From Ornithinibacillus caprae (GTDB lineage Bacteria; Bacillota; Bacilli; Bacillales; Amphibacillaceae), in assembly GCF_009728145.1 (NCBI RefSeq), contig NZ_WOCA01000001.1, positions 1-64,000 of the forward strand: a stretch of 64,000 nt of DNA, read 5' to 3'. The position numbers and the translations under genes were made by a program. Positions 1-64,000 of this stretch are shown one piece after another. Position 1 is the first letter of the stretch. Each line of letters starts with the position of its first letter. The notes under the pieces are model-generated. The model had not been told where the DNA came from and ran no database searches. It saw only the letters and a program-made list of their open reading frames with translations.

Positions 1-121
1 AGATGAGACTTCCCATCACTTCGAGTGAGTAAGATCCCTCAGAGACTATGAGGTTGATAGGTCCGAGGTGGAAGCGTGGTGACACGTGGAGCTGACGGAT
101 ACTAATCGATCGAGGACTTAA
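1..121 (+). rRNA. 23S ribosomal RNA, 3' end (partial)
   Basis: The first 121 bases match the conserved 3' end of bacillar 23S rRNA, including the run ending in ATCGATCGAGGACTTAA. The gene starts outside the window. The exact 3' end is placed by recall of the Bacillus sequence and may be off by a few bases. It is followed by a 134-bp spacer and the 5S gene, the usual end of an rRNA operon. No tRNA genes follow. Confidence 0.93.
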
Positions 122-198
122 CTAACACTATATTGATTCGTTGTTATCTCTTATTTAGTTTTTAGGGTACAAACCCTCATTGTAAAGCGTTCAAGGAG

Positions 199-255
199 GT
201 TCGGTTAAAACCGTTCACGTCCTGTGAACAACACCGAACGACCTACATCCTGTAG

Positions 256-256
<1 letters not shown>
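199..256 (+). other. Stem-loops in the 23S-5S spacer, probable rRNA processing structures
   Basis: The arms gttcggt (199-205) and accgaac (233-239) enclose a second hairpin, gttcac (213-218) with gtgaac (224-229). A further hairpin, cctaca/tgtagg (242-247 and 251-256), abuts the 5S 5' end. Stems flanking 5S are typical processing sites in Bacillus precursor rRNA. The pairing is visible directly; the processing role is inferred. Confidence 0.5.
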
Positions 257-372
<116 letters not shown>

Positions 373-379
373 AACCAAA

Positions 380-411
380 AACCAAGATACTTCCTGTATC
401 TTGGTTTTTTT
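380..411 (+). terminator. rRNA operon intrinsic terminator
   Basis: An 11-bp perfect stem (aaccaagatac / gtatcttggtt) with a 5-nt loop is followed by seven T residues, directly after the 5S gene. Confidence 0.92.
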
Positions 412-580
412 GTACATTATTGTTATTGATATAAAATATGCAGTAACTCGAAATTAAGTTGGTGCATTTCTTCGGTAGCTGTGTTATAGCACTCGATAAA
501 ATAAGTGTGGGAGCAAACGTGCTATAAAAATTATGAGTCAACAACCGAGAAAGTAACTAGCTATTAAAAACACCCTATAA
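412..580. other. Intergenic stretch without a recognisable gene
   Basis: No supported gene is present; the reading frames here are short and lack ribosome sites. A spaced inverted repeat (tatagcac at 485-492, gtgctata at 519-526) is the only visible structure. Its role is unknown. Confidence 0.5.
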
Positions 581-610
581 AAAACGCGAAAGGGCACCCT
601 TTCGCGTTTA
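581..610 (-). terminator. Intrinsic terminator of the small gene at 632-817
   Basis: A 13-bp perfect stem (aaacgcgaaaggg / ccctttcgcgttt) with a 2-nt loop, flanked by A-rich and T-rich runs so it could work on both strands. It lies 21 bp beyond the stop of the minus-strand gene. Confidence 0.85.
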
Positions 611-631
611 ATTATCTATCTATACTGTCTG

Positions 632-817
632 TTAGCTCATTCCGTTTTGACCACTGTTTCCGGTATTCCCACCACTAATTTGAGACACAAGTGGTGCCAT
701 CTTAGAAATAGTTTGACCAATATTTGAGTTGTTTCTTGTCATCGTATAATACGTTGCTGCACCTACACCAACAGAAGCAATAAGTGGTAACCACATGTTG
801 TTATTGTTTCCCTGCAT
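632..817 (-). CDS. Small hypothetical membrane-associated protein (61 aa)
   Basis: I do not recognise this protein. It has an Asn-rich start, one hydrophobic stretch at about residues 8-26 that could span or dock on the membrane, and a Gly/Asn/Ser-rich tail. Support for a real gene is a good ribosome site (AGAAAGGG, about 10 bases before the ATG) and a strong terminator just after the stop. It is a single-gene unit between the rRNA operon and ytfP. The short hydrophobic helix with polar ends recalls small sporulation or envelope proteins of bacilli, but that is only resemblance. Confidence 0.6.
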   Translation of the reverse strand: MQGNNNNMWLPLIASVGVGAATYYTMTRNNSNIGQTISKMAPLVSQISGGNTGNSGQNGMS

Positions 818-918
818 TCGAAATCAACCCTTTCTCTTATGATGCCCCCAGACACTAGTAGGTTAACTCATTTTACTGAAAACATGCTAGGAATCATATA
901 CCAAGAATTAAATCCAAC

Positions 919-2196
919 TTATGTGGTAGTTGTAGAATATGCAGAAGCTTCAAAAGCAGCATTCATACCAGCTAATCTGCCAGTAACTAATGCAGACGTA
1001 ATATTGTAGCCACCCGTATATCCATGAATATCTAATATTTCTCCACAAAAATACAAACGATCCATTAATTTTGACTGCATCGTATTGGGGACTATTTCCT
1101 TTATGGATACTCCTCCACCAGTTACAAAAGCTTTTTCTAAAGGCAAGGAACCATTTACATAAAAAGTGAAATTTTTAATATCTGATACGAAGTTACGAAT
1201 AATCTCTTTAGAAATATTTGCTGCTTTTTGATCTTCGCTAACATTATTTTTTGTTAAAAGAAATGTAAGTAAGCGATCTGGAACAATTCCCTTTACTAAG
1301 TTTTTAAATGATTTTTTAGGTGAATCGTCTACTAGTTGAAGAATCTCCTGAATTAGTTGATCCTCTCGTTTGTCAGGTAGAGCATCTAGATGCATAGGCA
1401 CTCTTTCTCGTCCCTTCATTAACTCCTTTACAACAAATTGAGAGCAACGAAGTACTGCTGGCCCAGATATTCCAAAATGCGTGAAAATCATATCCATACG
1501 ATGTGTAATCATTGCCTTATTTTTTTTGTTTAAAACAGATAAGGAAATGTCGCGTAATGAAAGACCCTGTAGGCTTTTGTCTTTTATAAATGCTTCATTA
1601 GAGGTTAGAGCAACCTCTGTAGGATAAAGCTCAGTGATTGTGTGTCCTGCTTTTTTTGCCCACGGATAACCGTCTCCAGTTGAACCGGTATGTGGGACTG
1701 CTTTTCCACCTACAGCAATTACAATAGAGTTGGTTTCTATTTTTTCCTCACTTTGTAAGATTACAGTATGAAAATCCGAATCATAATGAACAGCTTTTAC
1801 TGGCGTATTTAATTTAACATGAACGCCAAGCTCGTCCATTTTGTTAATAAGAGCATTTACGACTGTTTTAGCTGAATTTGATACCGGAAACATTCGACCA
1901 TAGTCTTCTTCTTTTAGCTGGACTCCCATTCCTTCAAAAAAATCAATAATATCAAGATTATTAAATACAGAAAAAGCACTATATAAAAATCTGCCATTGC
2001 CAGGAATATGTTTGATTACTTCATCCTCAGGCAGTCGATTCGTTACATTACATCTTCCACCACCTGAAATAGCTAATTTTTTTCCTAATTTACGTCCTTT
2101 TTCAATTAACATGGTTTTAGCACCGTGTTCTGCAGCAGCAATGGATGCCATTAATCCAGATGGTCCACCACCAATAACAATTACGTCATATGTCAA
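919..2196 (-). CDS. ytfP: NAD(P)/FAD-dependent oxidoreductase, YtfP (HI0933 family)
   Basis: A flavoprotein of the HI0933/YhiN family, 425 aa, the usual full length. The N-terminal dinucleotide-binding motif GGGPSG sits at residues 9-14, followed by the family signature GGGRCNVTN at 45-53. A second FAD-contacting segment near the C terminus contains [15 protein letters not shown]. The physiological substrate of this family is not settled. The start is TTG at 2196: a GGAAAGGA ribosome site lies upstream, and the nearby ATG is in another frame and soon meets a stop. It diverges from the ytgP gene, as its homologue does in B. subtilis. Confidence 0.9.
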
Positions 2197-2359
2197 TTTG
2201 TATTCATTCCTTTCCCTAGTATCTTACCACTTAGATGAATAAATTCTCAAATTTTCTTGAAGAATCTTTCTAGATATACGTAACGAAACAATATCCGAAT
2301 AAGGTGTTGTGTGATAAAATAACAATGATGTAATTTAATTTGTAGATGCAGGTGAAAAG

Positions 2360-3985
2360 ATGTCGAATTCAAATATTGTTAGAGGTGCTATGTTATTAAC
2401 AGCAGCATCCTTCTTATCGAAATTTTTAGGGATGATTTATGTAATTCCTTTCCACGGACTTGTTGGAGAAACAGGTGGGACATTATATAATTTTGCCTAT
2501 ACTCCTTATACTATTTTTATCAGTTTATCAACTGTTGGGATTCCATTGGCAGTATCAAAGTTTGTTTCTAAATACAATTCATTAGGTGATTATAAAACAG
2601 GAATGCAAATGTTCAGAACTGGAATGAAAGTAATGGCAGTTACAGGGATATTAGCGTTCCTTATCTTATTCTTTAGTGCAGAAACTTTAGCTAACTTACA
2701 ATTAAGTGATGCATCCGATAGTGGAATAACTGCATCTGATGTTGCCTACGTGATCCGTATGGTTAGTTTTGCTTTACTCATTATTCCTATCATGAGTATC
2801 TTTCGGGGGTTTTTCCAAGGGCATGAGTCGATGGGACCAACAGCTGTGTCACAAGTTATCGAGCAAATTGTACGTATCATATTTTTATTAGGTGCTTCTT
2901 TCCTAGTTATCCATGTATTCGATGGTTCTATTACTACTGCAGTTGGACTGTCTACGTTTGCTGCCTTTATAGGTGCAATGGCTGCGTTAGCTATTCTTTG
3001 GGGATTTTGGAATAAACGAAAGAAACACATTCATAAACGAATACAGGAGCAGCGTTATACGAATCATATTTCACAGAAGGATATGGTTTCAGAATTATTT
3101 CGATACGCTGGACCTTTTGTATTAGTCGGGTTAGCTATACCATTTTATCAATTAACTGACCAATTTACATTTGAACGGGCAATGGTTACGATTGGGCAAG
3201 GAAATATTTGGGATATTGCCTACTCAGCTATTAACCTTTATGGTCATAAATTGGTGATCATTCCAGTAACACTTGCTACTGGGTTGTCACTCGCTATTAT
3301 TCCCGCAATCACCAATTCTTTTACACAAAAAAATATGGCGATGGTAAATCAACAAATAAATCAAGCCATTCAGATTATTTTAGTTCTTGTAATCCCTGCT
3401 GCAATAGGGTTATCTATGCTTTCAAATGAAGCATATGCATCACTATATAATATTAATAATATTGATATTACTGGACCACTGTTAAAAGCATACGCACCAG
3501 TTGCTATTTTATTTGCTTTATATAGTGTAACCGGGGCCATTTTGCAAGGGATTAATCAACAGCGATTTGCGGTGATTAGTTTATTTACTGGTTTACTGAT
3601 CAAAATATTACTAAATATTCAGCTTATCTATCTTTTCGGTGCAACTGGAGCAATCATTGGGACAGCTTTAGCTGTTGGAACCTCTGTTTTAATAAACTTA
3701 TGGCGCATTAAGTCAGTGATCCAATTTTCATTTAAAGATATTTATAAACGTACGCTATTGATAGGAATATTTATCATGATCATGGCAGTTACAATATGGC
3801 TATTAAAGACATTTTTCGGATTATTTATCCCTTATGATTCGACAAGATGGGGTTCATTAGTTATGTTAATTATTTCTGTATTAGGTGGAGGGTTGGTTTA
3901 TTTATGGTTTGCTTATAAATCGACTTTACTTGAACGAATATTAGGGGATCGCGTTCGAATTCTAGATAAAATATTTAGGTGGTAA
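2360..3985 (+). CDS. ytgP: Lipid II flippase-type MATE/MVF transporter, YtgP (MurJ)
   Basis: A 541-aa polytopic membrane protein with about 14 hydrophobic segments, of the polysaccharide-export/MurJ superfamily. It resembles B. subtilis YtgP (also called MurJ), which is thought to flip lipid-linked peptidoglycan precursor across the membrane. The N terminus MSNSNIVRGAMLLTAASFLSK is typical of this branch, as is the Arg- and Lys-rich loop near residues 215-235. The ATG follows GCAGGTGAAAAG. It is the first gene of a tight run (ytgP, rsuA-type, thpR, ytlQ-like, ytlR). SpoVB-type paralogues are the main alternative, but length and context favour YtgP. Confidence 0.88.
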   Translation: MSNSNIVRGAMLLTAASFLSKFLGMIYVIPFHGLVGETGGTLYNFAYTPYTIFISLSTVGIPLAVSKFVSKYNSLGDYKTGMQMFRTGMKVMAVTGILAFLILFFSAETLANLQLSDASDSGITASDVAYVIRMVSFALLIIPIMSIFRGFFQGHESMGPTAVSQVIEQIVRIIFLLGASFLVIHVFDGSITTAVGLSTFAAFIGAMAALAILWGFWNKRKKHIHKRIQEQRYTNHISQKDMVSELFRYAGPFVLVGLAIPFYQLTDQFTFERAMVTIGQGNIWDIAYSAINLYGHKLVIIPVTLATGLSLAIIPAITNSFTQKNMAMVNQQINQAIQIILVLVIPAAIGLSMLSNEAYASLYNINNIDITGPLLKAYAPVAILFALYSVTGAILQGINQQRFAVISLFTGLLIKILLNIQLIYLFGATGAIIGTALAVGTSVLINLWRIKSVIQFSFKDIYKRTLLIGIFIMIMAVTIWLLKTFFGLFIPYDSTRWGSLVMLIISVLGGGLVYLWFAYKSTLLERILGDRVRILDKIFRW

Positions 3986-3996
3986 GAGGTGATCTG

Positions 3997-4710
3997 GTGC
4001 GTTTAGATAAATTATTAGCCAACATGGGATATGGTAGTCGTAAGGATGTAAAAGGATTGTTAAAAAAGAAACAAGTAACGGTGAATGATAGTTTAGCGAA
4101 AGATGGAAGTATGAAGGTTGATCCAGAAAAAGATACCGTAAAGGTAAGTAATGATGTTGTAGAATATAAGAAATATATTTATATTATGATGAACAAGCCA
4201 CCTGGATACATTTCTGCGACAGAAGATATTAGGGAAAAAACGGTTGTTGATTTATTAACACCAGAAATTCAACATTATAACCCATTTCCAGTTGGCAGAT
4301 TAGATAAAGATACAGAAGGCTTATTATTGCTTACGAATGATGGGCAACTTGCACATCAACTACTATCTCCCAAAAAAGATGTGTACAAAACATATTATGC
4401 AAAAATACAGGGAAATGTAACAGAAGAGGATATACAGACATTTAAGCAAGGTATTTCTTTAGAGGACGGGTATATGACCAAACCAGCCATACTCAACATT
4501 ATTAAAAGCGATTCTGTTTCAGAGGTTGAAATCAAGATTACAGAAGGAAAGTTTCATCAAGTGAAGCGAATGTTTAAAGCTGTGAATAAAGAGGTTGTTT
4601 ATTTAAAACGATTAGGGATGGGGGAACTAGTTTTAGATCCCTCCTTATCACTTGGGAAATACAGGGAATTATCTAAAGATGAACTTTCTTATTGCCAATC
4701 CTTAAAATAA
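3997..4710 (+). CDS. rsuA: 16S rRNA pseudouridine synthase, RsuA family
   Basis: An enzyme of the RsuA/RluB/E/F family, which converts a specific uridine in rRNA to pseudouridine (U516 of 16S for RsuA proper). An S4 RNA-binding domain covers about residues 1-60. The catalytic domain carries the signature GRLDKDTEGLLLLTNDG; the Asp of GRLD, near residue 103, is the expected nucleophile. I chose the GTG at 3997 because AAGAGGTG lies 5-6 bases before it and S4 domains in this family begin MRLDKLL. A longer frame opens at 3979, inside ytgP. The assigned target position is family knowledge. Confidence 0.88.
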   Translation: MRLDKLLANMGYGSRKDVKGLLKKKQVTVNDSLAKDGSMKVDPEKDTVKVSNDVVEYKKYIYIMMNKPPGYISATEDIREKTVVDLLTPEIQHYNPFPVGRLDKDTEGLLLLTNDGQLAHQLLSPKKDVYKTYYAKIQGNVTEEDIQTFKQGISLEDGYMTKPAILNIIKSDSVSEVEIKITEGKFHQVKRMFKAVNKEVVYLKRLGMGELVLDPSLSLGKYRELSKDELSYCQSLK

Positions 4711-4731
4711 ATTGATGTTAGGGGTAAAAAT

Positions 4732-5292
4732 ATGTCTACACCGCATTATTTTATAGCTATTCCACTTCCAAACGATTTAAAAGAAGAACTGGCAGCATGG
4801 CAGGTGGAGCTAAAACAGCATTTAACCTATAAGCAATGGCCACATGTGGAGGATTTACACATCACATTAAAATTTCTTGGTGCTGTAGAAGAAACGAAGT
4901 TAAAAAAGCTTCAAGAAAAGTTACAATCAGTACATTCTATGCCTCCATTTTATACAAAAGTTCATTCCGTTGGTACATTTGGTAAATCAGATAAACCAAG
5001 AGTTTTATGGGCTGACGTGGTTAAAACTGTTGCTTTATTGGAACTACAACAGAGGGTTGAAGCATGTGCAAAAGAAGTTGGCTTTACAGCAGAGAATCGC
5101 CCATACCGTCCCCATATAACGTTAGCAAAAAAATGGGATGGTCCAAGTACCGATATAAATGTAATCAAAAATAACTTTTCCGATCAACAGTTTGATCTAG
5201 TGGTAGACACTATTGTCATCTATCAAATATACCCATCAAATAGTCCTAAATATAAAATTGTAAACACTTTTTCATTGGATGGGGGAGAATAA
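4732..5292 (+). CDS. thpR: RNA 2',3'-cyclic phosphodiesterase (2'-5' RNA ligase family), ThpR/YtlP
   Basis: A member of the 2H phosphoesterase superfamily, 186 aa. The two catalytic H-x-T/S motifs are visible: HITLKFLG (His43) and PHITLAKKW (His128). These enzymes open 2',3'-cyclic phosphate ends of RNA and can join 2'-5' ends in vitro. The ATG follows TTAGGGG. It lies between the rsuA-type gene and the ytlQ-like gene, with its stop overlapping the ribosome site of the next gene, which suggests translational coupling. B. subtilis YtlP has the same neighbours. Confidence 0.9.
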   Translation: MSTPHYFIAIPLPNDLKEELAAWQVELKQHLTYKQWPHVEDLHITLKFLGAVEETKLKKLQEKLQSVHSMPPFYTKVHSVGTFGKSDKPRVLWADVVKTVALLELQQRVEACAKEVGFTAENRPYRPHITLAKKWDGPSTDINVIKNNFSDQQFDLVVDTIVIYQIYPSNSPKYKIVNTFSLDGGE

Positions 5293-5293
5293 T

Positions 5294-6211
5294 TTGGCAC
5301 AATTAATCAAGCTACAAAACTATATTTCAAGGTACGAATGGAATATCTATCGTTACCCTAGTCAATATATCCGATTAAAACAGGAAAACTGGAATAAGCT
5401 TTACTATATCTGGTCAAATCAAGAAAATCAGCAGCATGTAGATGATGAGGAAGAAAAAGTAACTCGTTTTTCGAAATGGAAGTCTTTTATGAAGCGAAGT
5501 CAGGAAAGTGAGCCAGAATCTGAAGATCCTGTTCAGCAAGAACTTCCTCATACAGAAACGGAATTAAAATATTATTTTCTTGATAAAATATATCCGTTTC
5601 AACTTAAGTGGGCTACTTCTACGATTTCGAATGTATCTTTTATGGATCAAAAATATTATAAAGATGCAACATTACAGTATTTTCTTCAACGTTTTCCTGA
5701 TACGTATTTAGTAATGTATTATCCAATATTCAATATCAAGAATGCCCCGGTTGACGGTGAAATTGTATTGATCAGTCCAGTTGGAATAGAGATCATCTAT
5801 TTGTTAGAAGATGACCGAAATACAGTTTACACCGTTAAAGATGAGAGAACATGGACAAAACGGCATGAAAGGTCTGAGTCTAAGTTTCTTAGTCCGTTAA
5901 TTGCTTTAAAACGTTCGGAAAAAATCATCAACAGTATTTTAAGTAAATATGATATTTCCTTTTCGGTTACTAAAACAGTACTTTCGCGTACTAATAGGAT
6001 TGACTTCGTTTCTGAGCCATACAATACAAATATTATTGATAAATTTTCTTATGAAAAATGGTTTGAGACAAAACGTACGTTGGTTTCTCCATTAAAAAAT
6101 CAACAATTAAAAGCTGCTGAGCAACTATTAAATCATTGTCAGTCTTCTTCTGTAAAACGACCTGAATGGGAAGAGGATGATCAATCCTTTACAATAGTTG
6201 GAGAGGAATAA
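5294..6211 (+). CDS. Conserved hypothetical protein, NERD-like segment (YtlQ-like)
   Basis: A 305-aa soluble protein. The middle part, with VDGEIVLISPVGIEIIYLLE, resembles the core of NERD (nuclease-related) domains, where a strand ending in an acidic residue is followed by G-[IV]-x-[VI]-x-E. The usual E-x-K is not obvious, so nuclease activity is doubtful. The start is TTG at 5294, placed by GGGGGAG 6-7 bases upstream; the in-frame ATG at 5279 would put that ribosome site inside the gene. It is co-directional with thpR and ytlR with almost no gaps, matching the ytlP-ytlQ-ytlR order recalled for B. subtilis. No function is assigned. Confidence 0.75.
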   Translation: MAQLIKLQNYISRYEWNIYRYPSQYIRLKQENWNKLYYIWSNQENQQHVDDEEEKVTRFSKWKSFMKRSQESEPESEDPVQQELPHTETELKYYFLDKIYPFQLKWATSTISNVSFMDQKYYKDATLQYFLQRFPDTYLVMYYPIFNIKNAPVDGEIVLISPVGIEIIYLLEDDRNTVYTVKDERTWTKRHERSESKFLSPLIALKRSEKIINSILSKYDISFSVTKTVLSRTNRIDFVSEPYNTNIIDKFSYEKWFETKRTLVSPLKNQQLKAAEQLLNHCQSSSVKRPEWEEDDQSFTIVGEE

Positions 6212-6216
6212 TTTCT

Positions 6217-7140
6217 ATGTATATCTTCATTGTTAATTTAATGGCAGGTCATGGTAGAGGAAGGCGTATTTTTAATAAGATACAAAATAGTAAACTCTAT
6301 CAAGAATTGCAAAGTAGTTACTATGTTACAGAGTATGAAGGGCATGCTGAAAATATTGCGCAGCAGCTTTCTAAACAAAACCTAGTAAACTTACAGGCTA
6401 TTATAGTAATCGGTGGTGACGGCACGTTACATGAAGTAATGAATGGAATTCAAGACCTGTCACTTCCGGTAGCGTTTATACCAGGCGGATCAGGGAATGA
6501 TTTTGCAAGAGGTTTGTCCATTAAGGTAAATCCAGTAGAAATACTTCAGGACATAGTTAAAGGAAATTATTCCAAAGCGTATTGGCTGGGAAGCTATAGT
6601 GTAGATGATTCTGCTAGGAGAGTATTTGTTAATAGTATAGGGTTCGGTTTTGATGCTGAAATAGCAAAAAAGGCAAACCAGTCCTGGTATAAGAAATTTT
6701 TAAATATTTTTCATATCGGTATGATTAGTTATGTTATTGCACTTATTCATGTATTATTTCGATTTAAACCATTTACATTAGAGTTAGAAGTAAATGGGGA
6801 AGCACAGACGATTCACAACTGTTGGATGGTTACGATTGCTAATCACGCCTATTATGGTGGAGGTATGAAAATTATACCTAGTGCAACAATACAACCAAGT
6901 AGATTTCCTGTATTAGTTGTTCAACAAATTTCTAAGTGGAAGATTCTTGCGTTATTCATGACCGTATTCACAGGTAAACACACTAGCTTCAAGGAAGTAG
7001 ATCTTCTCGAGGCGACAAAAATAAAAATAACTACAGATAAAACGATAGAGTTTCAAGTAGATGGGCAAACTAGTCAATGTAAATCATGTACCATCACAAA
7101 AGACATACCTCCTATTCAAATATTAGGAGCAAGTAGTTAG
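6217..7140 (+). CDS. ytlR: Diacylglycerol/lipid kinase family protein, YtlR
   Basis: A DAG-kinase-like lipid kinase of 307 aa. The ATP-binding signature GGDGT is at residues 66-70, and PGGSGNDFARGL at 89-100 is the second conserved block. The ligand could be diacylglycerol, a ceramide or another lipid; the family varies. It begins 5 bp after the stop of the upstream gene, so it belongs to the same transcript. A Gly-rich early motif (AGHGRGRR) fits the usual nucleotide-binding start of this family. Confidence 0.85.
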   Translation: MYIFIVNLMAGHGRGRRIFNKIQNSKLYQELQSSYYVTEYEGHAENIAQQLSKQNLVNLQAIIVIGGDGTLHEVMNGIQDLSLPVAFIPGGSGNDFARGLSIKVNPVEILQDIVKGNYSKAYWLGSYSVDDSARRVFVNSIGFGFDAEIAKKANQSWYKKFLNIFHIGMISYVIALIHVLFRFKPFTLELEVNGEAQTIHNCWMVTIANHAYYGGGMKIIPSATIQPSRFPVLVVQQISKWKILALFMTVFTGKHTSFKEVDLLEATKIKITTDKTIEFQVDGQTSQCKSCTITKDIPPIQILGASS

Positions 7141-7283
7141 CAGAAAACAGATTTGGTATCTTGCAAAACGCTCATTTTTTCGTTAATCTATTAACATGTT
7201 TGTAATTTAATAGTAACAAAGTAAAGAAATGAAATAGAAGAAGTTTGTATGTAGAAAATGAACTTGAAAGATTTGAGGAATGC

Positions 7284-8096
7284 ATGGTGGAATGGTTTAA
7301 AAAGGTATTAGGAAAGGAATGGAATGTAATGCCGGCAGGTGGACTGACTGGTGATGCATATGTTGCCGAAAAAGATGATAGGCGTCTATTCCTAAAAAGA
7401 AATTCATCACCCTTCTTGGCTGTTTTGTCAGCTGAAGGTATTGTTCCAAAGTTAGTTTGGACAAAAAGAATGGAGAATGGTGATGTTATCACTGCACAAG
7501 AATGGCTTGAGGGAAGAGAATTATGGCCAGAAGAAATGCAACATAGTCGTGTTGCTGATTTACTGCATAAAATCCATCATTCCTCTGAATTGCTTCATAT
7601 GCTATTACGATTAGGAAAAAAACCAATAACTTCGGACGGTCATTATACTGAAATAAAAGAGCGATTATTGGCAGATCACTTAATAGAACAACATGAAGAG
7701 GTTCAAAAAGCTCTTGCTTATTTACAAGAACTTTTACCCGTTACAAGAGAACAAAAACAAGTGGTATGTCATGGTGATTTAAACCACCATAATATGTTAT
7801 TAACGAATGATGGACAGTTATATCTAATCGATTGGGATAATGCGATGATAGCTGATCCTATAACCGATTATGGAATGATATTACAGTGGTATATCCCAAC
7901 AGACAAATGGGATGAATGGTTGGAAAAATACGGTGTGAAGAAAGATGAAAAATTATTAAAGCGAATGTATTGGTATCTAATCCTTGATTCTCTTCAATTT
8001 TTAGCATGGCATCATGAACGAAACGAGCAACACAAAGTAAAAGAACGCTTAACCAATCTAAAAGAATTAAATTATAATATTTCTACTCTAATTTAG
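7284..8096 (+). CDS. ytmP: Phosphotransferase of the aminoglycoside/choline kinase fold, YtmP
   Basis: A small-molecule kinase-fold protein, about 270 aa. The catalytic segment VVCHGDLNHHNML holds the conserved HGDxxxxN, and LIDWDNA the metal-binding Asp. The substrate is unknown; the name comes from B. subtilis YtmP next to trmB (ytmQ). Two starts are possible: TTG at 7245, with only a weak AGAAG upstream, or ATG at 7284 with GAGGA 5 bases ahead. I prefer 7284. The 3' end overlaps the convergent ytzH gene by 14 bp. Confidence 0.85.
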   Translation: MVEWFKKVLGKEWNVMPAGGLTGDAYVAEKDDRRLFLKRNSSPFLAVLSAEGIVPKLVWTKRMENGDVITAQEWLEGRELWPEEMQHSRVADLLHKIHHSSELLHMLLRLGKKPITSDGHYTEIKERLLADHLIEQHEEVQKALAYLQELLPVTREQKQVVCHGDLNHHNMLLTNDGQLYLIDWDNAMIADPITDYGMILQWYIPTDKWDEWLEKYGVKKDEKLLKRMYWYLILDSLQFLAWHHERNEQHKVKERLTNLKELNYNISTLI

Positions 8097-8370
8097 AGTG
8101 TTCTATTGCACTAATCCATTGGTTTAGGTTTTCTTGATTTGATGTAATATGCTCTGCCATATTTTGAACACTTTCACCCTGTCTACCATAATTATAAATT
8201 TCTGGTAGTAATTGTAATAGCTGCTCATCCGTGATGCTGTTATTTGCCATCATAGACTTAACTAATCGCTTAATTTGTTGGTATTCAGATACTTCTGCAC
8301 AGCATTCTTTTTGCTGTTCATCTAATAAATCTAATAATAATGTTAATTGATTGTTTACATTTAACGACAT
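8083..8370 (-). CDS. ytzH: YtzH-like protein
   Basis: A 95-aa soluble, Leu- and Gln-rich, probably all-helical protein resembling B. subtilis YtzH, which sits at the same place between ytmP and ytmQ. Shared features are a start of the M-x-L-N type, a Cys pair near residue 23, and a RLVKSMMAN segment. Function is unknown. It is convergent with ytmP and overlaps its last 14 bp. A GAGGTGAG ribosome site precedes the ATG. Confidence 0.8.
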   Translation of the reverse strand: MSLNVNNQLTLLLDLLDEQQKECCAEVSEYQQIKRLVKSMMANNSITDEQLLQLLPEIYNYGRQGESVQNMAEHITSNQENLNQWISAIEHSKLE

Positions 8371-8448
8371 ACAATTCTCACCTCTGAGAATAGTATTCGA
8401 TGTTTAAATAAAAAATATGTACAAGTAATTTTGAAAGAGGTGCACGTT

Positions 8449-9096
8449 TTGCGGCAACGTAATAAACCATGGGCTGACGATTTTCTAAGGGACCACCAGG
8501 ATCTTGTCATACCAAATGCAAAAGATTATAAAGGAAAATGGAATCAGTTATTTGATAATAATAATCCTATTCATATAGAAATTGGAACAGGAAAAGGACA
8601 ATTTATAGCTGGTATGGCTAAGCAATATCCAAGTATCAATTTTATCGGAATTGAATTAGCTAAAAGCGTTATTGTGTCAGCGGCACAAAAAGTAATGGAG
8701 TCTGAACAAGAAAATATAGTTCTGATAAATGAAAATGCTGAAAACATTACCGATATTTTTGAGGAAAATGAAGTAGAAACAATTTATTTAAATTTTTCTG
8801 ATCCATGGCCAAAGAATCGTCATGAGAAGAGAAGGTTAACGTATCATACCTTTCTTGCCGATTATCGTAGAGTATTGAATTCTAATGGAGAATTGATATT
8901 TAAAACAGATAATCGTGGACTGTTTGAGTATTCATTAGTTAGCTTTTCTAATTTTGGAATACTTTTAAATGAAGTTAATTTAGATCTACATGTGATCGAA
9001 GACCCGGAAAATGTCATGACAGAGTATGAAGAAAAGTTTTCTGCCAAGGGTCAGCCCATATACCGTTGTAGAGCAAGATTTAATGAAAGAACCTAA
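8449..9096 (+). CDS. trmB: tRNA (guanine-N7-)-methyltransferase TrmB (YtmQ)
   Basis: TrmB forms 7-methylguanosine at position 46 of tRNA using S-adenosylmethionine. The SAM-binding motif IEIGTGKGQFI lies near the N terminus, and the family signature FSDPWPKNRHEKRRL is intact. I chose the TTG at 8449 (AAAGAGG 8 bases upstream; product begins MLRQRNKPWADDFL, 215 aa); the frame opens earlier at 8431, inside the ribosome site. The stop codon lies within the left arm of the terminator. Confidence 0.93.
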   Translation: MRQRNKPWADDFLRDHQDLVIPNAKDYKGKWNQLFDNNNPIHIEIGTGKGQFIAGMAKQYPSINFIGIELAKSVIVSAAQKVMESEQENIVLINENAENITDIFEENEVETIYLNFSDPWPKNRHEKRRLTYHTFLADYRRVLNSNGELIFKTDNRGLFEYSLVSFSNFGILLNEVNLDLHVIEDPENVMTEYEEKFSAKGQPIYRCRARFNERT

Positions 9097-9115
9097 GCTA
9101 AGGTTCTTTTTTTTG
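9087..9115 (+). terminator. trmB terminator
   Basis: The arms aagaacct / aggttctt are followed by a T-run (ttttttttt). The left arm contains the trmB stop codon. Confidence 0.85.
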
Positions 9116-9390
9116 TATAGGGTGGATGCTTTTTGAATGGGAATAGATATTGAATGGCATTAACTTTTACGTGGATTTGCTTTCTTATACGCTAGCGTTG
9201 ATTGTTAATTCGGCAGATACGGGTATTAATTCATCAGTTATTGAATTTTATCAGCATATCCCTCATATTATTCAGCGATGTGATAATTCACGTAATCTCA
9301 AATAAGAATCTGCTACTCCAATAAATAAATGGTAGCGTTTGCAGATGAATGGTAGTTTAGATAAACTATTTATAAAGGGGGATTATAATC
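9116..9390. other. Intergenic stretch between trmB and ytnP
   Basis: No gene, RNA or clear promoter was recognised in these 275 bases. A strong ribosome site (AAAGGGGGAT) for ytnP ends the region. Confidence 0.5.
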
Positions 9391-10248
9391 ATGGAGAAAC
9401 TACAAGTTGGACGTGCAACATTAACATGGCTTAATGGAGGAGTAAATTTTTTAGACGGCGGAGCAATGTTTGGGGTTGTTCCAAAAGCATTATGGAGTAA
9501 AAAATATCCTGTGAATGAGAAAAATCAGATTGAATTACGAACAGACCCAATTCTACTTCAAATAGACGGGAAGAACATGTTAATTGATTCAGGTATTGGA
9601 CATGGTAAATTATCCGAAAAACAAATCCGTAATTTTGGTGTTTTGGAACAGTCTTCGATCGAAACTTCATTAGCTAAGCTAAATCTAACGGTAGATGATA
9701 TCGATCATATATTAATGACGCATTTACATTTTGATCACGCATGTGGACTAACAAGGCTGGAAAATGAAGACTTTGTACCTATTTTTCCTAAAGCAACGAT
9801 TTATACCTCGGCAGTAGAATGGAACGAAATGCAACACCCTAATATTAGGTCAGTTAATACATATTGGGAAATGAATTGGAAGCCTGTTGTCAATCAAGTA
9901 GAGACATTTGAAAATGAATTGGAAATTCTTCCAGGTCTAAAAATGATCCATACTGGAGGTCATAGTGATGGACATAGTATTATCGTTTTTGAGCAAGATG
10001 ATGAATGTTTCATTCATATGGCAGACTTAATGCCTACTCACGCACATCAAAATAAGTTATGGGCATTAGCTTATGATGACTATCCGGTTACTTCGGTTCA
10101 TCAAAAAGAAAAATGGATGGATATTGGATATCGGAAAAATGCTTGGTACACATTTTATCATGACGCATATTATCGTGCGATTCAATTTAACGATAAAGGC
10201 GAGAAGAATTCTGAAATAGAGCGAAAAAGATATGAATATAAAAAATAG
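9391..10248 (+). CDS. ytnP: Metallo-beta-lactamase-fold hydrolase, YtnP lactonase type
   Basis: A 285-aa metallo-beta-lactamase-fold enzyme. The zinc-binding motif HLHFDH lies at residues 111-116, and the further ligand His is in HTGGHSDGH. It resembles B. subtilis YtnP, a lactonase able to degrade acyl-homoserine-lactone-type signals. The ATG follows AAAGGGGGATTATAATC. It is a single-gene unit closed by a shared terminator. The lactonase substrate is family knowledge and is not proved by the sequence. Confidence 0.85.
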
Positions 10249-10270
10249 CTGCTTTGTAGCAGCTATTTTT
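10242..10270. terminator. Bidirectional terminator between ytnP and ytzB
   Basis: The stem aatagctgct / agcagctatt with a 4-nt loop is flanked by A-run and T-run, so it can serve both convergent genes. Confidence 0.88.
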
Positions 10271-10585
10271 TTAAGCAGTTTCAAATGCGTCTATAACGGC
10301 ACCCGATTCAACATCTATTAAAAATTCATATTGTTTATTTTTGCCGTCTATACTACGGGTAATTCCACCACGATAAGCAGTGTACGAAAGTCCATTCTTC
10401 ACTACATCCTCTGGCTTCATGTAAATCCATGAACCACTTATGGGGCCTTGTTTTTTAAATGTTTCTTTCGCTAATTTTAATGCTTTTTCTGGTGTTACTT
10501 TTTGATAACGATCCATTTGTTGCTTTGCTAAGTAACCAACGGCAACTCCTAATCCAGCAGCTAAAACTGCTCTTCTCATTCCCAT
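10271..10585 (-). CDS. ytzB: PepSY-domain membrane protein, YtzB
   Basis: A 104-aa protein with an N-terminal hydrophobic segment (about residues 3-18) and a single PepSY-like domain with the core PISGSWIYMKPEDVVKNG and FLIDVESGAVID. It is likely anchored with the domain outside the cell. PepSY domains are often linked to protease inhibition or metal handling, but no specific role is known here. I chose the ATG at 10585, 6 bases after AAGAGGTG; the reading frame itself continues further upstream. B. subtilis YtzB, in the same place, has the same length. Confidence 0.8.
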   Translation of the reverse strand: MGMRRAVLAAGLGVAVGYLAKQQMDRYQKVTPEKALKLAKETFKKQGPISGSWIYMKPEDVVKNGLSYTAYRGGITRSIDGKNKQYEFLIDVESGAVIDAFETA

Positions 10586-10763
10586 ACATTTCACCTCTTG
10601 CTTGATATTATCTAAATCTGCGACCGCTTACTTTTTCTTCTTTAGTATACCTTAAAAGATATATTTTAGAAAATAATAGTGTAGTGTATGTTTGAATTGT
10701 GGAAAGAATGTATTTCTTTCGTTATACTAAATATATTACATAGAGATAACTGGAGGGATTGTA

Positions 10764-11825
10764 ATGAATCAAGACACATTAAATTTATTTAAGACGTTAA
10801 CAGAACTACAAGGGGCACCAGGTAATGAACATCCAGTACGGGCGTTTATGAAAGGTGAGTTAGAGAGGTATTCTGATGAGGTAATCCAAGACAATCTTGG
10901 TGGAGTATTTGGTGTGAAAAATGGTAACGGACCAAAAGTAATGGTTGCAGGTCATATGGATGAAGTAGGGTTTATGGTTACACAAATTACAAAAAGAGGA
11001 TTAATCCGCTTTCAAACGTTAGGTGGATGGTGGAGTCAAGTGTTGCTTGCTCAACGAGTTCAAGTGATGACAGACAATGGTCCTGTAGTTGGTGTTATAA
11101 GTTCTATTCCGCCTCATAATTTAACTGATGAGCAACGTAAGAAGCCAATGGATATAAAAAATATGTTAATTGATATTGGTGCTGACGATAAAGAGGATGC
11201 CGAAAAGATAGGAATTAAACCAGGTCAAGCAATACTTCCGGTTTCTGAATTTACACCGATGGCGAATAACAAAAAGATCCTAGCTAAGGCTTGGGATAAT
11301 CGTTATGGATGTGGTATCTCTATTGAATTATTAAAAGAGTTACAAAATGAAACAATACCTAATCAGTTATATTCTGGTGCTACTGTTCAAGAGGAAGTTG
11401 GTTTGCGTGGTGCTAAAGTTGCCGCTAATATGATTAAACCAGACATATTTTTTGCTTTAGATGCTTCTCCTGCTAATGATATGACGGATGATAAGGAATT
11501 TGGTCAGTTGGGTAAAGGTGCTTTATTACGTATTTATGATCGCTCGATGATTACACATCGAGGAATGCGTGAATTCATTCTAGATACTGCAGAATCAAAT
11601 GATATCCCTTATCAATACTTTATTTCACAGGGAGGAACCGATGCAGGGCAAGTACATATTTCTAATGATGGTGTACCGTCAGCAGTAGTAGGAATTTGCT
11701 CACGTTACATTCATACTTCTGCTTCCATCATTCATGTGGATGATTACCAAGCAGCGAAAGAGTTACTCGTTAAACTTGTGAAGTCAACGGATCAGAATGC
11801 AGTAGATCATATTAGAAAACAATAA
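10764..11825 (+). CDS. ytoP: M42 family metallopeptidase, YtoP
   Basis: A 353-aa member of the M42 glutamyl aminopeptidase/cellulase family. Metal-binding residues are visible in [10 protein letters not shown] (His64, Asp66), AWDNRYGCG and the catalytic QEEVGLRG. Members form large tetrahedral complexes that trim peptides from the N terminus in the cytosol. The ATG follows CTGGAGGGATTGTA. It is a single-gene unit with its own terminator. Confidence 0.9.
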
Positions 11826-11834
11826 TATTGGTAT

Positions 11835-11866
11835 AGCTGCTATCTTTTGGTAGCAGTTCTTTTTTT
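11835..11866 (+). terminator. ytoP terminator
   Basis: The stem ctgctatc / ggtagcag with a TT-rich loop is followed by seven T residues. A partial copy of the terminator-linked repeat begins directly after it. Confidence 0.82.
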
Positions 11867-11910
11867 GGCAGATAGGAAAACTTTCCTATCTAACATAAGT
11901 GCGATTGGTA
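11867..11910 (+). repeat. Terminator-linked repeat, copy A (partial, first hairpin only)
   Basis: The copy opens ggcagataggaaa and continues ctttcctatct...cataagtgcg, matching the 5' half of copies B-D. The arms gataggaaa / ctttcctatc form a hairpin. The second half (TGGCGAATGCCA hairpin and AAGTTTTCT end) is absent. It starts right after the T-run of the ytoP terminator. Confidence 0.75.
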
Positions 11911-11947
11911 AAAGATACATGGAAACAGTGGTGTTAGGAGTGTTGTT

Positions 11948-12451
11948 ATGAAAATAATAGTTGGGTCCAAAAATCCCACCAAAGTACAAGCTGTTAAAGA
12001 CGTATTTCCAAACAATGAGGTAAAGTCATTGAGTGTACCATCTGATGTATCATCACAACCTTTTTCCGATGAGGAAACACGAATCGGTGCTATTAATCGT
12101 GCAACCCAGTGTGCACAATCTGCTCCAGGTTCAGTGGGTATTGGACTAGAGGGTGGTGTGATGTATGTTGAAAATCAATTATTTCTTTGTAATTGGGGTG
12201 CCTTGGTTACATCTACAAATGAAATCTATACAGCTAGTGGAGCGAGAATTTTGTTACCCAAAGAAATCAATGATGAATTAACATCAGGTGTGGAATTAGG
12301 AGATATTATGGACAGGTATGCTAAACGTAATGGAGTTAGGCATAAAGAAGGTGCGATAGGTATTTTCACAAACGATCTCGTATCAAGACAGGAAATGTTT
12401 AAGCATGTTGTACTTTTATTAAGAGGGCAAAGGGAGCATTGGGAAAAATAA
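11948..12451 (+). CDS. Inosine/xanthosine triphosphatase, YjjX family (DUF84)
   Basis: A 167-aa protein of the DUF84/YjjX family, which hydrolyses non-canonical purine nucleoside triphosphates such as ITP and XTP. The opening KIIVGSKNPTKVQAV is the family signature for phosphate binding, and SQPFSDEETRIGAINRA contains the conserved E-x-x-x-GA-x-x-RA element. GIGLEGGV is also conserved. The ATG follows TTAGGAGTGTTGTT. It lies between ytoP and ytoQ. Confidence 0.88.
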   Translation: MKIIVGSKNPTKVQAVKDVFPNNEVKSLSVPSDVSSQPFSDEETRIGAINRATQCAQSAPGSVGIGLEGGVMYVENQLFLCNWGALVTSTNEIYTASGARILLPKEINDELTSGVELGDIMDRYAKRNGVRHKEGAIGIFTNDLVSRQEMFKHVVLLLRGQREHWEK

Positions 12452-12490
12452 AGTCAATCTTCAATCGTTTGGGGTCTTACTGCGATTACA

Positions 12491-12522
12491 TGGAAATAAA
12501 AGCAGCGGAATTACCGCTGCTA
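12491..12522 (-). terminator. ytoQ terminator
   Basis: An agcagcgg / ccgctgct stem with a short AATTA-type loop; on the minus strand it is followed by TTTTATTT. It lies just beyond the ytoQ stop. Confidence 0.75.
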
Positions 12523-12525
12523 CTG

Positions 12526-12966
12526 TTATTCATAAATATATGCAAGGACATCTAATGCCTGATCAACTGTTTCGACAGTTACTGTTGCTTTGTTAGAAAG
12601 CTCTTTTAAAGGATGGATTAAAGATTCTGGCCTAACAATGATAGTAGGTTTATTCATCGTGATTGCTGCGCTAGCGTCCATTGCTGTATTCCATTGTTTA
12701 TATTTTTCACCAAATAAAGCAATGACTACGTCAGATTTTTGCATGAGTACTTGTGTTCTAAAGTTATTAATACTAGATGCTGCATCGTCACGATATAGGT
12801 TATTAGGCTGTTTTCCAAGAATGTCTTCACCAATTTGATCGGATCGGTCATGGTTTGTTTGAGGTGTAACAAACTGTAAGGGAAGATTTTTCTCACTAGC
12901 TTTCTGCTTTAAATTTTCACGCCAGTCATCATGTATTTGTCCAGCTAAATAGACAGTTAATTCCAT
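12526..12966 (-). CDS. ytoQ: YtoQ family protein (nucleoside 2-deoxyribosyltransferase-like)
   Basis: A 146-aa protein of the YtoQ family, distantly related to nucleoside 2-deoxyribosyltransferases. The N-terminal VYLAGQIHDDWR, the segment DVVIALFGEKYKQWNTAMDA and ITMNKPTIIVRP resemble the fold's substrate loops. No enzyme activity is established. I chose the ATG at 12966 because GGAGGG lies 6 bases upstream; the frame remains open for 12 more codons. Confidence 0.85.
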   Translation of the reverse strand: MELTVYLAGQIHDDWRENLKQKASEKNLPLQFVTPQTNHDRSDQIGEDILGKQPNNLYRDDAASSINNFRTQVLMQKSDVVIALFGEKYKQWNTAMDASAAITMNKPTIIVRPESLIHPLKELSNKATVTVETVDQALDVLAYIYE

Positions 12967-13115
12967 GGAAATCCCTCCAAAATGTAATCTTATGTTTATC
13001 ATATCTAATATTTAATATAATTCAAAGTATTTGGTATCGGACGGTTTGCTTGAAAATATTTGGTTATAGTAATATAGTAATAGGGTATTAAGGACTATTG
13101 GTAGGGGGAAAAACA

Positions 13116-13637
13116 TTGAAGAATGCAACAATCATTGTTATCGCTTTATTAGCTTTGTTTATTATAGGGATAACAATTTATAGTTATGAATCAGATGATT
13201 CTATTGTTGAAGATGTTAATTTAGTTGCTGAAAATGCGTTTCATGAAGAATCTGAAGTGGAAGCTAATTATCATTCAGCCAGCTTTTCATTTTATCTTCC
13301 GGATGGTCTAGATGTTGAAGATGAAGATGAAAACAACGTTATTTTACATAATGACGATCAAACCTATATTGTTTTCTACAATAAATTTGAAGAACCTACT
13401 AGTCAGCTTAATTTTAATAATGCCAATAATGATGAAGCAATATTATTTGAGTCATATGAGGATCAAGATAAGTTTGGGTATGTCCGTGTAACCCCTACAG
13501 ATGAAAAAGATTATGAATTACAAGTGGGAATTGGCGGAGTTAAAATAACAACCCTTACTACAAAATCTAAAATTGAGCAAGATACAGAAGAAGTAATGAA
13601 AATTGCTCGTTCTATCCTAGAATCGAATGAAATGTAG
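13116..13637 (+). CDS. Membrane-anchored extracytoplasmic protein of unknown function
   Basis: A 173-aa protein with a hydrophobic N-terminal segment (about residues 4-22) and an acidic exported part. The frame opens at 13098, but TTG at 13116 has GTAGGGGGAAAAACA immediately upstream and gives the normal anchor start MKNATIIVIALLAL. The exported part contains FSFYLPDGLDVEDEDE followed by an Asp/Asn-rich stretch. A similar YLPDG-acidic block occurs in the anti-sigma protein at 38675-40096, so both may carry one small domain (inference). The gene is followed by a weak terminator. Confidence 0.7.
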   Translation: MKNATIIVIALLALFIIGITIYSYESDDSIVEDVNLVAENAFHEESEVEANYHSASFSFYLPDGLDVEDEDENNVILHNDDQTYIVFYNKFEEPTSQLNFNNANNDEAILFESYEDQDKFGYVRVTPTDEKDYELQVGIGGVKITTLTTKSKIEQDTEEVMKIARSILESNEM

Positions 13638-13644
13638 TAAAATA

Positions 13645-13672
13645 GAGGCTATCCTGAAAAGGGTAGCCTTTA
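13645..13672 (+). terminator. Probable terminator after the 13116-13637 gene
   Basis: The arms aggctatcc / gggtagcct enclose a tgaaaa loop and are followed by tttaat, a short T-tract. Confidence 0.6.
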
Positions 13673-13833
13673 ATGATTGAAACAAGCTTAAATCATCGAT
13701 ATGATAGTATTAGGGAGTGTTTAGGTAGATAAGGGAGTATAGCTTTCTTATGCTGCAATATAAGTTTTCTATACTATATAGTTTGCTTATGAAATTTACT
13801 CCATAAGGTTTTGTTGAACTAGGAGGATATACA

Positions 13834-14640
13834 ATGAAAATGACTAGTATAAAGATGAAGAAGTTATTGGAGGAGCATCTCTCAGGTGCAAGCTTCCATA
13901 CTTCCTTTAATCGAGATAAAGATACTTTCCGAATTGAATGGAAAGATTCTAAACAGGGTGTTACGATTCAATTGCCTAATATTATAGCTAAATATAATGA
14001 ACGTGGGGACGAAGCAATTGATGAACTTGTTGGACATATAACAGAATCCTTGAAGATTATGCATCAAACGTATCAACTAGAAGGAATGGAAAAGCAAATT
14101 TTTCCTGCCATTCGCTCGACTTCCTTTCCAACCGAAACAAAAGCAGGTTCAAAATTGGTTTTTAAAGATCATACTGCTGAAACAAGAGTATTTTATGCGC
14201 TTGATTTAGGAAAGTCCTATCGTTTGATTGATGAACCGATGCTAGAGCAGGAGGGGTGGACAACAGAACATCTTGATGAAATTGCAACCTTTAATGTTCG
14301 GTCTCTTTCCTATGATTATAAATTGGATAAAGTAGCAGATAACGATTTTTACTTTATCGCTAAGCAGGATGGATATGATGCAAGTCGTATTTTAAATGAT
14401 ACATTTTTAGAAGCGATGAAAGCCAAGTGCAAGGGAGAATTAGCTGTAGCAGTTCCTCACCAGGATGTTCTCATATTAGCTGACATTCAAAATAAAACAG
14501 GTTATGATATATTAGCACAGATGACGATGAAATTTTTTGCGGAAGGTAGAATTCCGATTACTTCCCTTGCATTTGTGTATGAAGATAAAAAATTGACACC
14601 AATATTTATCCTTGCGAAAAATCGACCGAAAGATGACTAA
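13834..14640 (+). CDS. ytpQ: DUF1444 family protein, YtpQ
   Basis: A 268-aa soluble protein of the DUF1444 family, resembling B. subtilis YtpQ, and followed by ytpR as there. Family members are conserved across bacilli and staphylococci but have no proven function. The ATG follows a strong CTAGGAGGATATACA. No membrane segment is visible. Only 27 bp separate it from ytpR, so the two are probably one transcript. Confidence 0.87.
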   Translation: MKMTSIKMKKLLEEHLSGASFHTSFNRDKDTFRIEWKDSKQGVTIQLPNIIAKYNERGDEAIDELVGHITESLKIMHQTYQLEGMEKQIFPAIRSTSFPTETKAGSKLVFKDHTAETRVFYALDLGKSYRLIDEPMLEQEGWTTEHLDEIATFNVRSLSYDYKLDKVADNDFYFIAKQDGYDASRILNDTFLEAMKAKCKGELAVAVPHQDVLILADIQNKTGYDILAQMTMKFFAEGRIPITSLAFVYEDKKLTPIFILAKNRPKDD

Positions 14641-14667
14641 GAAAATTTATAAGAAAGAGTGATTTAG

Positions 14668-15261
14668 ATGGATGTATTTTACAACCCAAAAGGAATTGGT
14701 GATGTACTAATCATTCCGATTAAAGAAGGAAATAGAGAAGAAATTAACCACGAAACAATAGGTCCTATTACAAAAATAACGAATAAGGATGAGGTATTGG
14801 GTTATAACATATTCTCTGCCTCAACTTATTTTAACTTACCAACTACTGGAAAGATAACATTGACAGAAGACTTACTTAATGAAATAAAGAATCTCTTCCA
14901 AGAGCATCATTTAAACGATTCATTAGATTTCGATTTAAGTCCGAAATTTGTTGTAGGATATGTAATGGAAAAAACACAACATGAAAATGCAGATAAGTTA
15001 AGTGTTTGTAAAGTAGATGTTGGCAATGAAATGCTGCAAATAGTTTGTGGTGCTCCTAACGTGGACCAAGGACAAAAGGTAGTTGTTGCAAAAGTTGGCG
15101 CAACGATGCCAAGTGGGTTGAAAATTAAGCCAACCGAATTAAGAGGAGTACCATCTAACGGAATGATTTGTTCACAAAAAGAATTGGGATTACCAAATGC
15201 ACCGAAAGAAAAAGGTATTTATGTTCTAGATGATTCTTACTCCGTAGGGCAGCCTTTTTAA
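14668..15261 (+). CDS. ytpR: tRNA-binding domain protein, YtpR
   Basis: A 197-aa protein. Its C-terminal half (about residues 90-197) is an OB-fold tRNA-binding domain like that at the N terminus of phenylalanyl-tRNA synthetase beta, with [18 protein letters not shown] and IVCGAPNV. The N-terminal half has no assigned domain. It is probably an RNA-binding accessory factor; its partner is unknown. The start ATG follows AAGAAAGAGTGA. Confidence 0.87.
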
Positions 15262-15269
15262 TAGTTGAT

Positions 15270-15303
15270 GCAACCTATGTCTAATAAGACATGGGTTGTT
15301 TTC
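15270..15303 (+). terminator. ytpQ-ytpR terminator
   Basis: The stem gcaacctatgtct / agacatgggttg is followed by ttttcttt. Confidence 0.78.
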
Positions 15304-15337
15304 TTTAGGCTCTTTCGGTAATGTTGAAAACTAGGAA

Positions 15338-15404
15338 GGTACTCGCAACACCGCTCCAAAAATACACTGTAGCGCATAATAAAAATAAGAGTATTGTGAG
15401 TACC
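15338..15404. repeat. Spaced inverted repeat between ytpR and sftA
   Basis: The arms ggtactcgcaacac (15338-15351) and gtattgtgagtacc (15391-15404) are inverted copies with two mismatches around a 39-nt centre. There is no T-run and no coding potential. It could be a relic of a small mobile repeat or a protein-binding site; neither is shown. Confidence 0.5.
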
Positions 15405-15570
15405 CTCTACACAGTTAATTTCATTTTACACCAATTATTCGTTAAGAAAAGTAATTTGTATAATGCGAGAAACTCTCTCTGAAAACAGACTGTCTTTACA
15501 ATGGAATTTAACATACAAAACAACGAAAAAACTGATACAATACAATTAAGTAATGACTGAAAAGAAATGA

Positions 15571-17799
15571 GTGAAATACATGTGGGATAAATGGAAGAAA
15601 AAAATTCAAAATTTCATATGGGAAGAAGTAGAAGTAGAAGATACTGAAACCATCAAACAACCTAAGAATGAAGAAGAAATACCTAACATCGAAGCTAAAA
15701 TGGTATACCAATATCCAAAGAGTGATTCTTTTCATTTTCCAGTAATCCCGAATCAGACGAAAAGAAGAGAACAGACGGAAGTACCTGCTTTTAAACGGAG
15801 AGCTAGTCGTGAACCGATTCAGATATCGAATAGTCTAGATACTAGTTTTACACCGCAAGAAAATAAAGAAACGAAAAGACCGTTTCAAGCAAGTGAAGTG
15901 CCGTCGCCAATATACGGCTTTAAACCTCGAAAACAAAAAGAAGTAGAGAACGTACCCGCTTTTGTGAGAAAAAAAGAGGATAGAGTTGAAGAAAATAAGA
16001 CAGAAAACATCAATGATGAAAAGCCGGTTGAAACTATCGTTTCTAATCACCAAGAAGCCCCTGCTGATAATCGTCTGCAGCAGATCAATAGCAATGAAAA
16101 GGAAACAGAAGATAATCAATCAACGAACAGACTGTCACGTATTGAAGAGCAGAGTTCACAAACAAAAAAGGAGAAGACAAATAAACTAGATAGACCACGA
16201 AGAAATGTAAGGGATCTACATACTGAGCGTAAAAGCAATCAATCTGTACCATATAATGTTTTAATGACTCCGAGAGATAAAAAAAATTTATTTGACAAAC
16301 AAAAGCATAACCAAAATAAGGTTTCCACTAATCTAAACCAAGATTCACAACCTACGAAGCAAGTTGAAGATCAGCAGGTAAATCAATCTATGAGACAACC
16401 ATTGCCTGTTCATCTTTTAGATGATTCTCGAACAGAAAATAAATCAAATGATTTGTGGGTCAAGGAACAACAAGAATTACTAGAGAAGACATTAAAATAT
16501 TTTAACGTTAAAGCAAGAGTTGTACATGCAACTCAAGGACCATCGGTTACTAGATTTGAAATTCAACCGGAACTTGGTGTAAAAGTAAGTAAAATTAAAA
16601 ATTTAAGTGATGATCTAAAATTAAATATGGCTGCACGAGATATTCGGATTGAAGCACCTATCCCAGGAAAAAATACTGTTGGAATTGAAGTGCCAAATCC
16701 AAAAGCTCAAATGGTAAGCTTGCAAGATATTGTAGAATCCAATACCTTTAAAGATAGCGCTTCTCCATTGACTATAGCACTAGGCCTAAGCATTGAAGGT
16801 TCACCAATTGTAACAAACATCCAAAAAATGCCACATGGGTTAATTGCTGGTGCAACAGGCTCTGGAAAAAGTGTATGTATTAATACATTTTTAATTAGTT
16901 TAATCTATAAAGCTAGCTATGAGGATGTTAAGTTTCTATTAATCGATCCAAAGATGGTGGAACTTGCACCATATAACGGCATCCCTCATCTCGTATCGCC
17001 AGTAATAACTGACGTAAAGGCGGCAACCGCTGCTTTAAAATGGGCAGTAAGTGAAATGGAAGAAAGATACGATCAATTTGTTCATGAAGGTGTTAGAGAC
17101 ATTGAACGGTTTAATCAAAAAATGAAAAAAGAGAACCGAAACCATGAAAAGATGCCGTATATTGTTATCGTGATAGATGAGTTAGCTGATCTAATGATGG
17201 TATCTCCTCAAGATGTAGAGGATGCAATTTGTCGAATTGCTCAAAAAGCAAGAGCGTGTGGAATCCACTTATTACTTGCTACACAGCGACCGTCTGTAGA
17301 TGTAATTACGGGATTAATTAAAGCAAATATACCTACTAGAATTGCATTTAGTGTATCATCTCAAATTGACTCTCGAACGATTATTGATACTAGTGGGGCT
17401 GAGAAACTTCTCGGCAAAGGAGATATGCTTTTTATCGAAAATGGTGCTGGTAAGAGTGTGCGAATTCAGGGGCCGTTTGTTTCAGACGATGAAATCGAAA
17501 GGGTTACAAGTTACGCTCGTAAAATAGCAGAACCAGATTACCTGTTTGAACAGGATTCCTTACTACAACAAATGACGGTTGATGAAGAAGAGGATGAATT
17601 GTTACAAGAAGTAATTCAGTTCATATTAGAACAAAATAGTGCTAGCACTTCCTTATTGCAACGACACTTTAAAATCGGCTATAATCGTGCTGCGCGTCTA
17701 ATTGATACTCTAGAAAGTAAAGGAATAATATCCGGACAAAATGGTAGCAAACCAAGGGATATTTTAATTACTGCATCCCAAATTAATGACGTACAATAG
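15571..17799 (+). CDS. sftA: DNA translocase SftA (YtpS), FtsK/SpoIIIE family
   Basis: A cytosolic DNA pump that helps clear chromosomal DNA from the closing division septum. The first ~290 residues are charged, repetitive and probably disordered, and no transmembrane segment is present. This fits SftA and sets it apart from SpoIIIE. The motor follows: Walker A GATGSGKS near residue 427, Walker B IVIVIDELAD near 533. A C-terminal winged-helix gamma domain (residues about 670-735, RLIDTLESKGIISG) recognises DNA direction. GTG at 15571 and ATG at 15580 are both possible starts; neither has a strong ribosome site. It stands alone ahead of the nicotinate phosphoribosyltransferase gene. Confidence 0.92.
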   Translation: MKYMWDKWKKKIQNFIWEEVEVEDTETIKQPKNEEEIPNIEAKMVYQYPKSDSFHFPVIPNQTKRREQTEVPAFKRRASREPIQISNSLDTSFTPQENKETKRPFQASEVPSPIYGFKPRKQKEVENVPAFVRKKEDRVEENKTENINDEKPVETIVSNHQEAPADNRLQQINSNEKETEDNQSTNRLSRIEEQSSQTKKEKTNKLDRPRRNVRDLHTERKSNQSVPYNVLMTPRDKKNLFDKQKHNQNKVSTNLNQDSQPTKQVEDQQVNQSMRQPLPVHLLDDSRTENKSNDLWVKEQQELLEKTLKYFNVKARVVHATQGPSVTRFEIQPELGVKVSKIKNLSDDLKLNMAARDIRIEAPIPGKNTVGIEVPNPKAQMVSLQDIVESNTFKDSASPLTIALGLSIEGSPIVTNIQKMPHGLIAGATGSGKSVCINTFLISLIYKASYEDVKFLLIDPKMVELAPYNGIPHLVSPVITDVKAATAALKWAVSEMEERYDQFVHEGVRDIERFNQKMKKENRNHEKMPYIVIVIDELADLMMVSPQDVEDAICRIAQKARACGIHLLLATQRPSVDVITGLIKANIPTRIAFSVSSQIDSRTIIDTSGAEKLLGKGDMLFIENGAGKSVRIQGPFVSDDEIERVTSYARKIAEPDYLFEQDSLLQQMTVDEEEDELLQEVIQFILEQNSASTSLLQRHFKIGYNRAARLIDTLESKGIISGQNGSKPRDILITASQINDVQ

Positions 17800-17930
17800 A
17801 TTTTTCTATAAGAAATAAACAAGAGACATATTTTTGGAAGAGGTTAGTACCTCTAAGTTTGAAGTTTTACTATATATGGTACAATATATAAAGTGATTTA
17901 TTGTAAATATGAATCAAAGGAGAACCACTG

Positions 17931-19037
17931 ATGAAAGAAATAGAACAAAAACTAAAGGGTAAAATAGATCGATTGACGAATAAAACGTTTAAGTTTGATG
18001 AGCGGATAAGGGATGGTTGGTTTTCAGCAGTCTATTTTTTAAAGACAAAGGAAATAGTAGAAAAGAAACTTCCAGAAAATAATGTTACGATGCAATTTTT
18101 CCAAAAGCAAGATGCCGTATTGTGTGGAACCGATGAAGCAATTGCATTAGTACATACTTTTGCAAAAGACCCAAAAAAACTGGAAATTCATTCCCTTAAG
18201 GATGGGGATAAAATTAGTCCATTTGAATCCGTGTTAACCGTATCAGGCCCATATCAAAATTTTGGCTTTTTAGAAGGTATTATTGATGGGATTTTAGCAA
18301 GAAGAACATCAGTCGCAACTAATGTATATAATGTTGTAAAAGCAGCGAGAACATCTGGAAAACAAAAGCCAGTTATTTTTATGGGAGATCGTGATGATCA
18401 CTATACTCAACAAGCTGGTGATGGATATGCAGCGTTCATTGGTGGATCAACTGCACAAGCAACACATGCGATGAATGAATGGTGGGGAAAAGAAGGTATG
18501 GGTACCATGCCACATGCCATGATTCAAATGTTTCGAGGAGATGTTGTCGCAGCAACTCGTGCATATCACGAAGTGTATCCTGAAGATGATTTAGTAGCAC
18601 TGGTTGATTATAATAATGATGTCATCACTGATTCTCTAAAAGTAGCTCGAGCTTTTGGTGATAAGTTAAAAGGTGTACGAATAGATACTTCCAAAACATT
18701 AGTTGATAAATATTTTCTTAGAAACCATCATTTAATGGGGACATTTGACCCAAGAGGGGTTAATCCTGAGCTTGTATTTGCATTACGTAATGCATTGGAT
18801 GATGAGGGGTATAAGCACGTGGAAATTGTTGCTACAGGTGGATTTACAGAAGAGAAAATTCGTCATTTTGAAAACTTAGGTGTTCCTGTAGATACGTACG
18901 GAGTAGGTAGAAGTTTATTAACTATGAAAATTGGGTTTACCGGAGATAATGTGTTATTAAACGGTACACCAGAGGCAAAAGATGGGAGACGTTATAGACC
19001 AAATCCCCGCTTAGAAAAAGTGGAATATATGAAGTAA
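17931..19037 (+). CDS. pncB: Nicotinate phosphoribosyltransferase
   Basis: A 368-aa type II phosphoribosyltransferase of the NAPRTase family, which attaches phosphoribose to nicotinate in the NAD salvage pathway. Visible elements are the substrate-pocket segment LARRTSVATNVYNVV, FIGGSTAQATHAM, and the phosphate-binding region with VRIDTS and VEIVATGGF. The protein is shorter than E. coli PncB and resembles the compact Gram-positive/archaeal branch. The ATG follows CAAAGGAGAACCACTG. Nicotinamide use (NadV) cannot be fully excluded without structure-based comparison. Confidence 0.85.
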   Translation: MKEIEQKLKGKIDRLTNKTFKFDERIRDGWFSAVYFLKTKEIVEKKLPENNVTMQFFQKQDAVLCGTDEAIALVHTFAKDPKKLEIHSLKDGDKISPFESVLTVSGPYQNFGFLEGIIDGILARRTSVATNVYNVVKAARTSGKQKPVIFMGDRDDHYTQQAGDGYAAFIGGSTAQATHAMNEWWGKEGMGTMPHAMIQMFRGDVVAATRAYHEVYPEDDLVALVDYNNDVITDSLKVARAFGDKLKGVRIDTSKTLVDKYFLRNHHLMGTFDPRGVNPELVFALRNALDDEGYKHVEIVATGGFTEEKIRHFENLGVPVDTYGVGRSLLTMKIGFTGDNVLLNGTPEAKDGRRYRPNPRLEKVEYMK

Positions 19038-19065
19038 TCCTAACTAACAAAACAAAAAATAAATG

Positions 19066-19094
19066 TTTTACTACGAACTAGGTTTTGCTATAAT
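19066..19094 (+). promoter_or_regulatory. Possible sigma-A promoter of murC
   Basis: A consensus TATAAT (19089-19094) lies 17 bp after a weak TTTTAC. The position, about 145 bp before murC, is plausible. Confidence 0.4.
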
Positions 19095-19237
19095 ATTTAA
19101 ATAGTTATATTTAAAATTTGTAGTAAAACAAATTTATATTACGAGAAAGATTGATTTTTATCTTTCTATTTTAGCTCAGCCATGTGTATGGCAAAAAGAT
19201 GCAAAGTGTTTCTTACACATAATATGGAGGTTCTTAT

Positions 19238-20554
19238 ATGACAACTTACCATTTCATTGGTATCAAGGGAACTGGAATGAGTGCTCTAGCACAAATACTT
19301 CATGATTCTGGTGAAACTGTTCAAGGGTCGGATGTAGAAAAAAGATTTTTTACACAGGAAGCACTTGAAGAAAAAAATATTCCAATCCTCCCTTTTTCTG
19401 AGAATAACATCAAAGATGACTTAACCATCATTGCGGGGAATGCTTTTTCAGATGATCATGTTGAAATTAAAAAAGCAAAAGAACAAGGATTAAGATTTTA
19501 TCGATATCATGAATTTTTAGGTGAATGGTTAAAGCAATATACGAGTATTGCAGTAACTGGAGCCCATGGCAAAACATCAACTACCGGTTTGCTTGCCCAT
19601 GTCTTAAATGAAACCTATCCAATCTCTTATTTGATTGGGGATGGTACAGGTAAAGGGCATGTGGATAGCAAATATTTTGTATTTGAAGCATGTGAATATC
19701 GTCGCCACTTTTTAAGCTACGAACCAGACTATGCTATTATGACCAATATTGACTTTGATCATCCAGATTATTTTACAAGTATTAACGATGTTTTTGATGC
19801 CTTTCAATCGATGGCAGATAATGTGAAAAAAGGGATTATTGCTTGCGGGGATGATGAACAACTTCAAAAAATCCAAGCGAAAGTTCCCGTTGTTTATTAC
19901 GGATTTTTACCGTCTAATGATTTCCAAGCACAAAATGTAAAAGAAACAGAAGATGGTACGGAATTTGATGTATTTGTACGTAATACGTATTATGATACAT
20001 TTAAAATTCCAATGCACGGGGACCATAGCGTCCTAAATGCATTATCAGTAATTGCAATTTGTCACTATGAAGGAATACCGTCTGAAGATATTAAAAATCT
20101 TTATACATTCCAAGGTGTTAAGCGTCGGTTTAGTGAGAAAAAAGCTGGAAATCAAATTCTAATCGATGATTATGCTCATCACCCGAAAGAAATTACGGTT
20201 ACGATTCAAGCTGCTAATAAGAAATATCCGAACAAATCAATCGTAGCTATTTTTCAGCCACATACGTTTACACGTACGAAAACTTTTTTACAAGAGTTCG
20301 CTGATAGTTTAAGTAAAGCAGATCATGTATATTTATGTGATATTTTTGGATCTGCTAGAGAAGACAATGGTCAGTTAACTATACATGATCTTCAGAAATT
20401 GATTGATAGTAGTTCCGTGATAGATTTATCTAATACGGAGGTTCTGCAGGAATATGAAGATAGTGTGTTAATCTTTATGGGAGCAGGAGATATTCAAAAG
20501 TTCCAACAAGCCTATGAAGAAACATTAAAAAATAATAAATTAAATAAAGCCTAA
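19238..20554 (+). CDS. murC: UDP-N-acetylmuramate--L-alanine ligase MurC
   Basis: MurC adds the first amino acid, L-alanine, to UDP-MurNAc in peptidoglycan synthesis. The N-terminal dinucleotide-like motif [12 protein letters not shown] (residues 8-19), the ATP-binding loop GAHGKTSTT (108-116), and the Mur-ligase block [11 protein letters not shown] are all present. The length of 438 aa is normal. The ATG has a TGGAGGTTCTTAT ribosome site. It lies between the nicotinate phosphoribosyltransferase gene and ytxG-ytxH, as in B. subtilis, and ends in a strong terminator. Confidence 0.96.
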
Positions 20555-20561
20555 TTCTAGT

Positions 20562-20593
20562 AAAAGAGTCTGTACAACACAGACTCTTTTTTT
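20562..20593 (+). terminator. murC terminator
   Basis: The perfect 12-bp stem aaaagagtctgt / acagactctttt is followed by more T residues. Confidence 0.9.
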
Positions 20594-20595
20594 GA

Positions 20596-20680
20596 ATATA
20601 GGAAAGTAAAAACGTCCCTATCCTGCATCAGCGTAACGAAGGTATTCACCATAAACGCATGGCGAATGCCAAGTTTTCTA
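20596..20680 (+). repeat. Terminator-linked repeat, copy B
   Basis: The copy runs ATAGGAAAGT...cctatcctgcat...accataaacgc-ATGGCGAATGCCA-AGTTTTCTA. It aligns along its whole length with copies C and D and starts 3 bp after the murC terminator, in the same orientation. Two hairpins are possible: ggaaag/ctatcc-type at the 5' end and tggc/gcca at the 3' end. Confidence 0.8.
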
Positions 20681-20787
20681 ATAAAATAGAGGATTTTCAT
20701 ACATAATTGTCGAAATAAATAATAGAACACGTTATAGTAGTGGTATACTAAAACTAAAATTAACTCATATTAAAAACTAGTTGCTAC

Positions 20788-20813
20788 GTTTAACATGGTC
20801 AACTAAAGGGTAA
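20788..20813 (+). promoter_or_regulatory. Sigma-B-type promoter of ytxG-ytxH
   Basis: GTTTAA (20788-20793) and GGGTAA (20808-20813) are separated by 14 bp, matching the general stress sigma-B consensus GTTTAA-N12-15-GGGTAT with one mismatch. It lies 66 bp before ytxG. In B. subtilis the ytxGHJ operon is also sigma-B controlled. Confidence 0.78.
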
Positions 20814-20878
20814 AACATGTACAAGCCCTATTTTATTTAAAGACCAGTTATATTGTAAACAGAAGGGATGATTTAATT

Positions 20879-21286
20879 ATGGAAGGGCTATTATACATAG
20901 CGGCTATTATTGCTGCTGTTGCTTTTGCAGTATTAGTAGTGTTTTTAGCGATGACATTGAAAGCATCACAAAGAACGTTAAACAATGTTGCGGATACGTT
21001 GGGATCTCTTGAAAAGCAGATGCAAGGTATAACATCAGAAACAACGGAATTATTAAATAAAACCAATCAGCTTGCTAATGACATTAATCAGAAGGCAACA
21101 AAGCTAGATGGTTTGTTTGATGGGGTAAAAGGTATTGGGGAAACCGTCAATGATTTTAATCATTCACTAAGACAGTTTTCAAATAGTATCTCACGTACAG
21201 CTAACCATAACCAAGATAAAGCATCTCAAGCAGTAACATGGGGAGCTGCTATTATGGATTTATGGAGAAAAAATAGAAATAAATAA
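20879..21286 (+). CDS. ytxG: General stress protein YtxG (DUF948)
   Basis: A 135-aa DUF948 protein with one N-terminal membrane helix (residues about 4-25) and a long coiled-coil-like cytoplasmic part (LNNVADTLGSLEKQMQGI and onward). It probably sits on the inner membrane face. The exact function is unknown; the family is induced by salt, heat and starvation in bacilli. It is the first gene of a two-gene operon behind a sigma-B-type promoter. The ribosome site is AGAAGGGATGA. Confidence 0.87.
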   Translation: MEGLLYIAAIIAAVAFAVLVVFLAMTLKASQRTLNNVADTLGSLEKQMQGITSETTELLNKTNQLANDINQKATKLDGLFDGVKGIGETVNDFNHSLRQFSNSISRTANHNQDKASQAVTWGAAIMDLWRKNRNK

Positions 21287-21303
21287 ATATGGGAGGGATC
21301 GCT

Positions 21304-21720
21304 ATGGGTGATAATAACATCAATAGCAAGGATTTTTTAATTGGTACATTAATTGGAGGAGCAGTAGGTGCAAGTTTGGCCTTATTATTTGCTCCAAAAT
21401 CAGGTAGAGAGCTACGCGGGGATATTAATCAAGGTGCGGTTAATGTTAGACATCGTGCTGATGAATGGAAAGACAACCTTCAAGTGAAGGGATCTGAATG
21501 GAAGGATAAAGCGTATGTAAAGGGAACTGAATGGAAGCAAAGAGCTGCAGAAACTACATCTCAGCTTTCCCAAACAGTTTCTGAAAAAACGCAGGACCTT
21601 ACAAAAAATGTTCAGAATAAATTAAATGAGAATAAAAGCAAAGAAGACGAAGCTTTAGAAGCTGTTAACGAAGTAGCAGAAGCAATTGAGGATGCAGCAG
21701 AAGAATTAAATAAAGAGTAA
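21304..21720 (+). CDS. ytxH: General stress protein YtxH
   Basis: A 138-aa YtxH-family protein. The N terminus has the typical Gly-rich membrane-associated segment LIGTLIGGAVGASLALLFAP followed by KSGRELRGDI. The rest is charged and helical, with three copies of an EWK motif spaced by about 12 residues (DEWKDN, SEWKDK, TEWKQR), reminiscent of LEA-type stress proteins. I chose the ATG at 21304, preceded by GGGAGGGATCGCT; the frame opens at 21289. YtxJ, the third member of the B. subtilis operon, is absent here. Confidence 0.87.
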   Translation: MGDNNINSKDFLIGTLIGGAVGASLALLFAPKSGRELRGDINQGAVNVRHRADEWKDNLQVKGSEWKDKAYVKGTEWKQRAAETTSQLSQTVSEKTQDLTKNVQNKLNENKSKEDEALEAVNEVAEAIEDAAEELNKE

Positions 21721-21737
21721 TCAAATAAAGAAAGACT

Positions 21738-21767
21738 AAAAAAGGCTTGATGAATCAAGCCTTTTTT
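21738..21767 (+). terminator. ytxG-ytxH terminator
   Basis: The stem aaaggcttga / tcaagccttt is followed by TTTTTGTT. Confidence 0.9.
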
Positions 21768-21776
21768 GTTATTTCT

Positions 21777-21890
21777 ATGAGGAAAGGGTCTATCACGGAC
21801 AAAACGCAGTAAACAACGCAGGAATAGTCCATGAGGAAGGCTATCGCGGACAAACCGCACTAAGAAAACACTGAAACAGTCCATGAGAGG
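21777..21890 (+). repeat. Two tandem ~53-bp repeat units plus a short third start
   Basis: Unit 1 (21777-21830) and unit 2 (21831-21882) share atgaggaa, ctatc-cggacaaa-cgca, and the end agtcc. A third start (atgagagg) follows at 21883. No open frame of note and no hairpin with a T-run is seen. It lies between the ytxH terminator and copy C of the terminator-linked repeat. Confidence 0.7.
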
Positions 21891-21928
21891 CTAAACCACA
21901 AACAAATATCCTTAACAATTTCAATAAT

Positions 21929-21967
21929 AAAAAACATGCATAAATCACATCGATTTGTACATGTTTT
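21929..21967. terminator. Long hairpin, probable terminator downstream of the FtsA-like gene
   Basis: The arms aaaacatg / catgtttt with an inner aaatc / gattt stem, A-run on one side and T-run on the other. The plus-strand T-run is the better one; the minus-strand side could end the 22065-24191 transcript. Confidence 0.6.
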
Positions 21968-21973
21968 TCTATT

Positions 21974-22057
21974 GGCAGATAGAAAAGTATAAACTTTCAT
22001 ATCCTTCATAAGTGCAACTAAGCCCACCATAAAAGCCTGGCGGATGCCAAGTTTTCT
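21974..22057 (+). repeat. Terminator-linked repeat, copy C
   Basis: This is the most regular copy: ggcagatagaaaagt...aaactttcatat...cataagtgcaactaag...accataaaagcc-TGGCGGATGCCA-AGTTTTCTA. It begins 7 bp after the hairpin at 21929-21967, in the same orientation as that hairpin's better T-run. Confidence 0.85.
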
Positions 22058-22064
22058 AAAAAGA

Positions 22065-24191
22065 TTACTTTATTTCTAATTGATCTCCAGTTTGTACCGT
22101 ATCATAAAAGGTAGCTTCCTGATTGTTTTTATATAGTTTAAAGTTTGCCCCTATATTTGCTAAGTCAATATCAACATAACGAAATACATCCTGAAATATA
22201 AAAGCTTCAAGCTTACGATTTTTTACTTGAATATGATCTCCAGGCTTAATTGTGCTATCTTCTTCTAACTCCGTTCCGTCCTTTATAATGTGAAGTTTCG
22301 GTTGTTTCATTTGTGTGGGTTGTCCATTGAACGTAACAGTGATGGTATCCCAATATTCCTTCTCTATATTAACTAATAGATCTTTAACCGTCACAAGTCT
22401 ACTAGATGTTATTACTAATTGATCATTATGTTTTAGTTGGTGATCAACGGATGTACGCTTGTTATTAATTAGAATTTGGTTTTCACCTTCTGCTAGCATC
22501 ATTTTTTTATTATTTAGATAAATAGTAAATTCTTTACTGGATGTGACTTTTTCTTCTCCAATTATCTCTAAGAAATCATGTACAGTTTTTGGTTGCTTTA
22601 ACTCTATACGGTCTCTATCTTGCACAACGTAATCACTTGGTCGCAGTTCTCCATTAACAAAAACCTTTGTTTTGAGCTCATATGATCTATTATTATAGAA
22701 AATATTTGTGGATGGTAATTCCTCAATTAGATGAGCAAGTGTTACATTTGCTGCATGTCCATCTAGTCCCGGTTCAATAACAATGTGATCTCCATTTTTA
22801 ACAATTGTATCAACGGTCGCAGGAGCTTCATTTAAAAGAATAGTAGGTGCTCCACCTAATTCTCCAGGAAGGGTAAGTTCTTTCCCATTTAGCGTGATCA
22901 TGGATGCCATACCTGGCTTACCGTATAATTTGTTAATTTCTATCCCACCTTGGACTAGACAATCTCCAACTGTTAATTTCTTCATTTCAAACATTCTTAT
23001 TACCTGTTTGTTTACATGTACAGTTATATAATGTATTGGATTTTGTTCAGCAACTATTGCGATACCGATAGGAGTTACAAAGTCAGGACCACTTGGTAAA
23101 TTATCCGTTTTATTTAACATTTGTATCGCATCAATTCCTCTAACTGCTACACGATTAATAGGCAATTGGAGTTTATTTGCAAGTGCTGTTGTTAGTTCAG
23201 GTGTTAGGCTTCCCCCGCCAACCAGCATTACAGCTTTTGGGGCAGTAGCGTTAAGGTTAAATATTTCTTGTGTAATTGCATTAGCAAGCTTCTCTATACT
23301 AGGTTGAATATCTTTTGCTAATGTGTCATAGTCAATGGTTGTTTCAAATCCTAAGATATCAGAAACAATTGCTTGCCCTTCATTAACGATTTGTCTTTTA
23401 ATTTTTTCAGCAATTGGATAATCAAGGAGATAATGATCACTTATTGCCTCCGTGATTTCATCTCCAGCTATTGGAACCATTCCATAAGCGACTACAGTTC
23501 CGTGGTTCGTGATTGCTATATCACTAGTTCCTGCTCCAATGTCTACTAACGCAACATTTAATCTTCTCATGGATTCTGGTATTAATACATGAATAGCTGC
23601 AATAGGTTCAAGGGTTAATGCTTCCATTTCTAAGTCTGCTCTGTTTAATGCAGAAAGAAGTGATTCAACTACAATTTTAGGCAAAAAGGTAGCAATTATT
23701 TCTACTGTAGCTGTATCACCACTTTGGTCAATAAGTGAACCGATTTGTTGCCCATCTACCTTATAATGCAATACCGAATAACCAACACAATAATAATTCG
23801 AATAATCATTTGAAGACTTTTCTGACGCTAACTTCAATTGAGCTGCGTGAACTGCACTAAGTTCTAAATGCTTAATGGTTTCTTTTTCGGTTATGGTTTG
23901 CTTTTCTAAAGAAATGGTAGCCTCAGATTCTACGGTTTTTAATGATCTACCAGCAGCAGCAACACTAACTTTATGTATGTCACCATGTTTTTGTTCTAAT
24001 GTTTCTTTCACTTCTTTTATAATTTTTGCTACTTCAACTACATGATGGATTTGCCCATCATGCATCGAGCGAACTTTATGTTCTTTCATGCAATAATCAA
24101 CCAATGTATAGGATTCATTATTTTTTTGTAGAATAATTCCAGTTACAGACCTTGTGCCAATATCAAGGGCAAATATATATTCGTTCAACAT
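22065..24191 (-). CDS. FtsA/PilM-like ATPase-fold protein, 708 aa
   Basis: The first ~370 residues have the actin-like ATPase fold of FtsA/PilM: FALDIGTRSVTGIIL (phosphate 1), VALVDIGAGTSDIAI (phosphate 2) and AVMLVGGGSLTPEL (adenosine motif), with an inserted subdomain between. The remaining ~340 residues are beta-rich and contain repeated segments of the type (hydrophobic)-x-x-GDxIxI (for example GDHIVIEPG, GDHIQVKNR, GDQLEIK), perhaps two to four small domains. Bacilli carry similar genes often labelled cell division protein FtsA, but the true FtsA is usually encoded elsewhere beside ftsZ. No membrane segment is obvious. A GGGGG ribosome site lies somewhat far (13 nt) upstream. Function is unknown. 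Confidence 0.8.
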   Translation of the reverse strand: MLNEYIFALDIGTRSVTGIILQKNNESYTLVDYCMKEHKVRSMHDGQIHHVVEVAKIIKEVKETLEQKHGDIHKVSVAAAGRSLKTVESEATISLEKQTITEKETIKHLELSAVHAAQLKLASEKSSNDYSNYYCVGYSVLHYKVDGQQIGSLIDQSGDTATVEIIATFLPKIVVESLLSALNRADLEMEALTLEPIAAIHVLIPESMRRLNVALVDIGAGTSDIAITNHGTVVAYGMVPIAGDEITEAISDHYLLDYPIAEKIKRQIVNEGQAIVSDILGFETTIDYDTLAKDIQPSIEKLANAITQEIFNLNATAPKAVMLVGGGSLTPELTTALANKLQLPINRVAVRGIDAIQMLNKTDNLPSGPDFVTPIGIAIVAEQNPIHYITVHVNKQVIRMFEMKKLTVGDCLVQGGIEINKLYGKPGMASMITLNGKELTLPGELGGAPTILLNEAPATVDTIVKNGDHIVIEPGLDGHAANVTLAHLIEELPSTNIFYNNRSYELKTKVFVNGELRPSDYVVQDRDRIELKQPKTVHDFLEIIGEEKVTSSKEFTIYLNNKKMMLAEGENQILINNKRTSVDHQLKHNDQLVITSSRLVTVKDLLVNIEKEYWDTITVTFNGQPTQMKQPKLHIIKDGTELEEDSTIKPGDHIQVKNRKLEAFIFQDVFRYVDIDLANIGANFKLYKNNQEATFYDTVQTGDQLEIK

Positions 24192-24351
24192 AACTCACTG
24201 CTTTCCCCCTAGGAAGTATATCTATTCTATTATAACTTATTAATGACAAAGGAAAAATTATTAGCTATAATTATTTCTATTAAAGATACTATTATTATTA
24301 CATAATACAATAAGTTCAAGAGTGAACAAGCAATCCAGGAGGCCTGTAATT

Positions 24352-25428
24352 ATGAGTCATAATGATTTGGAACAGCTAAGAACCCAATTGGACAATATTA
24401 ATTTACAATTACTAGAGTTAATCAATAAACGTGCAGAAACAGTTCAGCAAATCGGTCAGATTAAATATAAACAGGGAATGAAGGTATTTGATCCTATCCG
24501 AGAAAGAGAAATGCTGAATCAGCTTGTAGAGCATAATAATGGTCCATTTGATAATAAAACGATTGAACATTTATTTAAAGAGATTTTTAAAGCATGTTTG
24601 GAGTTACAAGAGGTTGACCATCGAAAGGCTTTACTTGTATCCCGTAAGAAGAAGCCAGAGGATACGATAATTGATATTAAGGGTGAGAAAATAGGGAATG
24701 GAAAAACTCACTTTGTAATGGGACCTTGTGCGGTTGAAAGCTATGAGCAAGTTGCAGAAGTTGCAAAAGCAGTCAAGCAAAAAGGAATAAAACTTCTACG
24801 TGGAGGAGCCTTTAAACCGCGAACATCTCCATATGATTTTCAGGGGCTTGGCTTGGAAGGATTACAAATTTTAAGACAAATTGCAGATGAATATGATCTA
24901 GCAGTCGTAAGTGAAATTGTTAATCCTGCACATATCGAAAATGCGATAGAATATGTCGATGTTATTCAAATCGGGGCACGTAATATGCAGAACTTTGAAC
25001 TATTAAAAGCAGCAGGAGATGTGGATAAACCAGTACTATTAAAACGTGGTTTATCAGCCACCATTTCTGAATTTATTAATGCTGCTGAATATATTTTCTC
25101 AAGAGGTAATGGGAATATAATTCTTTGTGAAAGAGGAATAAGAACTTATGAAAAGGCAACTAGAAATACTTTAGACATATCTGCAGTTCCTATCCTTAAG
25201 CAAGAAACCCATTTACCAGTAATGGTAGATGTAACCCATTCAACGGGGAGAAGAGATTTACTTGTACCAATGGCGAAAGCTGCTTTAGCAGTTGGTGCTG
25301 ACGGTGTTATGGCTGAAGTTCATCCGGATCCTGCAGTAGCATTATCAGATTCTGCACAGCAAATGGATATACAGACATTTAATGATTTTATGGATGAGTT
25401 AGATAGGTATGTAATTTCCCATTCGTGA
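24352..25428 (+). CDS. aroA: Bifunctional chorismate mutase / DAHP synthase AroA(G)
   Basis: A fusion enzyme of the shikimate pathway. Residues about 1-85 are an AroQ-type chorismate mutase ([21 protein letters not shown]), here acting as the feedback-sensing part in B. subtilis. Residues about 105-358 are the 3-deoxy-7-phosphoheptulonate synthase barrel with [19 protein letters not shown] and [15 protein letters not shown] chose the ATG at 24352 because AGGAGG lies directly ahead, giving 358 aa, the B. subtilis length. The frame opens at 24322. Confidence 0.95.
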
Positions 25429-25475
25429 AAATACTGTAATTATAAGGTCTAGCATTAGCTATTGCTATGTATTTT

Positions 25476-25504
25476 TTGTGTTTTTATGTATATAAGAGTA
25501 TGAT
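25476..25504 (+). promoter_or_regulatory. Probable sigma-A promoter of ccpA
   Basis: TTGTGT (25476-25481) and TATGAT (25499-25504) are separated by 17 bp, 52 bp before ccpA. Confidence 0.5.
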
Positions 25505-25555
25505 ATATGAAAGAAGAGATCGATTATTGTTGTATTTAATAGGAGGTAGTTTTTG

Positions 25556-26551
25556 ATGACAATAACAATATATGATGTCGCGAGAGAAGCAAATGTGTCG
25601 ATGGCAACAGTATCTCGCGTGGTAAACGGAAATCCAAATGTTAAGCCGACAACTAGAAAAAAGGTTTTAGCTACAATTGAAAGGTTAGGTTACCGCCCAA
25701 ATGCGGTTGCGCGTGGTCTTGCAAGTAAGAAAACAACCACTGTTGGGGCAATTATTCCAGATATTTCGAGTATATTTTTTGCGGAATTAGCTCGTGGTAT
25801 TGAGGATATTGCGACAATGTATAAGTATAATATCATTTTAAGTAATTCAGATCAAAATAAGGATAAAGAATTACAGTTAATTAATACGATGTTAGAAAAA
25901 CAAGTAGATGGGATTATTTTTATGGGTGGAAATATTACGGAGGAGCATGTACACCAATTTTCAACCGCTTCGGTTCCTGTTGTATTAGCAGCAACGTATG
26001 ATGAATCAGACTCCATTCCTTCCGTAAATATAAATTATGAAGAAGCAGCATTTGAAGCTACTAAATTCTTAATCGATAAGAATAATCAGCATCCAGCATT
26101 TATTTCTGGCCAAGAAGATACGATTATTAATCAGTTGAAATATCAAGGGTATCTACGAGCATTGAAGGAATCCGCGATAGAGATGAGAGAAGAATATATC
26201 ATTCAAGGTGATTACTCCTATGATTCAGGTATAGAATCTGTAGAAAAATTACTTCAATTAGAGGAAAAACCGTCTGCCATATTTGTTGCATCAGATGAAA
26301 TGGCATTGGGGGTTATTCATGGAGCACAGGACAAAGGATATAAGGTACCAGATGATTTGGAAGTCTTCGGATTTGATAACACAAGATTAGCAACAATGGT
26401 ACGACCAACATTATCTACGATTGTACAGCCTATGTATGATATTGGTGCTGTAGCTATGCGTCTACTTACAAAATTCATGAATAAAGAAGAAGTAGATGAA
26501 CAAAAAGTAGTTCTGCCACATCGAATTGTCGAAAGAAACTCAACAAAATAG
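25556..26551 (+). CDS. ccpA: Catabolite control protein A, CcpA
   Basis: A LacI/GalR-family regulator of carbon catabolite control that binds cre sites together with Ser46-phosphorylated HPr. The N-terminal helix-turn-helix and hinge ([20 protein letters not shown], then [18 protein letters not shown]) are CcpA-typical, followed by a periplasmic-binding-like core. The product is 331 aa. The ATG follows AATAGGAGGTAGTTTTTG. motP-motS follow without a terminator between, as in B. subtilis. CcpA is expected to control the nearby acu and ackA genes, but I could not pick out a convincing cre site. Confidence 0.95.
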
Positions 26552-26610
26552 GATTATTGCCGATATATATAGTACGAAAATGAATCCTACACAATTTGGG
26601 GAGAGAGAGT

Positions 26611-27435
26611 ATGAGAAAACGAGATTTATTAACTCCTATCGGCATTACACTGGGTTTTATTATGATTATGCTTGCAATCCTTACAAAAGGTGGAACGGAA
26701 GGAATAACCTCTTTTTTAGATATTGCTTCGATTTTTGTTGTAATAGGCGGATTAGTGGGCTCTCTATTTATTAACTTTAGAATGGAACAAATAAAGTTAA
26801 TGAATAGAGTGTTGAAAGAAGCATTTCGGCAAAATGACCAACGTTTACCAAGTTTAATCAATCTTTTTATTAATTTATCGGAACGTGCAAGAAGAGAAGG
26901 GATTCTAGCGCTAGAAAATGAGTTAGAAGAAGTAGAGGATCCTTTTATAAAAAAAGGTATTTTACTGGCTGTTGATGGTATAGAACCTGAAGTTATTCAT
27001 GATATAATGCATGCTGAAATAACTGCAATGGAAGAAAGACACTATCGCGGACGGATGATTATTGAAAAGTGCGGAGAGTATGCTCCAGCATGGGGAATGA
27101 TCGGAACACTAGTTGGACTAGTTTTAATGTTAAATAGTCTGCAGGATCCAGCTACACTTGGACCAAATATGGCTGTAGCCTTATTAACAACACTTTATGG
27201 AACAGTGCTTGCTAATTTAGTATTCCTTCCAATGGCGAGTAAGCTAGAAATAAAAACGGAAGAGGAAGTCTTTATCAAGCAAATTATAATTGAAGGTGTA
27301 ATTGGTGTACAATCAGGTCAAAATCCACGAATTTTAGAAGAAAAGCTTAGTGCATTTCTCTCTAACGATTCAAATGTGAAGGAAGAGACTGATACAACTG
27401 TCGATTTCGTGGAGGAAAGAATCAATGAAGCGTAG
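26611..27435 (+). CDS. motP: Flagellar stator protein MotP
   Basis: A MotA/TolQ/ExbB-family ion-channel subunit of 274 aa. With MotS it forms a stator that uses sodium ions in B. subtilis and other bacilli. Four membrane helices are visible (about residues 8-28, 34-52, 149-171, 182-204). The conserved segment MIGTLVGLVLMLNSLQDP lies in the third. The ATG at 26611 has a GGGGAGAGA site; the frame opens at 26596. Its 3' end overlaps motS by 11 bp. Sodium use is inferred from the family and the ccpA context. Confidence 0.9.
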   Translation: MRKRDLLTPIGITLGFIMIMLAILTKGGTEGITSFLDIASIFVVIGGLVGSLFINFRMEQIKLMNRVLKEAFRQNDQRLPSLINLFINLSERARREGILALENELEEVEDPFIKKGILLAVDGIEPEVIHDIMHAEITAMEERHYRGRMIIEKCGEYAPAWGMIGTLVGLVLMLNSLQDPATLGPNMAVALLTTLYGTVLANLVFLPMASKLEIKTEEEVFIKQIIIEGVIGVQSGQNPRILEEKLSAFLSNDSNVKEETDTTVDFVEERINEA

Positions 27436-28219
27436 AGAAGTAAAAAGAAGTAAGAAAATGGGTGCACCTAAATGGATGGTAACCTATTCGGATATGGTAA
27501 CGCTTATTCTTGTCTTTTTCATTTTATTATTCTCGATGTCACAAATTGATTTGGTAAAATTCGAAGCTGTTTCTGAATCTTTTCGGAACCAGAAGATTTT
27601 TGATTTTTACCCGTCACCAGTACCAATGGAAAATCCGACCGAACAAACGAGTCATGAAGAAAGCGGAAAAAATTCCAATGAGTTTGATACACCATCATTA
27701 GTTGAAGATGAAGATTCTGATGCTGATCAGGACCGTGATGATGAGGAAGAAGGCGCACAAGATTCCTTACAAGAGTTGATGGGGGATATAGAAAATTATT
27801 TAGATCAAAATGATTTAAATGATGTGATCTCTGCTAGCCGAACAGAAAAAGGTGTTGTTCTTGTTTTACAAGACAGTATCTTATTTGACTTTGGTGAAGC
27901 GGAAATTATCGATACAGCAGTTCCTTTTTTAAATAAAGTTGGAGCGTTATTATCAAGTATTCCTAACCATATAAGGGTTGAAGGGCATACAGATACCGTA
28001 CCAGTGTCTAGCTATCGTTATCCGTCCAACTGGGAATTATCTGGTGCAAGAGCAAGTAGTGTGGTACGTTATTTGGTTGATGAAAATGAGTTAGACCAAA
28101 CACGGTTTTCCATTACTGGATTTGGTGAGACTAGACCAGTTGTTCCAAATAATAGCGATGAAAATAGAAGTAAAAACAGAAGAGTTGAAATTGTTATTTT
28201 GGAATCCAAAGCAGAATGA
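27425..28219 (+). CDS. motS: Flagellar stator protein MotS
   Basis: The MotB-like partner of MotP, 264 aa. One membrane helix at about residues 20-40 contains the ion-binding Asp in MVTYSDMVTLILVFFILLFS. A long acidic linker follows (about residues 75-115, many Glu and Asp), then a C-terminal OmpA-like peptidoglycan-binding domain with VEGHTDTVPV and NWELSGARASSVVRYL. The start overlaps the end of motP and has GGAGG upstream. The strongly acidic exported linker suits a salt-adapted organism (inference). Confidence 0.92.
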   Translation: MKRREVKRSKKMGAPKWMVTYSDMVTLILVFFILLFSMSQIDLVKFEAVSESFRNQKIFDFYPSPVPMENPTEQTSHEESGKNSNEFDTPSLVEDEDSDADQDRDDEEEGAQDSLQELMGDIENYLDQNDLNDVISASRTEKGVVLVLQDSILFDFGEAEIIDTAVPFLNKVGALLSSIPNHIRVEGHTDTVPVSSYRYPSNWELSGARASSVVRYLVDENELDQTRFSITGFGETRPVVPNNSDENRSKNRRVEIVILESKAE

Positions 28220-28248
28220 AGGAGTTGATCAATTGATCAACTCCTTTT
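28219..28248. terminator. Shared terminator between motS and acuC
   Basis: A perfect 28-bp palindrome (28219-28246, half-site aaggagttgatcaa) ends in T-runs on the plus strand. The first bases overlap the motS stop, and the acuC stop is at its other edge. Confidence 0.85.
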
Positions 28249-29404
28249 ACGTAGAGGACCTCGTATACTTAAGTAAATTCATAAGAACCTTTTCATTCTT
28301 ATCAGTAATTTCACTCTTTCTAGGGATGTTAGGTATGATAGATTCATCGTCATGCCAATAACTTGGTAGTGTTACCTTCGTTTCTGGTTGCCACTTGTTA
28401 ATCCAATCTACTGGTATATCTCCTTTTACTGGGGAACCTGTTTTCATTACATTCCAAACTTGACCCCAAGCACGAGGAACTACTCTCCATATATCATAAC
28501 CTCCACCACCAAGCGCTATCCATCTACCATTACAATATTGATGGGCTAATTCATGAGCTAATTGAGGAATTCGCTCGTAAATTTTCATGGTTGCACATAA
28601 ATGGGTTAATGGATCTAAAACATGTGCATCCGCTCCATTTTGAGTAACGATAACATCTGGCTTGAAAGAGGCTACAATCTCTTTGAAAGCGAATTCAAAT
28701 ATGTGTAAGAACGATTCATCTTGCGTAAATGCGTCAATAGGTAGATTAAAAGAATATCCATGACCTTCTTTAATACCACGTTCATTTACATTGCCAGTTC
28801 CAGGGAATAAATAACGACCTGTTTCATGGATAGAAAATGTACAAACATTAGGGTCGTCGTAAAATGCCCATTGAACTCCGTCTCCATGGTGAGCATCTGT
28901 ATCAACATATAGAACCTTTAGATCATATTGTTTGCGAATATACTTGATCGCAACTGCGCCATCATTATATATGCAAAATCCAGAAGCTTTGCGCTTAAAC
29001 CCATGGTGAAGGCCACCACCCAGATGAAGAGAATGCTCGGTTTTATCTTCTAAAACAGATTCAACTGCTGTTAATGTACCACCAACTAGGTAAGATGCCG
29101 CATCATGCATACCTGGGAAAATAGGCGTATCTTCTGTACCTAATCCAAATTCTAAACCTTTTTCAATTGGTAATGTTCCATTACTAGCGTTTTTTACTGC
29201 ATCTATATAGGCATGATCATGAAATAAAGCTAATTCTTGTTCCGTAGCTTTACGTGGAGTTATCATTTCATCTTGATGTAACTGTTCTGTACTTTCTAGT
29301 AATTCTTTTGTTAATAGAACCCTTTTCTGGTTGAAGGGGTGATCCGAATGAAAGTGATAGTCTAATAGTGCATCTGAATATACAAAACTAGATTTACAGG
29401 TCAT
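28247..29404 (-). CDS. acuC: Acetoin utilisation protein AcuC, histone-deacetylase family
   Basis: A 385-aa zinc-dependent lysine deacetylase. Active-site elements are HLGGGLHHGFK, the metal-binding DTDAHHGDGVQ, and the C-terminal LGGGGYD. In B. subtilis AcuC removes the acetyl group that AcuA places on acetyl-CoA synthetase AcsA, restoring activity. It is the last gene of the acuA-acuB-acuC operon, and its ATG overlaps the acuB stop (ATGA). No acsA gene is present in this window. Confidence 0.93.
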   Translation of the reverse strand: MTCKSSFVYSDALLDYHFHSDHPFNQKRVLLTKELLESTEQLHQDEMITPRKATEQELALFHDHAYIDAVKNASNGTLPIEKGLEFGLGTEDTPIFPGMHDAASYLVGGTLTAVESVLEDKTEHSLHLGGGLHHGFKRKASGFCIYNDGAVAIKYIRKQYDLKVLYVDTDAHHGDGVQWAFYDDPNVCTFSIHETGRYLFPGTGNVNERGIKEGHGYSFNLPIDAFTQDESFLHIFEFAFKEIVASFKPDVIVTQNGADAHVLDPLTHLCATMKIYERIPQLAHELAHQYCNGRWIALGGGGYDIWRVVPRAWGQVWNVMKTGSPVKGDIPVDWINKWQPETKVTLPSYWHDDESIIPNIPRKSEITDKNEKVLMNLLKYTRSST

Positions 29405-30051
29405 ATTTTAGGCTCCGGTATATTATTTGGCCACATTAATTCATATCCTGCAGCTCGTAAGTCCTGAACGATAGGATTTGGGTTCATGGTTTGAATGCGG
29501 AATACTAATATTTTGTAATTCGGATCATTTTGGTAAGGGTAAACTAAAACGGATATGATATTGGTATTACGTTCTCCAAAAATCGAAGTAACCTTAGGTA
29601 TCATACCAGGAACGTGAGGTACTTTTACTTCGATTTGCGATCCTTGTACATGCGTTCCTGTTAATTGAATTAACGTGTACAGCATATCTTTTTCTGTCAC
29701 GATACCAACTAGTTTATGGTTTTGAACAACTGGAACAGAAGCAAATTCTTCATCATAAAAAATACGGGCAATCTCTTCTACAAAATCGAGTGGATGAACC
29801 GTGACTACTGGATGACTCATAATCGTTTGTATTTCGTTATCTAAAACGTGTTGATCAGAATCTTTATCCAATATGGATGGGCTTGCATCTCGAACATCGC
29901 GATCAGAGACAATACCAACTACGTAATTATCATCATCAACAATCGGGATATGGCGTATTCTATGTTTCTGCAAAAGATGTAATGCTTCTCGAATAGAAGC
30001 AGTTGGTGATAAAGTAACAACATCTGTATTCATTATTTCTTCTACTAACAT
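29401..30051 (-). CDS. acuB: Acetoin utilisation protein AcuB (CBS pair plus ACT domain)
   Basis: A 216-aa regulatory protein. Two CBS motifs (about residues 5-60 and 78-135) form an adenylate-type sensing module, followed by a C-terminal ACT-like domain (about 140-210, VKVPHVPGMIPKVTSIF). It is the middle gene of the acu operon, coupled to both neighbours. Its biochemical role is not established. It may sense a nucleotide or amino-acid signal that tunes AcuA/AcuC (inference). Confidence 0.92.
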   Translation of the reverse strand: MLVEEIMNTDVVTLSPTASIREALHLLQKHRIRHIPIVDDDNYVVGIVSDRDVRDASPSILDKDSDQHVLDNEIQTIMSHPVVTVHPLDFVEEIARIFYDEEFASVPVVQNHKLVGIVTEKDMLYTLIQLTGTHVQGSQIEVKVPHVPGMIPKVTSIFGERNTNIISVLVYPYQNDPNYKILVFRIQTMNPNPIVQDLRAAGYELMWPNNIPEPKI

Positions 30052-30705
30052 TTACAAACCCTCCCTCATTTTTCGAAAACGATGTCTTTGTAAGAATCGC
30101 AACGTGTCAAACTGTTTAATCGATTCTTCATCGACATGTTTACCGATACGTACCATTAAACAATTAGCTGGATGGGAAATTATTTCTGGATCGTCTGTAG
30201 GGGCAGGTAATAATCCACCACTAGCCATCATTTTTTCCATAACTTTTCGGTAATCCCAAATACTTAGTTGGGTACCATCTAGGTCCCAATGCCAATAGTA
30301 TTCCGTTGAGATTACGATATAGTTTTCCATGTACTCATCCATCATGGATACTTTTAATAATCCAGAGGCAACTCCTGCGCCTCGAAAGGAGGGAATCACC
30401 TCAATTGCGCCTAGTTCAATTAGGTTATCCATATTGAATTCGGACCATCGCTCCAAAGGGTCAGGGTGCAAATAGGTTACATACCCAATAATGGTATCCT
30501 CAGATCTTGCCACGATAATTCGTCCTTCTGGTAAGTCAGCAATCCCTAATAATGCTTCAAATTGTTTCGATGCTGGACGAAAAGCGATAAGCTGATCATG
30601 GAAACTGTATTGTTTTAATTCGTTTGAAGAAAGAGGTCCTTCAATAATAACAGGACCACTTTCTGTGTGTTGCGTTATTGCATTATAAGTTTTTTCATGT
30701 TTCAT
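30052..30705 (-). CDS. acuA: Protein acetyltransferase AcuA (GNAT family)
   Basis: A GNAT-fold N-acetyltransferase, 217 aa. The acetyl-CoA-binding segment is the IPSFRGAGVASGLL block (R-G-x-G-x-A). In B. subtilis AcuA acetylates a lysine of acetyl-CoA synthetase and switches it off. It is the first gene of acuABC, with the next start immediately after its stop. A TATAAT-like element on the minus strand at about 30746-30755 could be the -10 box, but no good -35 matches it. acsA, normally divergent from acuA in bacilli, is missing upstream. Confidence 0.92.
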   Translation of the reverse strand: MKHEKTYNAITQHTESGPVIIEGPLSSNELKQYSFHDQLIAFRPASKQFEALLGIADLPEGRIIVARSEDTIIGYVTYLHPDPLERWSEFNMDNLIELGAIEVIPSFRGAGVASGLLKVSMMDEYMENYIVISTEYYWHWDLDGTQLSIWDYRKVMEKMMASGGLLPAPTDDPEIISHPANCLMVRIGKHVDEESIKQFDTLRFLQRHRFRKMREGL

Positions 30706-30807
30706 TATTTCACCACCAGCTAATATCCTTATACCTCTCTTACTCTGTATTATACAGGATAATCATCTAAATTTTTAGTGTTTTTCTAGATCGTCAAATT
30801 ATATATG

Positions 30808-30894
30808 AGAAAACTTGGCAATTGCCAAGCCTTTATGTCGGATGCCATAGTTGGACTTATGCGGAATAGGAAAGATTTAAACATTCCTATCTGT
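30808..30894 (-). repeat. Terminator-linked repeat, copy D
   Basis: On the minus strand the copy runs acagataggaatgtt...ctttcctattccgcataagtccaacta...ggcttGGCAATTGCCAAGTTTTCTC. It begins 5-7 bp after the terminator of the minus-strand penicillin-binding protein gene, in the same orientation as that transcript, like the other copies. Confidence 0.82.
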
Positions 30895-30898
30895 TAAT

Positions 30899-30932
30899 AA
30901 AAAAAGAAGAGGCGATTGCCTCTTCTTTTTAA
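30899..30932 (-). terminator. Terminator of the penicillin-binding protein gene
   Basis: A 13-bp perfect stem (aaaaagaagaggc / gcctcttcttttt) with a GATT loop; the minus strand continues with T residues. It overlaps the stop region. Confidence 0.9.
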
Positions 30933-33892
30933 GAATTATTATCTCCGGTTTCGTCTTGATCTTCAGAATCAGGTGGTTCTTCTGTTCCTTCATCTTGTTC
31001 GCTGTTGTCATTGTTTCCTTTATTATCTTTATTATCTTTGTTATCTTTATTCTTCCCATTATTACCTGAACTTTTATCTTCCTCATTATCTTTTTTATCT
31101 TCTTCTTTTGGTTCAGAAAAATCACCGATAACAATTTCTTTAGATGCAGAGGATTCCATTCCAAAGTAATCAACTGCTTTTACGTGATAAACAGCCTTGT
31201 TACTAGGGATAGAAAATTCAGTTTCAACTGTGCTTCCAACCAATTCAAATTTTGCATCTGGATTTGCTGCACGATATATTCGGTAACCGACAACATCTTT
31301 ACTACTAGATGCTTTCCAAGATAATGTTTTTCCAGAATTATTTAATGATGTTGGGGCAGATGGTGCTTTTCCATCATCTTGAATTTCGGATCCTAGATCA
31401 TTACTTGGTAAACTAATTTTCTCCCATGCACTACGGTTCACATTAGGGAATAGCTGTGTTATGTCACCTAGTTTGTCATAACCATTTCGTTTTAAGAATT
31501 CAGGGTTAAATGTCAGACCATCTCCATCAACAAATTCCTTTGGAGTATTTGGCCCTGCAATAACTGCCTTTCCATTAACCATGACATAAGCTCCACGCAT
31601 TAAGCTGTCATCTACCTCAGTAGGTACAAATTTAGCATTAAAGAGGTCAGTGGTTACTAGCCCAGCTTCCGAACAAAGATCAGATGGAAGCATTCCAGAA
31701 ATTGCACAAATGCTTCGAGATACAATACCATCTGGACGTTCAAAGCTATTGCTTGGTGCCATTAACTCAGGGTTGATTTCTGTAGCTGTATTGACTAACT
31801 CTGCCCAAAGCTTCATATTTCTGTGACTATAATACATATCACAGTCTAGACACTGCTGTTGCGGTATATTGTAACCTAGCCACGTACTAAATGTAACATT
31901 TGGATTTGACCCTACAAAATGAATATCCCAACGATCTTGGGAAGTACCTGTCTTTCCATACCAGTCAACTCCAGGGTGGCTTAATTGTGACTTCACATAA
32001 CTACCAGTACCGTTTGAAATTACATCACGTAACATATCAAGCGTTAAATAACTTGTTTGTGGTGAAAAGACTTCAACTGGCTCTGGTTCGTGTTCATAAA
32101 TTACTTCACCATCACTTGTAGTTATTTTTTCTATCATATAAGCATCGACAAATTTTCCACCATTGGCAAATGTTGCGTATGCATTTGTGTTTTCTTCAAT
32201 AGTAATACCTCGTGTGGTTCCACCTATCGAAAGGGATGGATTAGCGTATTCATTTTCGTCTAAAGAAGTAATGCCCATTTTTTCTAGGTATTCTTCTACA
32301 GGATTATCATTCATTATTTCTATATATCCTTTAATGGCCGGGATGTTATAGGAATTTGCTAAGTTCGTACGAGTAGATAGAATACCATGAAAACTTCTAT
32401 CAAAGTTAGATGGTTTAATATTAGTACCTGGATATGTCATTTCCACGTCAGCTATAGGCGTTCCGGGTTGAAGTACTCCTTTTTCCATTGCTGGAGCATA
32501 CACTAGCAATGGTTTCATTGTACTACCATTTGATCTTAATGCCTGTGTAGCATAGTTATATTGGTCTTCATCATTGAAATCACGACCACCTACAAAGCTA
32601 ATAATTCTACCTGTATTATTCTCAATTAACGAACCAGATACTTGTACTTGCTGCGTTATTTCTTTAACTTCTCCAGTTATAGGGTCTTTGACAGGTCCAG
32701 TCCAATCTGGCCCATAATGCTTATAGTTTTTGACGATTTCTTGAAATGCATCATAGATTTTTTTATCAATTGTTGAATGGATATGGTATCCGTTTTGACG
32801 AAGATCTCTCTCTGCTAACATTTCAAATTGCTGATTTAATTCATCATCTTCTTCTAGATCTTCTAATGAGTAGCCGTCTTCTTCAGCTAGTTTTTCTTTA
32901 ATAATGTCAGTTGCTCTTCGAACTAACTCATCCTGTACATGTGGATAGTTTTCATCTCTTGTTTTATAATCTGTAACAAAATCTTCCGTAATATCATATT
33001 CCAAAGCCTCTTGGTATTCTTCTTCGGTGATATATTCCATTTCGTACATTCTGTGTAGTACGACTTTCATCCGAGTTAAACCAGGTTGAATTCCTTCTTC
33101 ATCTTTTAGTCCACCACCACTTGCAAAAGGGGTGTATTGAGAAGGACTTTGGGGTAGACCCGCTAAATAAGCTGCTTGAGCAATGTTAACTTCATCAGCA
33201 TTTAGCCCAAAAATCCCTTGTGCAGCAGTTTGAATTCCTGCGATATTTCTTCCAGAGGCATCTCTTCCGTAAGGGACGATATTTAAGTAAGCCTCTAAGA
33301 TCTCATCTTTTTCAAAGAAACGCTCTAATCGAAGTGCAAGTAAAATTTCTTTTGCTTTTCTTTCAAATGAAACTTCATTCGTTAGAATTTGATTCTTGAT
33401 TAACTGCTGTGTTAGTGTACTACCACCAGATTTCATATCTGAGTTAGTAAACTCTTGTAATAATGCACGTACAATTGCTTTTGGAACAATACCATTATGC
33501 GTTTCGAAATATTCATCTTCTGTAGCAATTACTGCATCTTTTAAGGTCACAGATATTTCATCTAATGTGGTTTCTTCCCTGTGTATATCAGAACGAATGT
33601 CTCCTAGATATACATTATTAGCAAAGTACAAACGGGAAGTTTCTTCATAATTATAGATATCTTTTTCCATGCTTTCATAAGCACGAATTGGCTCATCTTT
33701 AACTAGGGAAGCAAAGTAACCTGCTCCTACACCTACACCAAAAAACATGCCGATAAACCCTATAATTAAGAAGAACAAAACAATGTTCCATACTACATCA
33801 TATGTTATCCTTGAAGTACGTTGGACTTTTCCAGTTTTCCAATACTCACTGACCTTCTTACTATACTTCTGGAGTAAATTTTTAAAATTCAC
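30929..33892 (-). CDS. Class A penicillin-binding protein (PBP1-type transglycosylase/transpeptidase)
   Basis: A bifunctional peptidoglycan synthase of 987 aa. A short cytoplasmic N terminus and one membrane anchor (about residues 40-65) precede a GT51 transglycosylase domain with AVIATEDEYFETHNG and GGSTLTQQLIKN. A penicillin-binding transpeptidase domain follows, with the SxxK motif in NGSTMKPLL, SxN in NSYN, and KTG in YGKTGTSQD. Near the C terminus lies a fibronectin type III domain (about 830-920), and the tail is acidic and low-complexity with KDN repeats. This order resembles PonA. I chose the GTG at 33892 because AGGAGG lies 7 bases upstream; the frame opens at 33916. It occupies the place of acsA relative to B. 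subtilis. Confidence 0.92.
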   Translation of the reverse strand: MNFKNLLQKYSKKVSEYWKTGKVQRTSRITYDVVWNIVLFFLIIGFIGMFFGVGVGAGYFASLVKDEPIRAYESMEKDIYNYEETSRLYFANNVYLGDIRSDIHREETTLDEISVTLKDAVIATEDEYFETHNGIVPKAIVRALLQEFTNSDMKSGGSTLTQQLIKNQILTNEVSFERKAKEILLALRLERFFEKDEILEAYLNIVPYGRDASGRNIAGIQTAAQGIFGLNADEVNIAQAAYLAGLPQSPSQYTPFASGGGLKDEEGIQPGLTRMKVVLHRMYEMEYITEEEYQEALEYDITEDFVTDYKTRDENYPHVQDELVRRATDIIKEKLAEEDGYSLEDLEEDDELNQQFEMLAERDLRQNGYHIHSTIDKKIYDAFQEIVKNYKHYGPDWTGPVKDPITGEVKEITQQVQVSGSLIENNTGRIISFVGGRDFNDEDQYNYATQALRSNGSTMKPLLVYAPAMEKGVLQPGTPIADVEMTYPGTNIKPSNFDRSFHGILSTRTNLANSYNIPAIKGYIEIMNDNPVEEYLEKMGITSLDENEYANPSLSIGGTTRGITIEENTNAYATFANGGKFVDAYMIEKITTSDGEVIYEHEPEPVEVFSPQTSYLTLDMLRDVISNGTGSYVKSQLSHPGVDWYGKTGTSQDRWDIHFVGSNPNVTFSTWLGYNIPQQQCLDCDMYYSHRNMKLWAELVNTATEINPELMAPSNSFERPDGIVSRSICAISGMLPSDLCSEAGLVTTDLFNAKFVPTEVDDSLMRGAYVMVNGKAVIAGPNTPKEFVDGDGLTFNPEFLKRNGYDKLGDITQLFPNVNRSAWEKISLPSNDLGSEIQDDGKAPSAPTSLNNSGKTLSWKASSSKDVVGYRIYRAANPDAKFELVGSTVETEFSIPSNKAVYHVKAVDYFGMESSASKEIVIGDFSEPKEEDKKDNEEDKSSGNNGKNKDNKDNKDNKGNNDNSEQDEGTEEPPDSEDQDETGDNNS

Positions 33893-33968
33893 AATAATAC
33901 CTCCTAAAAATTCCATTATTAATTATAGCATAAGGGCTTTGCTGCGGGTATAGATAAACACTAAATTC

Positions 33969-34001
33969 TTGCAATTTAATTTTATATATGGTATGTATAT
34001 A
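33969..34001 (+). promoter_or_regulatory. Possible promoter of the tyrS leader
   Basis: TTGCAA (33969-33974) is followed by an AT-rich TATGTATATA about 17 bp downstream. The -10 is imperfect. The position just before the T-box leader supports it. Confidence 0.4.
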
Positions 34002-34019
34002 GAATAATTGAACATACAT

Positions 34020-34257
34020 GCGACGAAGGAATTAAGTAGTGTTGCAAATCCCTGTTACAAGAGAGCTAGCGGTTGGTGGGAGCTAGTACATATTTGCAGA
34101 CGAAATACGCTCTGGAGCATCTTTCTATTGAGTTAAAAACTCTATAGAAGGACGGTGAAGTCATCGTTAACAACCCCAAAGTGGCAATTATATTGCAACA
34201 AGGGTGGTACCGCGTGTTAAACTCGTCCCTTATTATATTGAGGAACGAGTTTTTTTA
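34020..34257 (+). promoter_or_regulatory. T-box riboswitch leader of tyrS
   Basis: The T-box sequence AGGGTGGTACCGCG is intact at 34201-34214. It is followed by a terminator hairpin (arms aaactcgt and acgagttt) and a T-run ending at 34257. The upstream part can fold into Stem I; a UAC codon at 34106-34108, just before gctctggagc, is the likely specifier for uncharged tRNA-Tyr. When tRNA-Tyr is uncharged the antiterminator forms and tyrS is read. Confidence 0.93.
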
Positions 34258-34288
34258 ATGGATTTAAAAAAAGAGGAGTGTGGGATTA

Positions 34289-35557
34289 ATGGATATTTTA
34301 CAGGATTTAGAACAACGTGGGTTAATTCAACAAACGACAGATCGAGTAGGATTAGAAAAGCATCTAGCAGAAAATCAAGTAACGCTATATTGTGGATTTG
34401 ATCCAACCGCTGACAGTTTACACATTGGACACCTACTACCGATTACAATGTTGAAACGATTTCAACTTGCAGGTCATCGACCGATTGCATTAGTTGGTGG
34501 GGGAACAGGAATGATAGGGGACCCAAGTGGTCGCTCATCGGAACGTTCGTTAAATACTACTGAAGTTGTAGAAGGGTACAGTGAAAAATTAAAACTACAA
34601 ATTTCAAGTCTTTTAGATATAAACTCGGAATCAACATCAGTAGTTGTTCGTAACAACCATGAATGGTTAGGTAGCATGACAGTAATCGATTTCTTACGAG
34701 ATGCTGGTAAGCACTTTGGTGTAAATTACATGCTAGCTAAGGAATCTGTTTCTGCTCGTATTGAACAGGGGATTTCTTTTACTGAATTCAGTTATATGAT
34801 CTTGCAATCTCTGGATTTCCAGAAGCTTTACGAACAAGAAAATTGTACCATGCAAATTGGTGGTAGCGACCAATGGGGAAATATTACGGCAGGTATGGAA
34901 TTGATTCGTCGTTCGAGAGAAAATGAAGATGAAGAAATAAAGGTATTTGGTTTAACCGTACCTTTAATTACAAAAGCAGATGGTACGAAGTTTGGAAAAA
35001 CAGCAGGTGGGGCAGTATGGCTTGACCCTGAAAAAACAACACCATATGAATTCTATCAATTTTGGATTAATACAGATGACCGTGATGTAATGAAATTCTT
35101 ACGTTACTTTACATTCATGTCTGAAGAAGAATTAGATACATTACAGCAAGAAGTGGATGAACGTCCAGAAAATAGAGTGGCTCAAAAACGATTAGCAGAA
35201 GAAATGACAATTATGGTGCATAGTAAAGAAGCATTGGAGCAAGCTCAAAAAATATCTGACTCATTGTTTAGTGGAGATCTGAAACAATTATCTGCTAGCG
35301 ATATTGAACAAGGATTTAAAGATGTACCAACGCACGAGGCGGATAAAGAAGATCTTGGACTAGTGGATCTTTTAGTAAATGCAAACATCTCTTCTTCTAA
35401 ACGACAAGCTAGAGAAGATATTAAAAATGGTGCAATCTATATTAATGGAGAAAGACAAAAAGACTTGCAGTATGTTGTGACAAGTGATGATCGTATTGAA
35501 GATAGATTTACCATTATCCGCCGTGGTAAGAAGAAGTATTTCTTAATCCAATATTAA
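34289..35557 (+). CDS. tyrS: Tyrosyl-tRNA synthetase
   Basis: A class I aminoacyl-tRNA synthetase, 422 aa. The HIGH signature is at residues 45-48 and the KMSKS-type loop is KFGKT (about 232-236). A C-terminal S4 domain (about 350-422) binds tRNA. I chose the ATG at 34289, giving MDILQDLEQRGLIQQ; the frame opens at 34280 inside the ribosome-site region (AAGAGGAGTG). It is controlled by the preceding T-box leader. Confidence 0.96.
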   Translation: MDILQDLEQRGLIQQTTDRVGLEKHLAENQVTLYCGFDPTADSLHIGHLLPITMLKRFQLAGHRPIALVGGGTGMIGDPSGRSSERSLNTTEVVEGYSEKLKLQISSLLDINSESTSVVVRNNHEWLGSMTVIDFLRDAGKHFGVNYMLAKESVSARIEQGISFTEFSYMILQSLDFQKLYEQENCTMQIGGSDQWGNITAGMELIRRSRENEDEEIKVFGLTVPLITKADGTKFGKTAGGAVWLDPEKTTPYEFYQFWINTDDRDVMKFLRYFTFMSEEELDTLQQEVDERPENRVAQKRLAEEMTIMVHSKEALEQAQKISDSLFSGDLKQLSASDIEQGFKDVPTHEADKEDLGLVDLLVNANISSSKRQAREDIKNGAIYINGERQKDLQYVVTSDDRIEDRFTIIRRGKKKYFLIQY

Positions 35558-35564
35558 AACTAAA

Positions 35565-35607
35565 GGTTCCAGTCACTTGCTAGTAAATTCGACAAGTGAC
35601 AGGAACC
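35565..35607. terminator. Strong hairpin downstream of tyrS
   Basis: The arms ggttccagtcacttg and caagtgacaggaacc pair almost perfectly (one A/A mismatch) around a 13-nt loop. No real T-run follows, so the role as terminator is uncertain; it may protect the tyrS mRNA end. Confidence 0.5.
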
Positions 35608-35738
35608 AGCCGTATTTTGCTGTATTTTGTCGAATGAGCGATTAGAATTTTGCTAAAGCAGATGAATGCTAGTATACGTACATATATGCACGTATAACCT
35701 ATTTGAGGAGCATTTTTACGTATGTTACGCTTTTATAG

Positions 35739-35767
35739 TTGACAAATTGTAATCTACAATCTATTCC
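35739..35767 (+). promoter_or_regulatory. Possible promoter upstream of the symporter gene
   Basis: A perfect TTGACA (35739-35744) is followed 17 bp later by a poor TATTCC. A terminator-like hairpin lies directly downstream, before the gene. Confidence 0.4.
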
Positions 35768-35775
35768 GTGAAATA

Positions 35776-35819
35776 CAAAAAGTCACGATTTTGTTTTTAT
35801 AGAAATCGTGACTTTTTTT
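35776..35819 (+). terminator. Intrinsic terminator between tyrS and the symporter gene
   Basis: The arms aaaaagtcacgattt / aaatcgtgacttttt with an 11-nt loop are followed by more T residues. It could end tyrS transcripts or attenuate transcripts that start at the TTGACA just upstream. Confidence 0.8.
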
Positions 35820-35863
35820 GGGGAATAATAAGTAGAAATAATTACATCAGGAGTGACTATAAA

Positions 35864-37249
35864 ATGGAATTACAAGCAAATCCCCAGCTATTATGGTTTA
35901 TTGGGATCTATGCCGTACTTATGGTTGGTATAGGGATTTATATGTCAAAAAAAGTTTCAAATAGTAAGGATTTTATCTTAGCGGGTAAAAGTTTAGGACC
36001 ACTTGTTTTAATGGGTACATTGCTTGCTACCTGGACAGGTAGTGGAAGTATTTCAGGTGGTGAAACATCGGTAGCATACAGTTTTGGAATTATTCCTTCC
36101 CTTATGTTAATGGTTCCAACATTAGTTGGTATTCTTGTTCTATATGTTATCGCACCTAAAATTAGAGCATTTGGAAAGTATACTATTTCAGGTATTCTTG
36201 AAGCTAAATATGGTACTTCAGCCCGTAATTTAGCAAGTGTCATTGTAATTTTAGCTTATGTAGGTATTGTTTCTTATCAAATGACAGGTCTTGGATTTAT
36301 TCTAAACCTAACAACTGGAATGAGTGTTGAACTTGGTACAGTTATTGCAGCTGTCTTAATTGTTTTTCTAGCCATGATTGGTGGACTTCGTTCTGTTTCT
36401 CAAACAGATGCAATCAGTGGATTTTTAATGGTTGGTGGCTTATTAATTACAGTACCGATCATTATTTCAGTAGCAGGGGGTTGGGACTCCATCGTTGCAA
36501 ATGTTCCAGAATCACATATGACTGCAACTGGTGGATTAACAACCATTCAACTACTGGGCTATTTACTGCCTTCTTTATTCTTGTTATTAAGTGATCAAAA
36601 CATGTATCAACGATTAGCTGCGTCAAAAGGAGACAAGTCATCCAAACGAGCGGCGCTTAGTTGGTTACTTGTTATGCTACTTATTTCGCCGGCAATTTCT
36701 ATTATCGCATTTGCTTCTCGATCCATCTTTCCAGATATTGATCCTGGGATGGCACTAATGGCAACTACACTAGCACTTCCTTTAGGAGTCGGTGGAATAT
36801 TACTTGCAGCTGCTGCAGCATTTATTATTACAACGGGAAATTCCTATTTACTTTCCGCAGCAACAAATATGACGTATGATATATATGGAAAGTATATTAA
36901 TAAAGATGCATCGGATAAAAAACAATTAGTTATGACGAAAGTATTCATCGTCGTGCTTGGTGCATTTTCGTATCTATTAATTAGTTATTTCCCAACGGTA
37001 TTAGAAGTGCAAATGTATTCTTACACCGTTTATGGTGCGGGGATTACACCGGCAATTTTAGCGGTATTCTTCTGGAAACGTGTAACGGCAATTGGTGGTA
37101 TTTCATCTATGGTTGCTGGAGTTATCACAACATTGCTCTGGGAGCTAGTGCTGAACAATCCATTTGAGCTAAACAGTTCCGTTATTTCTGTTCCAGTTGC
37201 AATTATTGTTCTTATTGTAGTATCACTCGCAACCCAAAAGAAAAATTAA
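35864..37249 (+). CDS. Sodium:solute symporter family transporter
   Basis: A 461-aa polytopic protein with about 12-13 membrane helices, of the SSS family (proline, pantothenate and related sodium-coupled importers). Conserved pieces include FILAGKSLGPLVLMGTLLATWTG near the N terminus and GGLRSVSQTDAISG in the middle. The substrate cannot be read from sequence. The next gene, only 13 bp downstream, encodes an Xaa-Pro peptidase, which suggests uptake of a proline- or peptide-related solute (inference). I chose the ATG at 35864, preceded by CAGGAGTGA; the longer frame from 35768 would run through the terminator hairpin. Confidence 0.87.
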   Translation: MELQANPQLLWFIGIYAVLMVGIGIYMSKKVSNSKDFILAGKSLGPLVLMGTLLATWTGSGSISGGETSVAYSFGIIPSLMLMVPTLVGILVLYVIAPKIRAFGKYTISGILEAKYGTSARNLASVIVILAYVGIVSYQMTGLGFILNLTTGMSVELGTVIAAVLIVFLAMIGGLRSVSQTDAISGFLMVGGLLITVPIIISVAGGWDSIVANVPESHMTATGGLTTIQLLGYLLPSLFLLLSDQNMYQRLAASKGDKSSKRAALSWLLVMLLISPAISIIAFASRSIFPDIDPGMALMATTLALPLGVGGILLAAAAAFIITTGNSYLLSAATNMTYDIYGKYINKDASDKKQLVMTKVFIVVLGAFSYLLISYFPTVLEVQMYSYTVYGAGITPAILAVFFWKRVTAIGGISSMVAGVITTLLWELVLNNPFELNSSVISVPVAIIVLIVVSLATQKKN

Positions 37250-37262
37250 GGAGAGTGTAGGC

Positions 37263-38363
37263 ATGAAAGAACGTTTAGAAAGATTAACGAATTGGCTGAA
37301 CAGCGAAAATATTGAGGCTGCATTTTTAAATTCAACGGAAAACGTATATTATCTATCAAACTTCTATACGGATCCACATGAACGTTTAATGGGTATTTTT
37401 ATATTCCAACAGGCTCAACCATTTTTTGTTCTTCCTGCGATGGAGGTAAACCAATTAAAAGCTGCAGGTTGGGAATACGAAATAGTTGGATATTCTGATC
37501 ATGAAAATCCGTGGGATATGATTCGTGCTTCGATTGAAGAAAGACAACTTGAAAATGCTGAAAACGTAGCTCTCGAAAAAGAAATCCTTTCTTATGGACG
37601 TAGTGAGGCATTTTTAAACTTCTTCCCAGATGCAAACGTAATTTCTGTGGAGGATAAATTAAATGAAATGCGTGTTGTAAAGGATGAAAATGAGATTGAA
37701 GTCATCAAACGTGCTACGGAAATGGCAGACTTCGGTGTACAGGTTGGTGTCGATGCACTCACAGAAGGTATTACCGAAATGGAGGTACTAGCAAAAATAG
37801 AGTTTGAGCTGAAGAAAAAAGGAATTCGAGAGATGTCGTTTTCAACGATGGTATTATTCGGAGAGAAAGCTGGTGATCCACATGGAAATCCAGGAGACCG
37901 AAAATTGAAAGCTGGAGATCTTGTGCTTTTTGATTTAGGTGTTGTTCTTGATGGATATTGCTCAGATATCACACGAACTGTTGCATTTAAATCTGTAACT
38001 GAAAAGCAAAAAGAAATCTATCATACCGTTCTTAAAGCTCAGATGGCTGCCTTAGAAGCAAGTAAGCCTGGTACAAGGATCGGTGATTTAGATACGATTG
38101 CTCGCGATATTATAACAGAAGCGGGATATGGTGAATACTTTCCTCACCGAATTGGACACGGAATGGGAATTAATGTACATGAATTCCCATCCATGAGTCA
38201 TCTCAATGACGGGATTCTTAAAGAGGGGAATGTTTATACCATTGAACCAGGAATTTATCTTCCTGGTATTGGAGGAGTTCGAATTGAAGATGATGTGCTC
38301 ATTACCAAAGATGGGTATGAAACGCTAACTAAATTTCCAAAAGAACTTCAGGTTATAGAATAA
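37263..38363 (+). CDS. M24 family Xaa-Pro dipeptidase
   Basis: A 366-aa metallopeptidase of the creatinase/prolidase type. An N-terminal creatinase-like domain (about residues 1-130) is followed by the pita-bread catalytic domain. Metal ligands are visible in LFDLGVVLDGYCSDITR (two Asp), FPHRIGHGMGINVHE (His), and YTIEPGIY and RIEDDV (two Glu). It likely cleaves Xaa-Pro dipeptides in the cytosol, releasing proline. It forms a two-gene operon with the symporter. The ATG follows AAGGAGAGTGTAGGC. Confidence 0.9.
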   Translation: MKERLERLTNWLNSENIEAAFLNSTENVYYLSNFYTDPHERLMGIFIFQQAQPFFVLPAMEVNQLKAAGWEYEIVGYSDHENPWDMIRASIEERQLENAENVALEKEILSYGRSEAFLNFFPDANVISVEDKLNEMRVVKDENEIEVIKRATEMADFGVQVGVDALTEGITEMEVLAKIEFELKKKGIREMSFSTMVLFGEKAGDPHGNPGDRKLKAGDLVLFDLGVVLDGYCSDITRTVAFKSVTEKQKEIYHTVLKAQMAALEASKPGTRIGDLDTIARDIITEAGYGEYFPHRIGHGMGINVHEFPSMSHLNDGILKEGNVYTIEPGIYLPGIGGVRIEDDVLITKDGYETLTKFPKELQVIE

Positions 38364-38371
38364 TATAGGTG

Positions 38372-38403
38372 AAAAAGCCAACCGAATTTTGGTTGGCTTT
38401 TTT
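38372..38403 (+). terminator. Terminator of the symporter-peptidase operon
   Basis: The stem aaaaagccaacc / ggttggcttttt with a 7-nt loop and T-run. Confidence 0.92.
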
Positions 38404-38674
38404 GTGTGTAAATAACAATGAGGAATTTTAACTTACTAAGCGTATTTTATACCTTATATATGTTGTGTAGCGCAAGTATGACTAGGTGTTGTCAACACAA
38501 AGATACACTGGGTATTGTGGTGTTTGTTAAAAACCATCCATAAGTTTAGAAAATGGCCAATAGAATGGAAATAGTAAAGGATGGAAATAAAGGTGACCCA
38601 TCCTTTTTCGGTTATTCTGGGATTCCCAAAAGCTTCGATTGTAAATATTTCCTAATAGGTGGTTAGAAAACCAA
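38404..38674. other. Intergenic stretch at the start of the accessory segment
   Basis: No gene is supported. A short hairpin gtgttgtcaacac lies near 38486, and a stem aaggatgg / cccatcctt with a following T-run lies at about 38576-38613, possibly a terminator. The sequence is not shared with the conserved neighbours. Confidence 0.5.
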
Positions 38675-40096
38675 TTAATACCATTCGATAGAATCAATAA
38701 ACATTTCTAATCTTTCCATATATACACCACCATTATAATCATTACGGTCAGCGTGTTTTTGCAGATAATACCACTCACCCGAAATTTCAAATAGTTGAAA
38801 ATGACCATCGATAAATTCTCCATCCATTCCACTTTGATAGGAAAAATGGTAAGGTTCATCTCCATCAAGGTCTTGATAATATGAAAGGTCGATGTTCAGT
38901 GCTTCAAACATGATTTCTTTTCCTTTCTCAAGAGGAAATCCATCCTTTAGCTTACCAAATGAGTAAAAGCTATTTTCTGAAACATTTGGTTCTGTAAAAC
39001 GCCATTCTGTAAAATATTCGTGGTCTATTCGTTGAATGTCAGTATTGCTAGGAAGATAACTACTCATACCTAATTCATTGTTTCCATACAACTCCACATC
39101 AATTTGCTGTACTCCAAAGGCACCTACTTTCAAAGCAACGCTTTTTTCAACTGGCCTCTTGTACTCAGGATGAAGAGCACCTTCAGAACCATGAATGGTG
39201 AATGGTGAATCGACAATCTCCATATAAGTAAAGAAGCTCAAAGGCAACGTCCAGCTTTCAACATCATCAAGAGGCAATTCAGAAGTATAGATCATCGGAT
39301 AGCCAAACAATTCAGAAATATACAGTTCCCTGAACTTGTTGTTGTCTTCATCAAAAAATGCCGATAACTTTGCACCCTCTATATCAAATGGAAATACATT
39401 CGGGTAGGGAAATGGTATCTCATGATCCATTGTAATGGAGCTTACAAATAATTCTACTGGAATAGAAATTTCTTCTGCTTTGGTAAGATTAGCAGATAAT
39501 TCTTGGAGTTGAGCATCAAATACTTCTTGGGAGTAATCTTCAGTAAAAAGTACGAGATTCATTCGTTCCCCTTGACTACCAATCATTTGAATGGAATGTT
39601 TTTGTTCGCCTTCTTCTTCTTCGATCGTCCAACCATCTGGAAGATAAACTGCTAACATTTCATTAAAAATCCTTTTGGATTTCATCGCATTTATGTCGGA
39701 TAAGTCAAAGGAAGGTCTGTTAAGTACTTTATGCAATAGATTCAAGTTTTCTTCATTTGAATGTTCTTCCGTACTTTCTTCATTCTGCTGTGAATCAATA
39801 TTTTCTTGTTCGATGATCTCCGCATTCCTTCCCTCATCTCTATCCCCTTCTAATTTATCGGTACTAAGGAATAACAACCCAGCAATTCCAGCAACAACTA
39901 CAGCAGCAGAACTACCAACGACTTTTTGAAGAAATTTACGACGCTTTGAACCCATTTTTGACAAATCAGCTCGATCGTTTAACCCATCTTGAAACACAAG
40001 AAGACTTTTATCACGTGCTTCTTTGGAAGCTTTCATTTTTTTCTTGTTCATCAGTAAGTAGAATAACTTATCATCTTTTTGTTTACGCTCATTCAT
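38675..40096 (-). CDS. Probable membrane anti-sigma factor (partner of the ECF sigma at 40096-40647)
   Basis: A 473-aa single-pass protein. The first ~55 residues are charged and cytoplasmic, a membrane helix lies at about residues 65-82 (VVGSSAAVVVAGIAGLLFL), and the rest is a large acidic extracytoplasmic domain. This arrangement, and translational coupling to the ECF sigma gene (TGATG overlap, GGAGGTG inside the upstream gene), indicate an anti-sigma factor. The exported part contains AVYLPDGWTIEEEEGE, echoed in the 13116-13637 protein. No known ligand-binding domain was recognised. I chose the ATG at 40096 after GGAGGTGAGTAGTTG. Confidence 0.72.
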   Translation of the reverse strand: MNERKQKDDKLFYLLMNKKKMKASKEARDKSLLVFQDGLNDRADLSKMGSKRRKFLQKVVGSSAAVVVAGIAGLLFLSTDKLEGDRDEGRNAEIIEQENIDSQQNEESTEEHSNEENLNLLHKVLNRPSFDLSDINAMKSKRIFNEMLAVYLPDGWTIEEEEGEQKHSIQMIGSQGERMNLVLFTEDYSQEVFDAQLQELSANLTKAEEISIPVELFVSSITMDHEIPFPYPNVFPFDIEGAKLSAFFDEDNNKFRELYISELFGYPMIYTSELPLDDVESWTLPLSFFTYMEIVDSPFTIHGSEGALHPEYKRPVEKSVALKVGAFGVQQIDVELYGNNELGMSSYLPSNTDIQRIDHEYFTEWRFTEPNVSENSFYSFGKLKDGFPLEKGKEIMFEALNIDLSYYQDLDGDEPYHFSYQSGMDGEFIDGHFQLFEISGEWYYLQKHADRNDYNGGVYMERLEMFIDSIEWY

Positions 40097-40647
40097 CAAC
40101 TACTCACCTCCAGATTGATTTGTTCAGAGAGTGCCTTTCTTGCACGGTTTTGCAAAGCTTTCACAGAAAGGATTGTTTTCCCCATAATTTCAGCTGTTTC
40201 CTTAATAGAAAAGTCCTCAATAAACCTCAAATGCAGAACAGTTTGATAGTGTTTTGGAAGTTTATCAAGTGTTTGCATCACTTCATCTATATGTAAATTT
40301 CTGAGGACTGTTTTTTCAGCAGATTCATCCTTACCAGCTATACACTCCATAAAGTTTTGATCCATTGTTATGGGATATTGTCTTTTATTATTCTTTCGAT
40401 AATAATCAATCACGACGTTTCGGGCAATTTTAAAAATCCACGTCTTAAAAGATGATTTTCCTTCGAATTGGTGAAGTTGTCTTGCTGTTTTAAAGAAAAC
40501 ATCCTGCAACAGTTCCTCTGAATCGTGATAGCTATTCGTCTGTATGAAAATATAATAGAAAATATGATCGACATATCGACTGTGCAATTCCTGAATAGCC
40601 AGTTGATCACCTCTAAGAATCTCACGTATGAGTTCGTGATCGTTCAT
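40096..40647 (-). CDS. RNA polymerase ECF-type sigma factor (first pair)
   Basis: A 183-aa extracytoplasmic-function sigma factor. The region 2 core is YHDSEELLQDVFFKTARQL with FKTWIFKIARNVVIDYYRK, which reads the -10 element. Region 4 is LPKHYQTVLHLRFIEDFSIKETAEIMGKTILSVKALQNRARKAL, which reads the -35. The start has a perfect ribosome site (AGGAGG). The downstream membrane protein gene is coupled and probably encodes its inhibitor. It resembles SigX/SigW-class factors in size, but I do not equate it with a B. subtilis factor. Confidence 0.9.
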   Translation of the reverse strand: MNDHELIREILRGDQLAIQELHSRYVDHIFYYIFIQTNSYHDSEELLQDVFFKTARQLHQFEGKSSFKTWIFKIARNVVIDYYRKNNKRQYPITMDQNFMECIAGKDESAEKTVLRNLHIDEVMQTLDKLPKHYQTVLHLRFIEDFSIKETAEIMGKTILSVKALQNRARKALSEQINLEVSS

Positions 40648-40929
40648 TTATCTTCCTCCTATTCCTATCTCTTAATTATAGACGATAGGTTATCAAAAAA
40701 GATTCTCATAAATCATTTTTTTTAGAACATTTAAGCAAATGCTATTATCAAAAAAAAATTTTATTCTCGCAAGATAACTATGTAGATTCTACAACTAATT
40801 TCCCGGTTAAATTAAGTACTGCAAATTCCTTTTATTTCCACCATACTTGTCTTTCTATTATGAAACAACATTTTTTTGCGCATTTTTTATTAGTAATTTA
40901 ATTTTAAGATAAGTTTGAACATTTAGTAT
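40648..40929. other. AT-rich intergenic stretch upstream of the first ECF gene
   Basis: On the minus strand, about 20 bp before the sigma gene's ribosome site, CGTCTATAAT occurs and could be an ECF -10 (CGTC) or a sigma-A -10; the matching -35 is weak (TGAGAATC). Nothing else was recognised. Confidence 0.4.
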
Positions 40930-41271
40930 GTGAAAAGAATATTTGTAAAAGAATCGGAAGAGTTAGCAAATGAATTCATTCCAGAGTTTAGTTCTATACA
41001 TGAATGGATAAATCATACGATAAATTCTTTAGAAGAAGAGAATGAAATGTCTATAAATGCTGCAACACAATTTGATTTTGAAACGCATGTAGCTGGAAAT
41101 ATAAGTGTTTACTCGAGATATTTTGCTAACAATAGCAATAATTAGGTTGTAAAAGAAGAATTAGAAAAAATTGGTGAAACGACAATGGAGATTTTTGAAA
41201 CTATGGCTGATGAAGAACGTAGATATAAATTTTTTGATCAGATATTAAAAATAGAATCGCTTAATAGTTAA
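40930..41271 (+). pseudogene. Decayed small gene with an in-frame amber codon
   Basis: From a GTG at 40930 the frame reads 71 codons to a TAG (41143-41145), then stays open for another 41 codons to a TAA ending at 41271. Both halves look alike: acidic, helical, of the same composition, ending KFFDQILKIESLNS. No ribosome site precedes the GTG, and a stop lies just upstream, so the true 5' end may also be lost. I do not recognise the protein. It lies directly beside an IS256-type element, consistent with decay. Confidence 0.5.
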
Positions 41272-41303
41272 GTGGTTACCTTGTAATTTTGGGAGTGTAA
41301 TAT

Positions 41304-41355
41304 AAACTGTGTAAGTAAGAAATGCGTACGGTTTCTTACTTACACAGTTTTTTTT
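41304..41355 (+). terminator. Strong hairpin at the left end of the IS256-type element
   Basis: A 19-bp perfect stem (arms at 41304-41322 and 41332-41350) with a 9-nt loop is followed by eight T residues in all. Its left arm contains the terminal repeat of the IS. Confidence 0.85.
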
Positions 41356-42640
41356 ATTTGGTAAAACAATAAATATAAAGCTAAAGGAGTGTTTTAAGTG
41401 GGGAAGCTAAAAAGAGATCCTGACTCCGTAGAATTAGCTAACAAGATTATTGAACAGTATCAACCTAAGTTCTGTAGAGGATATGCAAAATGCATTAAAA
41501 GACACATTTGGTCTGATGTTTGAATCGATGGTTAAAAGTTGAAATGAATTACCATTTGGGCTATGAATTAAATGATAAGGAAGAAAAAGAAACTAGCAAT
41601 AGAAGAAATGGATATGGCAAGAAAACCGTTAAAACTAGTACTGGAGATGTTGAAATAGAAGTTCCTCGTGATCGTGATGGTTCTTTTGAAACGCAACTTA
41701 TTCCCAAGCGACAAAAAGATGTTTCTGCGATCGAAGACAAAGTAATGAGTATGTATGCCAGAGGTATGTCTCAACGAACATTTCCTCCGCAATAGAGGAT
41801 ATCTATGGCTTCTCTGTATCTTATGAAATGATATCCAATATTACTGATAATGTATTACCAGAATTAGAAGATTGGCAAAGCAGTCCTTTAAGTAATTGTT
41901 ACACTTTTGTGTTTGTAGATTGTATGTTTACAACCATCAGAAACCAATATGAAACTAAAAAGTATGCCGTATATACGATCTTAGGATACACCATGGAAGG
42001 AAATAAAGAATCCTTGGCTTATGGTTGAATGAAACAGAAAGTAAGCACAAATGGATGCAAATCTTTGACGAAATCAAAGCTAGAGGAGTAGAAGACATCT
42101 TCTTTTTATCTATGGATGGAGTATCTGGTCTTGAAGATGGAGCTCGTGCGATCTTCCCTGATATTATCGTGAATCGATGCATTGTTCATTTAATTCGTAA
42201 TTCCATAAAATACGTACCTAGTAAAGACTATAAAGCATTTACAAAATCGCTCAGAAAAGTATATGGAGCACATGAAGGCTTGCTATACTGCTTTTGAATC
42301 CTTTAAACAACAATGGTCTGCCTATCCTGGTGCCATAGATGTATGGATTCGGAATTTTGATCACGTTGAACAGCTTTTTGATTACGGAAGTGCAGTACGA
42401 AAAATCATGTACACTACCAATGCGATAGAAAGTATACACTCCAGTTTCCGCAAAGTCACAAAAAAAGGAGCATTCCCAGACGAGAACGCTCTCTTAAAGG
42501 TTCTATTCCTACGAGTAAAAGAATTAGAAACAAAATGGGAAGGTGGGCATATACGGGATTGGTCTCTGGCTATGAATCAGTTATTAGTTGATGACCGATT
42601 GAAGGATAAAGTGCTTAAGTATATTTGAACTTACACACTT
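41305..42640 (+). mobile_element. IS256-family insertion sequence, degenerate
   Basis: The element is bounded by imperfect terminal inverted repeats: aactgtgtaagt (41305-41316) and acttacacactt (42629-42640), 11 of 12 matching. Inside is one IS256-type transposase gene broken by several frameshifts. The left end is also part of a near-perfect 19-bp hairpin (41304-41322 with 41332-41350) followed by T residues, which would block transcription entering the element. No target duplication was confidently found. Confidence 0.8.
41398..42628 (+). pseudogene. IS256-family transposase, multiply frameshifted
   Basis: Fragments in different frames line up as one IS256 transposase: an N terminus with ANKIIEQYQPK, then EDMQNALKDTFG, then NYHLGYELNDKEEKETSNRRNGYGKKTVKTS to MYARGMSQR, then IEDIYGFSVSYEMISNITD to GNKESLA, then KHKWMQIFDEIKARGVEDIFF, then TAFESFKQQWS to the stop. 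At least five shifts separate them. The catalytic Asp-Asp-Glu candidates remain (FVDCMF, LSMDGVSGL, NAIESIH), so decay may be recent. A good GGAGTG ribosome site precedes the GTG at 41398. No functional protein is expected. Confidence 0.85.
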
Positions 42641-42646
42641 TACTTG

Positions 42647-43576
42647 ACAAGCCTATTTATCGATTCTTACTAAGAGTATTTCGCTTACGGCAGCGCTTTT
42701 CTTTTTGTTCTTTTTTTAACATAGTCAAGAGTTTCTTAGCGTTGGCCTTGTCGCATTGTACGTATACATTCGTTTATCTTTTTCTTACTTCACATACTAC
42801 GTGTAAGGATTGATCTTTAATCTCACGAATGGCTTGGATAAACCCTTCACTACTGAACCAACTGTCCACGAGCACATACTTTTCCCTAAACCCATGTTTC
42901 ACCGTACGTTTGATCATAGTTAACGCATTAGTGATTTTATCAACTTTGCATTCCTTGCGGCGTTTCGCTCCGTGCGTACGAGGATCACATACCTTTTTAT
43001 ATTGTTTTTTCCGTTCCTTTGCTTTAACCGTTTCTCCATGTGCAAACTGAAGTCTAAAGGATTGAATCTTTTCCCGTCAAAGAACCCTAATGTTATATTT
43101 TTGAATCCTAGATTGCTTTCTTTCTTATTACCCACATGATCGTGCACCATCGAGACATTTTCAATCTTTTTACCCACGCGAATATCCGTGGTATCATCAA
43201 CAATTAGCGCAGAGTTGTCAGAGACTTCCTTTTGAGGCTTGGCCAAGTATTTAAATTTTCTTACCAACGCCGAGTAACTGGCTTCCCCAGGACATCTTTT
43301 CATTATTTTTCATTCGGTAGCTGGCATCTTTTTTCATTGTTGTGACATTCTCAAATTGACTCCGATAGAGAGCGGGACACTGTTTAGCAACATCAATGGG
43401 AACATGATTATGAGCGCAAGAATTTCTGTCGCACTATATCCATCTTCCTTCTTGAATTTAATCTGATGACACAGTGATTTTAATTTGAAGGATTTCATCA
43501 CATTACCTATAATCGTAGTAATGGAATAACCATGAGTTTTGAGTACATTTTGAATTTCGTTTACATTTTTCCGCAT
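42647..43576 (-). pseudogene. IS4-type transposase remnant, truncated and frameshifted
   Basis: On the minus strand the gene starts at ATG 43576 (GAGGTG upstream; MRKNVNEIQNVLKTHGYS). It continues in another frame as YRSQFENVTTMKKDASYRM, then LIVDDTTDIRVGKKIENVSMVHDHV and DGKRFNPLDFSLH, then VLVDSWFSSEGFIQAI. These are typical parts of an IS4-group DDE transposase (the VDDT and DSWFSS Asp residues are the catalytic candidates). The C-terminal third is missing: similarity stops a few bases from the right end of the IS256-type element. Confidence 0.75.
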
Positions 43577-43621
43577 GATAACACCTCGTTTTTGGTTGAT
43601 TTGAAGTTGTATCTTAATCAT

Positions 43622-43928
43622 ACCAAAAACCCTGTGTTCTTGCGGTTTTTTGCGTTTTTTTGTAAACTATTTATGCTTATTTTAGTGGTTTTATTGGGTG
43701 CGAAACATAAGTTAAATGTAGAAGATATACGGGAATGCACTGAGAGAAATTTGTTATAATCCCCTTTTAACCAATTTTGTATAAATTTTTATTACAATAA
43801 GTGTAGAAAATGTTGATCATCTATATGAGAATATATCTTGTTTAAATACTTATCCATTTTGTTCCAAATTCAAATTTGTAGCTGAAAATGTTTATTTCAT
43901 ATATATATTCTATCATCTCAGTATAAAT
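43622..43928. other. Intergenic stretch beyond the IS4 remnant
   Basis: AT-rich, with no supported gene. Short frames lack ribosome sites. It may include the outer end of the IS4-type element, but no terminal repeat pair could be identified because the other end is lost. Confidence 0.4.
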
Positions 43929-43962
43929 AAAAGTACTATCTTTTTAGATAGCACTTTTTAAA
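43929..43962 (-). terminator. Terminator of the secreted-protein gene
   Basis: The stem aaagtactatct / agatagcacttt (one mismatch) with a T-rich loop; on the minus strand it is followed by a TTTATTTAT tract. Confidence 0.7.
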
Positions 43963-43999
43963 GAGGAAAATATAATACTTTTGATCTTCTATCTTGTCA

Positions 44000-44578
44000 T
44001 TAATCGTACCATTCTGTGTAAACACTTCTACTCGGATAAGTTAATTTACGTAAAAAAAGCTCAGATTTACCATTACTTCCATCATTCAACCCTCTTACAC
44101 TTACTTCCCATCTTCTATGTTCTTTAATTTCTATCTGTTTAACTAAATAACTAGAAAAAGTGTCTTGTTCTCTTAACTGAAATACGTAGGGAATAGCTAA
44201 CGATGAAGGGAAATGATCTATAAAGATATCTATTCTAATATCTCCCCCCGTTGAATGAAATATATGGGATTCGTTTGTAAAAAGACTTCCACCAATATAG
44301 TCCCACTGCCCATTTGGAGGTGTTGAATTAATACCAATCGATTTACTATTAAACTCATTGTTATTATTGTCTGTAACCTTGTTGGCAGTAATTTCTACTC
44401 CATTATCCAATACAAACGTTTTTCCATCTTCTAGAATTACTTTTTCACCTGTCTTTACAAAAACTTTATCATCTTCAGGGTCATGGTTGTTTAATTCATC
44501 AGCTGAAACTTTTAACCCTTCTAAAGATACTACAAAAAATCCGATAAGAAATAATCCTAGTAGCCACTTTTTCATCAT
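44000..44578 (-). CDS. Secreted protein of unknown function (192 aa)
   Basis: I do not recognise the family. The N terminus MMKKWLLGLFLIGFFVVSLEG is a clear signal peptide with a cleavage candidate near VSADE. The mature part is about 165 aa, without Cys, and probably beta-rich (IEIKEHRRWEVSVRGL, RIDIFIDHF). GGGAGGA precedes the start. It lies downstream of the second ECF sigma/anti-sigma pair on the same strand, 122 bp away. It may be controlled by that system, or be a separate exported product (inference). Confidence 0.72.
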   Translation of the reverse strand: MMKKWLLGLFLIGFFVVSLEGLKVSADELNNHDPEDDKVFVKTGEKVILEDGKTFVLDNGVEITANKVTDNNNNEFNSKSIGINSTPPNGQWDYIGGSLFTNESHIFHSTGGDIRIDIFIDHFPSSLAIPYVFQLREQDTFSSYLVKQIEIKEHRRWEVSVRGLNDGSNGKSELFLRKLTYPSRSVYTEWYD

Positions 44579-44700
44579 CCATATTCCTCCCTGTTATATA
44601 TTTTCATTATATAGACGGTTCCGTGTTAAAAATAGTTCCCTTTGATGATAATTTAATTGGTAATTTTCTGATTCCTAACAAGGAGGATTATTATCGTAGT

Positions 44701-45774
44701 TTAATTTATCTTTTTTCCATCTTTACTGTATATATAAAGTTGATATGAATCTTTTTCTATCACTGGAGGAACATTAGTTGAGTTAAAGTAATCTCCAATT
44801 ACATTTTGAAGATAAATTCCATGTTCCTCTTCGGATGAACTTACAGAAGTTTTGATTTCAAATATAAGAGGGTCTTCTTTATAAGAAAATCCAGTAACTT
44901 TATACATTTCATTCCCTGTTAACATACCTGCAAGACCTCCAATCTTCTTGTCTAAATCTGTTAATGGCTTGAGTGTTGATCCATCATTTCCTACAGATAC
45001 TTCAGGACCGGATACAGTTACATGGAACTCATATTCTTTGAAATCTGTATGATCCAGTAATTCTTTTTTTATAGATTGAGCATATTCTTGTAATTCTTTT
45101 TCATTGTTAATAGAAGCATTAACGGTAACTGAAATATATTTATCTAGTGGTTCTACAAAGACATGTTCTATGTCAATATTTAGTTCAGATACTAATCCTT
45201 TAATTTCCTGTTCCATATTCTCTTTCTCCGTTTGTTGAGCATTTGTAATGTGATAGGATGCCTGGTCATCTTGTTGTTGCACATTGACTGTAAATGAATC
45301 ATACTGATTGTTGTGTAGGAATCTTTCTACTGTTATTCTAATATCGTCCATAATAGAATATTGATAATTCGATGTCCCGCCTAGAGAAATGAGTATTTCT
45401 TTTCCAGAGAAAACAGGGACGCTTATGTCGATATTATCGGTGTAATAATCTTTTTCTTCTAATTCATCGATTATTTGTTCAGGCAACGGTTTAAGATTAA
45501 ACATACTTGAAATGAATGGTACTTCTGAAGCATATACTAACATCGTTTTTGATTGTAACAGTGTAGTGAGTAATAAAATAAAAACAATTGCTCCAGCACC
45601 TAGGGTATATAGAATTTTTTTATTTTTGAATATCTGGACAAAAGATAAACGTATTTTTTTATTCACTTGCTCACCTCTATTCTTTGTTGCAGATTCAACG
45701 CCTGATTGTATATAGGAATCTAATTGCTTGGGGACTTCAATTTTATTAATCTCTGATTTGACATTATTTTTCAT
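44701..45774 (-). CDS. Probable membrane anti-sigma factor (second pair; DUF4030-like)
   Basis: A 357-aa single-pass protein. About 60 cytoplasmic residues contain EINKIEVPKQLDSYIQSGVESA, a start common to Gram-positive anti-sigma partners (DUF4179/DUF4030 type). The membrane helix lies at about residues 55-75. The exported part looks like two related domains with the pattern (I/V)-x-V-x-V (about 155-225 and 195-265), and it is rich in Glu and Asp. I chose the ATG at 45774, with GGAAGGA upstream; it overlaps the end of the sigma gene by 11 bp. Domain naming is from memory and not searched. Confidence 0.72.
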   Translation of the reverse strand: MKNNVKSEINKIEVPKQLDSYIQSGVESATKNRGEQVNKKIRLSFVQIFKNKKILYTLGAGAIVFILLLTTLLQSKTMLVYASEVPFISSMFNLKPLPEQIIDELEEKDYYTDNIDISVPVFSGKEILISLGGTSNYQYSIMDDIRITVERFLHNNQYDSFTVNVQQQDDQASYHITNAQQTEKENMEQEIKGLVSELNIDIEHVFVEPLDKYISVTVNASINNEKELQEYAQSIKKELLDHTDFKEYEFHVTVSGPEVSVGNDGSTLKPLTDLDKKIGGLAGMLTGNEMYKVTGFSYKEDPLIFEIKTSVSSSEEEHGIYLQNVIGDYFNSTNVPPVIEKDSYQLYIYSKDGKKIN

Positions 45775-46294
45775 AGTAATCCTTCCTTTCCGCATTATTT
45801 CTTAACTTTTCTAATGAACGGTAATATAAGGACTTTACAGATCCTGATGGTAATTCCATGGTTTCTGATATTTGTTTAAAGGTGTAATCGAAATAAAATT
45901 TCAGAATGATAACTGTTTTTTCCTTATGATTTAATGTCGATAGGAGTTGTTCTATTGAAATATTTAGTGGGACGTCTTCATTTACATAAGATAAGTTTTC
46001 TAAATGATTAGTTTCATAATGGACTGTATGTTTCTTTGATTTTAATATATTTAACGCACAGTTTATCGTTATTCTGATAATCCAAGTTTTAAAAAATTTT
46101 GGTTTTTTTAAAGTCGATATATTTTTAAATGCACAATAAGCTGTCTCTTGTATAACATCTAAGGAATCTTCCTTGTTTTTCGTATATACAAATGCAACCC
46201 TATATAGCTGATGTTTATATAGTTGAAATAACTCTAAAAAAGATTCTACATCTCCACTCTGAGCTTTGATTACTAGTTTTCTAATTTGTATCAC
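45764..46294 (-). CDS. RNA polymerase ECF-type sigma factor (second pair)
   Basis: A 176-aa ECF sigma factor. Region 2 holds KNKEDSLDVIQETAYCAFKNI and FKTWIIRITINCALNIL. Region 4 holds LNHKEKTVIILKFYFDYTFKQISETMELPSGSVKSLYYRSLEKL. The start GTG at 46294 lacks a strong ribosome site, and no nearby ATG is better placed. It is coupled to a membrane anti-sigma gene. It resembles the SigV/SigI-size class; the closest relative was not determined. A candidate ECF promoter lies upstream. Confidence 0.88.
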   Translation of the reverse strand: MIQIRKLVIKAQSGDVESFLELFQLYKHQLYRVAFVYTKNKEDSLDVIQETAYCAFKNISTLKKPKFFKTWIIRITINCALNILKSKKHTVHYETNHLENLSYVNEDVPLNISIEQLLSTLNHKEKTVIILKFYFDYTFKQISETMELPSGSVKSLYYRSLEKLRNNAERKDYYEK

Positions 46295-46320
46295 CCCGTT
46301 TTTAACTGTAACTATATATT

Positions 46321-46348
46321 AGACTGTACATAGCTTTATTAAGTTTCA
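46321..46348 (-). promoter_or_regulatory. Candidate ECF-type autoregulatory promoter of the second sigma gene
   Basis: On the minus strand TGAAAC (46348-46343) is followed 17 bases later by AGTCT (46325-46321), close to the ECF consensus TGAAAC-N16-17-CGTC. It lies about 27 bp before the GTG start. Autoregulation is usual for such operons. Confidence 0.5.
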
Positions 46349-46660
46349 AGAACTATAAAATTTCTTCACATTATAGAAATTGTTTTGAGTAATTACCTTT
46401 CAAAGTACTTTGGGAAATAAAGCGACTTTTGAAGAAGGAATACTGGGTATGCCAAATACGGGGAAATATTATAGTAAATTAATAAGTTTTGAAATGCTAA
46501 TATTTTGCTTACGCAATTTAGAACGTTAAATTACGTTAAAGATGTTACAAATTGGAAATATACAAAACCTTGATTTAACGCATTCTTGTCGCTCAATATA
46601 TAAAATGTTACTGCATTTCACCTTATGGGCTGCTTGATGTAACAGAAGTAGAAAATAAAC
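46349..46660. other. Intergenic stretch before the IS66-type element
   Basis: No gene, RNA or clear repeat was found in these 312 bases. Confidence 0.4.
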
Positions 46661-46743
46661 GTAAGCGTCAAATAGTCCCCACGTTTATATGATAATCTAT
46701 TCATTCGATAATCTTCTTAGAAAAAGTTTCGGGAGGTTATGCA

Positions 46744-47061
46744 ATGACGAAAGCTCAAAAAAGAATAGAATGGAAAGCAAGATTTGATGCCTGGAAAGCC
46801 AGTGGCTTGAGTGTTGCTGAATGGTGCCGGGTAGAAGGTGTTAAAGATCATCAGATGTATTACTGGATTCGTAGATTTGAAGATGAGATAGATTCTGAAT
46901 CAGAAGTACAGTGGCTTGCGGTAGACATGCAAAGTGAGACAACAGGCCATATAAGTGATCAATCCGTTTTTATACATGTCGGTCAACTTTCTATTGAAGT
47001 GCGCCCAGGTACTAATATGGCATTACTTTCCGATGTAGTGCATGTGCTGCATAAACAATGA
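46744..47061 (+). CDS. tnpA: IS66-family accessory protein TnpA (HTH)
   Basis: A 105-aa helix-turn-helix protein, the first gene of IS66-family elements. The segment WKASGLSVAEWCRVEGVKDHQMYYWIRRFE is the typical DNA-binding start. It is intact, has a CGGGAGGTTATGCA ribosome site, and overlaps tnpB by 4 bp (ATGA). It is likely needed for transposition together with TnpB and TnpC. Confidence 0.88.
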   Translation: MTKAQKRIEWKARFDAWKASGLSVAEWCRVEGVKDHQMYYWIRRFEDEIDSESEVQWLAVDMQSETTGHISDQSVFIHVGQLSIEVRPGTNMALLSDVVHVLHKQ

Positions 47062-47426
47062 TAATTAATACACGATACGAACGTGTTCATTTAGCGCGAG
47101 GCAGTACAGATCTTCGCAAATCTATAGATGGTCTGGCAGTCATTGTAAAGGAATGTTTCAACCTTGATCCATTTTCTCCTTGCTTATTTGTCTTCTGTAA
47201 TCGGAAGCGAGATAAGCTTAAAATCCTTCAGTGGGAGCACAATGGGGTTTGGTTGCATTACCGCAGATTAGAACGTAGTACCTTTCAATGGCCATCTGCG
47301 GAGGACCAAGCACCAATGGATATCAGTCCTCGCCAACTGCGTTGGCTGTTAGATGGGCTGCCTATTGACCAAAAACAAGCACACCGGGTTCTTTTTCGGT
47401 GTGCCCGGCATGGGTACAGACTCTAG
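47058..47426 (+). CDS. tnpB: IS66-family TnpB, C terminus altered by the group II intron
   Basis: A 122-aa TnpB (IS66 Orf2) protein. The core is typical: LARGSTDLRKSIDGLAVIVKE, LFVFCNRKRDKLKILQWEHNGVWLHYRRLE and RQLRWLLDGL. The last nine codons or so (after about 47398) come from the 5' end of the group II intron, so the natural end is replaced unless the intron splices. The essential core is complete. Confidence 0.85.
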   Translation: MIINTRYERVHLARGSTDLRKSIDGLAVIVKECFNLDPFSPCLFVFCNRKRDKLKILQWEHNGVWLHYRRLERSTFQWPSAEDQAPMDISPRQLRWLLDGLPIDQKQAHRVLFRCARHGYRL

Positions 47427-49285
47427 GGTGAAAGTTCGAACAGTGAAGGCAGTAGTAGCTGTAGCTTAAGACAAGGTCATGAAGGGTGACCTCCATGGCT
47501 GAAGGCAGTCGGCGGCAAACTTCTGCTCCGAGGGACACGAATCTCATACAAGGCTAGGTGGCACTGGATGAGTCTGCCGAACAAGACAAAGTCCTTACTG
47601 CCGAAGATGTCACAGAGTAAATGAGGCGGAGACATGGAAGGAAAGTCTGTACTCTTACCCGGGGAGAATCTGTCGGCACGCCGTGCCTACACGGTAAGCG
47701 TACTCGAAACGGGTGCGTTGAACGACAGACGTCAGCAGAGGTCATAGTACTTAATAGCTTAAGATGTTAGGGAAGGACTGAACCAATTATGGAGAGTCAC
47801 GCCTTGGCGTACATACCATTCATTGAAACAGAAAACGTTAGATGCCTCATCTAGTGGAGGAAGTAATGAATGTACTGGGGACATTAGAGAGGGTGGAGAA
47901 TATGTATGACACAAGAAGGAAAGGGACTTACGCAGGAGGAAATATCGATGTTAATGAAACGAGTCGTCTCAAATGAAAATGTCTTACTTGCCGAAAAGCG
48001 AGTAAGGAAAAACAAAGGAAGCCACGGAGTGGATGGCATGGACGTAAAATCCCTACGACCTTACCTTCACGAGAACTGGGTCCTAATAAGACAACAGTTA
48101 CTAGAGGGCACCTATCAACCTCAACCCGTTCGCCGAGTCGAAATCCCAAAAACCAGGTGGTGGGAAGAGAAAATTAGGAATCCCAACAGTAACGGACCGT
48201 TTTATTCAACAGGCAATCTCTCAAGTTTTAACAAAAGTATACGATCCCACCTTTTCGGAATGTAGCTATGGATTCCGTCCAAAAAGACGAGCACATGATG
48301 CAGTCAATAAAGCACGCAACTACATTAAGGAAGGTTACCGATGGGTAGTCGATATGGACTTAGAGAAGTTCTTTGATAAAGTTCATCATGACCGATTGAT
48401 GTCGACGCTCAATAAACGCATACAAGACCCAAAACTATTGCGACTCATCCGCCGTTATCTCCAAGCAGGAGTATTAGAGCAGGGACTTGTCAGCCAAATA
48501 CCGAAGGGACTCCGCAAGGAGGTCCTTTGAACCCATTACTATCTAACATTGCGTTGGATGAATTGGACAAAGAATTAGAGAAACGTGGACACAAGTTTGT
48601 TCGTTATGCAGATGATTGTAATATCTATGTGCGGTCGAAAAGAGCGGGCGAAAGGGTAATGAAAGCAATAACTAACTTTATCGAGAAGAAGTTAAAACTA
48701 AAGGTCAACCGTGAGAAGAGTGCGGTAGATCGACCTTGGAAACGAAAGTTTCTGGGGTTTAGTTTTACTTCGAACAAGAAACATCCTAAGGTCAGATTAT
48801 CGAAAACATCAATACAGAGGTTTAAGGCAAGGGTTAGGGAAATAACTTCTAGGAAGAAATTTATGAAGATGGAAGATCGAATCCGTAAACTTAATCAGTA
48901 TCTTGTTGGTTGGATAGGATACTACCAACTTATAGATACAACAACTGTATTAAAGAATCTTGAGGGATGGTTAACTCGTAGGTTGAGAATTATTCTGTGG
49001 AAAGAATGGAAGAATCCTCGGACGAGAGTCCGAAATCTCACCAAACTAGGCGGGGGAGGAAAATCCTATGAATGGGGAAACTCTCGTAAAGGATACTGGC
49101 GAGTAGCCAAAAGTCCAATTCTACACAAAACCCTTGGTACCGCCTATTGGCGAAAACAAGGGCTAAAGAGTTTAACTTTGAGATATGAAATTCTACGTTC
49201 GACATAATCTGGAACCGCCGTATACGGAACCGTACGTACGGTGGTCTGAGGGGGAAGGAGGTTAGTCACCTCCCCCTATCTCAAT
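47399..49285 (+). mobile_element. Group II intron inserted at the tnpB-tnpC junction
   Basis: The 5' end GTGTGCCCGG matches the GTGYG start of group II introns. About 500 nt of structured non-coding RNA precede a reverse transcriptase/maturase gene. The 3' end has a domain V candidate (about 49212-49246, arms accgccgta / tacggtggt) and a domain VI hairpin (about 49248-49280), and ends ...CAAT. A 7-bp hairpin (cacaccg / cggtgtg) spans the 5' junction. The maturase has no HNH endonuclease, as in class C or D introns. Ends are estimated to within a few bases. Confidence 0.85.
47906..49207 (+). pseudogene. ltrA: Group II intron reverse transcriptase/maturase, two frameshifts
   Basis: Three pieces in three frames make one maturase of about 433 aa. 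The first runs to VEIPK and shifts at an A-run (48148-48152; five A where four restore the frame). The second holds RKLGIPTVTDRFIQQAISQ and VVDMDLEKFFDKVHHDRL and shifts near 48496-48498 (three A where four restore the frame). The third holds EGTPQGGPLNPLLSNI, the catalytic YADD, and the X domain, ending YWRKQGLKSLTLRYEIL. Both shifts lie in A homopolymers and cancel out, so a sequencing fault or programmed slippage are alternatives to real decay. Confidence 0.85.
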
Positions 49286-49297
49286 TATACTAATTTT

Positions 49298-50116
49298 ATG
49301 GAAAATAATGCGCAAACAACTCAAGACACAATTGAATATTACAAAGAGCGCAATGAAAAGCTTGAAATGGAAAAGGAAGCATTGGAGGCAAAACTAAAGT
49401 GGTATGAGGAGCAATTACGTCTAAGCCAACAACGGAGATTTGGTTCTTCCAGTGAGAAAACCAATCCCGACCAACTATCCCTTTTCAATGAAGCTGAGGA
49501 TACGGCAGATTCAACTGTGGAAGAGCCAACAGTTGAAACGATTACATATAAACGCAAAAAACAGCGCGGAGAACGTAAACAAAAACTTGAAAACCTGCCT
49601 ACAGAGACGATTGAATATCGTTTATCTGAAGAGGAACAGATTTGTTCGTGCTGCGGTGGTTCACTCCACGAAATGAGCATGGAAGTGCGTAAAGAATTGA
49701 AAGTTATACCGGCCGAAGTAAAAGTCGTAGAGTATGTTCGACACGTCTATAGCTGCCGTCATTGCGAACGCAATGAAATCGAAACACCTATTAAAACAGC
49801 GTCAATGCCAACTCCTGTATTTCCAGGCAGTTTGGCATCTCCATCAGCAATAGCATATACGGTGTCGTAGAAGTATGTAGAAAGCATGCCCCTGTACCGG
49901 CAGGAAAAGCAGCTGAAACGCTTGGGCGTATTTATCCCGCGTCAAACATTAGCTAACTGGATTATGCATGGCGCGAATGCTTGGCTTCAGTTGATTTGCA
50001 ATGCGATGTACAGGCATCTCTTACAACATGATATCCTGCATGCAAACGAGACATCATTGCAGGTTCGGAAAGAACCTTTTTGGTCCCAATTTGGTCCCAA
50101 TTTGGCCCCAAATTAG
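49298..50116 (+). pseudogene. tnpC: IS66-family transposase TnpC, nonsense codon and 3' truncation
   Basis: The N-terminal half (coiled-coil start, then a zinc-finger-like CSCCGG...CRHCE segment) reads well to a TAG at 49868-49870. In relatives this position is a Gln (VSQKYVE), so one C-to-T change made the stop. The frame continues with KYVESMPLYRQEKQLKRLGVFIPRQTLANW up to HANETSLQV, where the family's catalytic HADET has Asp changed to Asn. Similarity ends at about 50080, followed by three 11-bp repeats. The DDE domain is thus mostly missing and the gene is dead. Confidence 0.85.
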
Positions 50117-50136
50117 TGCATTAACTTGCATTAATT
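50080..50136 (+). repeat. Short tandem repeats at the broken end of tnpC
   Basis: Three 11-bp units (ttggtcccaat, ttggtcccaat, ttggccccaaa; 50080-50112) are followed by two 10-bp units (tgcattaact, tgcattaatt; 50117-50136). They sit exactly where similarity to TnpC ends. Confidence 0.75.
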
Positions 50137-50152
50137 TGCAAACTGAATAAAA

Positions 50153-50198
50153 ATAAAAAACCCCTTAAAACGTTGATATAACAACATTTCAAGGGGTT
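50153..50198 (-). terminator. rpsD terminator
   Basis: A 17-bp stem (aaccccttaaaacgttg / caacatttcaaggggtt, with two G-T-type positions); the minus strand continues TTTTTTATTTTT. Confidence 0.92.
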
Positions 50199-50226
50199 GT
50201 GTGTGTTATCCTGCAAATAATGCAGA

Positions 50227-50829
50227 TTAACGAGAGTAGAACTCAACGATAAGTTGTTCTGAAATTTCAGCTGGAAGTTCAGAACGCTCTGGTAAACGAG
50301 TGAAAGTTCCTTCTAAGTTGTTTTCATCGAATGATACATAATCAGGAACAAAGTTGTTTACTTCGATTGCTTCTTTAATGATATCTAGATTTTTAGACTT
50401 TTCACGAACACCAATAGATTGACCTGGCTTTACAAGGTAAGATGGGATATCAACACGTGAACCATCAACTGTAATATGACCATGGTTTACTAACTGACGA
50501 GCTTGTCTGCGAGTACGAGCAAGACCTAAACGGTAAACTAGGTTATCAAGGCGAGATTCAAGAAGAATCATGAAGTTTTCACCATGAACACCTTTCATTT
50601 TACCAGCTTTATCAAATAGGTTACGGAATTGACGTTCGTTCAATCCGTACATAAAGCGTAGTTTTTGTTTTTCTTGCAATTGTAAACCATACTCAGACAT
50701 CTTTCTGCGTTGGTTTGCTCCATGTTGCCCAGGAGCATATGGGCGTTTATCTAGCTCTTTGCCAGTTCCAGTTAATGAAATGCCAAGACGACGTGATTTT
50801 TTCCATACAGATCCAGTATATCGTGCCAT
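50227..50829 (-). CDS. rpsD: 30S ribosomal protein S4
   Basis: Ribosomal protein S4, 200 aa, the bacillar length. It starts [19 protein letters not shown] and carries the S4 RNA-binding fold ([33 protein letters not shown]). S4 is a primary 16S rRNA-binding protein and in bacilli represses its own gene through the mRNA leader. A near-perfect ribosome site (AAAGGAGGAAAT) precedes the ATG. Confidence 0.97.
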
Positions 50830-50834
50830 AGGAC

Positions 50835-51012
50835 ATTTCCTCCTTTTATTTTATTTGCATAAAATAAAACTCGACCGTGACTCCTCCGATGTCCATTATG
50901 TATTCATGTACCATCGCTCCAGCAGCAGAGAGTTACACGATACACCTCTTTAAAAGAGGTACATAATGGGGGCATGCGGTGATTCACATAGGCTACCTTA
51001 TTATTTTACACA
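50835..51012 (-). promoter_or_regulatory. rpsD leader, probable S4 autoregulatory RNA
   Basis: About 180 nt lie between the expected transcription start and the rpsD ribosome site. They are rich in short complementary segments, including tacctcttt / aaagaggt, and have no reading frame. In B. subtilis S4 binds such a leader to repress translation. The pseudoknot itself was not verified here. Confidence 0.55.
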
Positions 51013-51018
51013 TAGACT

Positions 51019-51047
51019 AGTATATAAGTTATACAGATGTAAGTCAA
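51019..51047 (-). promoter_or_regulatory. Sigma-A promoter of rpsD
   Basis: On the minus strand TTGACT and TATACT are separated by exactly 17 bp, both one mismatch from consensus. The start would be near 51012. Confidence 0.78.
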
Positions 51048-51228
51048 TGATTTTCTTAGATATTCCTGTATTTTACTATAATCACCTAGCTAAGATTAGT
51101 TTTTCCATATTTAGTGGAATATAGTATGTAAATTTTCCAAAACTTCTGTATTGGGATAGGAAATATATCATTCTTATTATATAATATAAAAGTAATAGTT
51201 AGAAATTCCTATAATAGGTGATATATAT
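51048..51228. other. Divergent intergenic stretch between rpsD and dgcP
   Basis: AT-rich, with no gene or RNA recognised. It must contain the dgcP promoter, but no element stood out. Confidence 0.4.
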
Positions 51229-53121
51229 ATGAAAAGATTTCAAAATCTAGCGGAAAAAATAAGAAGTAGTTATTTTACATTACTTACAGATACCCATGAT
51301 GAAAAAGAGTGGATATTTTATACAGAATTAACAAGTTTGTTAGAGCGTTTATTAAACGTTTCTTATATTGGTTTTTATAAATATAATCATTGGAATAATT
51401 CATTCTTATTAATGAATGAAAAGAACAATTATATAAAAGTCGAGATAAATGATCATGATCATTATTACAAAGAAGCTATGATGAATAATACCTGTCAAAC
51501 CTTTCATCAAGATCATGATATCATAAAAACAAAGGATCTTTCGCTTACATATGCTACGATTCCATTACAACCTAAAATTGGGCCAGTATGTTTTTTACTA
51601 ATACAAAACGATGCTACGAGTCAGCTTCAAGATGATGTTTTACCAATTATAAAGACGGAAACAGAAAAAGTCCTTAATATAATAAATGACATGAATATTA
51701 TGGGGGAGAGGGAAAAGAAGGAACAATTTTTACTGGAACGTACATCCCAATTTTTTTCTACTAGTGATAAAAACAAAATTTTGAAAGAGATCTTAGAATC
51801 CATTAAAAAGATATATCCAACATTTTCACATTATTTATTGCTATCGCAAGATTATGATCATAATTCTTCCTTACCTATTAAGGCATTGGAGTATAGTGAT
51901 GATTCTACCAAACGAGTAAGTTCCCAAGCTTTTATCAGTGGCGAAATTCAAATAGAAGATCGTTTGTTAGACAAAAAAACGTATATGTATGCTCCCTTGA
52001 AAGGGAAGCAAGGGATATACGGCGTGTTACAAATCATTACTCCATCTATAGTAGAATTTCCAGATTTTGATATTGAATTTATTAAAAGGTTTGCTGATAC
52101 TGCTGGAAAAGCAATAGAAAATGTCACGTTATATCAAGACTCAAAGCATTTAGTGGCGGATTTAAAACTAATTAACGAAATCACACACCAATTAAATTCA
52201 AATTTGAATTTAAGGGAAATCACGAAAGTAGTAAAAAATCAGATTATTAATATTTGTCATGCGTCACAGCTAGGATTTATTTATGTTAATAAAGAAAATA
52301 ATCATAGCTTTGAGGTTCTAGATGGAAGTACGTCTTATTTTGAAAGTATTGAAGGTCGGTCATTATTTAAATACTTATGGGATCAGTTGCTGAAGACCAA
52401 GGATGCAATTTTTGCAGGAGAATTCCAAAGTGAATTAAACATTCCTTATCGTTCAGTTATGGCTGTTCCCATGCAACATTCTGGAACGATAACTGGTATC
52501 GTTATTATTTTGCATGAACAACCTTACTTCTTTTCGTTTGATAATTTTAAATTTATCCAGTCTTTAGTACAACACTCAACACTAGCATTAGCGAATACCA
52601 TTTTAAAAGAACAATTAGAAAAAGCTGTCCATACAGATTATTTAACAAAGCTATATGCTAGAAGTTATTTAGATGAGAAAATTCGCGATCATATGGAAAC
52701 TGGTGAGATGGGTACACTGATCTTATTTGATATTGATGATTTTAAAAAGGTCAATGATACACATGGACATTATATTGGCGATGAGGTTATAAAACAAATT
52801 GCAGAAATTATTTTAACGAATATTGAAGATGAGGATGTAGCAGCAAGATGGGGAGGAGAGGAATTAGCGATATATTTACCAAATACAACTTTAAATGATG
52901 GCGTACAGATCGCAGGAGTCATTAGTAAACAAGTAGCAAATTTTACTTCACCGTCCGTCACACTTTCAGCAGGTGTTTCTTCATGGTCAAACAAAAGTAA
53001 CGATACTGCTAAGAGATTCTTTGTCCGTGCAGATAAGGCGTTGTATGAGGCAAAAAGTTATGGAAAGAATTGTGTAGTTAAGAAAAGCCAAGATGAAGAA
53101 GAACCAGTAATACATGAGTAA
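51229..53121 (+). CDS. dgcP: GAF-GGDEF diguanylate cyclase, DgcP/YtrP type
   Basis: A 630-aa cytosolic protein. Three GAF-like sensory segments cover about residues 20-450. The GGDEF domain follows at about 465-620. The catalytic signature reads RWGGEEL (about 539-545), an active-type GG-E-E variant, and DIDDFKKVNDTHGHYIGDE is the metal- and GTP-binding loop. It therefore probably makes cyclic di-GMP. The placement between rpsD and ytsP matches ytrP (dgcP) of B. subtilis. The ligand of the GAF domains is unknown. The ATG follows AATAGGTGATATATAT. Confidence 0.88.
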   Translation: MKRFQNLAEKIRSSYFTLLTDTHDEKEWIFYTELTSLLERLLNVSYIGFYKYNHWNNSFLLMNEKNNYIKVEINDHDHYYKEAMMNNTCQTFHQDHDIIKTKDLSLTYATIPLQPKIGPVCFLLIQNDATSQLQDDVLPIIKTETEKVLNIINDMNIMGEREKKEQFLLERTSQFFSTSDKNKILKEILESIKKIYPTFSHYLLLSQDYDHNSSLPIKALEYSDDSTKRVSSQAFISGEIQIEDRLLDKKTYMYAPLKGKQGIYGVLQIITPSIVEFPDFDIEFIKRFADTAGKAIENVTLYQDSKHLVADLKLINEITHQLNSNLNLREITKVVKNQIINICHASQLGFIYVNKENNHSFEVLDGSTSYFESIEGRSLFKYLWDQLLKTKDAIFAGEFQSELNIPYRSVMAVPMQHSGTITGIVIILHEQPYFFSFDNFKFIQSLVQHSTLALANTILKEQLEKAVHTDYLTKLYARSYLDEKIRDHMETGEMGTLILFDIDDFKKVNDTHGHYIGDEVIKQIAEIILTNIEDEDVAARWGGEELAIYLPNTTLNDGVQIAGVISKQVANFTSPSVTLSAGVSSWSNKSNDTAKRFFVRADKALYEAKSYGKNCVVKKSQDEEEPVIHE

Positions 53122-53146
53122 AGGCGGTTAATTTAGCCGCCTCGGA

Positions 53147-53626
53147 TTAAAGAAATTTTATTAATGCTTGAACATATTTTTCTAAGTAAAGCTGATCTGT
53201 TTCATCAAAACGACTTAGTTTTGGACTATCAATATCAAGTACGCCAAACGGTTCATCTTGTATAACGATGGGCACAACTATTTCTGACTGACTAGCACTA
53301 TCACAAGCTATATGTCCCGGAAAGTTATGAACATTTTCAATTCGTTGCGTAGCTTGCTCTTTTATTGCTGTCCCACAAACACCTCTACCATACGGGATTC
53401 GAATACAAGCAGGTAAACCTTGGAATGGACCGAGTACTAACTGATCGTTTTTCCATAAATAAAAACCAACCCAGTTAACGTCATCTAAAAATTGATTGAG
53501 TAATGCAGCTGCATTGGAAAGATTGGCAACTGTGTCGTTCTCTCCTTCTAATAAAGAAGTTAATTGCTTGATTAGTAATTCATAATCCTGGACTTTATTT
53601 CCAGAATAGCCTGTTGTTTGAAACAT
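53147..53626 (-). CDS. ytsP: Free methionine-(R)-sulfoxide reductase, YtsP (GAF domain)
   Basis: A 159-aa single-GAF-domain enzyme of the fRMsr family, which repairs oxidised free methionine. The catalytic Cys residues are present in LPACIRIPYGRGVCGTAI and HIACDSASQSEI. These, with the length and the ytrP-ytsP neighbourhood, support the assignment. It is convergent with dgcP and divergent from refZ. AGAGAGGGATACGT precedes the ATG. Confidence 0.9.
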   Translation of the reverse strand: MFQTTGYSGNKVQDYELLIKQLTSLLEGENDTVANLSNAAALLNQFLDDVNWVGFYLWKNDQLVLGPFQGLPACIRIPYGRGVCGTAIKEQATQRIENVHNFPGHIACDSASQSEIVVPIVIQDEPFGVLDIDSPKLSRFDETDQLYLEKYVQALIKFL

Positions 53627-53651
53627 ACGTATCCCTCTCTATCAATTATAT

Positions 53652-53712
53652 TTCGACAAAAATGCAGAGATTTGTCGATGAAAAAATGCAGGATATTTGT
53701 CATCTTTGTCGT
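53652..53712 (+). promoter_or_regulatory. Spo0A-box-like sites upstream of refZ
   Basis: Three sites resemble the Spo0A box TGTCGAA: TTCGACA at 53652-53658 (exact, reverse), TGTCGAT at 53673-53679, and TGTCGTA at 53707-53713. The first two also form an inverted repeat (tcgacaaa / tttgtcga). A direct repeat aaaatgcag...tttgtc occurs at about 53660 and 53683. RefZ of B. subtilis is made under Spo0A control early in sporulation. Confidence 0.5.
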
Positions 53713-53775
53713 ATTTAAGATATAGATGGGTAATCCATATTCAACATCAAAACTCATGACTAGGAGTTGAAAAAT

Positions 53776-54390
53776 ATGAAAAACAATCCTACAAAAGAAA
53801 AAGTTATTAATGCAGCTTCTAGATTATTTTTTCAGAAAGGTTTTCATGGAACATCGGTCCGAGATATTGCAGAAGCAGCCTCTGTGAATGTTTCCTTAAT
53901 AAGTTATTACTTCAAAGGTAAACAAGGATTGTTAGAATATGCAGTAACCCATTACTATGAAGCTTATTTGGAAACAATGGAAGAAACCTTGCAGCATTCA
54001 GAGTCGATGTCACCGTTAGAAAAGGTGAAAAAATTAATATACTCCATTATACAGTACAAACAAAGTAACCTCCAACTTTCTTGTTTTATCCACCGAGAGT
54101 TATCTTTGGATTCTGTATTTGTAAGGGAGATGGCTGTTACTTATTTAGCAAAGGAAAATTATTTAATAAGGCTGGCTTTTATGGATGCGATTAAAGATGA
54201 AAAGAAAAACAATTTAGACCGTCAGTTCTTATTAATGCAATTGAAGGGCATGTTAGTAACACCTTATATTTTACATAATGAATGGAAGGACCAAGTGATT
54301 GGGGATTATTCCCATACACAATTTATAAATAAATATGTCCAAACAATTCATAACTGGATAGATTATGTAGTACACCAAGATAGCGCATAA
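53776..54390 (+). CDS. refZ: TetR-type regulator RefZ (YttP)
   Basis: A TetR-family DNA-binding protein, 204 aa. The N-terminal helix-turn-helix is VINAASRLFFQKGFHGTSVRDIAEAASVNVSLISYYFKGKQGLLEY. In B. subtilis RefZ binds near the origin and times Z-ring placement during sporulation. I chose the ATG at 53776 because TAGGAG lies 9 bases upstream; the frame opens at 53767. It lies just before ezrA; the hisJ gene found between them in B. subtilis is absent. Confidence 0.85.
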   Translation: MKNNPTKEKVINAASRLFFQKGFHGTSVRDIAEAASVNVSLISYYFKGKQGLLEYAVTHYYEAYLETMEETLQHSESMSPLEKVKKLIYSIIQYKQSNLQLSCFIHRELSLDSVFVREMAVTYLAKENYLIRLAFMDAIKDEKKNNLDRQFLLMQLKGMLVTPYILHNEWKDQVIGDYSHTQFINKYVQTIHNWIDYVVHQDSA

Positions 54391-54669
54391 ATAATCATAA
54401 TTAATATTTAGTTATATTTTTTTGTCATCGTTCCATCTACTGTGTAGTAATTCTACTTCATCTAATCCACTTACGAAATAATGGCTTCGAAACAACACCA
54501 AAAAAATACATATTTCGTCATTTTTATTTGTTTTTTTTAGCCATAAAAGACTTTTACATGGTATCATAGAGATTATAATATTAAAAAGTTAAAATGTGTA
54601 TATTTAAAAAAGTATATTATGAAAAAAAGGATCTTCCTCTTATTTAGGGATTCAGTTAGGGGGCTTTAT
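54391..54669. other. Intergenic stretch upstream of ezrA
   Basis: Very AT-rich. A TATAAT at 54574-54579 with a weak TTTTAC 16 bp ahead could be the ezrA promoter. The ezrA frame is open upstream to 54619, but the start at 54670 is far better supported. Confidence 0.45.
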
Positions 54670-56364
54670 ATGGCATATATTATAGGATTTGTATTAGTTG
54701 TTATTACATTAATTATTGCTGGATTAATTTTACGAAAGCGCGTATATGATGAGGTTGATCGCCAAGAAAGCTGGAAAATGGATATTATGAATCGAAATAT
54801 CACATCAGAACTTTCGCGAATTAAGAACTTAAACTTGTCCGGTGAAACACAAGAAAGGTTTGAATCGTGGAAAGAGCGATGGGAGTCTATACTCACAAAG
54901 GAATTACCAGATATTGAAGAATATTTATTTGATGCAGAGGAGTCTGCTGATCGTTATCGGTTTTCAAGTGCTAAGAAAACGCTCCGTAAAGCAGATCAAA
55001 TCTTACAATCTATCGAAAAGGATATTGAAAAAATCCTGCTTGAGTTAGAAGAATTAATGGAATCAGAGGAGTCTAGTAGAAAAGAAATAGAGCACATTCA
55101 ACCATTAATTAAATCAATGCGAAAACAGCTTTTACATAATCGTTATCAGTACGGTAAAGCGGAAGTGCGTTTTGAGGTTGAATTAGATGAACTAGATGAA
55201 CAATTAATGCAGTACCATGAGCTAGTTGACTCAGGAAATTACATAGAGGCAAAAGAGTTAGTTGCTAAATTAAAAGCAGATTTAGAAATATTAAATGAAC
55301 AAATAGAAGAATTTCCATCCCTTTATAAAGCATGTAAAAATGAACTTCCTGGTCAAATGGATGAACTATATGCAGGATTAAAAGAGATGAAGGAAGACGG
55401 GTATCGCATTGAACATTTAGGATTTGAAAAAGAAATTCATTCGTACCAAGAGCGTTTAATAGATAGTGTGAAAGAACTCGAAAAAGGAGATTTTTCTGAA
55501 CCTAAAGCTTTGATTACCGAGTTAGAAGAAAGAATTCAAGAAATGTACCATCTTCTTGAAAAAGAAGCTCTTGCTAAAAGTTATATGGAATCAAAAGTCC
55601 CTACCTATCAAACGTCATTAGAGCAAATAGCTTCTACCTTTGAAGAAACAAAAAATGAAGTAGAGCAATTGAAAAAGACGTATTATTTTGATGATCAGGA
55701 TATGGAAAAATATCTAAACCTAGACAAATCAATATCACAACTTAAAAAGCAATTTGTGGAATTGAAAGATGGGTTAGTTTCAGACGTTGCTCACTCGGAA
55801 TTAAGAACTCAATTAGATCAGGGATTTGAGCAACTCGAATCACTGCAACAGGATCATGAGGAGTTTAAAGCAAGTATTTTTAACTTACGTAAAGATGAAT
55901 TAGAAGCAAAAGAACAGCTATCAGAAATGCGTGATCAAATTTACCATGCATCTAGAAAACTAAAGAAAAGTAATATTCCCGGAGTTCCAACTTTTATTTG
56001 GGATTTAATGGAGGAAGCAACAGAAAAAAGTAATCGTGTACTTGAAGCGTTGGAAAAGCAACCACTGGATATTTCTGAAGTACAAAAGACATTAGCTGAA
56101 TCAAAAGCAATGATTGACAATGTAATGGAACAAACAGATAATATGCTTGAACAGGCCTATTTAACAGAACAAGTAATACAATACGCAAATAGATATCGGA
56201 GTAAGTACCCTTTTCTTGCTGCAAAATTAGCAGAAGCGGAGAATTTATTCCGTTCCTATGAATATGAATTAGCTTTAGAACAGGCTGCTGTAGCTATAGA
56301 GGAAGTAGAGCCTGGTGCACTAAAGCGGATAGAGGAAAATAATACGATTCTATCTTCGGTTTAA
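54670..56364 (+). CDS. ezrA: Septation ring formation regulator EzrA
   Basis: A 564-aa division regulator: one N-terminal membrane helix (residues about 2-22, MAYIIGFVLVVITLIIAGLIL) followed by spectrin-like triple-helix repeats over the rest. EzrA restrains FtsZ ring assembly and connects division with cell-wall synthesis. The early ESWK segment and the DAEESADRYRFSSA block are family marks. The ATG at 54670 follows TTAGGGGGCTTTAT; this gives the B. subtilis length. The product lies in the cytosol anchored to the membrane. Confidence 0.93.
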   Translation: MAYIIGFVLVVITLIIAGLILRKRVYDEVDRQESWKMDIMNRNITSELSRIKNLNLSGETQERFESWKERWESILTKELPDIEEYLFDAEESADRYRFSSAKKTLRKADQILQSIEKDIEKILLELEELMESEESSRKEIEHIQPLIKSMRKQLLHNRYQYGKAEVRFEVELDELDEQLMQYHELVDSGNYIEAKELVAKLKADLEILNEQIEEFPSLYKACKNELPGQMDELYAGLKEMKEDGYRIEHLGFEKEIHSYQERLIDSVKELEKGDFSEPKALITELEERIQEMYHLLEKEALAKSYMESKVPTYQTSLEQIASTFEETKNEVEQLKKTYYFDDQDMEKYLNLDKSISQLKKQFVELKDGLVSDVAHSELRTQLDQGFEQLESLQQDHEEFKASIFNLRKDELEAKEQLSEMRDQIYHASRKLKKSNIPGVPTFIWDLMEEATEKSNRVLEALEKQPLDISEVQKTLAESKAMIDNVMEQTDNMLEQAYLTEQVIQYANRYRSKYPFLAAKLAEAENLFRSYEYELALEQAAVAIEEVEPGALKRIEENNTILSSV

Positions 56365-56383
56365 TGACTTTACATGCTAAATA

Positions 56384-56445
56384 CAAAGGCTGCCTTATGA
56401 AAAGAGTGCATAACATCTTTTCAAAAGACAGCCTTCTATTTTTGA
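56384..56445 (+). terminator. ezrA terminator
   Basis: The outer arms aaggctg / cagcctt enclose a second stem tgaaaaga / tcttttca, with a T-run (ctattttt) shortly after. Confidence 0.75.
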
Positions 56446-56611
56446 GCAATTTTTTATCCCGGATATAATGGAATCCCGAAGTATAAGTGGGTATGAAGAT
56501 CTCCACCACTGATTAATATTTCAATTTATGCTACAATCATGCAACGAAATCACTAGGTTTTCTAAATTTCGTAAAAAAGGCTAAGATAATAAGAAGAGAG
56601 GAGTATCATCG

Positions 56612-57751
56612 ATGATCTATTTAGATAATAGTGCAACTACGAAACCACATCCAGAAGTATTAAAGAGCTTTCAACAAGTTTCAGACAAGTTCTTTGCTAA
56701 TCCCTCTTCTATTCATCATCTTGGGGGAGAAACGGAAAAATTATTACTGAAGGCAAAGCAACAAGCAGCTCAAATCCTACAAGTTGATCCAGAAGAAATT
56801 ATTTTTACATCCGGTGGTACAGAAGGAAATAATATAGCTATTAAAGGAATAGCATTACAGCATCAAGGTAGAGGAAAACATATTATTACTTCTGAAATTG
56901 AACATCCTTCCGTTTATGAAGCATGCAAAAGTTTAGAACAACTAGGATTTGAAATCACCTATTTACCTGTAGACCAGAATGGTGTTGTATCTATTGAAGA
57001 ATTAGAAAAATCAATTCGTAACGATACGATCTTGATTAGTATTATGCATGTTAATAATGAAATAGGAACCATACAGCCAATTAAAAAAATAGGAGAGATT
57101 GCTAATAAGTATCCTAAGCTCTTCTTTCATGTAGATCATGTCCAAGGATTAGGGAAAATACCAGTCGATCTTAAGAGGTATGGCATTGATTTATGTACCA
57201 TGTCTGGACATAAAATAAATGGTCTGAAAGGAACGGGGATATTATATAAGAGTAAGCGTACGAAACTCTTCCCATTATTTCATGGTGGAGAGCAAGAGGG
57301 GAATGTGCGGTCAGGTACAGAAAACTTAGCTGGGGCAGTTGCAATGGTTAAAGCATTACGATTGATTCAAGAACGCCAAAAAAATGAAAAAAATAAACTA
57401 TATAATTTACAACGCTATTTACGTGAAGAACTAGAAAAAATAGAAGGTGTAGAAATTAACTCTCCGCCACATGGAGCTCTACATATTATGAACTTTTCTG
57501 TTCCAGGGATCAAACCTGAAGTTATGATTCACATTCTAGGTGAGCAAGATATTTATATATCAACTAAGTCAGCTTGTTCATCCAAGCATTTAGATGAAAG
57601 TAGAATTGTAACAGCGTGTGGATTAGGTATCGAGCGATCAAAGTCTGCTTTACGAGTCAGTCTCTCCTATGATAATACGCAGGAAGAATTAGAGATATTT
57701 CTAAATAAATTTAAGAAAGCAATTCAACAACTAAAAGAAGTTATGGAGTAG
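56612..57751 (+). CDS. nifZ: Cysteine desulfurase NifZ (IscS family)
   Basis: A PLP enzyme that strips sulfur from cysteine, 379 aa. The PLP-binding Lys is in MSGHKINGLKGTG, and the catalytic Cys in STKSACSSK. The start MIYLDNSATTKPHPEVL is the family mark. It is 6 bp from thiI, so the pair probably delivers sulfur for 4-thiouridine in tRNA, as shown for NifZ-ThiI of B. subtilis. AGAGAGGAGTATCATCG precedes the ATG. The B. subtilis neighbour braB is absent. Confidence 0.92.
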   Translation: MIYLDNSATTKPHPEVLKSFQQVSDKFFANPSSIHHLGGETEKLLLKAKQQAAQILQVDPEEIIFTSGGTEGNNIAIKGIALQHQGRGKHIITSEIEHPSVYEACKSLEQLGFEITYLPVDQNGVVSIEELEKSIRNDTILISIMHVNNEIGTIQPIKKIGEIANKYPKLFFHVDHVQGLGKIPVDLKRYGIDLCTMSGHKINGLKGTGILYKSKRTKLFPLFHGGEQEGNVRSGTENLAGAVAMVKALRLIQERQKNEKNKLYNLQRYLREELEKIEGVEINSPPHGALHIMNFSVPGIKPEVMIHILGEQDIYISTKSACSSKHLDESRIVTACGLGIERSKSALRVSLSYDNTQEELEIFLNKFKKAIQQLKEVME

Positions 57752-57757
57752 ATAATT

Positions 57758-58963
57758 ATGCAATATGATCATATTTTAATACGTTATGGAGAAATAGCAT
57801 TAAAAGGAAAAAATCAAAAAAAATTCTTAGTAAAGCTTCAGGAAAACATCCGTCATAAATTAAAGGAATTTCCTGACGTAACCGTAAAAAGAACGCAGGG
57901 TAGAATGTTTGTTATCTTGAACGGGCAAGACCCTCATGCGGTAATAGAAAAATGTAAACATATATTTGGAATTCATAGTTTCAGTTTAGCTATAAAAGTA
58001 GAAAATAATCTAGATAAAATAAAACATGCTGCATTATTTGCGTTACAAAATGGGAAAGACGTCAAAACATTTAAAATAACAGTTAAACGAATTAATAAAA
58101 ACTTCGATGTACGTTCTCAGGAGATGAACCAAATTCTCGGAGGTCATTTGTTGACAAATACACAGGACTATAAGGTAGATGTTCATCATCCAGACCTTGA
58201 GATAAAGGTTGAAATACGATCTGAGGCAACTTATATTACATCGGGAGTGGTAAAAGGGTTAGGAGGTTTACCTGTTGGCACATCGGGTAAATCGTTACTA
58301 CTACTTTCCGGAGGTATTGACAGTCCTGTAGCCGGATATTTAGCTATGAAACGTGGAGTGGAAGTAGAAGCCATTCATTTTCATTCACCACCATTTACTA
58401 GTGAGCGAGCTAAGCAGAAAGTAATTGACCTAGCAGAAAAACTAACTAGGTATGGACAAAAAGTTAAAATTCATATGGTTCCATTTACAAAGCTTCAGCA
58501 ACGTATTTTTCAAGAGACACCTGATGGGTATGGTATGACCGTTATGCGTCGGATGATGTTACGAATTAGTGAGCAAGTATGTAAAAATGAAGGCATATTA
58601 TCTTTAACAACTGGTGAAAACCTAGGTCAGGTTGCAAGTCAAACGATGGAGAGTATGAATACAATTAATGAAGTTACAAATTATCCCATTCTTCGTCCGT
58701 TAATAACCATGGATAAGGATGAAATTATTGATATTTCACGTGAAATCGATACATTTGATATCTCTATTAGACCTTATGAGGACTGCTGTACTATATTTGT
58801 ACCAAAAGCGCCTAAAACGAAACCGAAGAAGGATCGTGTTAATTATTTTGAGGAAAAATACGATTATCAGGAATTAATTGATGAAGCAGTAAACGGTATC
58901 GAAATAGTTGAAATATCAGATGAAAAGCAGGTGAAAGATGATGCGTTTCAAGACTTGTTTTAA
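57758..58963 (+). CDS. thiI: tRNA 4-thiouridine synthase ThiI
   Basis: A 401-aa ATP-dependent tRNA sulfurtransferase forming 4-thiouridine at position 8. It has an N-terminal ferredoxin-like and THUMP RNA-binding region (about residues 1-165) and a PP-loop ATPase domain with LLLLSGGIDSPVAGYLAM (about 183). The C-terminal rhodanese domain of E. coli ThiI is absent, as usual for bacilli. It is coupled to nifZ, its sulfur donor. Confidence 0.95.
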   Translation: MQYDHILIRYGEIALKGKNQKKFLVKLQENIRHKLKEFPDVTVKRTQGRMFVILNGQDPHAVIEKCKHIFGIHSFSLAIKVENNLDKIKHAALFALQNGKDVKTFKITVKRINKNFDVRSQEMNQILGGHLLTNTQDYKVDVHHPDLEIKVEIRSEATYITSGVVKGLGGLPVGTSGKSLLLLSGGIDSPVAGYLAMKRGVEVEAIHFHSPPFTSERAKQKVIDLAEKLTRYGQKVKIHMVPFTKLQQRIFQETPDGYGMTVMRRMMLRISEQVCKNEGILSLTTGENLGQVASQTMESMNTINEVTNYPILRPLITMDKDEIIDISREIDTFDISIRPYEDCCTIFVPKAPKTKPKKDRVNYFEEKYDYQELIDEAVNGIEIVEISDEKQVKDDAFQDLF

Positions 58964-59035
58964 CGTATCGAAGATTGAAATGATTGGATTTCCAACAAAT
59001 TAGTAAAACTAACAACACTTACCAGTTAAAAGAGT

Positions 59036-59065
59036 GAATGAATTACCTCCTAAACTCACATTATA
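59036..59065 (+). promoter_or_regulatory. Sigma-G promoter of the SASP gene
   Basis: GAATG (59036-59040) and CATTATA (59059-59065) with an 18-bp spacer fit the forespore sigma-G consensus (GHATR and CATNHTA) at every fixed position. Confidence 0.82.
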
Positions 59066-59089
59066 AGAGTACCAAGGAGGTGATATACC

Positions 59090-59293
59090 ATGGCAAACAA
59101 TAATAATAATAACCAATTGGTAGTCCCTGGTGCACAACAAGCATTAGACCAAATGAAGTATGAAATCGCATCAGAGTTTGGTGTAAATCTTGGTGCTGAC
59201 ACAACTTCTCGTGCTAACGGTTCAGTAGGAGGAGAAATTACTAAACGTCTAGTTCAAATGGCTGAACAACAATTTGGCGGACCACAAGCTTAA
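59090..59293 (+). CDS. sspA: Alpha/beta-type small acid-soluble spore protein
   Basis: A 67-aa SASP. The two conserved blocks are present: [41 protein letters not shown], containing the germination protease site (E-[IF]-A-[SN]-E-[FL]-GV). SASPs coat spore DNA and protect it from damage. AAGGAGGTGATATACC precedes the ATG, and a sigma-G promoter and strong terminator frame it. The exact paralogue letter is a guess from the thiI neighbourhood. Confidence 0.93.
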
Positions 59294-59320
59294 TCAATTA
59301 GAAATTGAATAGAAATGGCT

Positions 59321-59355
59321 CAAGGACTATTCCATATGGAATAGTCCTTGTTTTT
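59321..59355 (+). terminator. SASP gene terminator
   Basis: A perfect 30-bp palindrome (half-site caaggactattccat) followed by TTTTT. Confidence 0.92.
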
Positions 59356-59358
59356 AAT

Positions 59359-60156
59359 CTATAAAAAGGTTCGTTTAACACGGTCCCAGTACGAGTTATT
59401 TTTTAATTTAACAGTTTTGATGACTTTATCACTTAATGTAATTGTTATATCTTTTATGTTCTTGATGGAGTATGCTTCGTTGTCAAATCCGATGACTGGA
59501 TAATCATTTCCATCTTGTATAATTTCAAGTTTTAATGTTCGTTCTTTTCCGAGCACAAATGATGAACCTAATGTACGATAACGGTTATTGTTTAATGAAG
59601 CTAATTCTGTAACTTGAAAGCTTGGAATTAAGGGATCAATAACTGCACCATTTGTTGATTTATTATAGCCTGTACTTCCTGTTGGTGTTGCTACAATTAG
59701 CCCGTCTCCTCTAAACGTTTCGAAATGGTTATTGTCAATAATTACTTCCATCGCAATTGTTTTAATAATAGAAGATCGAATACTAACTTCGTTTAAACAA
59801 TCGAATGTTGATTCTCCATTTACAGTTCCTTGTAATACTGGGAACCTTCTTACTTCCATTTCTTCATGTTCCATGGTATGTAACATTTCATCGAAATTAT
59901 CTAAGTTAAAATCACAATATAATCCTGATTCATTGTCTTTGGTAATACCTACATATAAACAATCTTGTCGAAAACCGGTTTTACGAACAGCCTGTAAAAA
60001 AGCGCCATCTCCTCCAACACTAATGATTATATTAGCATCTTTATCATCAGAAACGATTGTAAATCCATTCTTTTTTGCTAGCTGGAGTAAAGGGTCTAGC
60101 TTTTGTTTAAGTTCATTGTCATATTGATAAAAATATATATTTTTTCTATTAGACAT
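59359..60156 (-). CDS. nadK: NAD kinase
   Basis: NAD kinase phosphorylates NAD to NADP, 265 aa. The signature IISVGGDGAFLQAVR (GGDG near residue 48) and TPTGSTGYNKSTNGAVIDP are intact. It resembles the shorter YtdI/PpnK2-type paralogue of bacilli, found in this neighbourhood of B. subtilis. The AGGAGG site is rather far (about 15 nt) from the ATG. It is convergent with the SASP gene. Confidence 0.92.
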   Translation of the reverse strand: MSNRKNIYFYQYDNELKQKLDPLLQLAKKNGFTIVSDDKDANIIISVGGDGAFLQAVRKTGFRQDCLYVGITKDNESGLYCDFNLDNFDEMLHTMEHEEMEVRRFPVLQGTVNGESTFDCLNEVSIRSSIIKTIAMEVIIDNNHFETFRGDGLIVATPTGSTGYNKSTNGAVIDPLIPSFQVTELASLNNNRYRTLGSSFVLGKERTLKLEIIQDGNDYPVIGFDNEAYSIKNIKDITITLSDKVIKTVKLKNNSYWDRVKRTFL

Positions 60157-60351
60157 GGGTAACTTATGAGCCTCCTCCTACATATTTTTAAGATAATTTT
60201 ACCATTCTTGAGAAATTATTTCTAATTCATACATAATCAATACATATAATTGGAAAAATGTAACATGATAACAATTAAAAGTCTGACTTACTTATATATG
60301 GATAAGAAGCTATTTATGTACGAGTCTTTAAAAATGGGAGTTGAATGAACA

Positions 60352-60951
60352 TTGGTGTGGGTAATCATTGCAATTATTATTTTGATACTCATGACGATCA
60401 TGCTGCTATCAAAAATGTATATATCATTTTGTTATACATATAAAAAGCATGCCCATGAAATTCATATTACGGTAAAAATTTATCAATTAAGGCTCTTTTC
60501 AAAAGAATGGTGTATTAAAAGGGATGAGGATATAGATATTCTGGATTTAATTGGTGAATTAGATGCATCTAGTGGAATGGAGGGATTCAAAAATAGCTTT
60601 AAATATGGGGTAGAGAACATGAAAATTGGATTGAAAATCATAAAACGACTGTTAGCCAAATCATACTTTCATGAACTGAATTGGCAAACGACAATTGGTA
60701 CTGGTAATGCTAGTTCTACAGGTATATTAACTGGTGGAATGTGGACGTTAAAGGGATCGATTATAGCTTTACTAAACGAGTTAGGAAATGTAACAGGACA
60801 TCCGATTATCTCAATCAATCCTAATTTTCAAATGAAACAACTAGAGTCTAAAATTGATTGCATTGTATCAATTAGAATAGGACAAGCTATATACACGGTT
60901 TTTAAAGCAGTACGAAAAATTCCTGTAAAAAAGGAAGCTTATATAAGTTAA
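60352..60951 (+). CDS. ytfI: DUF2953 family membrane protein, YtfI
   Basis: A 199-aa protein with one N-terminal membrane helix (residues about 2-22) and a DUF2953 domain. It resembles B. subtilis YtfI, which is co-transcribed with ytfJ and made in the forespore. The start is TTG at 60352 with GGGAG 11 bases upstream. Function is unknown. The two-gene arrangement with ytfJ is kept. Confidence 0.82.
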   Translation: MVWVIIAIIILILMTIMLLSKMYISFCYTYKKHAHEIHITVKIYQLRLFSKEWCIKRDEDIDILDLIGELDASSGMEGFKNSFKYGVENMKIGLKIIKRLLAKSYFHELNWQTTIGTGNASSTGILTGGMWTLKGSIIALLNELGNVTGHPIISINPNFQMKQLESKIDCIVSIRIGQAIYTVFKAVRKIPVKKEAYIS

Positions 60952-60989
60952 CTATTAAAATTTAGAAATCGTTTTTAAGGAGGATCATC

Positions 60990-61499
60990 ATGGAAGAACA
61001 TCCAATTCAAGGTTTAATGACGACTGCAATGGAAAATTTAAAAGATATGGTAGAAGTAAATACAATTATTGGAGATGCCATTGAATCTCCAGATGGTAGT
61101 GTCATTATTCCTGTTTCAAAGCTTGGTTTTGGTTTTGCTGCAGGTGGAAGTGAATTTGTAGCTAGTAATTCACAAGGTTCAGATAGTGAAAGTAATTCCT
61201 CATTACCTTTTGGTGGTGGTAGTGGTGGAGGAGTTTCGATTACTCCTGTAGCTTTTTTAATTGTAACCCCAAAAGGAGTAAAGATGGTACACTTAGACGA
61301 AAGCACTCATATTTATGAAAAAATGATTGATTTCGCACCAAAGGCAGTCGATAAGATTCAACAAATGTTAAAGAATTCAGGTCAGTCTCAAAAAAGCGAT
61401 GAATCAAATAAGGGTAAGGACAAGAAAGAGAAGGGTCAAAAGGATAAGCAGAAAGAAGATAATAGTGATGATGATGAGTCCATGGCTTATGATATATAA
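60990..61499 (+). CDS. ytfJ: GerW family sporulation protein, YtfJ
   Basis: A 169-aa GerW/YtfJ protein. The core is typical: VIGDAIESPDGSVIIPVSKLGFGFAAGGSEF and the Gly-rich GGGSGGGVSITPVAFLIV block. The C-terminal tail is a charged Lys/Asp/Glu stretch of about 35 residues (KGKDKKEKGQKDKQKEDN), longer than usual. It is needed for efficient spore germination in some bacilli. The site TAAGGAGGATCATC precedes the ATG. Confidence 0.9.
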   Translation: MEEHPIQGLMTTAMENLKDMVEVNTIIGDAIESPDGSVIIPVSKLGFGFAAGGSEFVASNSQGSDSESNSSLPFGGGSGGGVSITPVAFLIVTPKGVKMVHLDESTHIYEKMIDFAPKAVDKIQQMLKNSGQSQKSDESNKGKDKKEKGQKDKQKEDNSDDDESMAYDI

Positions 61500-61581
61500 T
61501 TTTTATAGCAGATGATTGGACAATTATTTATTACATCCTCATAATTAAAAGTGAACATTATTCGATATAGGAGGAATGAAT

Positions 61582-62082
61582 ATGGCGAACGTTACATTCC
61601 ATCAAGACCCAGTCACACTATTAGGGAAAGAAGTTAAAGAAGGAGATCAAGCTCCAAATTTTACAGTTTTATCTAATGATTTAAATGAAGTTACTTTACA
61701 TGATTACAAAGGTAAAATCAAACTTATAAGTGTTGTTCCGTCTATTGACACAGGTGTTTGTGCAGAACAGACAAAACGATTTAATGACGCGGCAAAAAAA
61801 TTAGATAATGTTCAAGTTATTACGATTAGTATGGATTTACCATTTGCTCAAAAACGTTGGAAAACGGTTAATGAAGTTAAGGATTTGGAAATTTTATCTG
61901 ATCATCGAGATGGAAACTTTGGTGAAAACTATGGGGTTTTAATTAAAGAATTACGATTATTAGCACGTTCCATTTTTGTTGTCGATTCTGATGATAAAGT
62001 TTCTTATGTGGAGTATGTTGAAGAAGTTTCTAATCATCCAGATTATGATAAAGCATTAGATGCTGCTAAACAAGCAAAGTAA
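61582..62082 (+). CDS. tpx: Thiol peroxidase Tpx, lacking the resolving cysteine
   Basis: A peroxiredoxin of the Tpx subfamily, 166 aa, which reduces hydrogen and lipid peroxides. The peroxidatic Cys is at residue 60 in PSIDTGVC. In E. coli and B. subtilis Tpx the resolving Cys lies about 34 residues later, after LPFAQxRW; here the codon there is AAA (Lys94), and the protein has no other Cys. It must work as a 1-Cys enzyme or with an outside thiol. I chose the ATG at 61582, after AGGAGGAATGAAT. The gene stands between ytfJ and ytxK, as in B. subtilis. Confidence 0.93.
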   Translation: MANVTFHQDPVTLLGKEVKEGDQAPNFTVLSNDLNEVTLHDYKGKIKLISVVPSIDTGVCAEQTKRFNDAAKKLDNVQVITISMDLPFAQKRWKTVNEVKDLEILSDHRDGNFGENYGVLIKELRLLARSIFVVDSDDKVSYVEYVEEVSNHPDYDKALDAAKQAK

Positions 62083-62098
62083 GTGTTTACATTGAAAT

Positions 62099-62136
62099 GA
62101 AACTCTCTTTCGACCCTGTCGAGAGAGGGTTTTTCT
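62099..62136 (+). terminator. tpx terminator
   Basis: A stem of the type ctctctttcga / tcg-agagag with a ccctg loop, followed by gggtttttcttt. Confidence 0.65.
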
Positions 62137-62167
62137 TTGTACAGAAGTGCTATCTATTTGGTACAAT
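62137..62167 (+). promoter_or_regulatory. Possible promoter of ytxK-ackA
   Basis: TTGTAC (62137-62142) and TACAAT (62162-62167) with a 19-bp spacer, 32 bp before the ytxK start. Confidence 0.4.
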
Positions 62168-62199
62168 GGATACGCTCTAGAATGAACGGAGGATTGGTT

Positions 62200-63183
62200 A
62201 TGGAAAAATCAAACGTAGAAACACTATTTGAATGGATGGATAAAACAACACAGATGATTGAGCAGCATGAAAAAGAGCCATATTTAGATAGTTTAGCAAT
62301 TACATTAGAAACTTTTTTCTATCAAAGTGTAGAAGATACGATGGACGATATTTTAACACATAAGTTGGAACAAGCTATAAAAGAAGTTGACATAAATTCG
62401 TATCTTCCAGAGGAGATTCGAAAAGCAATTCAATTTGCAGTATTAAAAGGAATGAGCAACACAACTCAACAGCAACATATGATAACACCTGAATCAGTTG
62501 CATTAATAATTGGGTATATTGCAGAAAAATTAACAAAAGACAAAGAAAAAGTTCGAGTATTTGATCCTGCAAGTGGTACCGCAAATTTACTTACGACTGT
62601 GATCGGCCACCTAGGGGATAAAGTAGAAGCTTTTGCTAGTGAAGTAGATCAAACGTTAATTAAATTGGCTTTAGTAAGTGCAAACCTACAAAAAATGCAA
62701 ATAGAGTTCTTCCATCAAGATAGTTTACGTCCGTTTTTAATAGACCCATTGGATTTGATTGTTTCTGACTTGCCAGTAGGCTATTATCCTGACGATATTC
62801 GAGCAAATGACTTTGAATTAAAAGCTGACGAAGGTCATTCATATGCACACCATTTATTTATCGAACAAAGCTTACAGTATACAGTTGACGGAGGGTATTG
62901 CATATTTGTAATTCCCAACTTTTTATTTGATAGTGATCAATCAGATAAATTAAACCAGTATATCCATAAAGTTGCTCATGTTGTTGGTGTCCTTCAGTTG
63001 CCGGAAACAGCTTTTAAATCGGAGAAAAATTTAAAAAGCATATTAATTTTGCAAAAGAAAGGAGAAAATACAACTGCGCCTAATCAACCATTACTAGTTA
63101 CACTACCTTCATTAAAAAATACGAAGGCAATGGAAGATATATTAGGACAGATGAATAATTGGTTTACATCATACAAAAGTTAA
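62200..63183 (+). CDS. ytxK: Class I SAM-dependent methyltransferase, YtxK
   Basis: A 327-aa protein related to the N6-adenine methyltransferase subunit of type I restriction systems (HsdM-like). The SAM motif is VFDPASGTANLLTTVI, and the catalytic NPPY is replaced by SDLPVGYY. No restriction genes are nearby. The substrate is unknown. The placement before ackA is conserved in bacilli. I chose the ATG at 62200 because CGGAGG lies just upstream; the frame opens at 62137. Confidence 0.88.
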   Translation: MEKSNVETLFEWMDKTTQMIEQHEKEPYLDSLAITLETFFYQSVEDTMDDILTHKLEQAIKEVDINSYLPEEIRKAIQFAVLKGMSNTTQQQHMITPESVALIIGYIAEKLTKDKEKVRVFDPASGTANLLTTVIGHLGDKVEAFASEVDQTLIKLALVSANLQKMQIEFFHQDSLRPFLIDPLDLIVSDLPVGYYPDDIRANDFELKADEGHSYAHHLFIEQSLQYTVDGGYCIFVIPNFLFDSDQSDKLNQYIHKVAHVVGVLQLPETAFKSEKNLKSILILQKKGENTTAPNQPLLVTLPSLKNTKAMEDILGQMNNWFTSYKS

Positions 63184-63205
63184 GCACAATTAGGAGTGAA
63201 ACAAA

Positions 63206-64000
63206 ATGAGTAATGTATTAGCTATTAATGCTGGAAGTTCATCCTTGAAATTTCAATTAATGCAGATGCCGGAAGAAACTGTATTAGCAATAGGACTAGT
63301 AGAGAGAATTGGTTTAGAGGATGCTGTCTTTACCATTGAAGCAAACGATAATAAAGATAAACAAGTAACGGAAATTCCTGATCACGAAGTAGCAGTAAAA
63401 CTACTATTAGAAAAACTAATGGCATCAGGGGTTATTTCTTCATTTGATGAAATAGACGCAGTTGGTCACCGTGTTGTTCATGGAGGAGAAAAATTTAGTG
63501 ATTCTGTGAAAATTACGGATGAAGTAATTCGTGAAATCGAGGAAATTTCTGACTTGGCACCATTACACAATCCTGCAAACTTAACTGGAATTCGTGCGTT
63601 TAAGGAAGTGTTACCTAATGTTCCAATGGTAGCTGTTTTTGATACAGCCTTCCATCAATCGATGCCAGAAAAGTCATTTCTTTATAGCTTGCCTTATGAA
63701 TACTATGAGAAATATGGTATCCGTAAGTATGGCTTCCATGGTACTAGTCATAAATATGTATCACAACGTGCCTCTGAATTACTTGGAGTTCCTTTAGAGC
63801 AATTACGTTTACTTTCATGTCACCTAGGAAATGGAGCGAGTATAACTGCTATTGAAGGTGGAAAATCTATTGATACTTCTATGGGCTTTACCCCATTAGC
63901 AGGTGTTACAATGGGAACGCGCTCGGGTAACATTGATCCAGCATTGATCCCTTATATCATGGAAAAAACAGGACAAACTGCAGAAGAAGTTATTGATGTA
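63206..64000 (+). CDS. ackA: Acetate kinase (partial, first 265 codons)
   Basis: AckA interconverts acetyl phosphate and acetate with ATP. The start is ATG at 63206, after TTAGGAGTGAAACAAA, 22 bp behind ytxK. Conserved parts are [55 protein letters not shown] and [13 protein letters not shown]. The gene runs off the end of the window in frame; acetate kinases are about 400 aa. In bacilli it is activated by CcpA; no clear cre site was seen in the visible upstream part. Confidence 0.96.

Follow-up and report, generated by a model that had tools for sequence, protein, structure and literature searches.

The bcr elements of Bacillus cereus are small interspersed repeats. Among described systems, those that come closest to the repeat studied here are the palindrome-associated transposable elements (PATEs) of Haloquadratum walsbyi (PMC3119063). 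In the IS200/IS605 family of insertion sequences, the orientation of the elements is described as one that "recapitulates" the direction of replication (PMC5371812). Rho-independent terminators are the landing sites of an RNA-based element: bacterial-C group II introns are described as inserting directly behind them, with a bias to one replication strand (PMC8919778).

Here we report on a repeat in a stretch of 64,000 nucleotides from Ornithinibacillus caprae (contig NZ_WOCA01000001.1, positions 1 to 64,000), referred to below as the window. The preliminary description of this stretch had noted an element of about 85 bp at four places, each time behind an intrinsic terminator and in the orientation of that terminator, and had offered two explanations, a mobile repeat that targets terminators or a structured element acting on read-through transcripts. 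Our analysis favours a modified form of the first: the repeat is probably a miniature mobile element that prefers the T tracts of terminators and is carried as single-stranded DNA.

The repeat in the window and in related genomes

A covariance model was built from 35 copies of the own genome, B, C and D among them, and the window was scanned with filters off. The E-values of B, C and D given below are partly by construction, since all three are among the training copies of the model. The features are as follows.

11835..11867, + strand: terminator with a T run ending in TTG, 5' of copy A (sequence; program-made terminator scan)
11868..~11910, + strand: copy A, a half copy with the left hairpin and the start of the linker, 3' of the terminator of the M42 peptidase gene (model match 11865-11950, weak at E 0.027, with good alignment in the first half only; sequence; gene)
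13725..13773, + strand: fifth copy, internally deleted, left hairpin GTAG..CTGC fused to the right tail AAGTTTTCTAT (model match 13722-13774, E 0.056; sequence)
20562..20593, + strand: terminator and T run, target of copy B (sequence; called by folding at -14.4 kcal/mol)
20594..20681, + strand: copy B, full (GAAT..CTAA), 3' of the terminator of the Mur-ligase gene (model match 20591-20683, E 7e-14 as a training copy; empty-site boundary rule; gene annotation)
21931..21974, + strand: hairpin resembling a terminator, A/T-symmetric, with the T-rich target of copy C (sequence; -12 kcal/mol)
21975..22059, + strand: copy C, full (GCAG..CTAA) (model match 21972-22061, E 7e-13 as a training copy; empty-site boundary rule)
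30806..30894, - strand: copy D, full (ACAG..CTCA), 3' of the terminator of the PBP gene (model match 30804-30897, E 1e-11 as a training copy; empty-site boundary rule; gene annotation)
30895..30930, - strand: terminator and T run of the PBP gene (30929-33916, - strand), target of copy D (sequence; -16.8 kcal/mol)

The repeat described from the four places is real, in full at B, C and D and by half at A, as judged by the covariance model, by blastn and by a pattern search. The latter two serve as independent tests because the model was trained on B, C and D. A blastn search of the own genome with copy C alone as the query gave 41 matches (including C itself and one at E 0.3), the best non-self match having an E-value of 3.6e-26, and a right-end pattern of 20 bases, in which at most 2 mismatches were allowed, matched at 58 places versus 0 for the reversed control. 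Copies A, B, C and D each lie 3' of a terminator and in its orientation, as first described; by eye, no terminator stands directly 5' of the fifth copy. The fold-based caller called the terminators of B, C and D. A separate terminator scan lists that of A without those of B, C and D, which it perhaps skipped because their stems run into the T run. Copy C is antisense to the gene at 22065-24191 (- strand), and the hairpin before it is probably also the terminator of this convergent gene.

In the own genome (G000; 4.16 Mb in 40 contigs), the model gave 143 matches at E 0.1 and 120 at 1e-3, a whole-genome count of about 120 copies. The distribution among relatives is patchy: the element occurs in 17 of 61 genomes, G000 included, at E <=1e-3 and in none of the other 44, with at least 70 matches in G000, 59 in G024 and 53 in G033. 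In a search at the level of the order with stricter filters, a match passing E 1e-6 was found in 10 of 397 genomes. Among the matches listed in a pattern scan of named genomes were those in Virgibacillus, Oceanobacillus, Lentibacillus, Pullulanibacillus, Fredinandcohnia, Metabacillus, Peribacillus, Pseudogracilibacillus and a Sporosarcina MAG. The 90-base consensus had no match in PLSDB or INPHARED at E 1e-5, and the exact 23-base right-end pattern was absent from IMG/VR. No description of the repeat came up in searches of the open-access PMC literature.

Ends of the element and its insertion site

The element runs from GCAG to TTTTCTAA over about 88 nt, and the consensus from aligned copies places it as GCAGATAGGAAAGTATAAACTTTCCTATCCTGCATAAGTGCAACTAAGGCATTCRCCATAAAGGCTTGGCGAATGCCAAGTTTTCTAA between TTR and T. 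To look at the site before insertion, the flanks of 230 copies were joined without the element and compared with the collected loci; 56 alignments span the join, mostly self or tandem. The natural empty sites show a clean insertion after TTR with no target duplication. At one of them, V. litoralis (L125) is occupied and V. subterraneus (L126) is empty at the join of TTTTTCTCTTG and GGTTAAAC, the two sequences agreeing by 97.5% over 399 bp with no gaps. The reverse case, with L126 occupied and L125 empty between CTCTTTTTTA and T, has 91.5% agreement over 401 positions and 11 gaps, six of them near the junction. In Oceanobacillus halotolerans, the element sits inside another dispersed repeat, between CTTG and TCGGGGG, and an empty copy of that repeat is found in L119. 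This site fixes the element ends as GCAG and CTAA, whereas the two Virgibacillus sites leave an ambiguity of one base. Two paralogous places in the own genome (L023 versus L067, L336 versus L321) also resemble empty sites, with small gaps at the junction. The repeat is mobile, being polymorphic between close species and matched by empty sites. In O. halotolerans, a dispersed palindromic repeat, cagcgcctaccccctcgaggtcataag...ggcttatgcttgtcgggggtgaacaaggcgc (L119, L123, L131), has been a landing site of the element several times.

The left-flank logo of 119 copies is T-rich, with T at 55-78% from -8 to -4 (76-78% at -7 to -5), T at 96% at -3 and at 81% at the next position, and R (G or A) at -1. 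The right-end logo is inflated, as many loci were collected by the exact right-end pattern. In own copies found by blast alone, for which the end was not used in choosing, the exact TTTTCTAA right end is present in 23 of 30. Judged by its letters, this right end is the same in character as the T-rich target (TTTTC-TAA). In the head-to-tail arrays of L171, L175 and L166, TTTTCTAA is directly followed by GCAG, the element's own end serving as the target. Logo and tandem junctions agree that insertion is oriented and takes place 3' of a short sequence similar to the right end. A variant group was seen in L265, L268 and L269 (G371, G201 and G208), with one copy per genome collected and ends reading TTTTCTTTA or similar rather than TTTTCTAA.

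The element is predicted to fold into two hairpins

Four copies were folded as single-stranded DNA. Each of them gave the same pair of hairpins, and the z-scores versus shuffles ranged from -5.4 to -7.4. The left hairpin, GCAG-ATAGGAAAG...CTTTCCTAT-CTGC, starts at element base 1. It is followed by the linker ATAAGTGC and by the right hairpin, AACT-AA-GGCATTCRCC...GGCGAATGCC-A-AGTT, after which comes the tail TTCTAA. For the left half, a fold of <=-3 kcal/mol was obtained with 113 of 145 copies versus 6 of 100 shuffled ones. A central hairpin TGCA-TAAG-TGCA was also considered; in the DNA folds, the left hairpin extends to GCAG..CTGC and takes its place. Some copies are longer, about 125 nt in L190 and L193, and have an extra G+C-rich stretch inside the left hairpin; such copies are found also in L116 and L173.

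The pairing was examined across copies. In the 35 own copies, 87.4% of stem cells are paired versus 34-46% with the partners slid, and 29 cells are changed on both sides, where shuffles give 13.9 on average. Of the five covariation measures in the own copies, two were not above shuffles, namely the number of pairs with both-changed cells and that of further pair types (231 and 381 of 500). The core right stem gave a clearer picture over 186 copies of many genomes, with 93 both-changed cells where 200 shuffles reached at most 50; when the own copies are left aside, the remaining 120 give 45 versus 22 for the right stem. Examples of the exchanged pairs are GGCATTC/GAATGCC, GGCTTTT/AAAAGCC and, in L265, GGCTTATC/GATAAGCC.

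The preliminary description had closed the element with a TGGC-GAAT-GCCA hairpin. In its longer form, CTTGGC-GAAT-GCCAAG, this hairpin is conserved, but it has 0 both-changed cells in the own copies and 9 in the larger set versus a shuffle maximum of 7. The rival 10-bp right stem GGCATTCRCC/GGCGAATGCC does have both-changed cells. RNAalifold at default settings returned no consensus structure for 115 other-genome copies, 66 own copies and one further alignment. With relaxed penalties it picks the CTTGGC-GAAT-GCCAAG right-hand hairpin, and copy D alone, folded as RNA, forms a right hairpin of this type. On these predictions, both right-hand folds may matter. The pairs are broken in many copies, which is more in keeping with a mobile element whose copies decay than with an RNA that is maintained.

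Copies are enriched behind terminators but not confined to them

The full copies analysed number 122, with 39 own ones and 83 from named genomes, and a same-strand terminator was called at 62 of them. In 51 of those 62, the T run starts 3-8 nt before model position 1, and same-strand calls farther upstream are rare. The opposite strand has a smaller cluster of 24 calls at 20-39 nt upstream, which is expected because the same hairpins are read from the other side. Copies without a terminator stand behind CTCCTTTT and further tracts rich in T or in pyrimidines; by eye, some of these tracts resemble ribosome-binding sites read in antisense.

How far a plain preference for T tracts would account for the terminators was quantified with matched controls. 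Reconstructed targets carry a terminator in 56 of 114 cases (the copies, out of 122, with both ends located), versus 482 of 2280 intergenic sites matched by an 8-nt target score made from these same sites and 93 of 3000 random intergenic sites. With the score taken from other genomes, the own genome has a terminator at 57 of 113 copies versus 349 of 1553 matched T tracts, resulting in an odds ratio of 3.5 (p 5e-10). This set comprises the 113 copies placed of 120 typed (E <1e-3; 80 of 84 planned stretches) and the 1553 of 1695 control draws that had both neighbours, with control target scores >=0 and weaker occupied sites matched to the weakest of these. With the score taken from the own genome, the other genomes have a terminator at 40 of 86 copies versus 439 of 2230 controls.

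An alternative for this part of the analysis is that the terminator link is a by-product: any T tract would be targeted, insertions behind terminators would survive best, and the hairpin would not be recognised. The T-rich logo is without a conserved hairpin sequence, copies do stand at CTCCTTTT and other pyrimidine tracts, and terminators already make up 21-22% of the matched T tracts, compared with 3.1% of random intergenic sites, all of which is in line with such a by-product. However, the excess persists when the surroundings are held alike, at sites that follow a sense gene (39 of 63 copies versus 196 of 543 controls, p 1e-4) and at sites with a convergent neighbour (13 of 20 versus 79 of 220, p 0.015). 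We rate the by-product explanation at a little short of an even chance. The terminator link is real, partial, and partly explained by T-tract targeting. The residual excess may come from recognition of the hairpin, from T runs longer than the 8-nt score captures, or from better survival; from the excess over plain T tracts, we infer a target preference beyond survival alone.

These results modify the picture from the window. The proposal of a mobile repeat that targets terminators holds as to mobility, orientation and enrichment over matched T tracts, but it covers about half of the copies (57/113). The relation seen at four out of four places in the window overstates the general rule, the other copies lying behind plain T- or pyrimidine-rich tracts.

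Orientation follows the replication strand

The replication direction was inferred from the GC skew of 8-20 kb stretches only, and this skew correlates with gene strand, so the position of the element was compared with that of the genes. In 20-kb stretches of the own genome, the element is on the G-rich strand in 96 of 113 copies, and the called genes of the same stretches are on that strand in 1057 of 1429 cases (74%). When matched for target score, orientation of both neighbours and terminator, 71.4 copies are expected on the G-rich strand, and 0 of 20000 simulations reach 96. The bias is clearest in three classes whose gene direction cannot explain it. With both neighbours antisense, 11 of 18 copies are on the G-rich strand versus 64 of 460 controls; with divergent neighbours, 11 of 12 versus 158 of 330; and with convergent neighbours, 14 of 20 versus 99 of 220.

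The other genomes were represented by 86 full copies on 100 of 105 loci (>=6 kb). There, 67 of 86 copies are on the G-rich strand versus 54.1 expected (p 1.5e-4), and the divergent and convergent classes together give 19 of 24 versus 348 of 719. In the non-terminator class with both neighbours antisense, no strand bias was seen in these genomes (1 of 11 versus 87 of 757 controls), perhaps because a skew over 8 kb is dominated by the local genes.

The G-rich strand that runs with the fork is the lagging-strand template. On this strand, both the T tract and the hairpin strand of the element would be exposed in single-stranded form. Apart from the one class without bias in other genomes, the orientation of the element, as read from GC skew, follows the lagging-strand template. 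The fixed orientation noted at the outset is real, and we attribute it to a strand-specific T-tract target together with the replication-strand bias.

Search for a mobilising enzyme

Y1 genes were searched in 24 copy-bearing genomes (at least 22 of them distinct, G000 included) and TnpB in 8 of these, and 107 Y1/TnpB loci were examined with flanks of 1.5 kb on each side. None of the 107 loci has its Y1 or TnpB gene bracketed by element ends, and in none of the examined loci do copies lie on both sides of a Y1 gene. Four of the 24 genomes gave no Y1 match at all (G024 with 59 copies, G160, G208 and G432). Single copies do occur near such genes: one lies about 0.5 kb downstream of the Y1 locus L365 (G067), and a reversed one lies downstream of TnpB in G000 (L070/L072, the same gene). 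In L262:1360-2872 (G029), a 454-aa ORF is preceded, at a distance of about 60 bp, by a full copy that shares its orientation; this ORF has a weak, below-cut-off TnpB-like zinc-ribbon match, and no copy or right end stands downstream of it.

Several candidates were set aside. TnpB elements as parents have different right ends in the 5 loci inspected. The arrangement in L172, considered as a composite transposon, seems rather to be a contig that breaks off at a repeat on either side, and by eye none of its ORFs is a transposase. The 266-aa REP-type Y1 of L061:1435-2235 (G000:C22, about 272.7-273.5 kb) is flanked on both sides by its own unrelated repeat, gggacaagggacctgacccc and variants, in a REPtron-like arrangement. 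Autonomous copies, with a gene between the two ends, were not noticed in the collected loci.

A further Y1 protein of G000, of 191 aa (G000:C22:418646), is called by NCBIfam as a REP-associated tyrosine transposase at 81.3 bits (cut-off 80), and its motifs NHFH..YIHLNP resemble those of subclass 2.1. This protein would be the candidate enzyme if the element were a REP-type repeat mobilised by a domesticated TnpA_REP. The account of subclass 2.1 gives it a coverage of 14.9% in its table and reports no REP-like partner or known REP for it; the GCAG/GTAG foot of the left hairpin is reminiscent of the REP foot GT[AG]G and of the "double foot" REPs in the same source (PMC6006769). Of 185 copies, however, 137 have the foot GCAG and only 8 have GTAG, and the element has two dissimilar direct hairpins rather than a REP with an inverted REP. 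No copy lies within 1.5 kb of the 191-aa Y1 gene. Its homologues occur in 13 of 17 genomes with the element and in 25 of 44 without it (p 0.24), which gives no significant tie between the two. We regard a REP-type origin as unlikely.

RNA-based routes

Insertion behind terminators, a strand bias and the lack of a target duplication are also compatible with a route like that of group IIC introns, in which a small RNA would be reverse-spliced or reverse-transcribed behind terminator hairpins on the lagging-strand template. We consider this route very unlikely. The window copies have no Rfam match at the gathering score, and three other copy-bearing loci have no group II match at E up to 5. Other Rfam families gave sub-threshold matches only in these three loci, up to E 5; a PrrB_RsmZ match in L265 (E 0.03, sub-threshold) lies beside the copy, just touching it. 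The ends of group II introns are GTGYG..AY, unlike the GCAG..CTAA of the element. About half of the copies are without a called terminator, and one hairpin of the element starts at base 1. By eye, the group II intron of the window has no hairpin-plus-T-run directly before its start.

That intron, at 47400-49300, is seen through matches to Rfam D1-D4 and Intron_gpII. Between these matches, the plus strand has only short ORFs, of 119 and 226 aa, so the intron-encoded protein may be broken. The window also holds a T-box leader at 34014-34233 (Rfam, 123.5 bits), ahead of the ORF at 34280, and a Bacillaceae-1 RNA at 189-256, between the end of the 23S and the 5S rRNA gene.

The least probable explanation, and a very improbable one, is that selection keeps the element in read-through transcripts as a structured RNA or a back-up terminator; an element acting on such transcripts was the second proposal of the preliminary description. 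In its favour, the 3' hairpin of the element itself drew 48 terminator-like calls among 122 copies, and the pairing of the stem cells in the 35 own copies is high. Against it, the upstream gene is antisense to the copy in 30 of 113 cases, close species differ in the copies they carry, RNAalifold is empty at default settings, and the element inserts in tandem and within another repeat.

Proposed mechanism and comparison with known systems

Oriented and duplication-free insertion, a target like the element's own end, two hairpins and an orientation that follows replication suggest a single-strand transposition of the IS200/IS605 type. We put the probability at about 70% that the repeat is a non-autonomous, PATE-like mobile element of about 88 nt that moves as single-stranded DNA in the manner of IS200/IS605 (Y1 HUH). 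In such a mechanism, the top strand, when single-stranded, would fold into the left and right hairpins, and a HUH-type enzyme would act on it in trans, presumably by way of a single-stranded DNA intermediate. The element would then be joined 3' of a T-rich stretch ending in TTR, in one orientation and without target duplication, on the exposed lagging-strand template as deduced from GC skew. The terminator T runs of genes co-directional with the fork would be frequent targets and presumably harmless landing sites. A variant of this reading is possible but doubtful, namely that the repeat stands for a widespread Bacillales family of mini-elements without an IS200/IS605 parent, which would be moved by an orphan Y1 of subclass 2.1, another HUH enzyme or a single-strand DNA recombinase and would recognise, as its target, the terminator hairpin plus T run on the lagging-strand template.

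The family is cleanly bounded and recently mobile, as it differs between close species, and its target, strand bias and hairpin ends can all be tested. Its main interest lies in the missing mobiliser and in the testable target preference. If the enzyme were an orphan subclass 2.1 Y1 protein, that class would gain a substrate. The target preference might also offer a route to directing insertions behind genes in Gram-positive bacteria.

In its features, the element is nearest to the PATEs. Both are without coding capacity, have palindromes near both ends, lack terminal inverted repeats and target duplication, and are polymorphic, the PATEs between strains (PMC3119063). For the element, the palindromes near both termini are given by the four DNA folds and the right-stem covariation, and its length is too short to code. 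Whereas PATE ends are described as resembling those of IS605-type transposons (PMC3119063), no IS605-type transposon with matching ends was found for the element among the 107 loci with their 1.5 kb flanks, and a parent may lie elsewhere. The element also differs in being bacterial, in its length of about 88 nt, in its T-tract or terminator target and in having the left palindrome at the very first base. It appears to work like an IS200/IS605-derived PATE, with incomplete membership, as the parent insertion sequence was sought and not found. Classical MITEs are farther away, since the element has neither terminal inverted repeats nor a target duplication.

Like the IS200/IS605 elements IS608 and ISDra2, the element has hairpins near both ends, an oriented 3' insertion and no duplication (PMC8266576); its orientation follows replication as theirs does (PMC5371812), and its target resembles its right end. 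Unlike them, it has no tnpA or tnpB, and its target is a T-rich tract with TTR rather than a fixed short word. As the left hairpin begins at base 1, there is no room 5' of it for a left guide of the IS608 type, and target choice may work differently. With REP and BIME sequences it shares being short, high in copy number and intergenic and having a hairpin with a tetranucleotide foot (PMC6006769, PMC8266576), and its own genome has REP-type Y1 genes. It departs from them in its two different direct hairpins, in a foot that is mostly GCAG instead of GT[AG]G, and in copies that do not flank a tnpA_REP gene or the other Y1 genes examined. The BOX, RUP and SPRITE repeats of pneumococci (PMC10969869) and the bcr repeats of B. 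cereus are likewise small interspersed repeats of Firmicutes, compared here by description only.

The likeness to group IIC introns is one of location: both land just behind intrinsic terminators with a replication-strand bias (PMC8919778), whereas the element has no Rfam intron RNA match, no reverse transcriptase, different ends and, in half of its copies, no called terminator. A DNA element may thereby have arrived, by convergence, at the safe haven of group IIC introns. Should the doubtful reading of a separate Bacillales family prove true, the element would be a DNA-level counterpart of the RNA-based terminator targeting of these introns.
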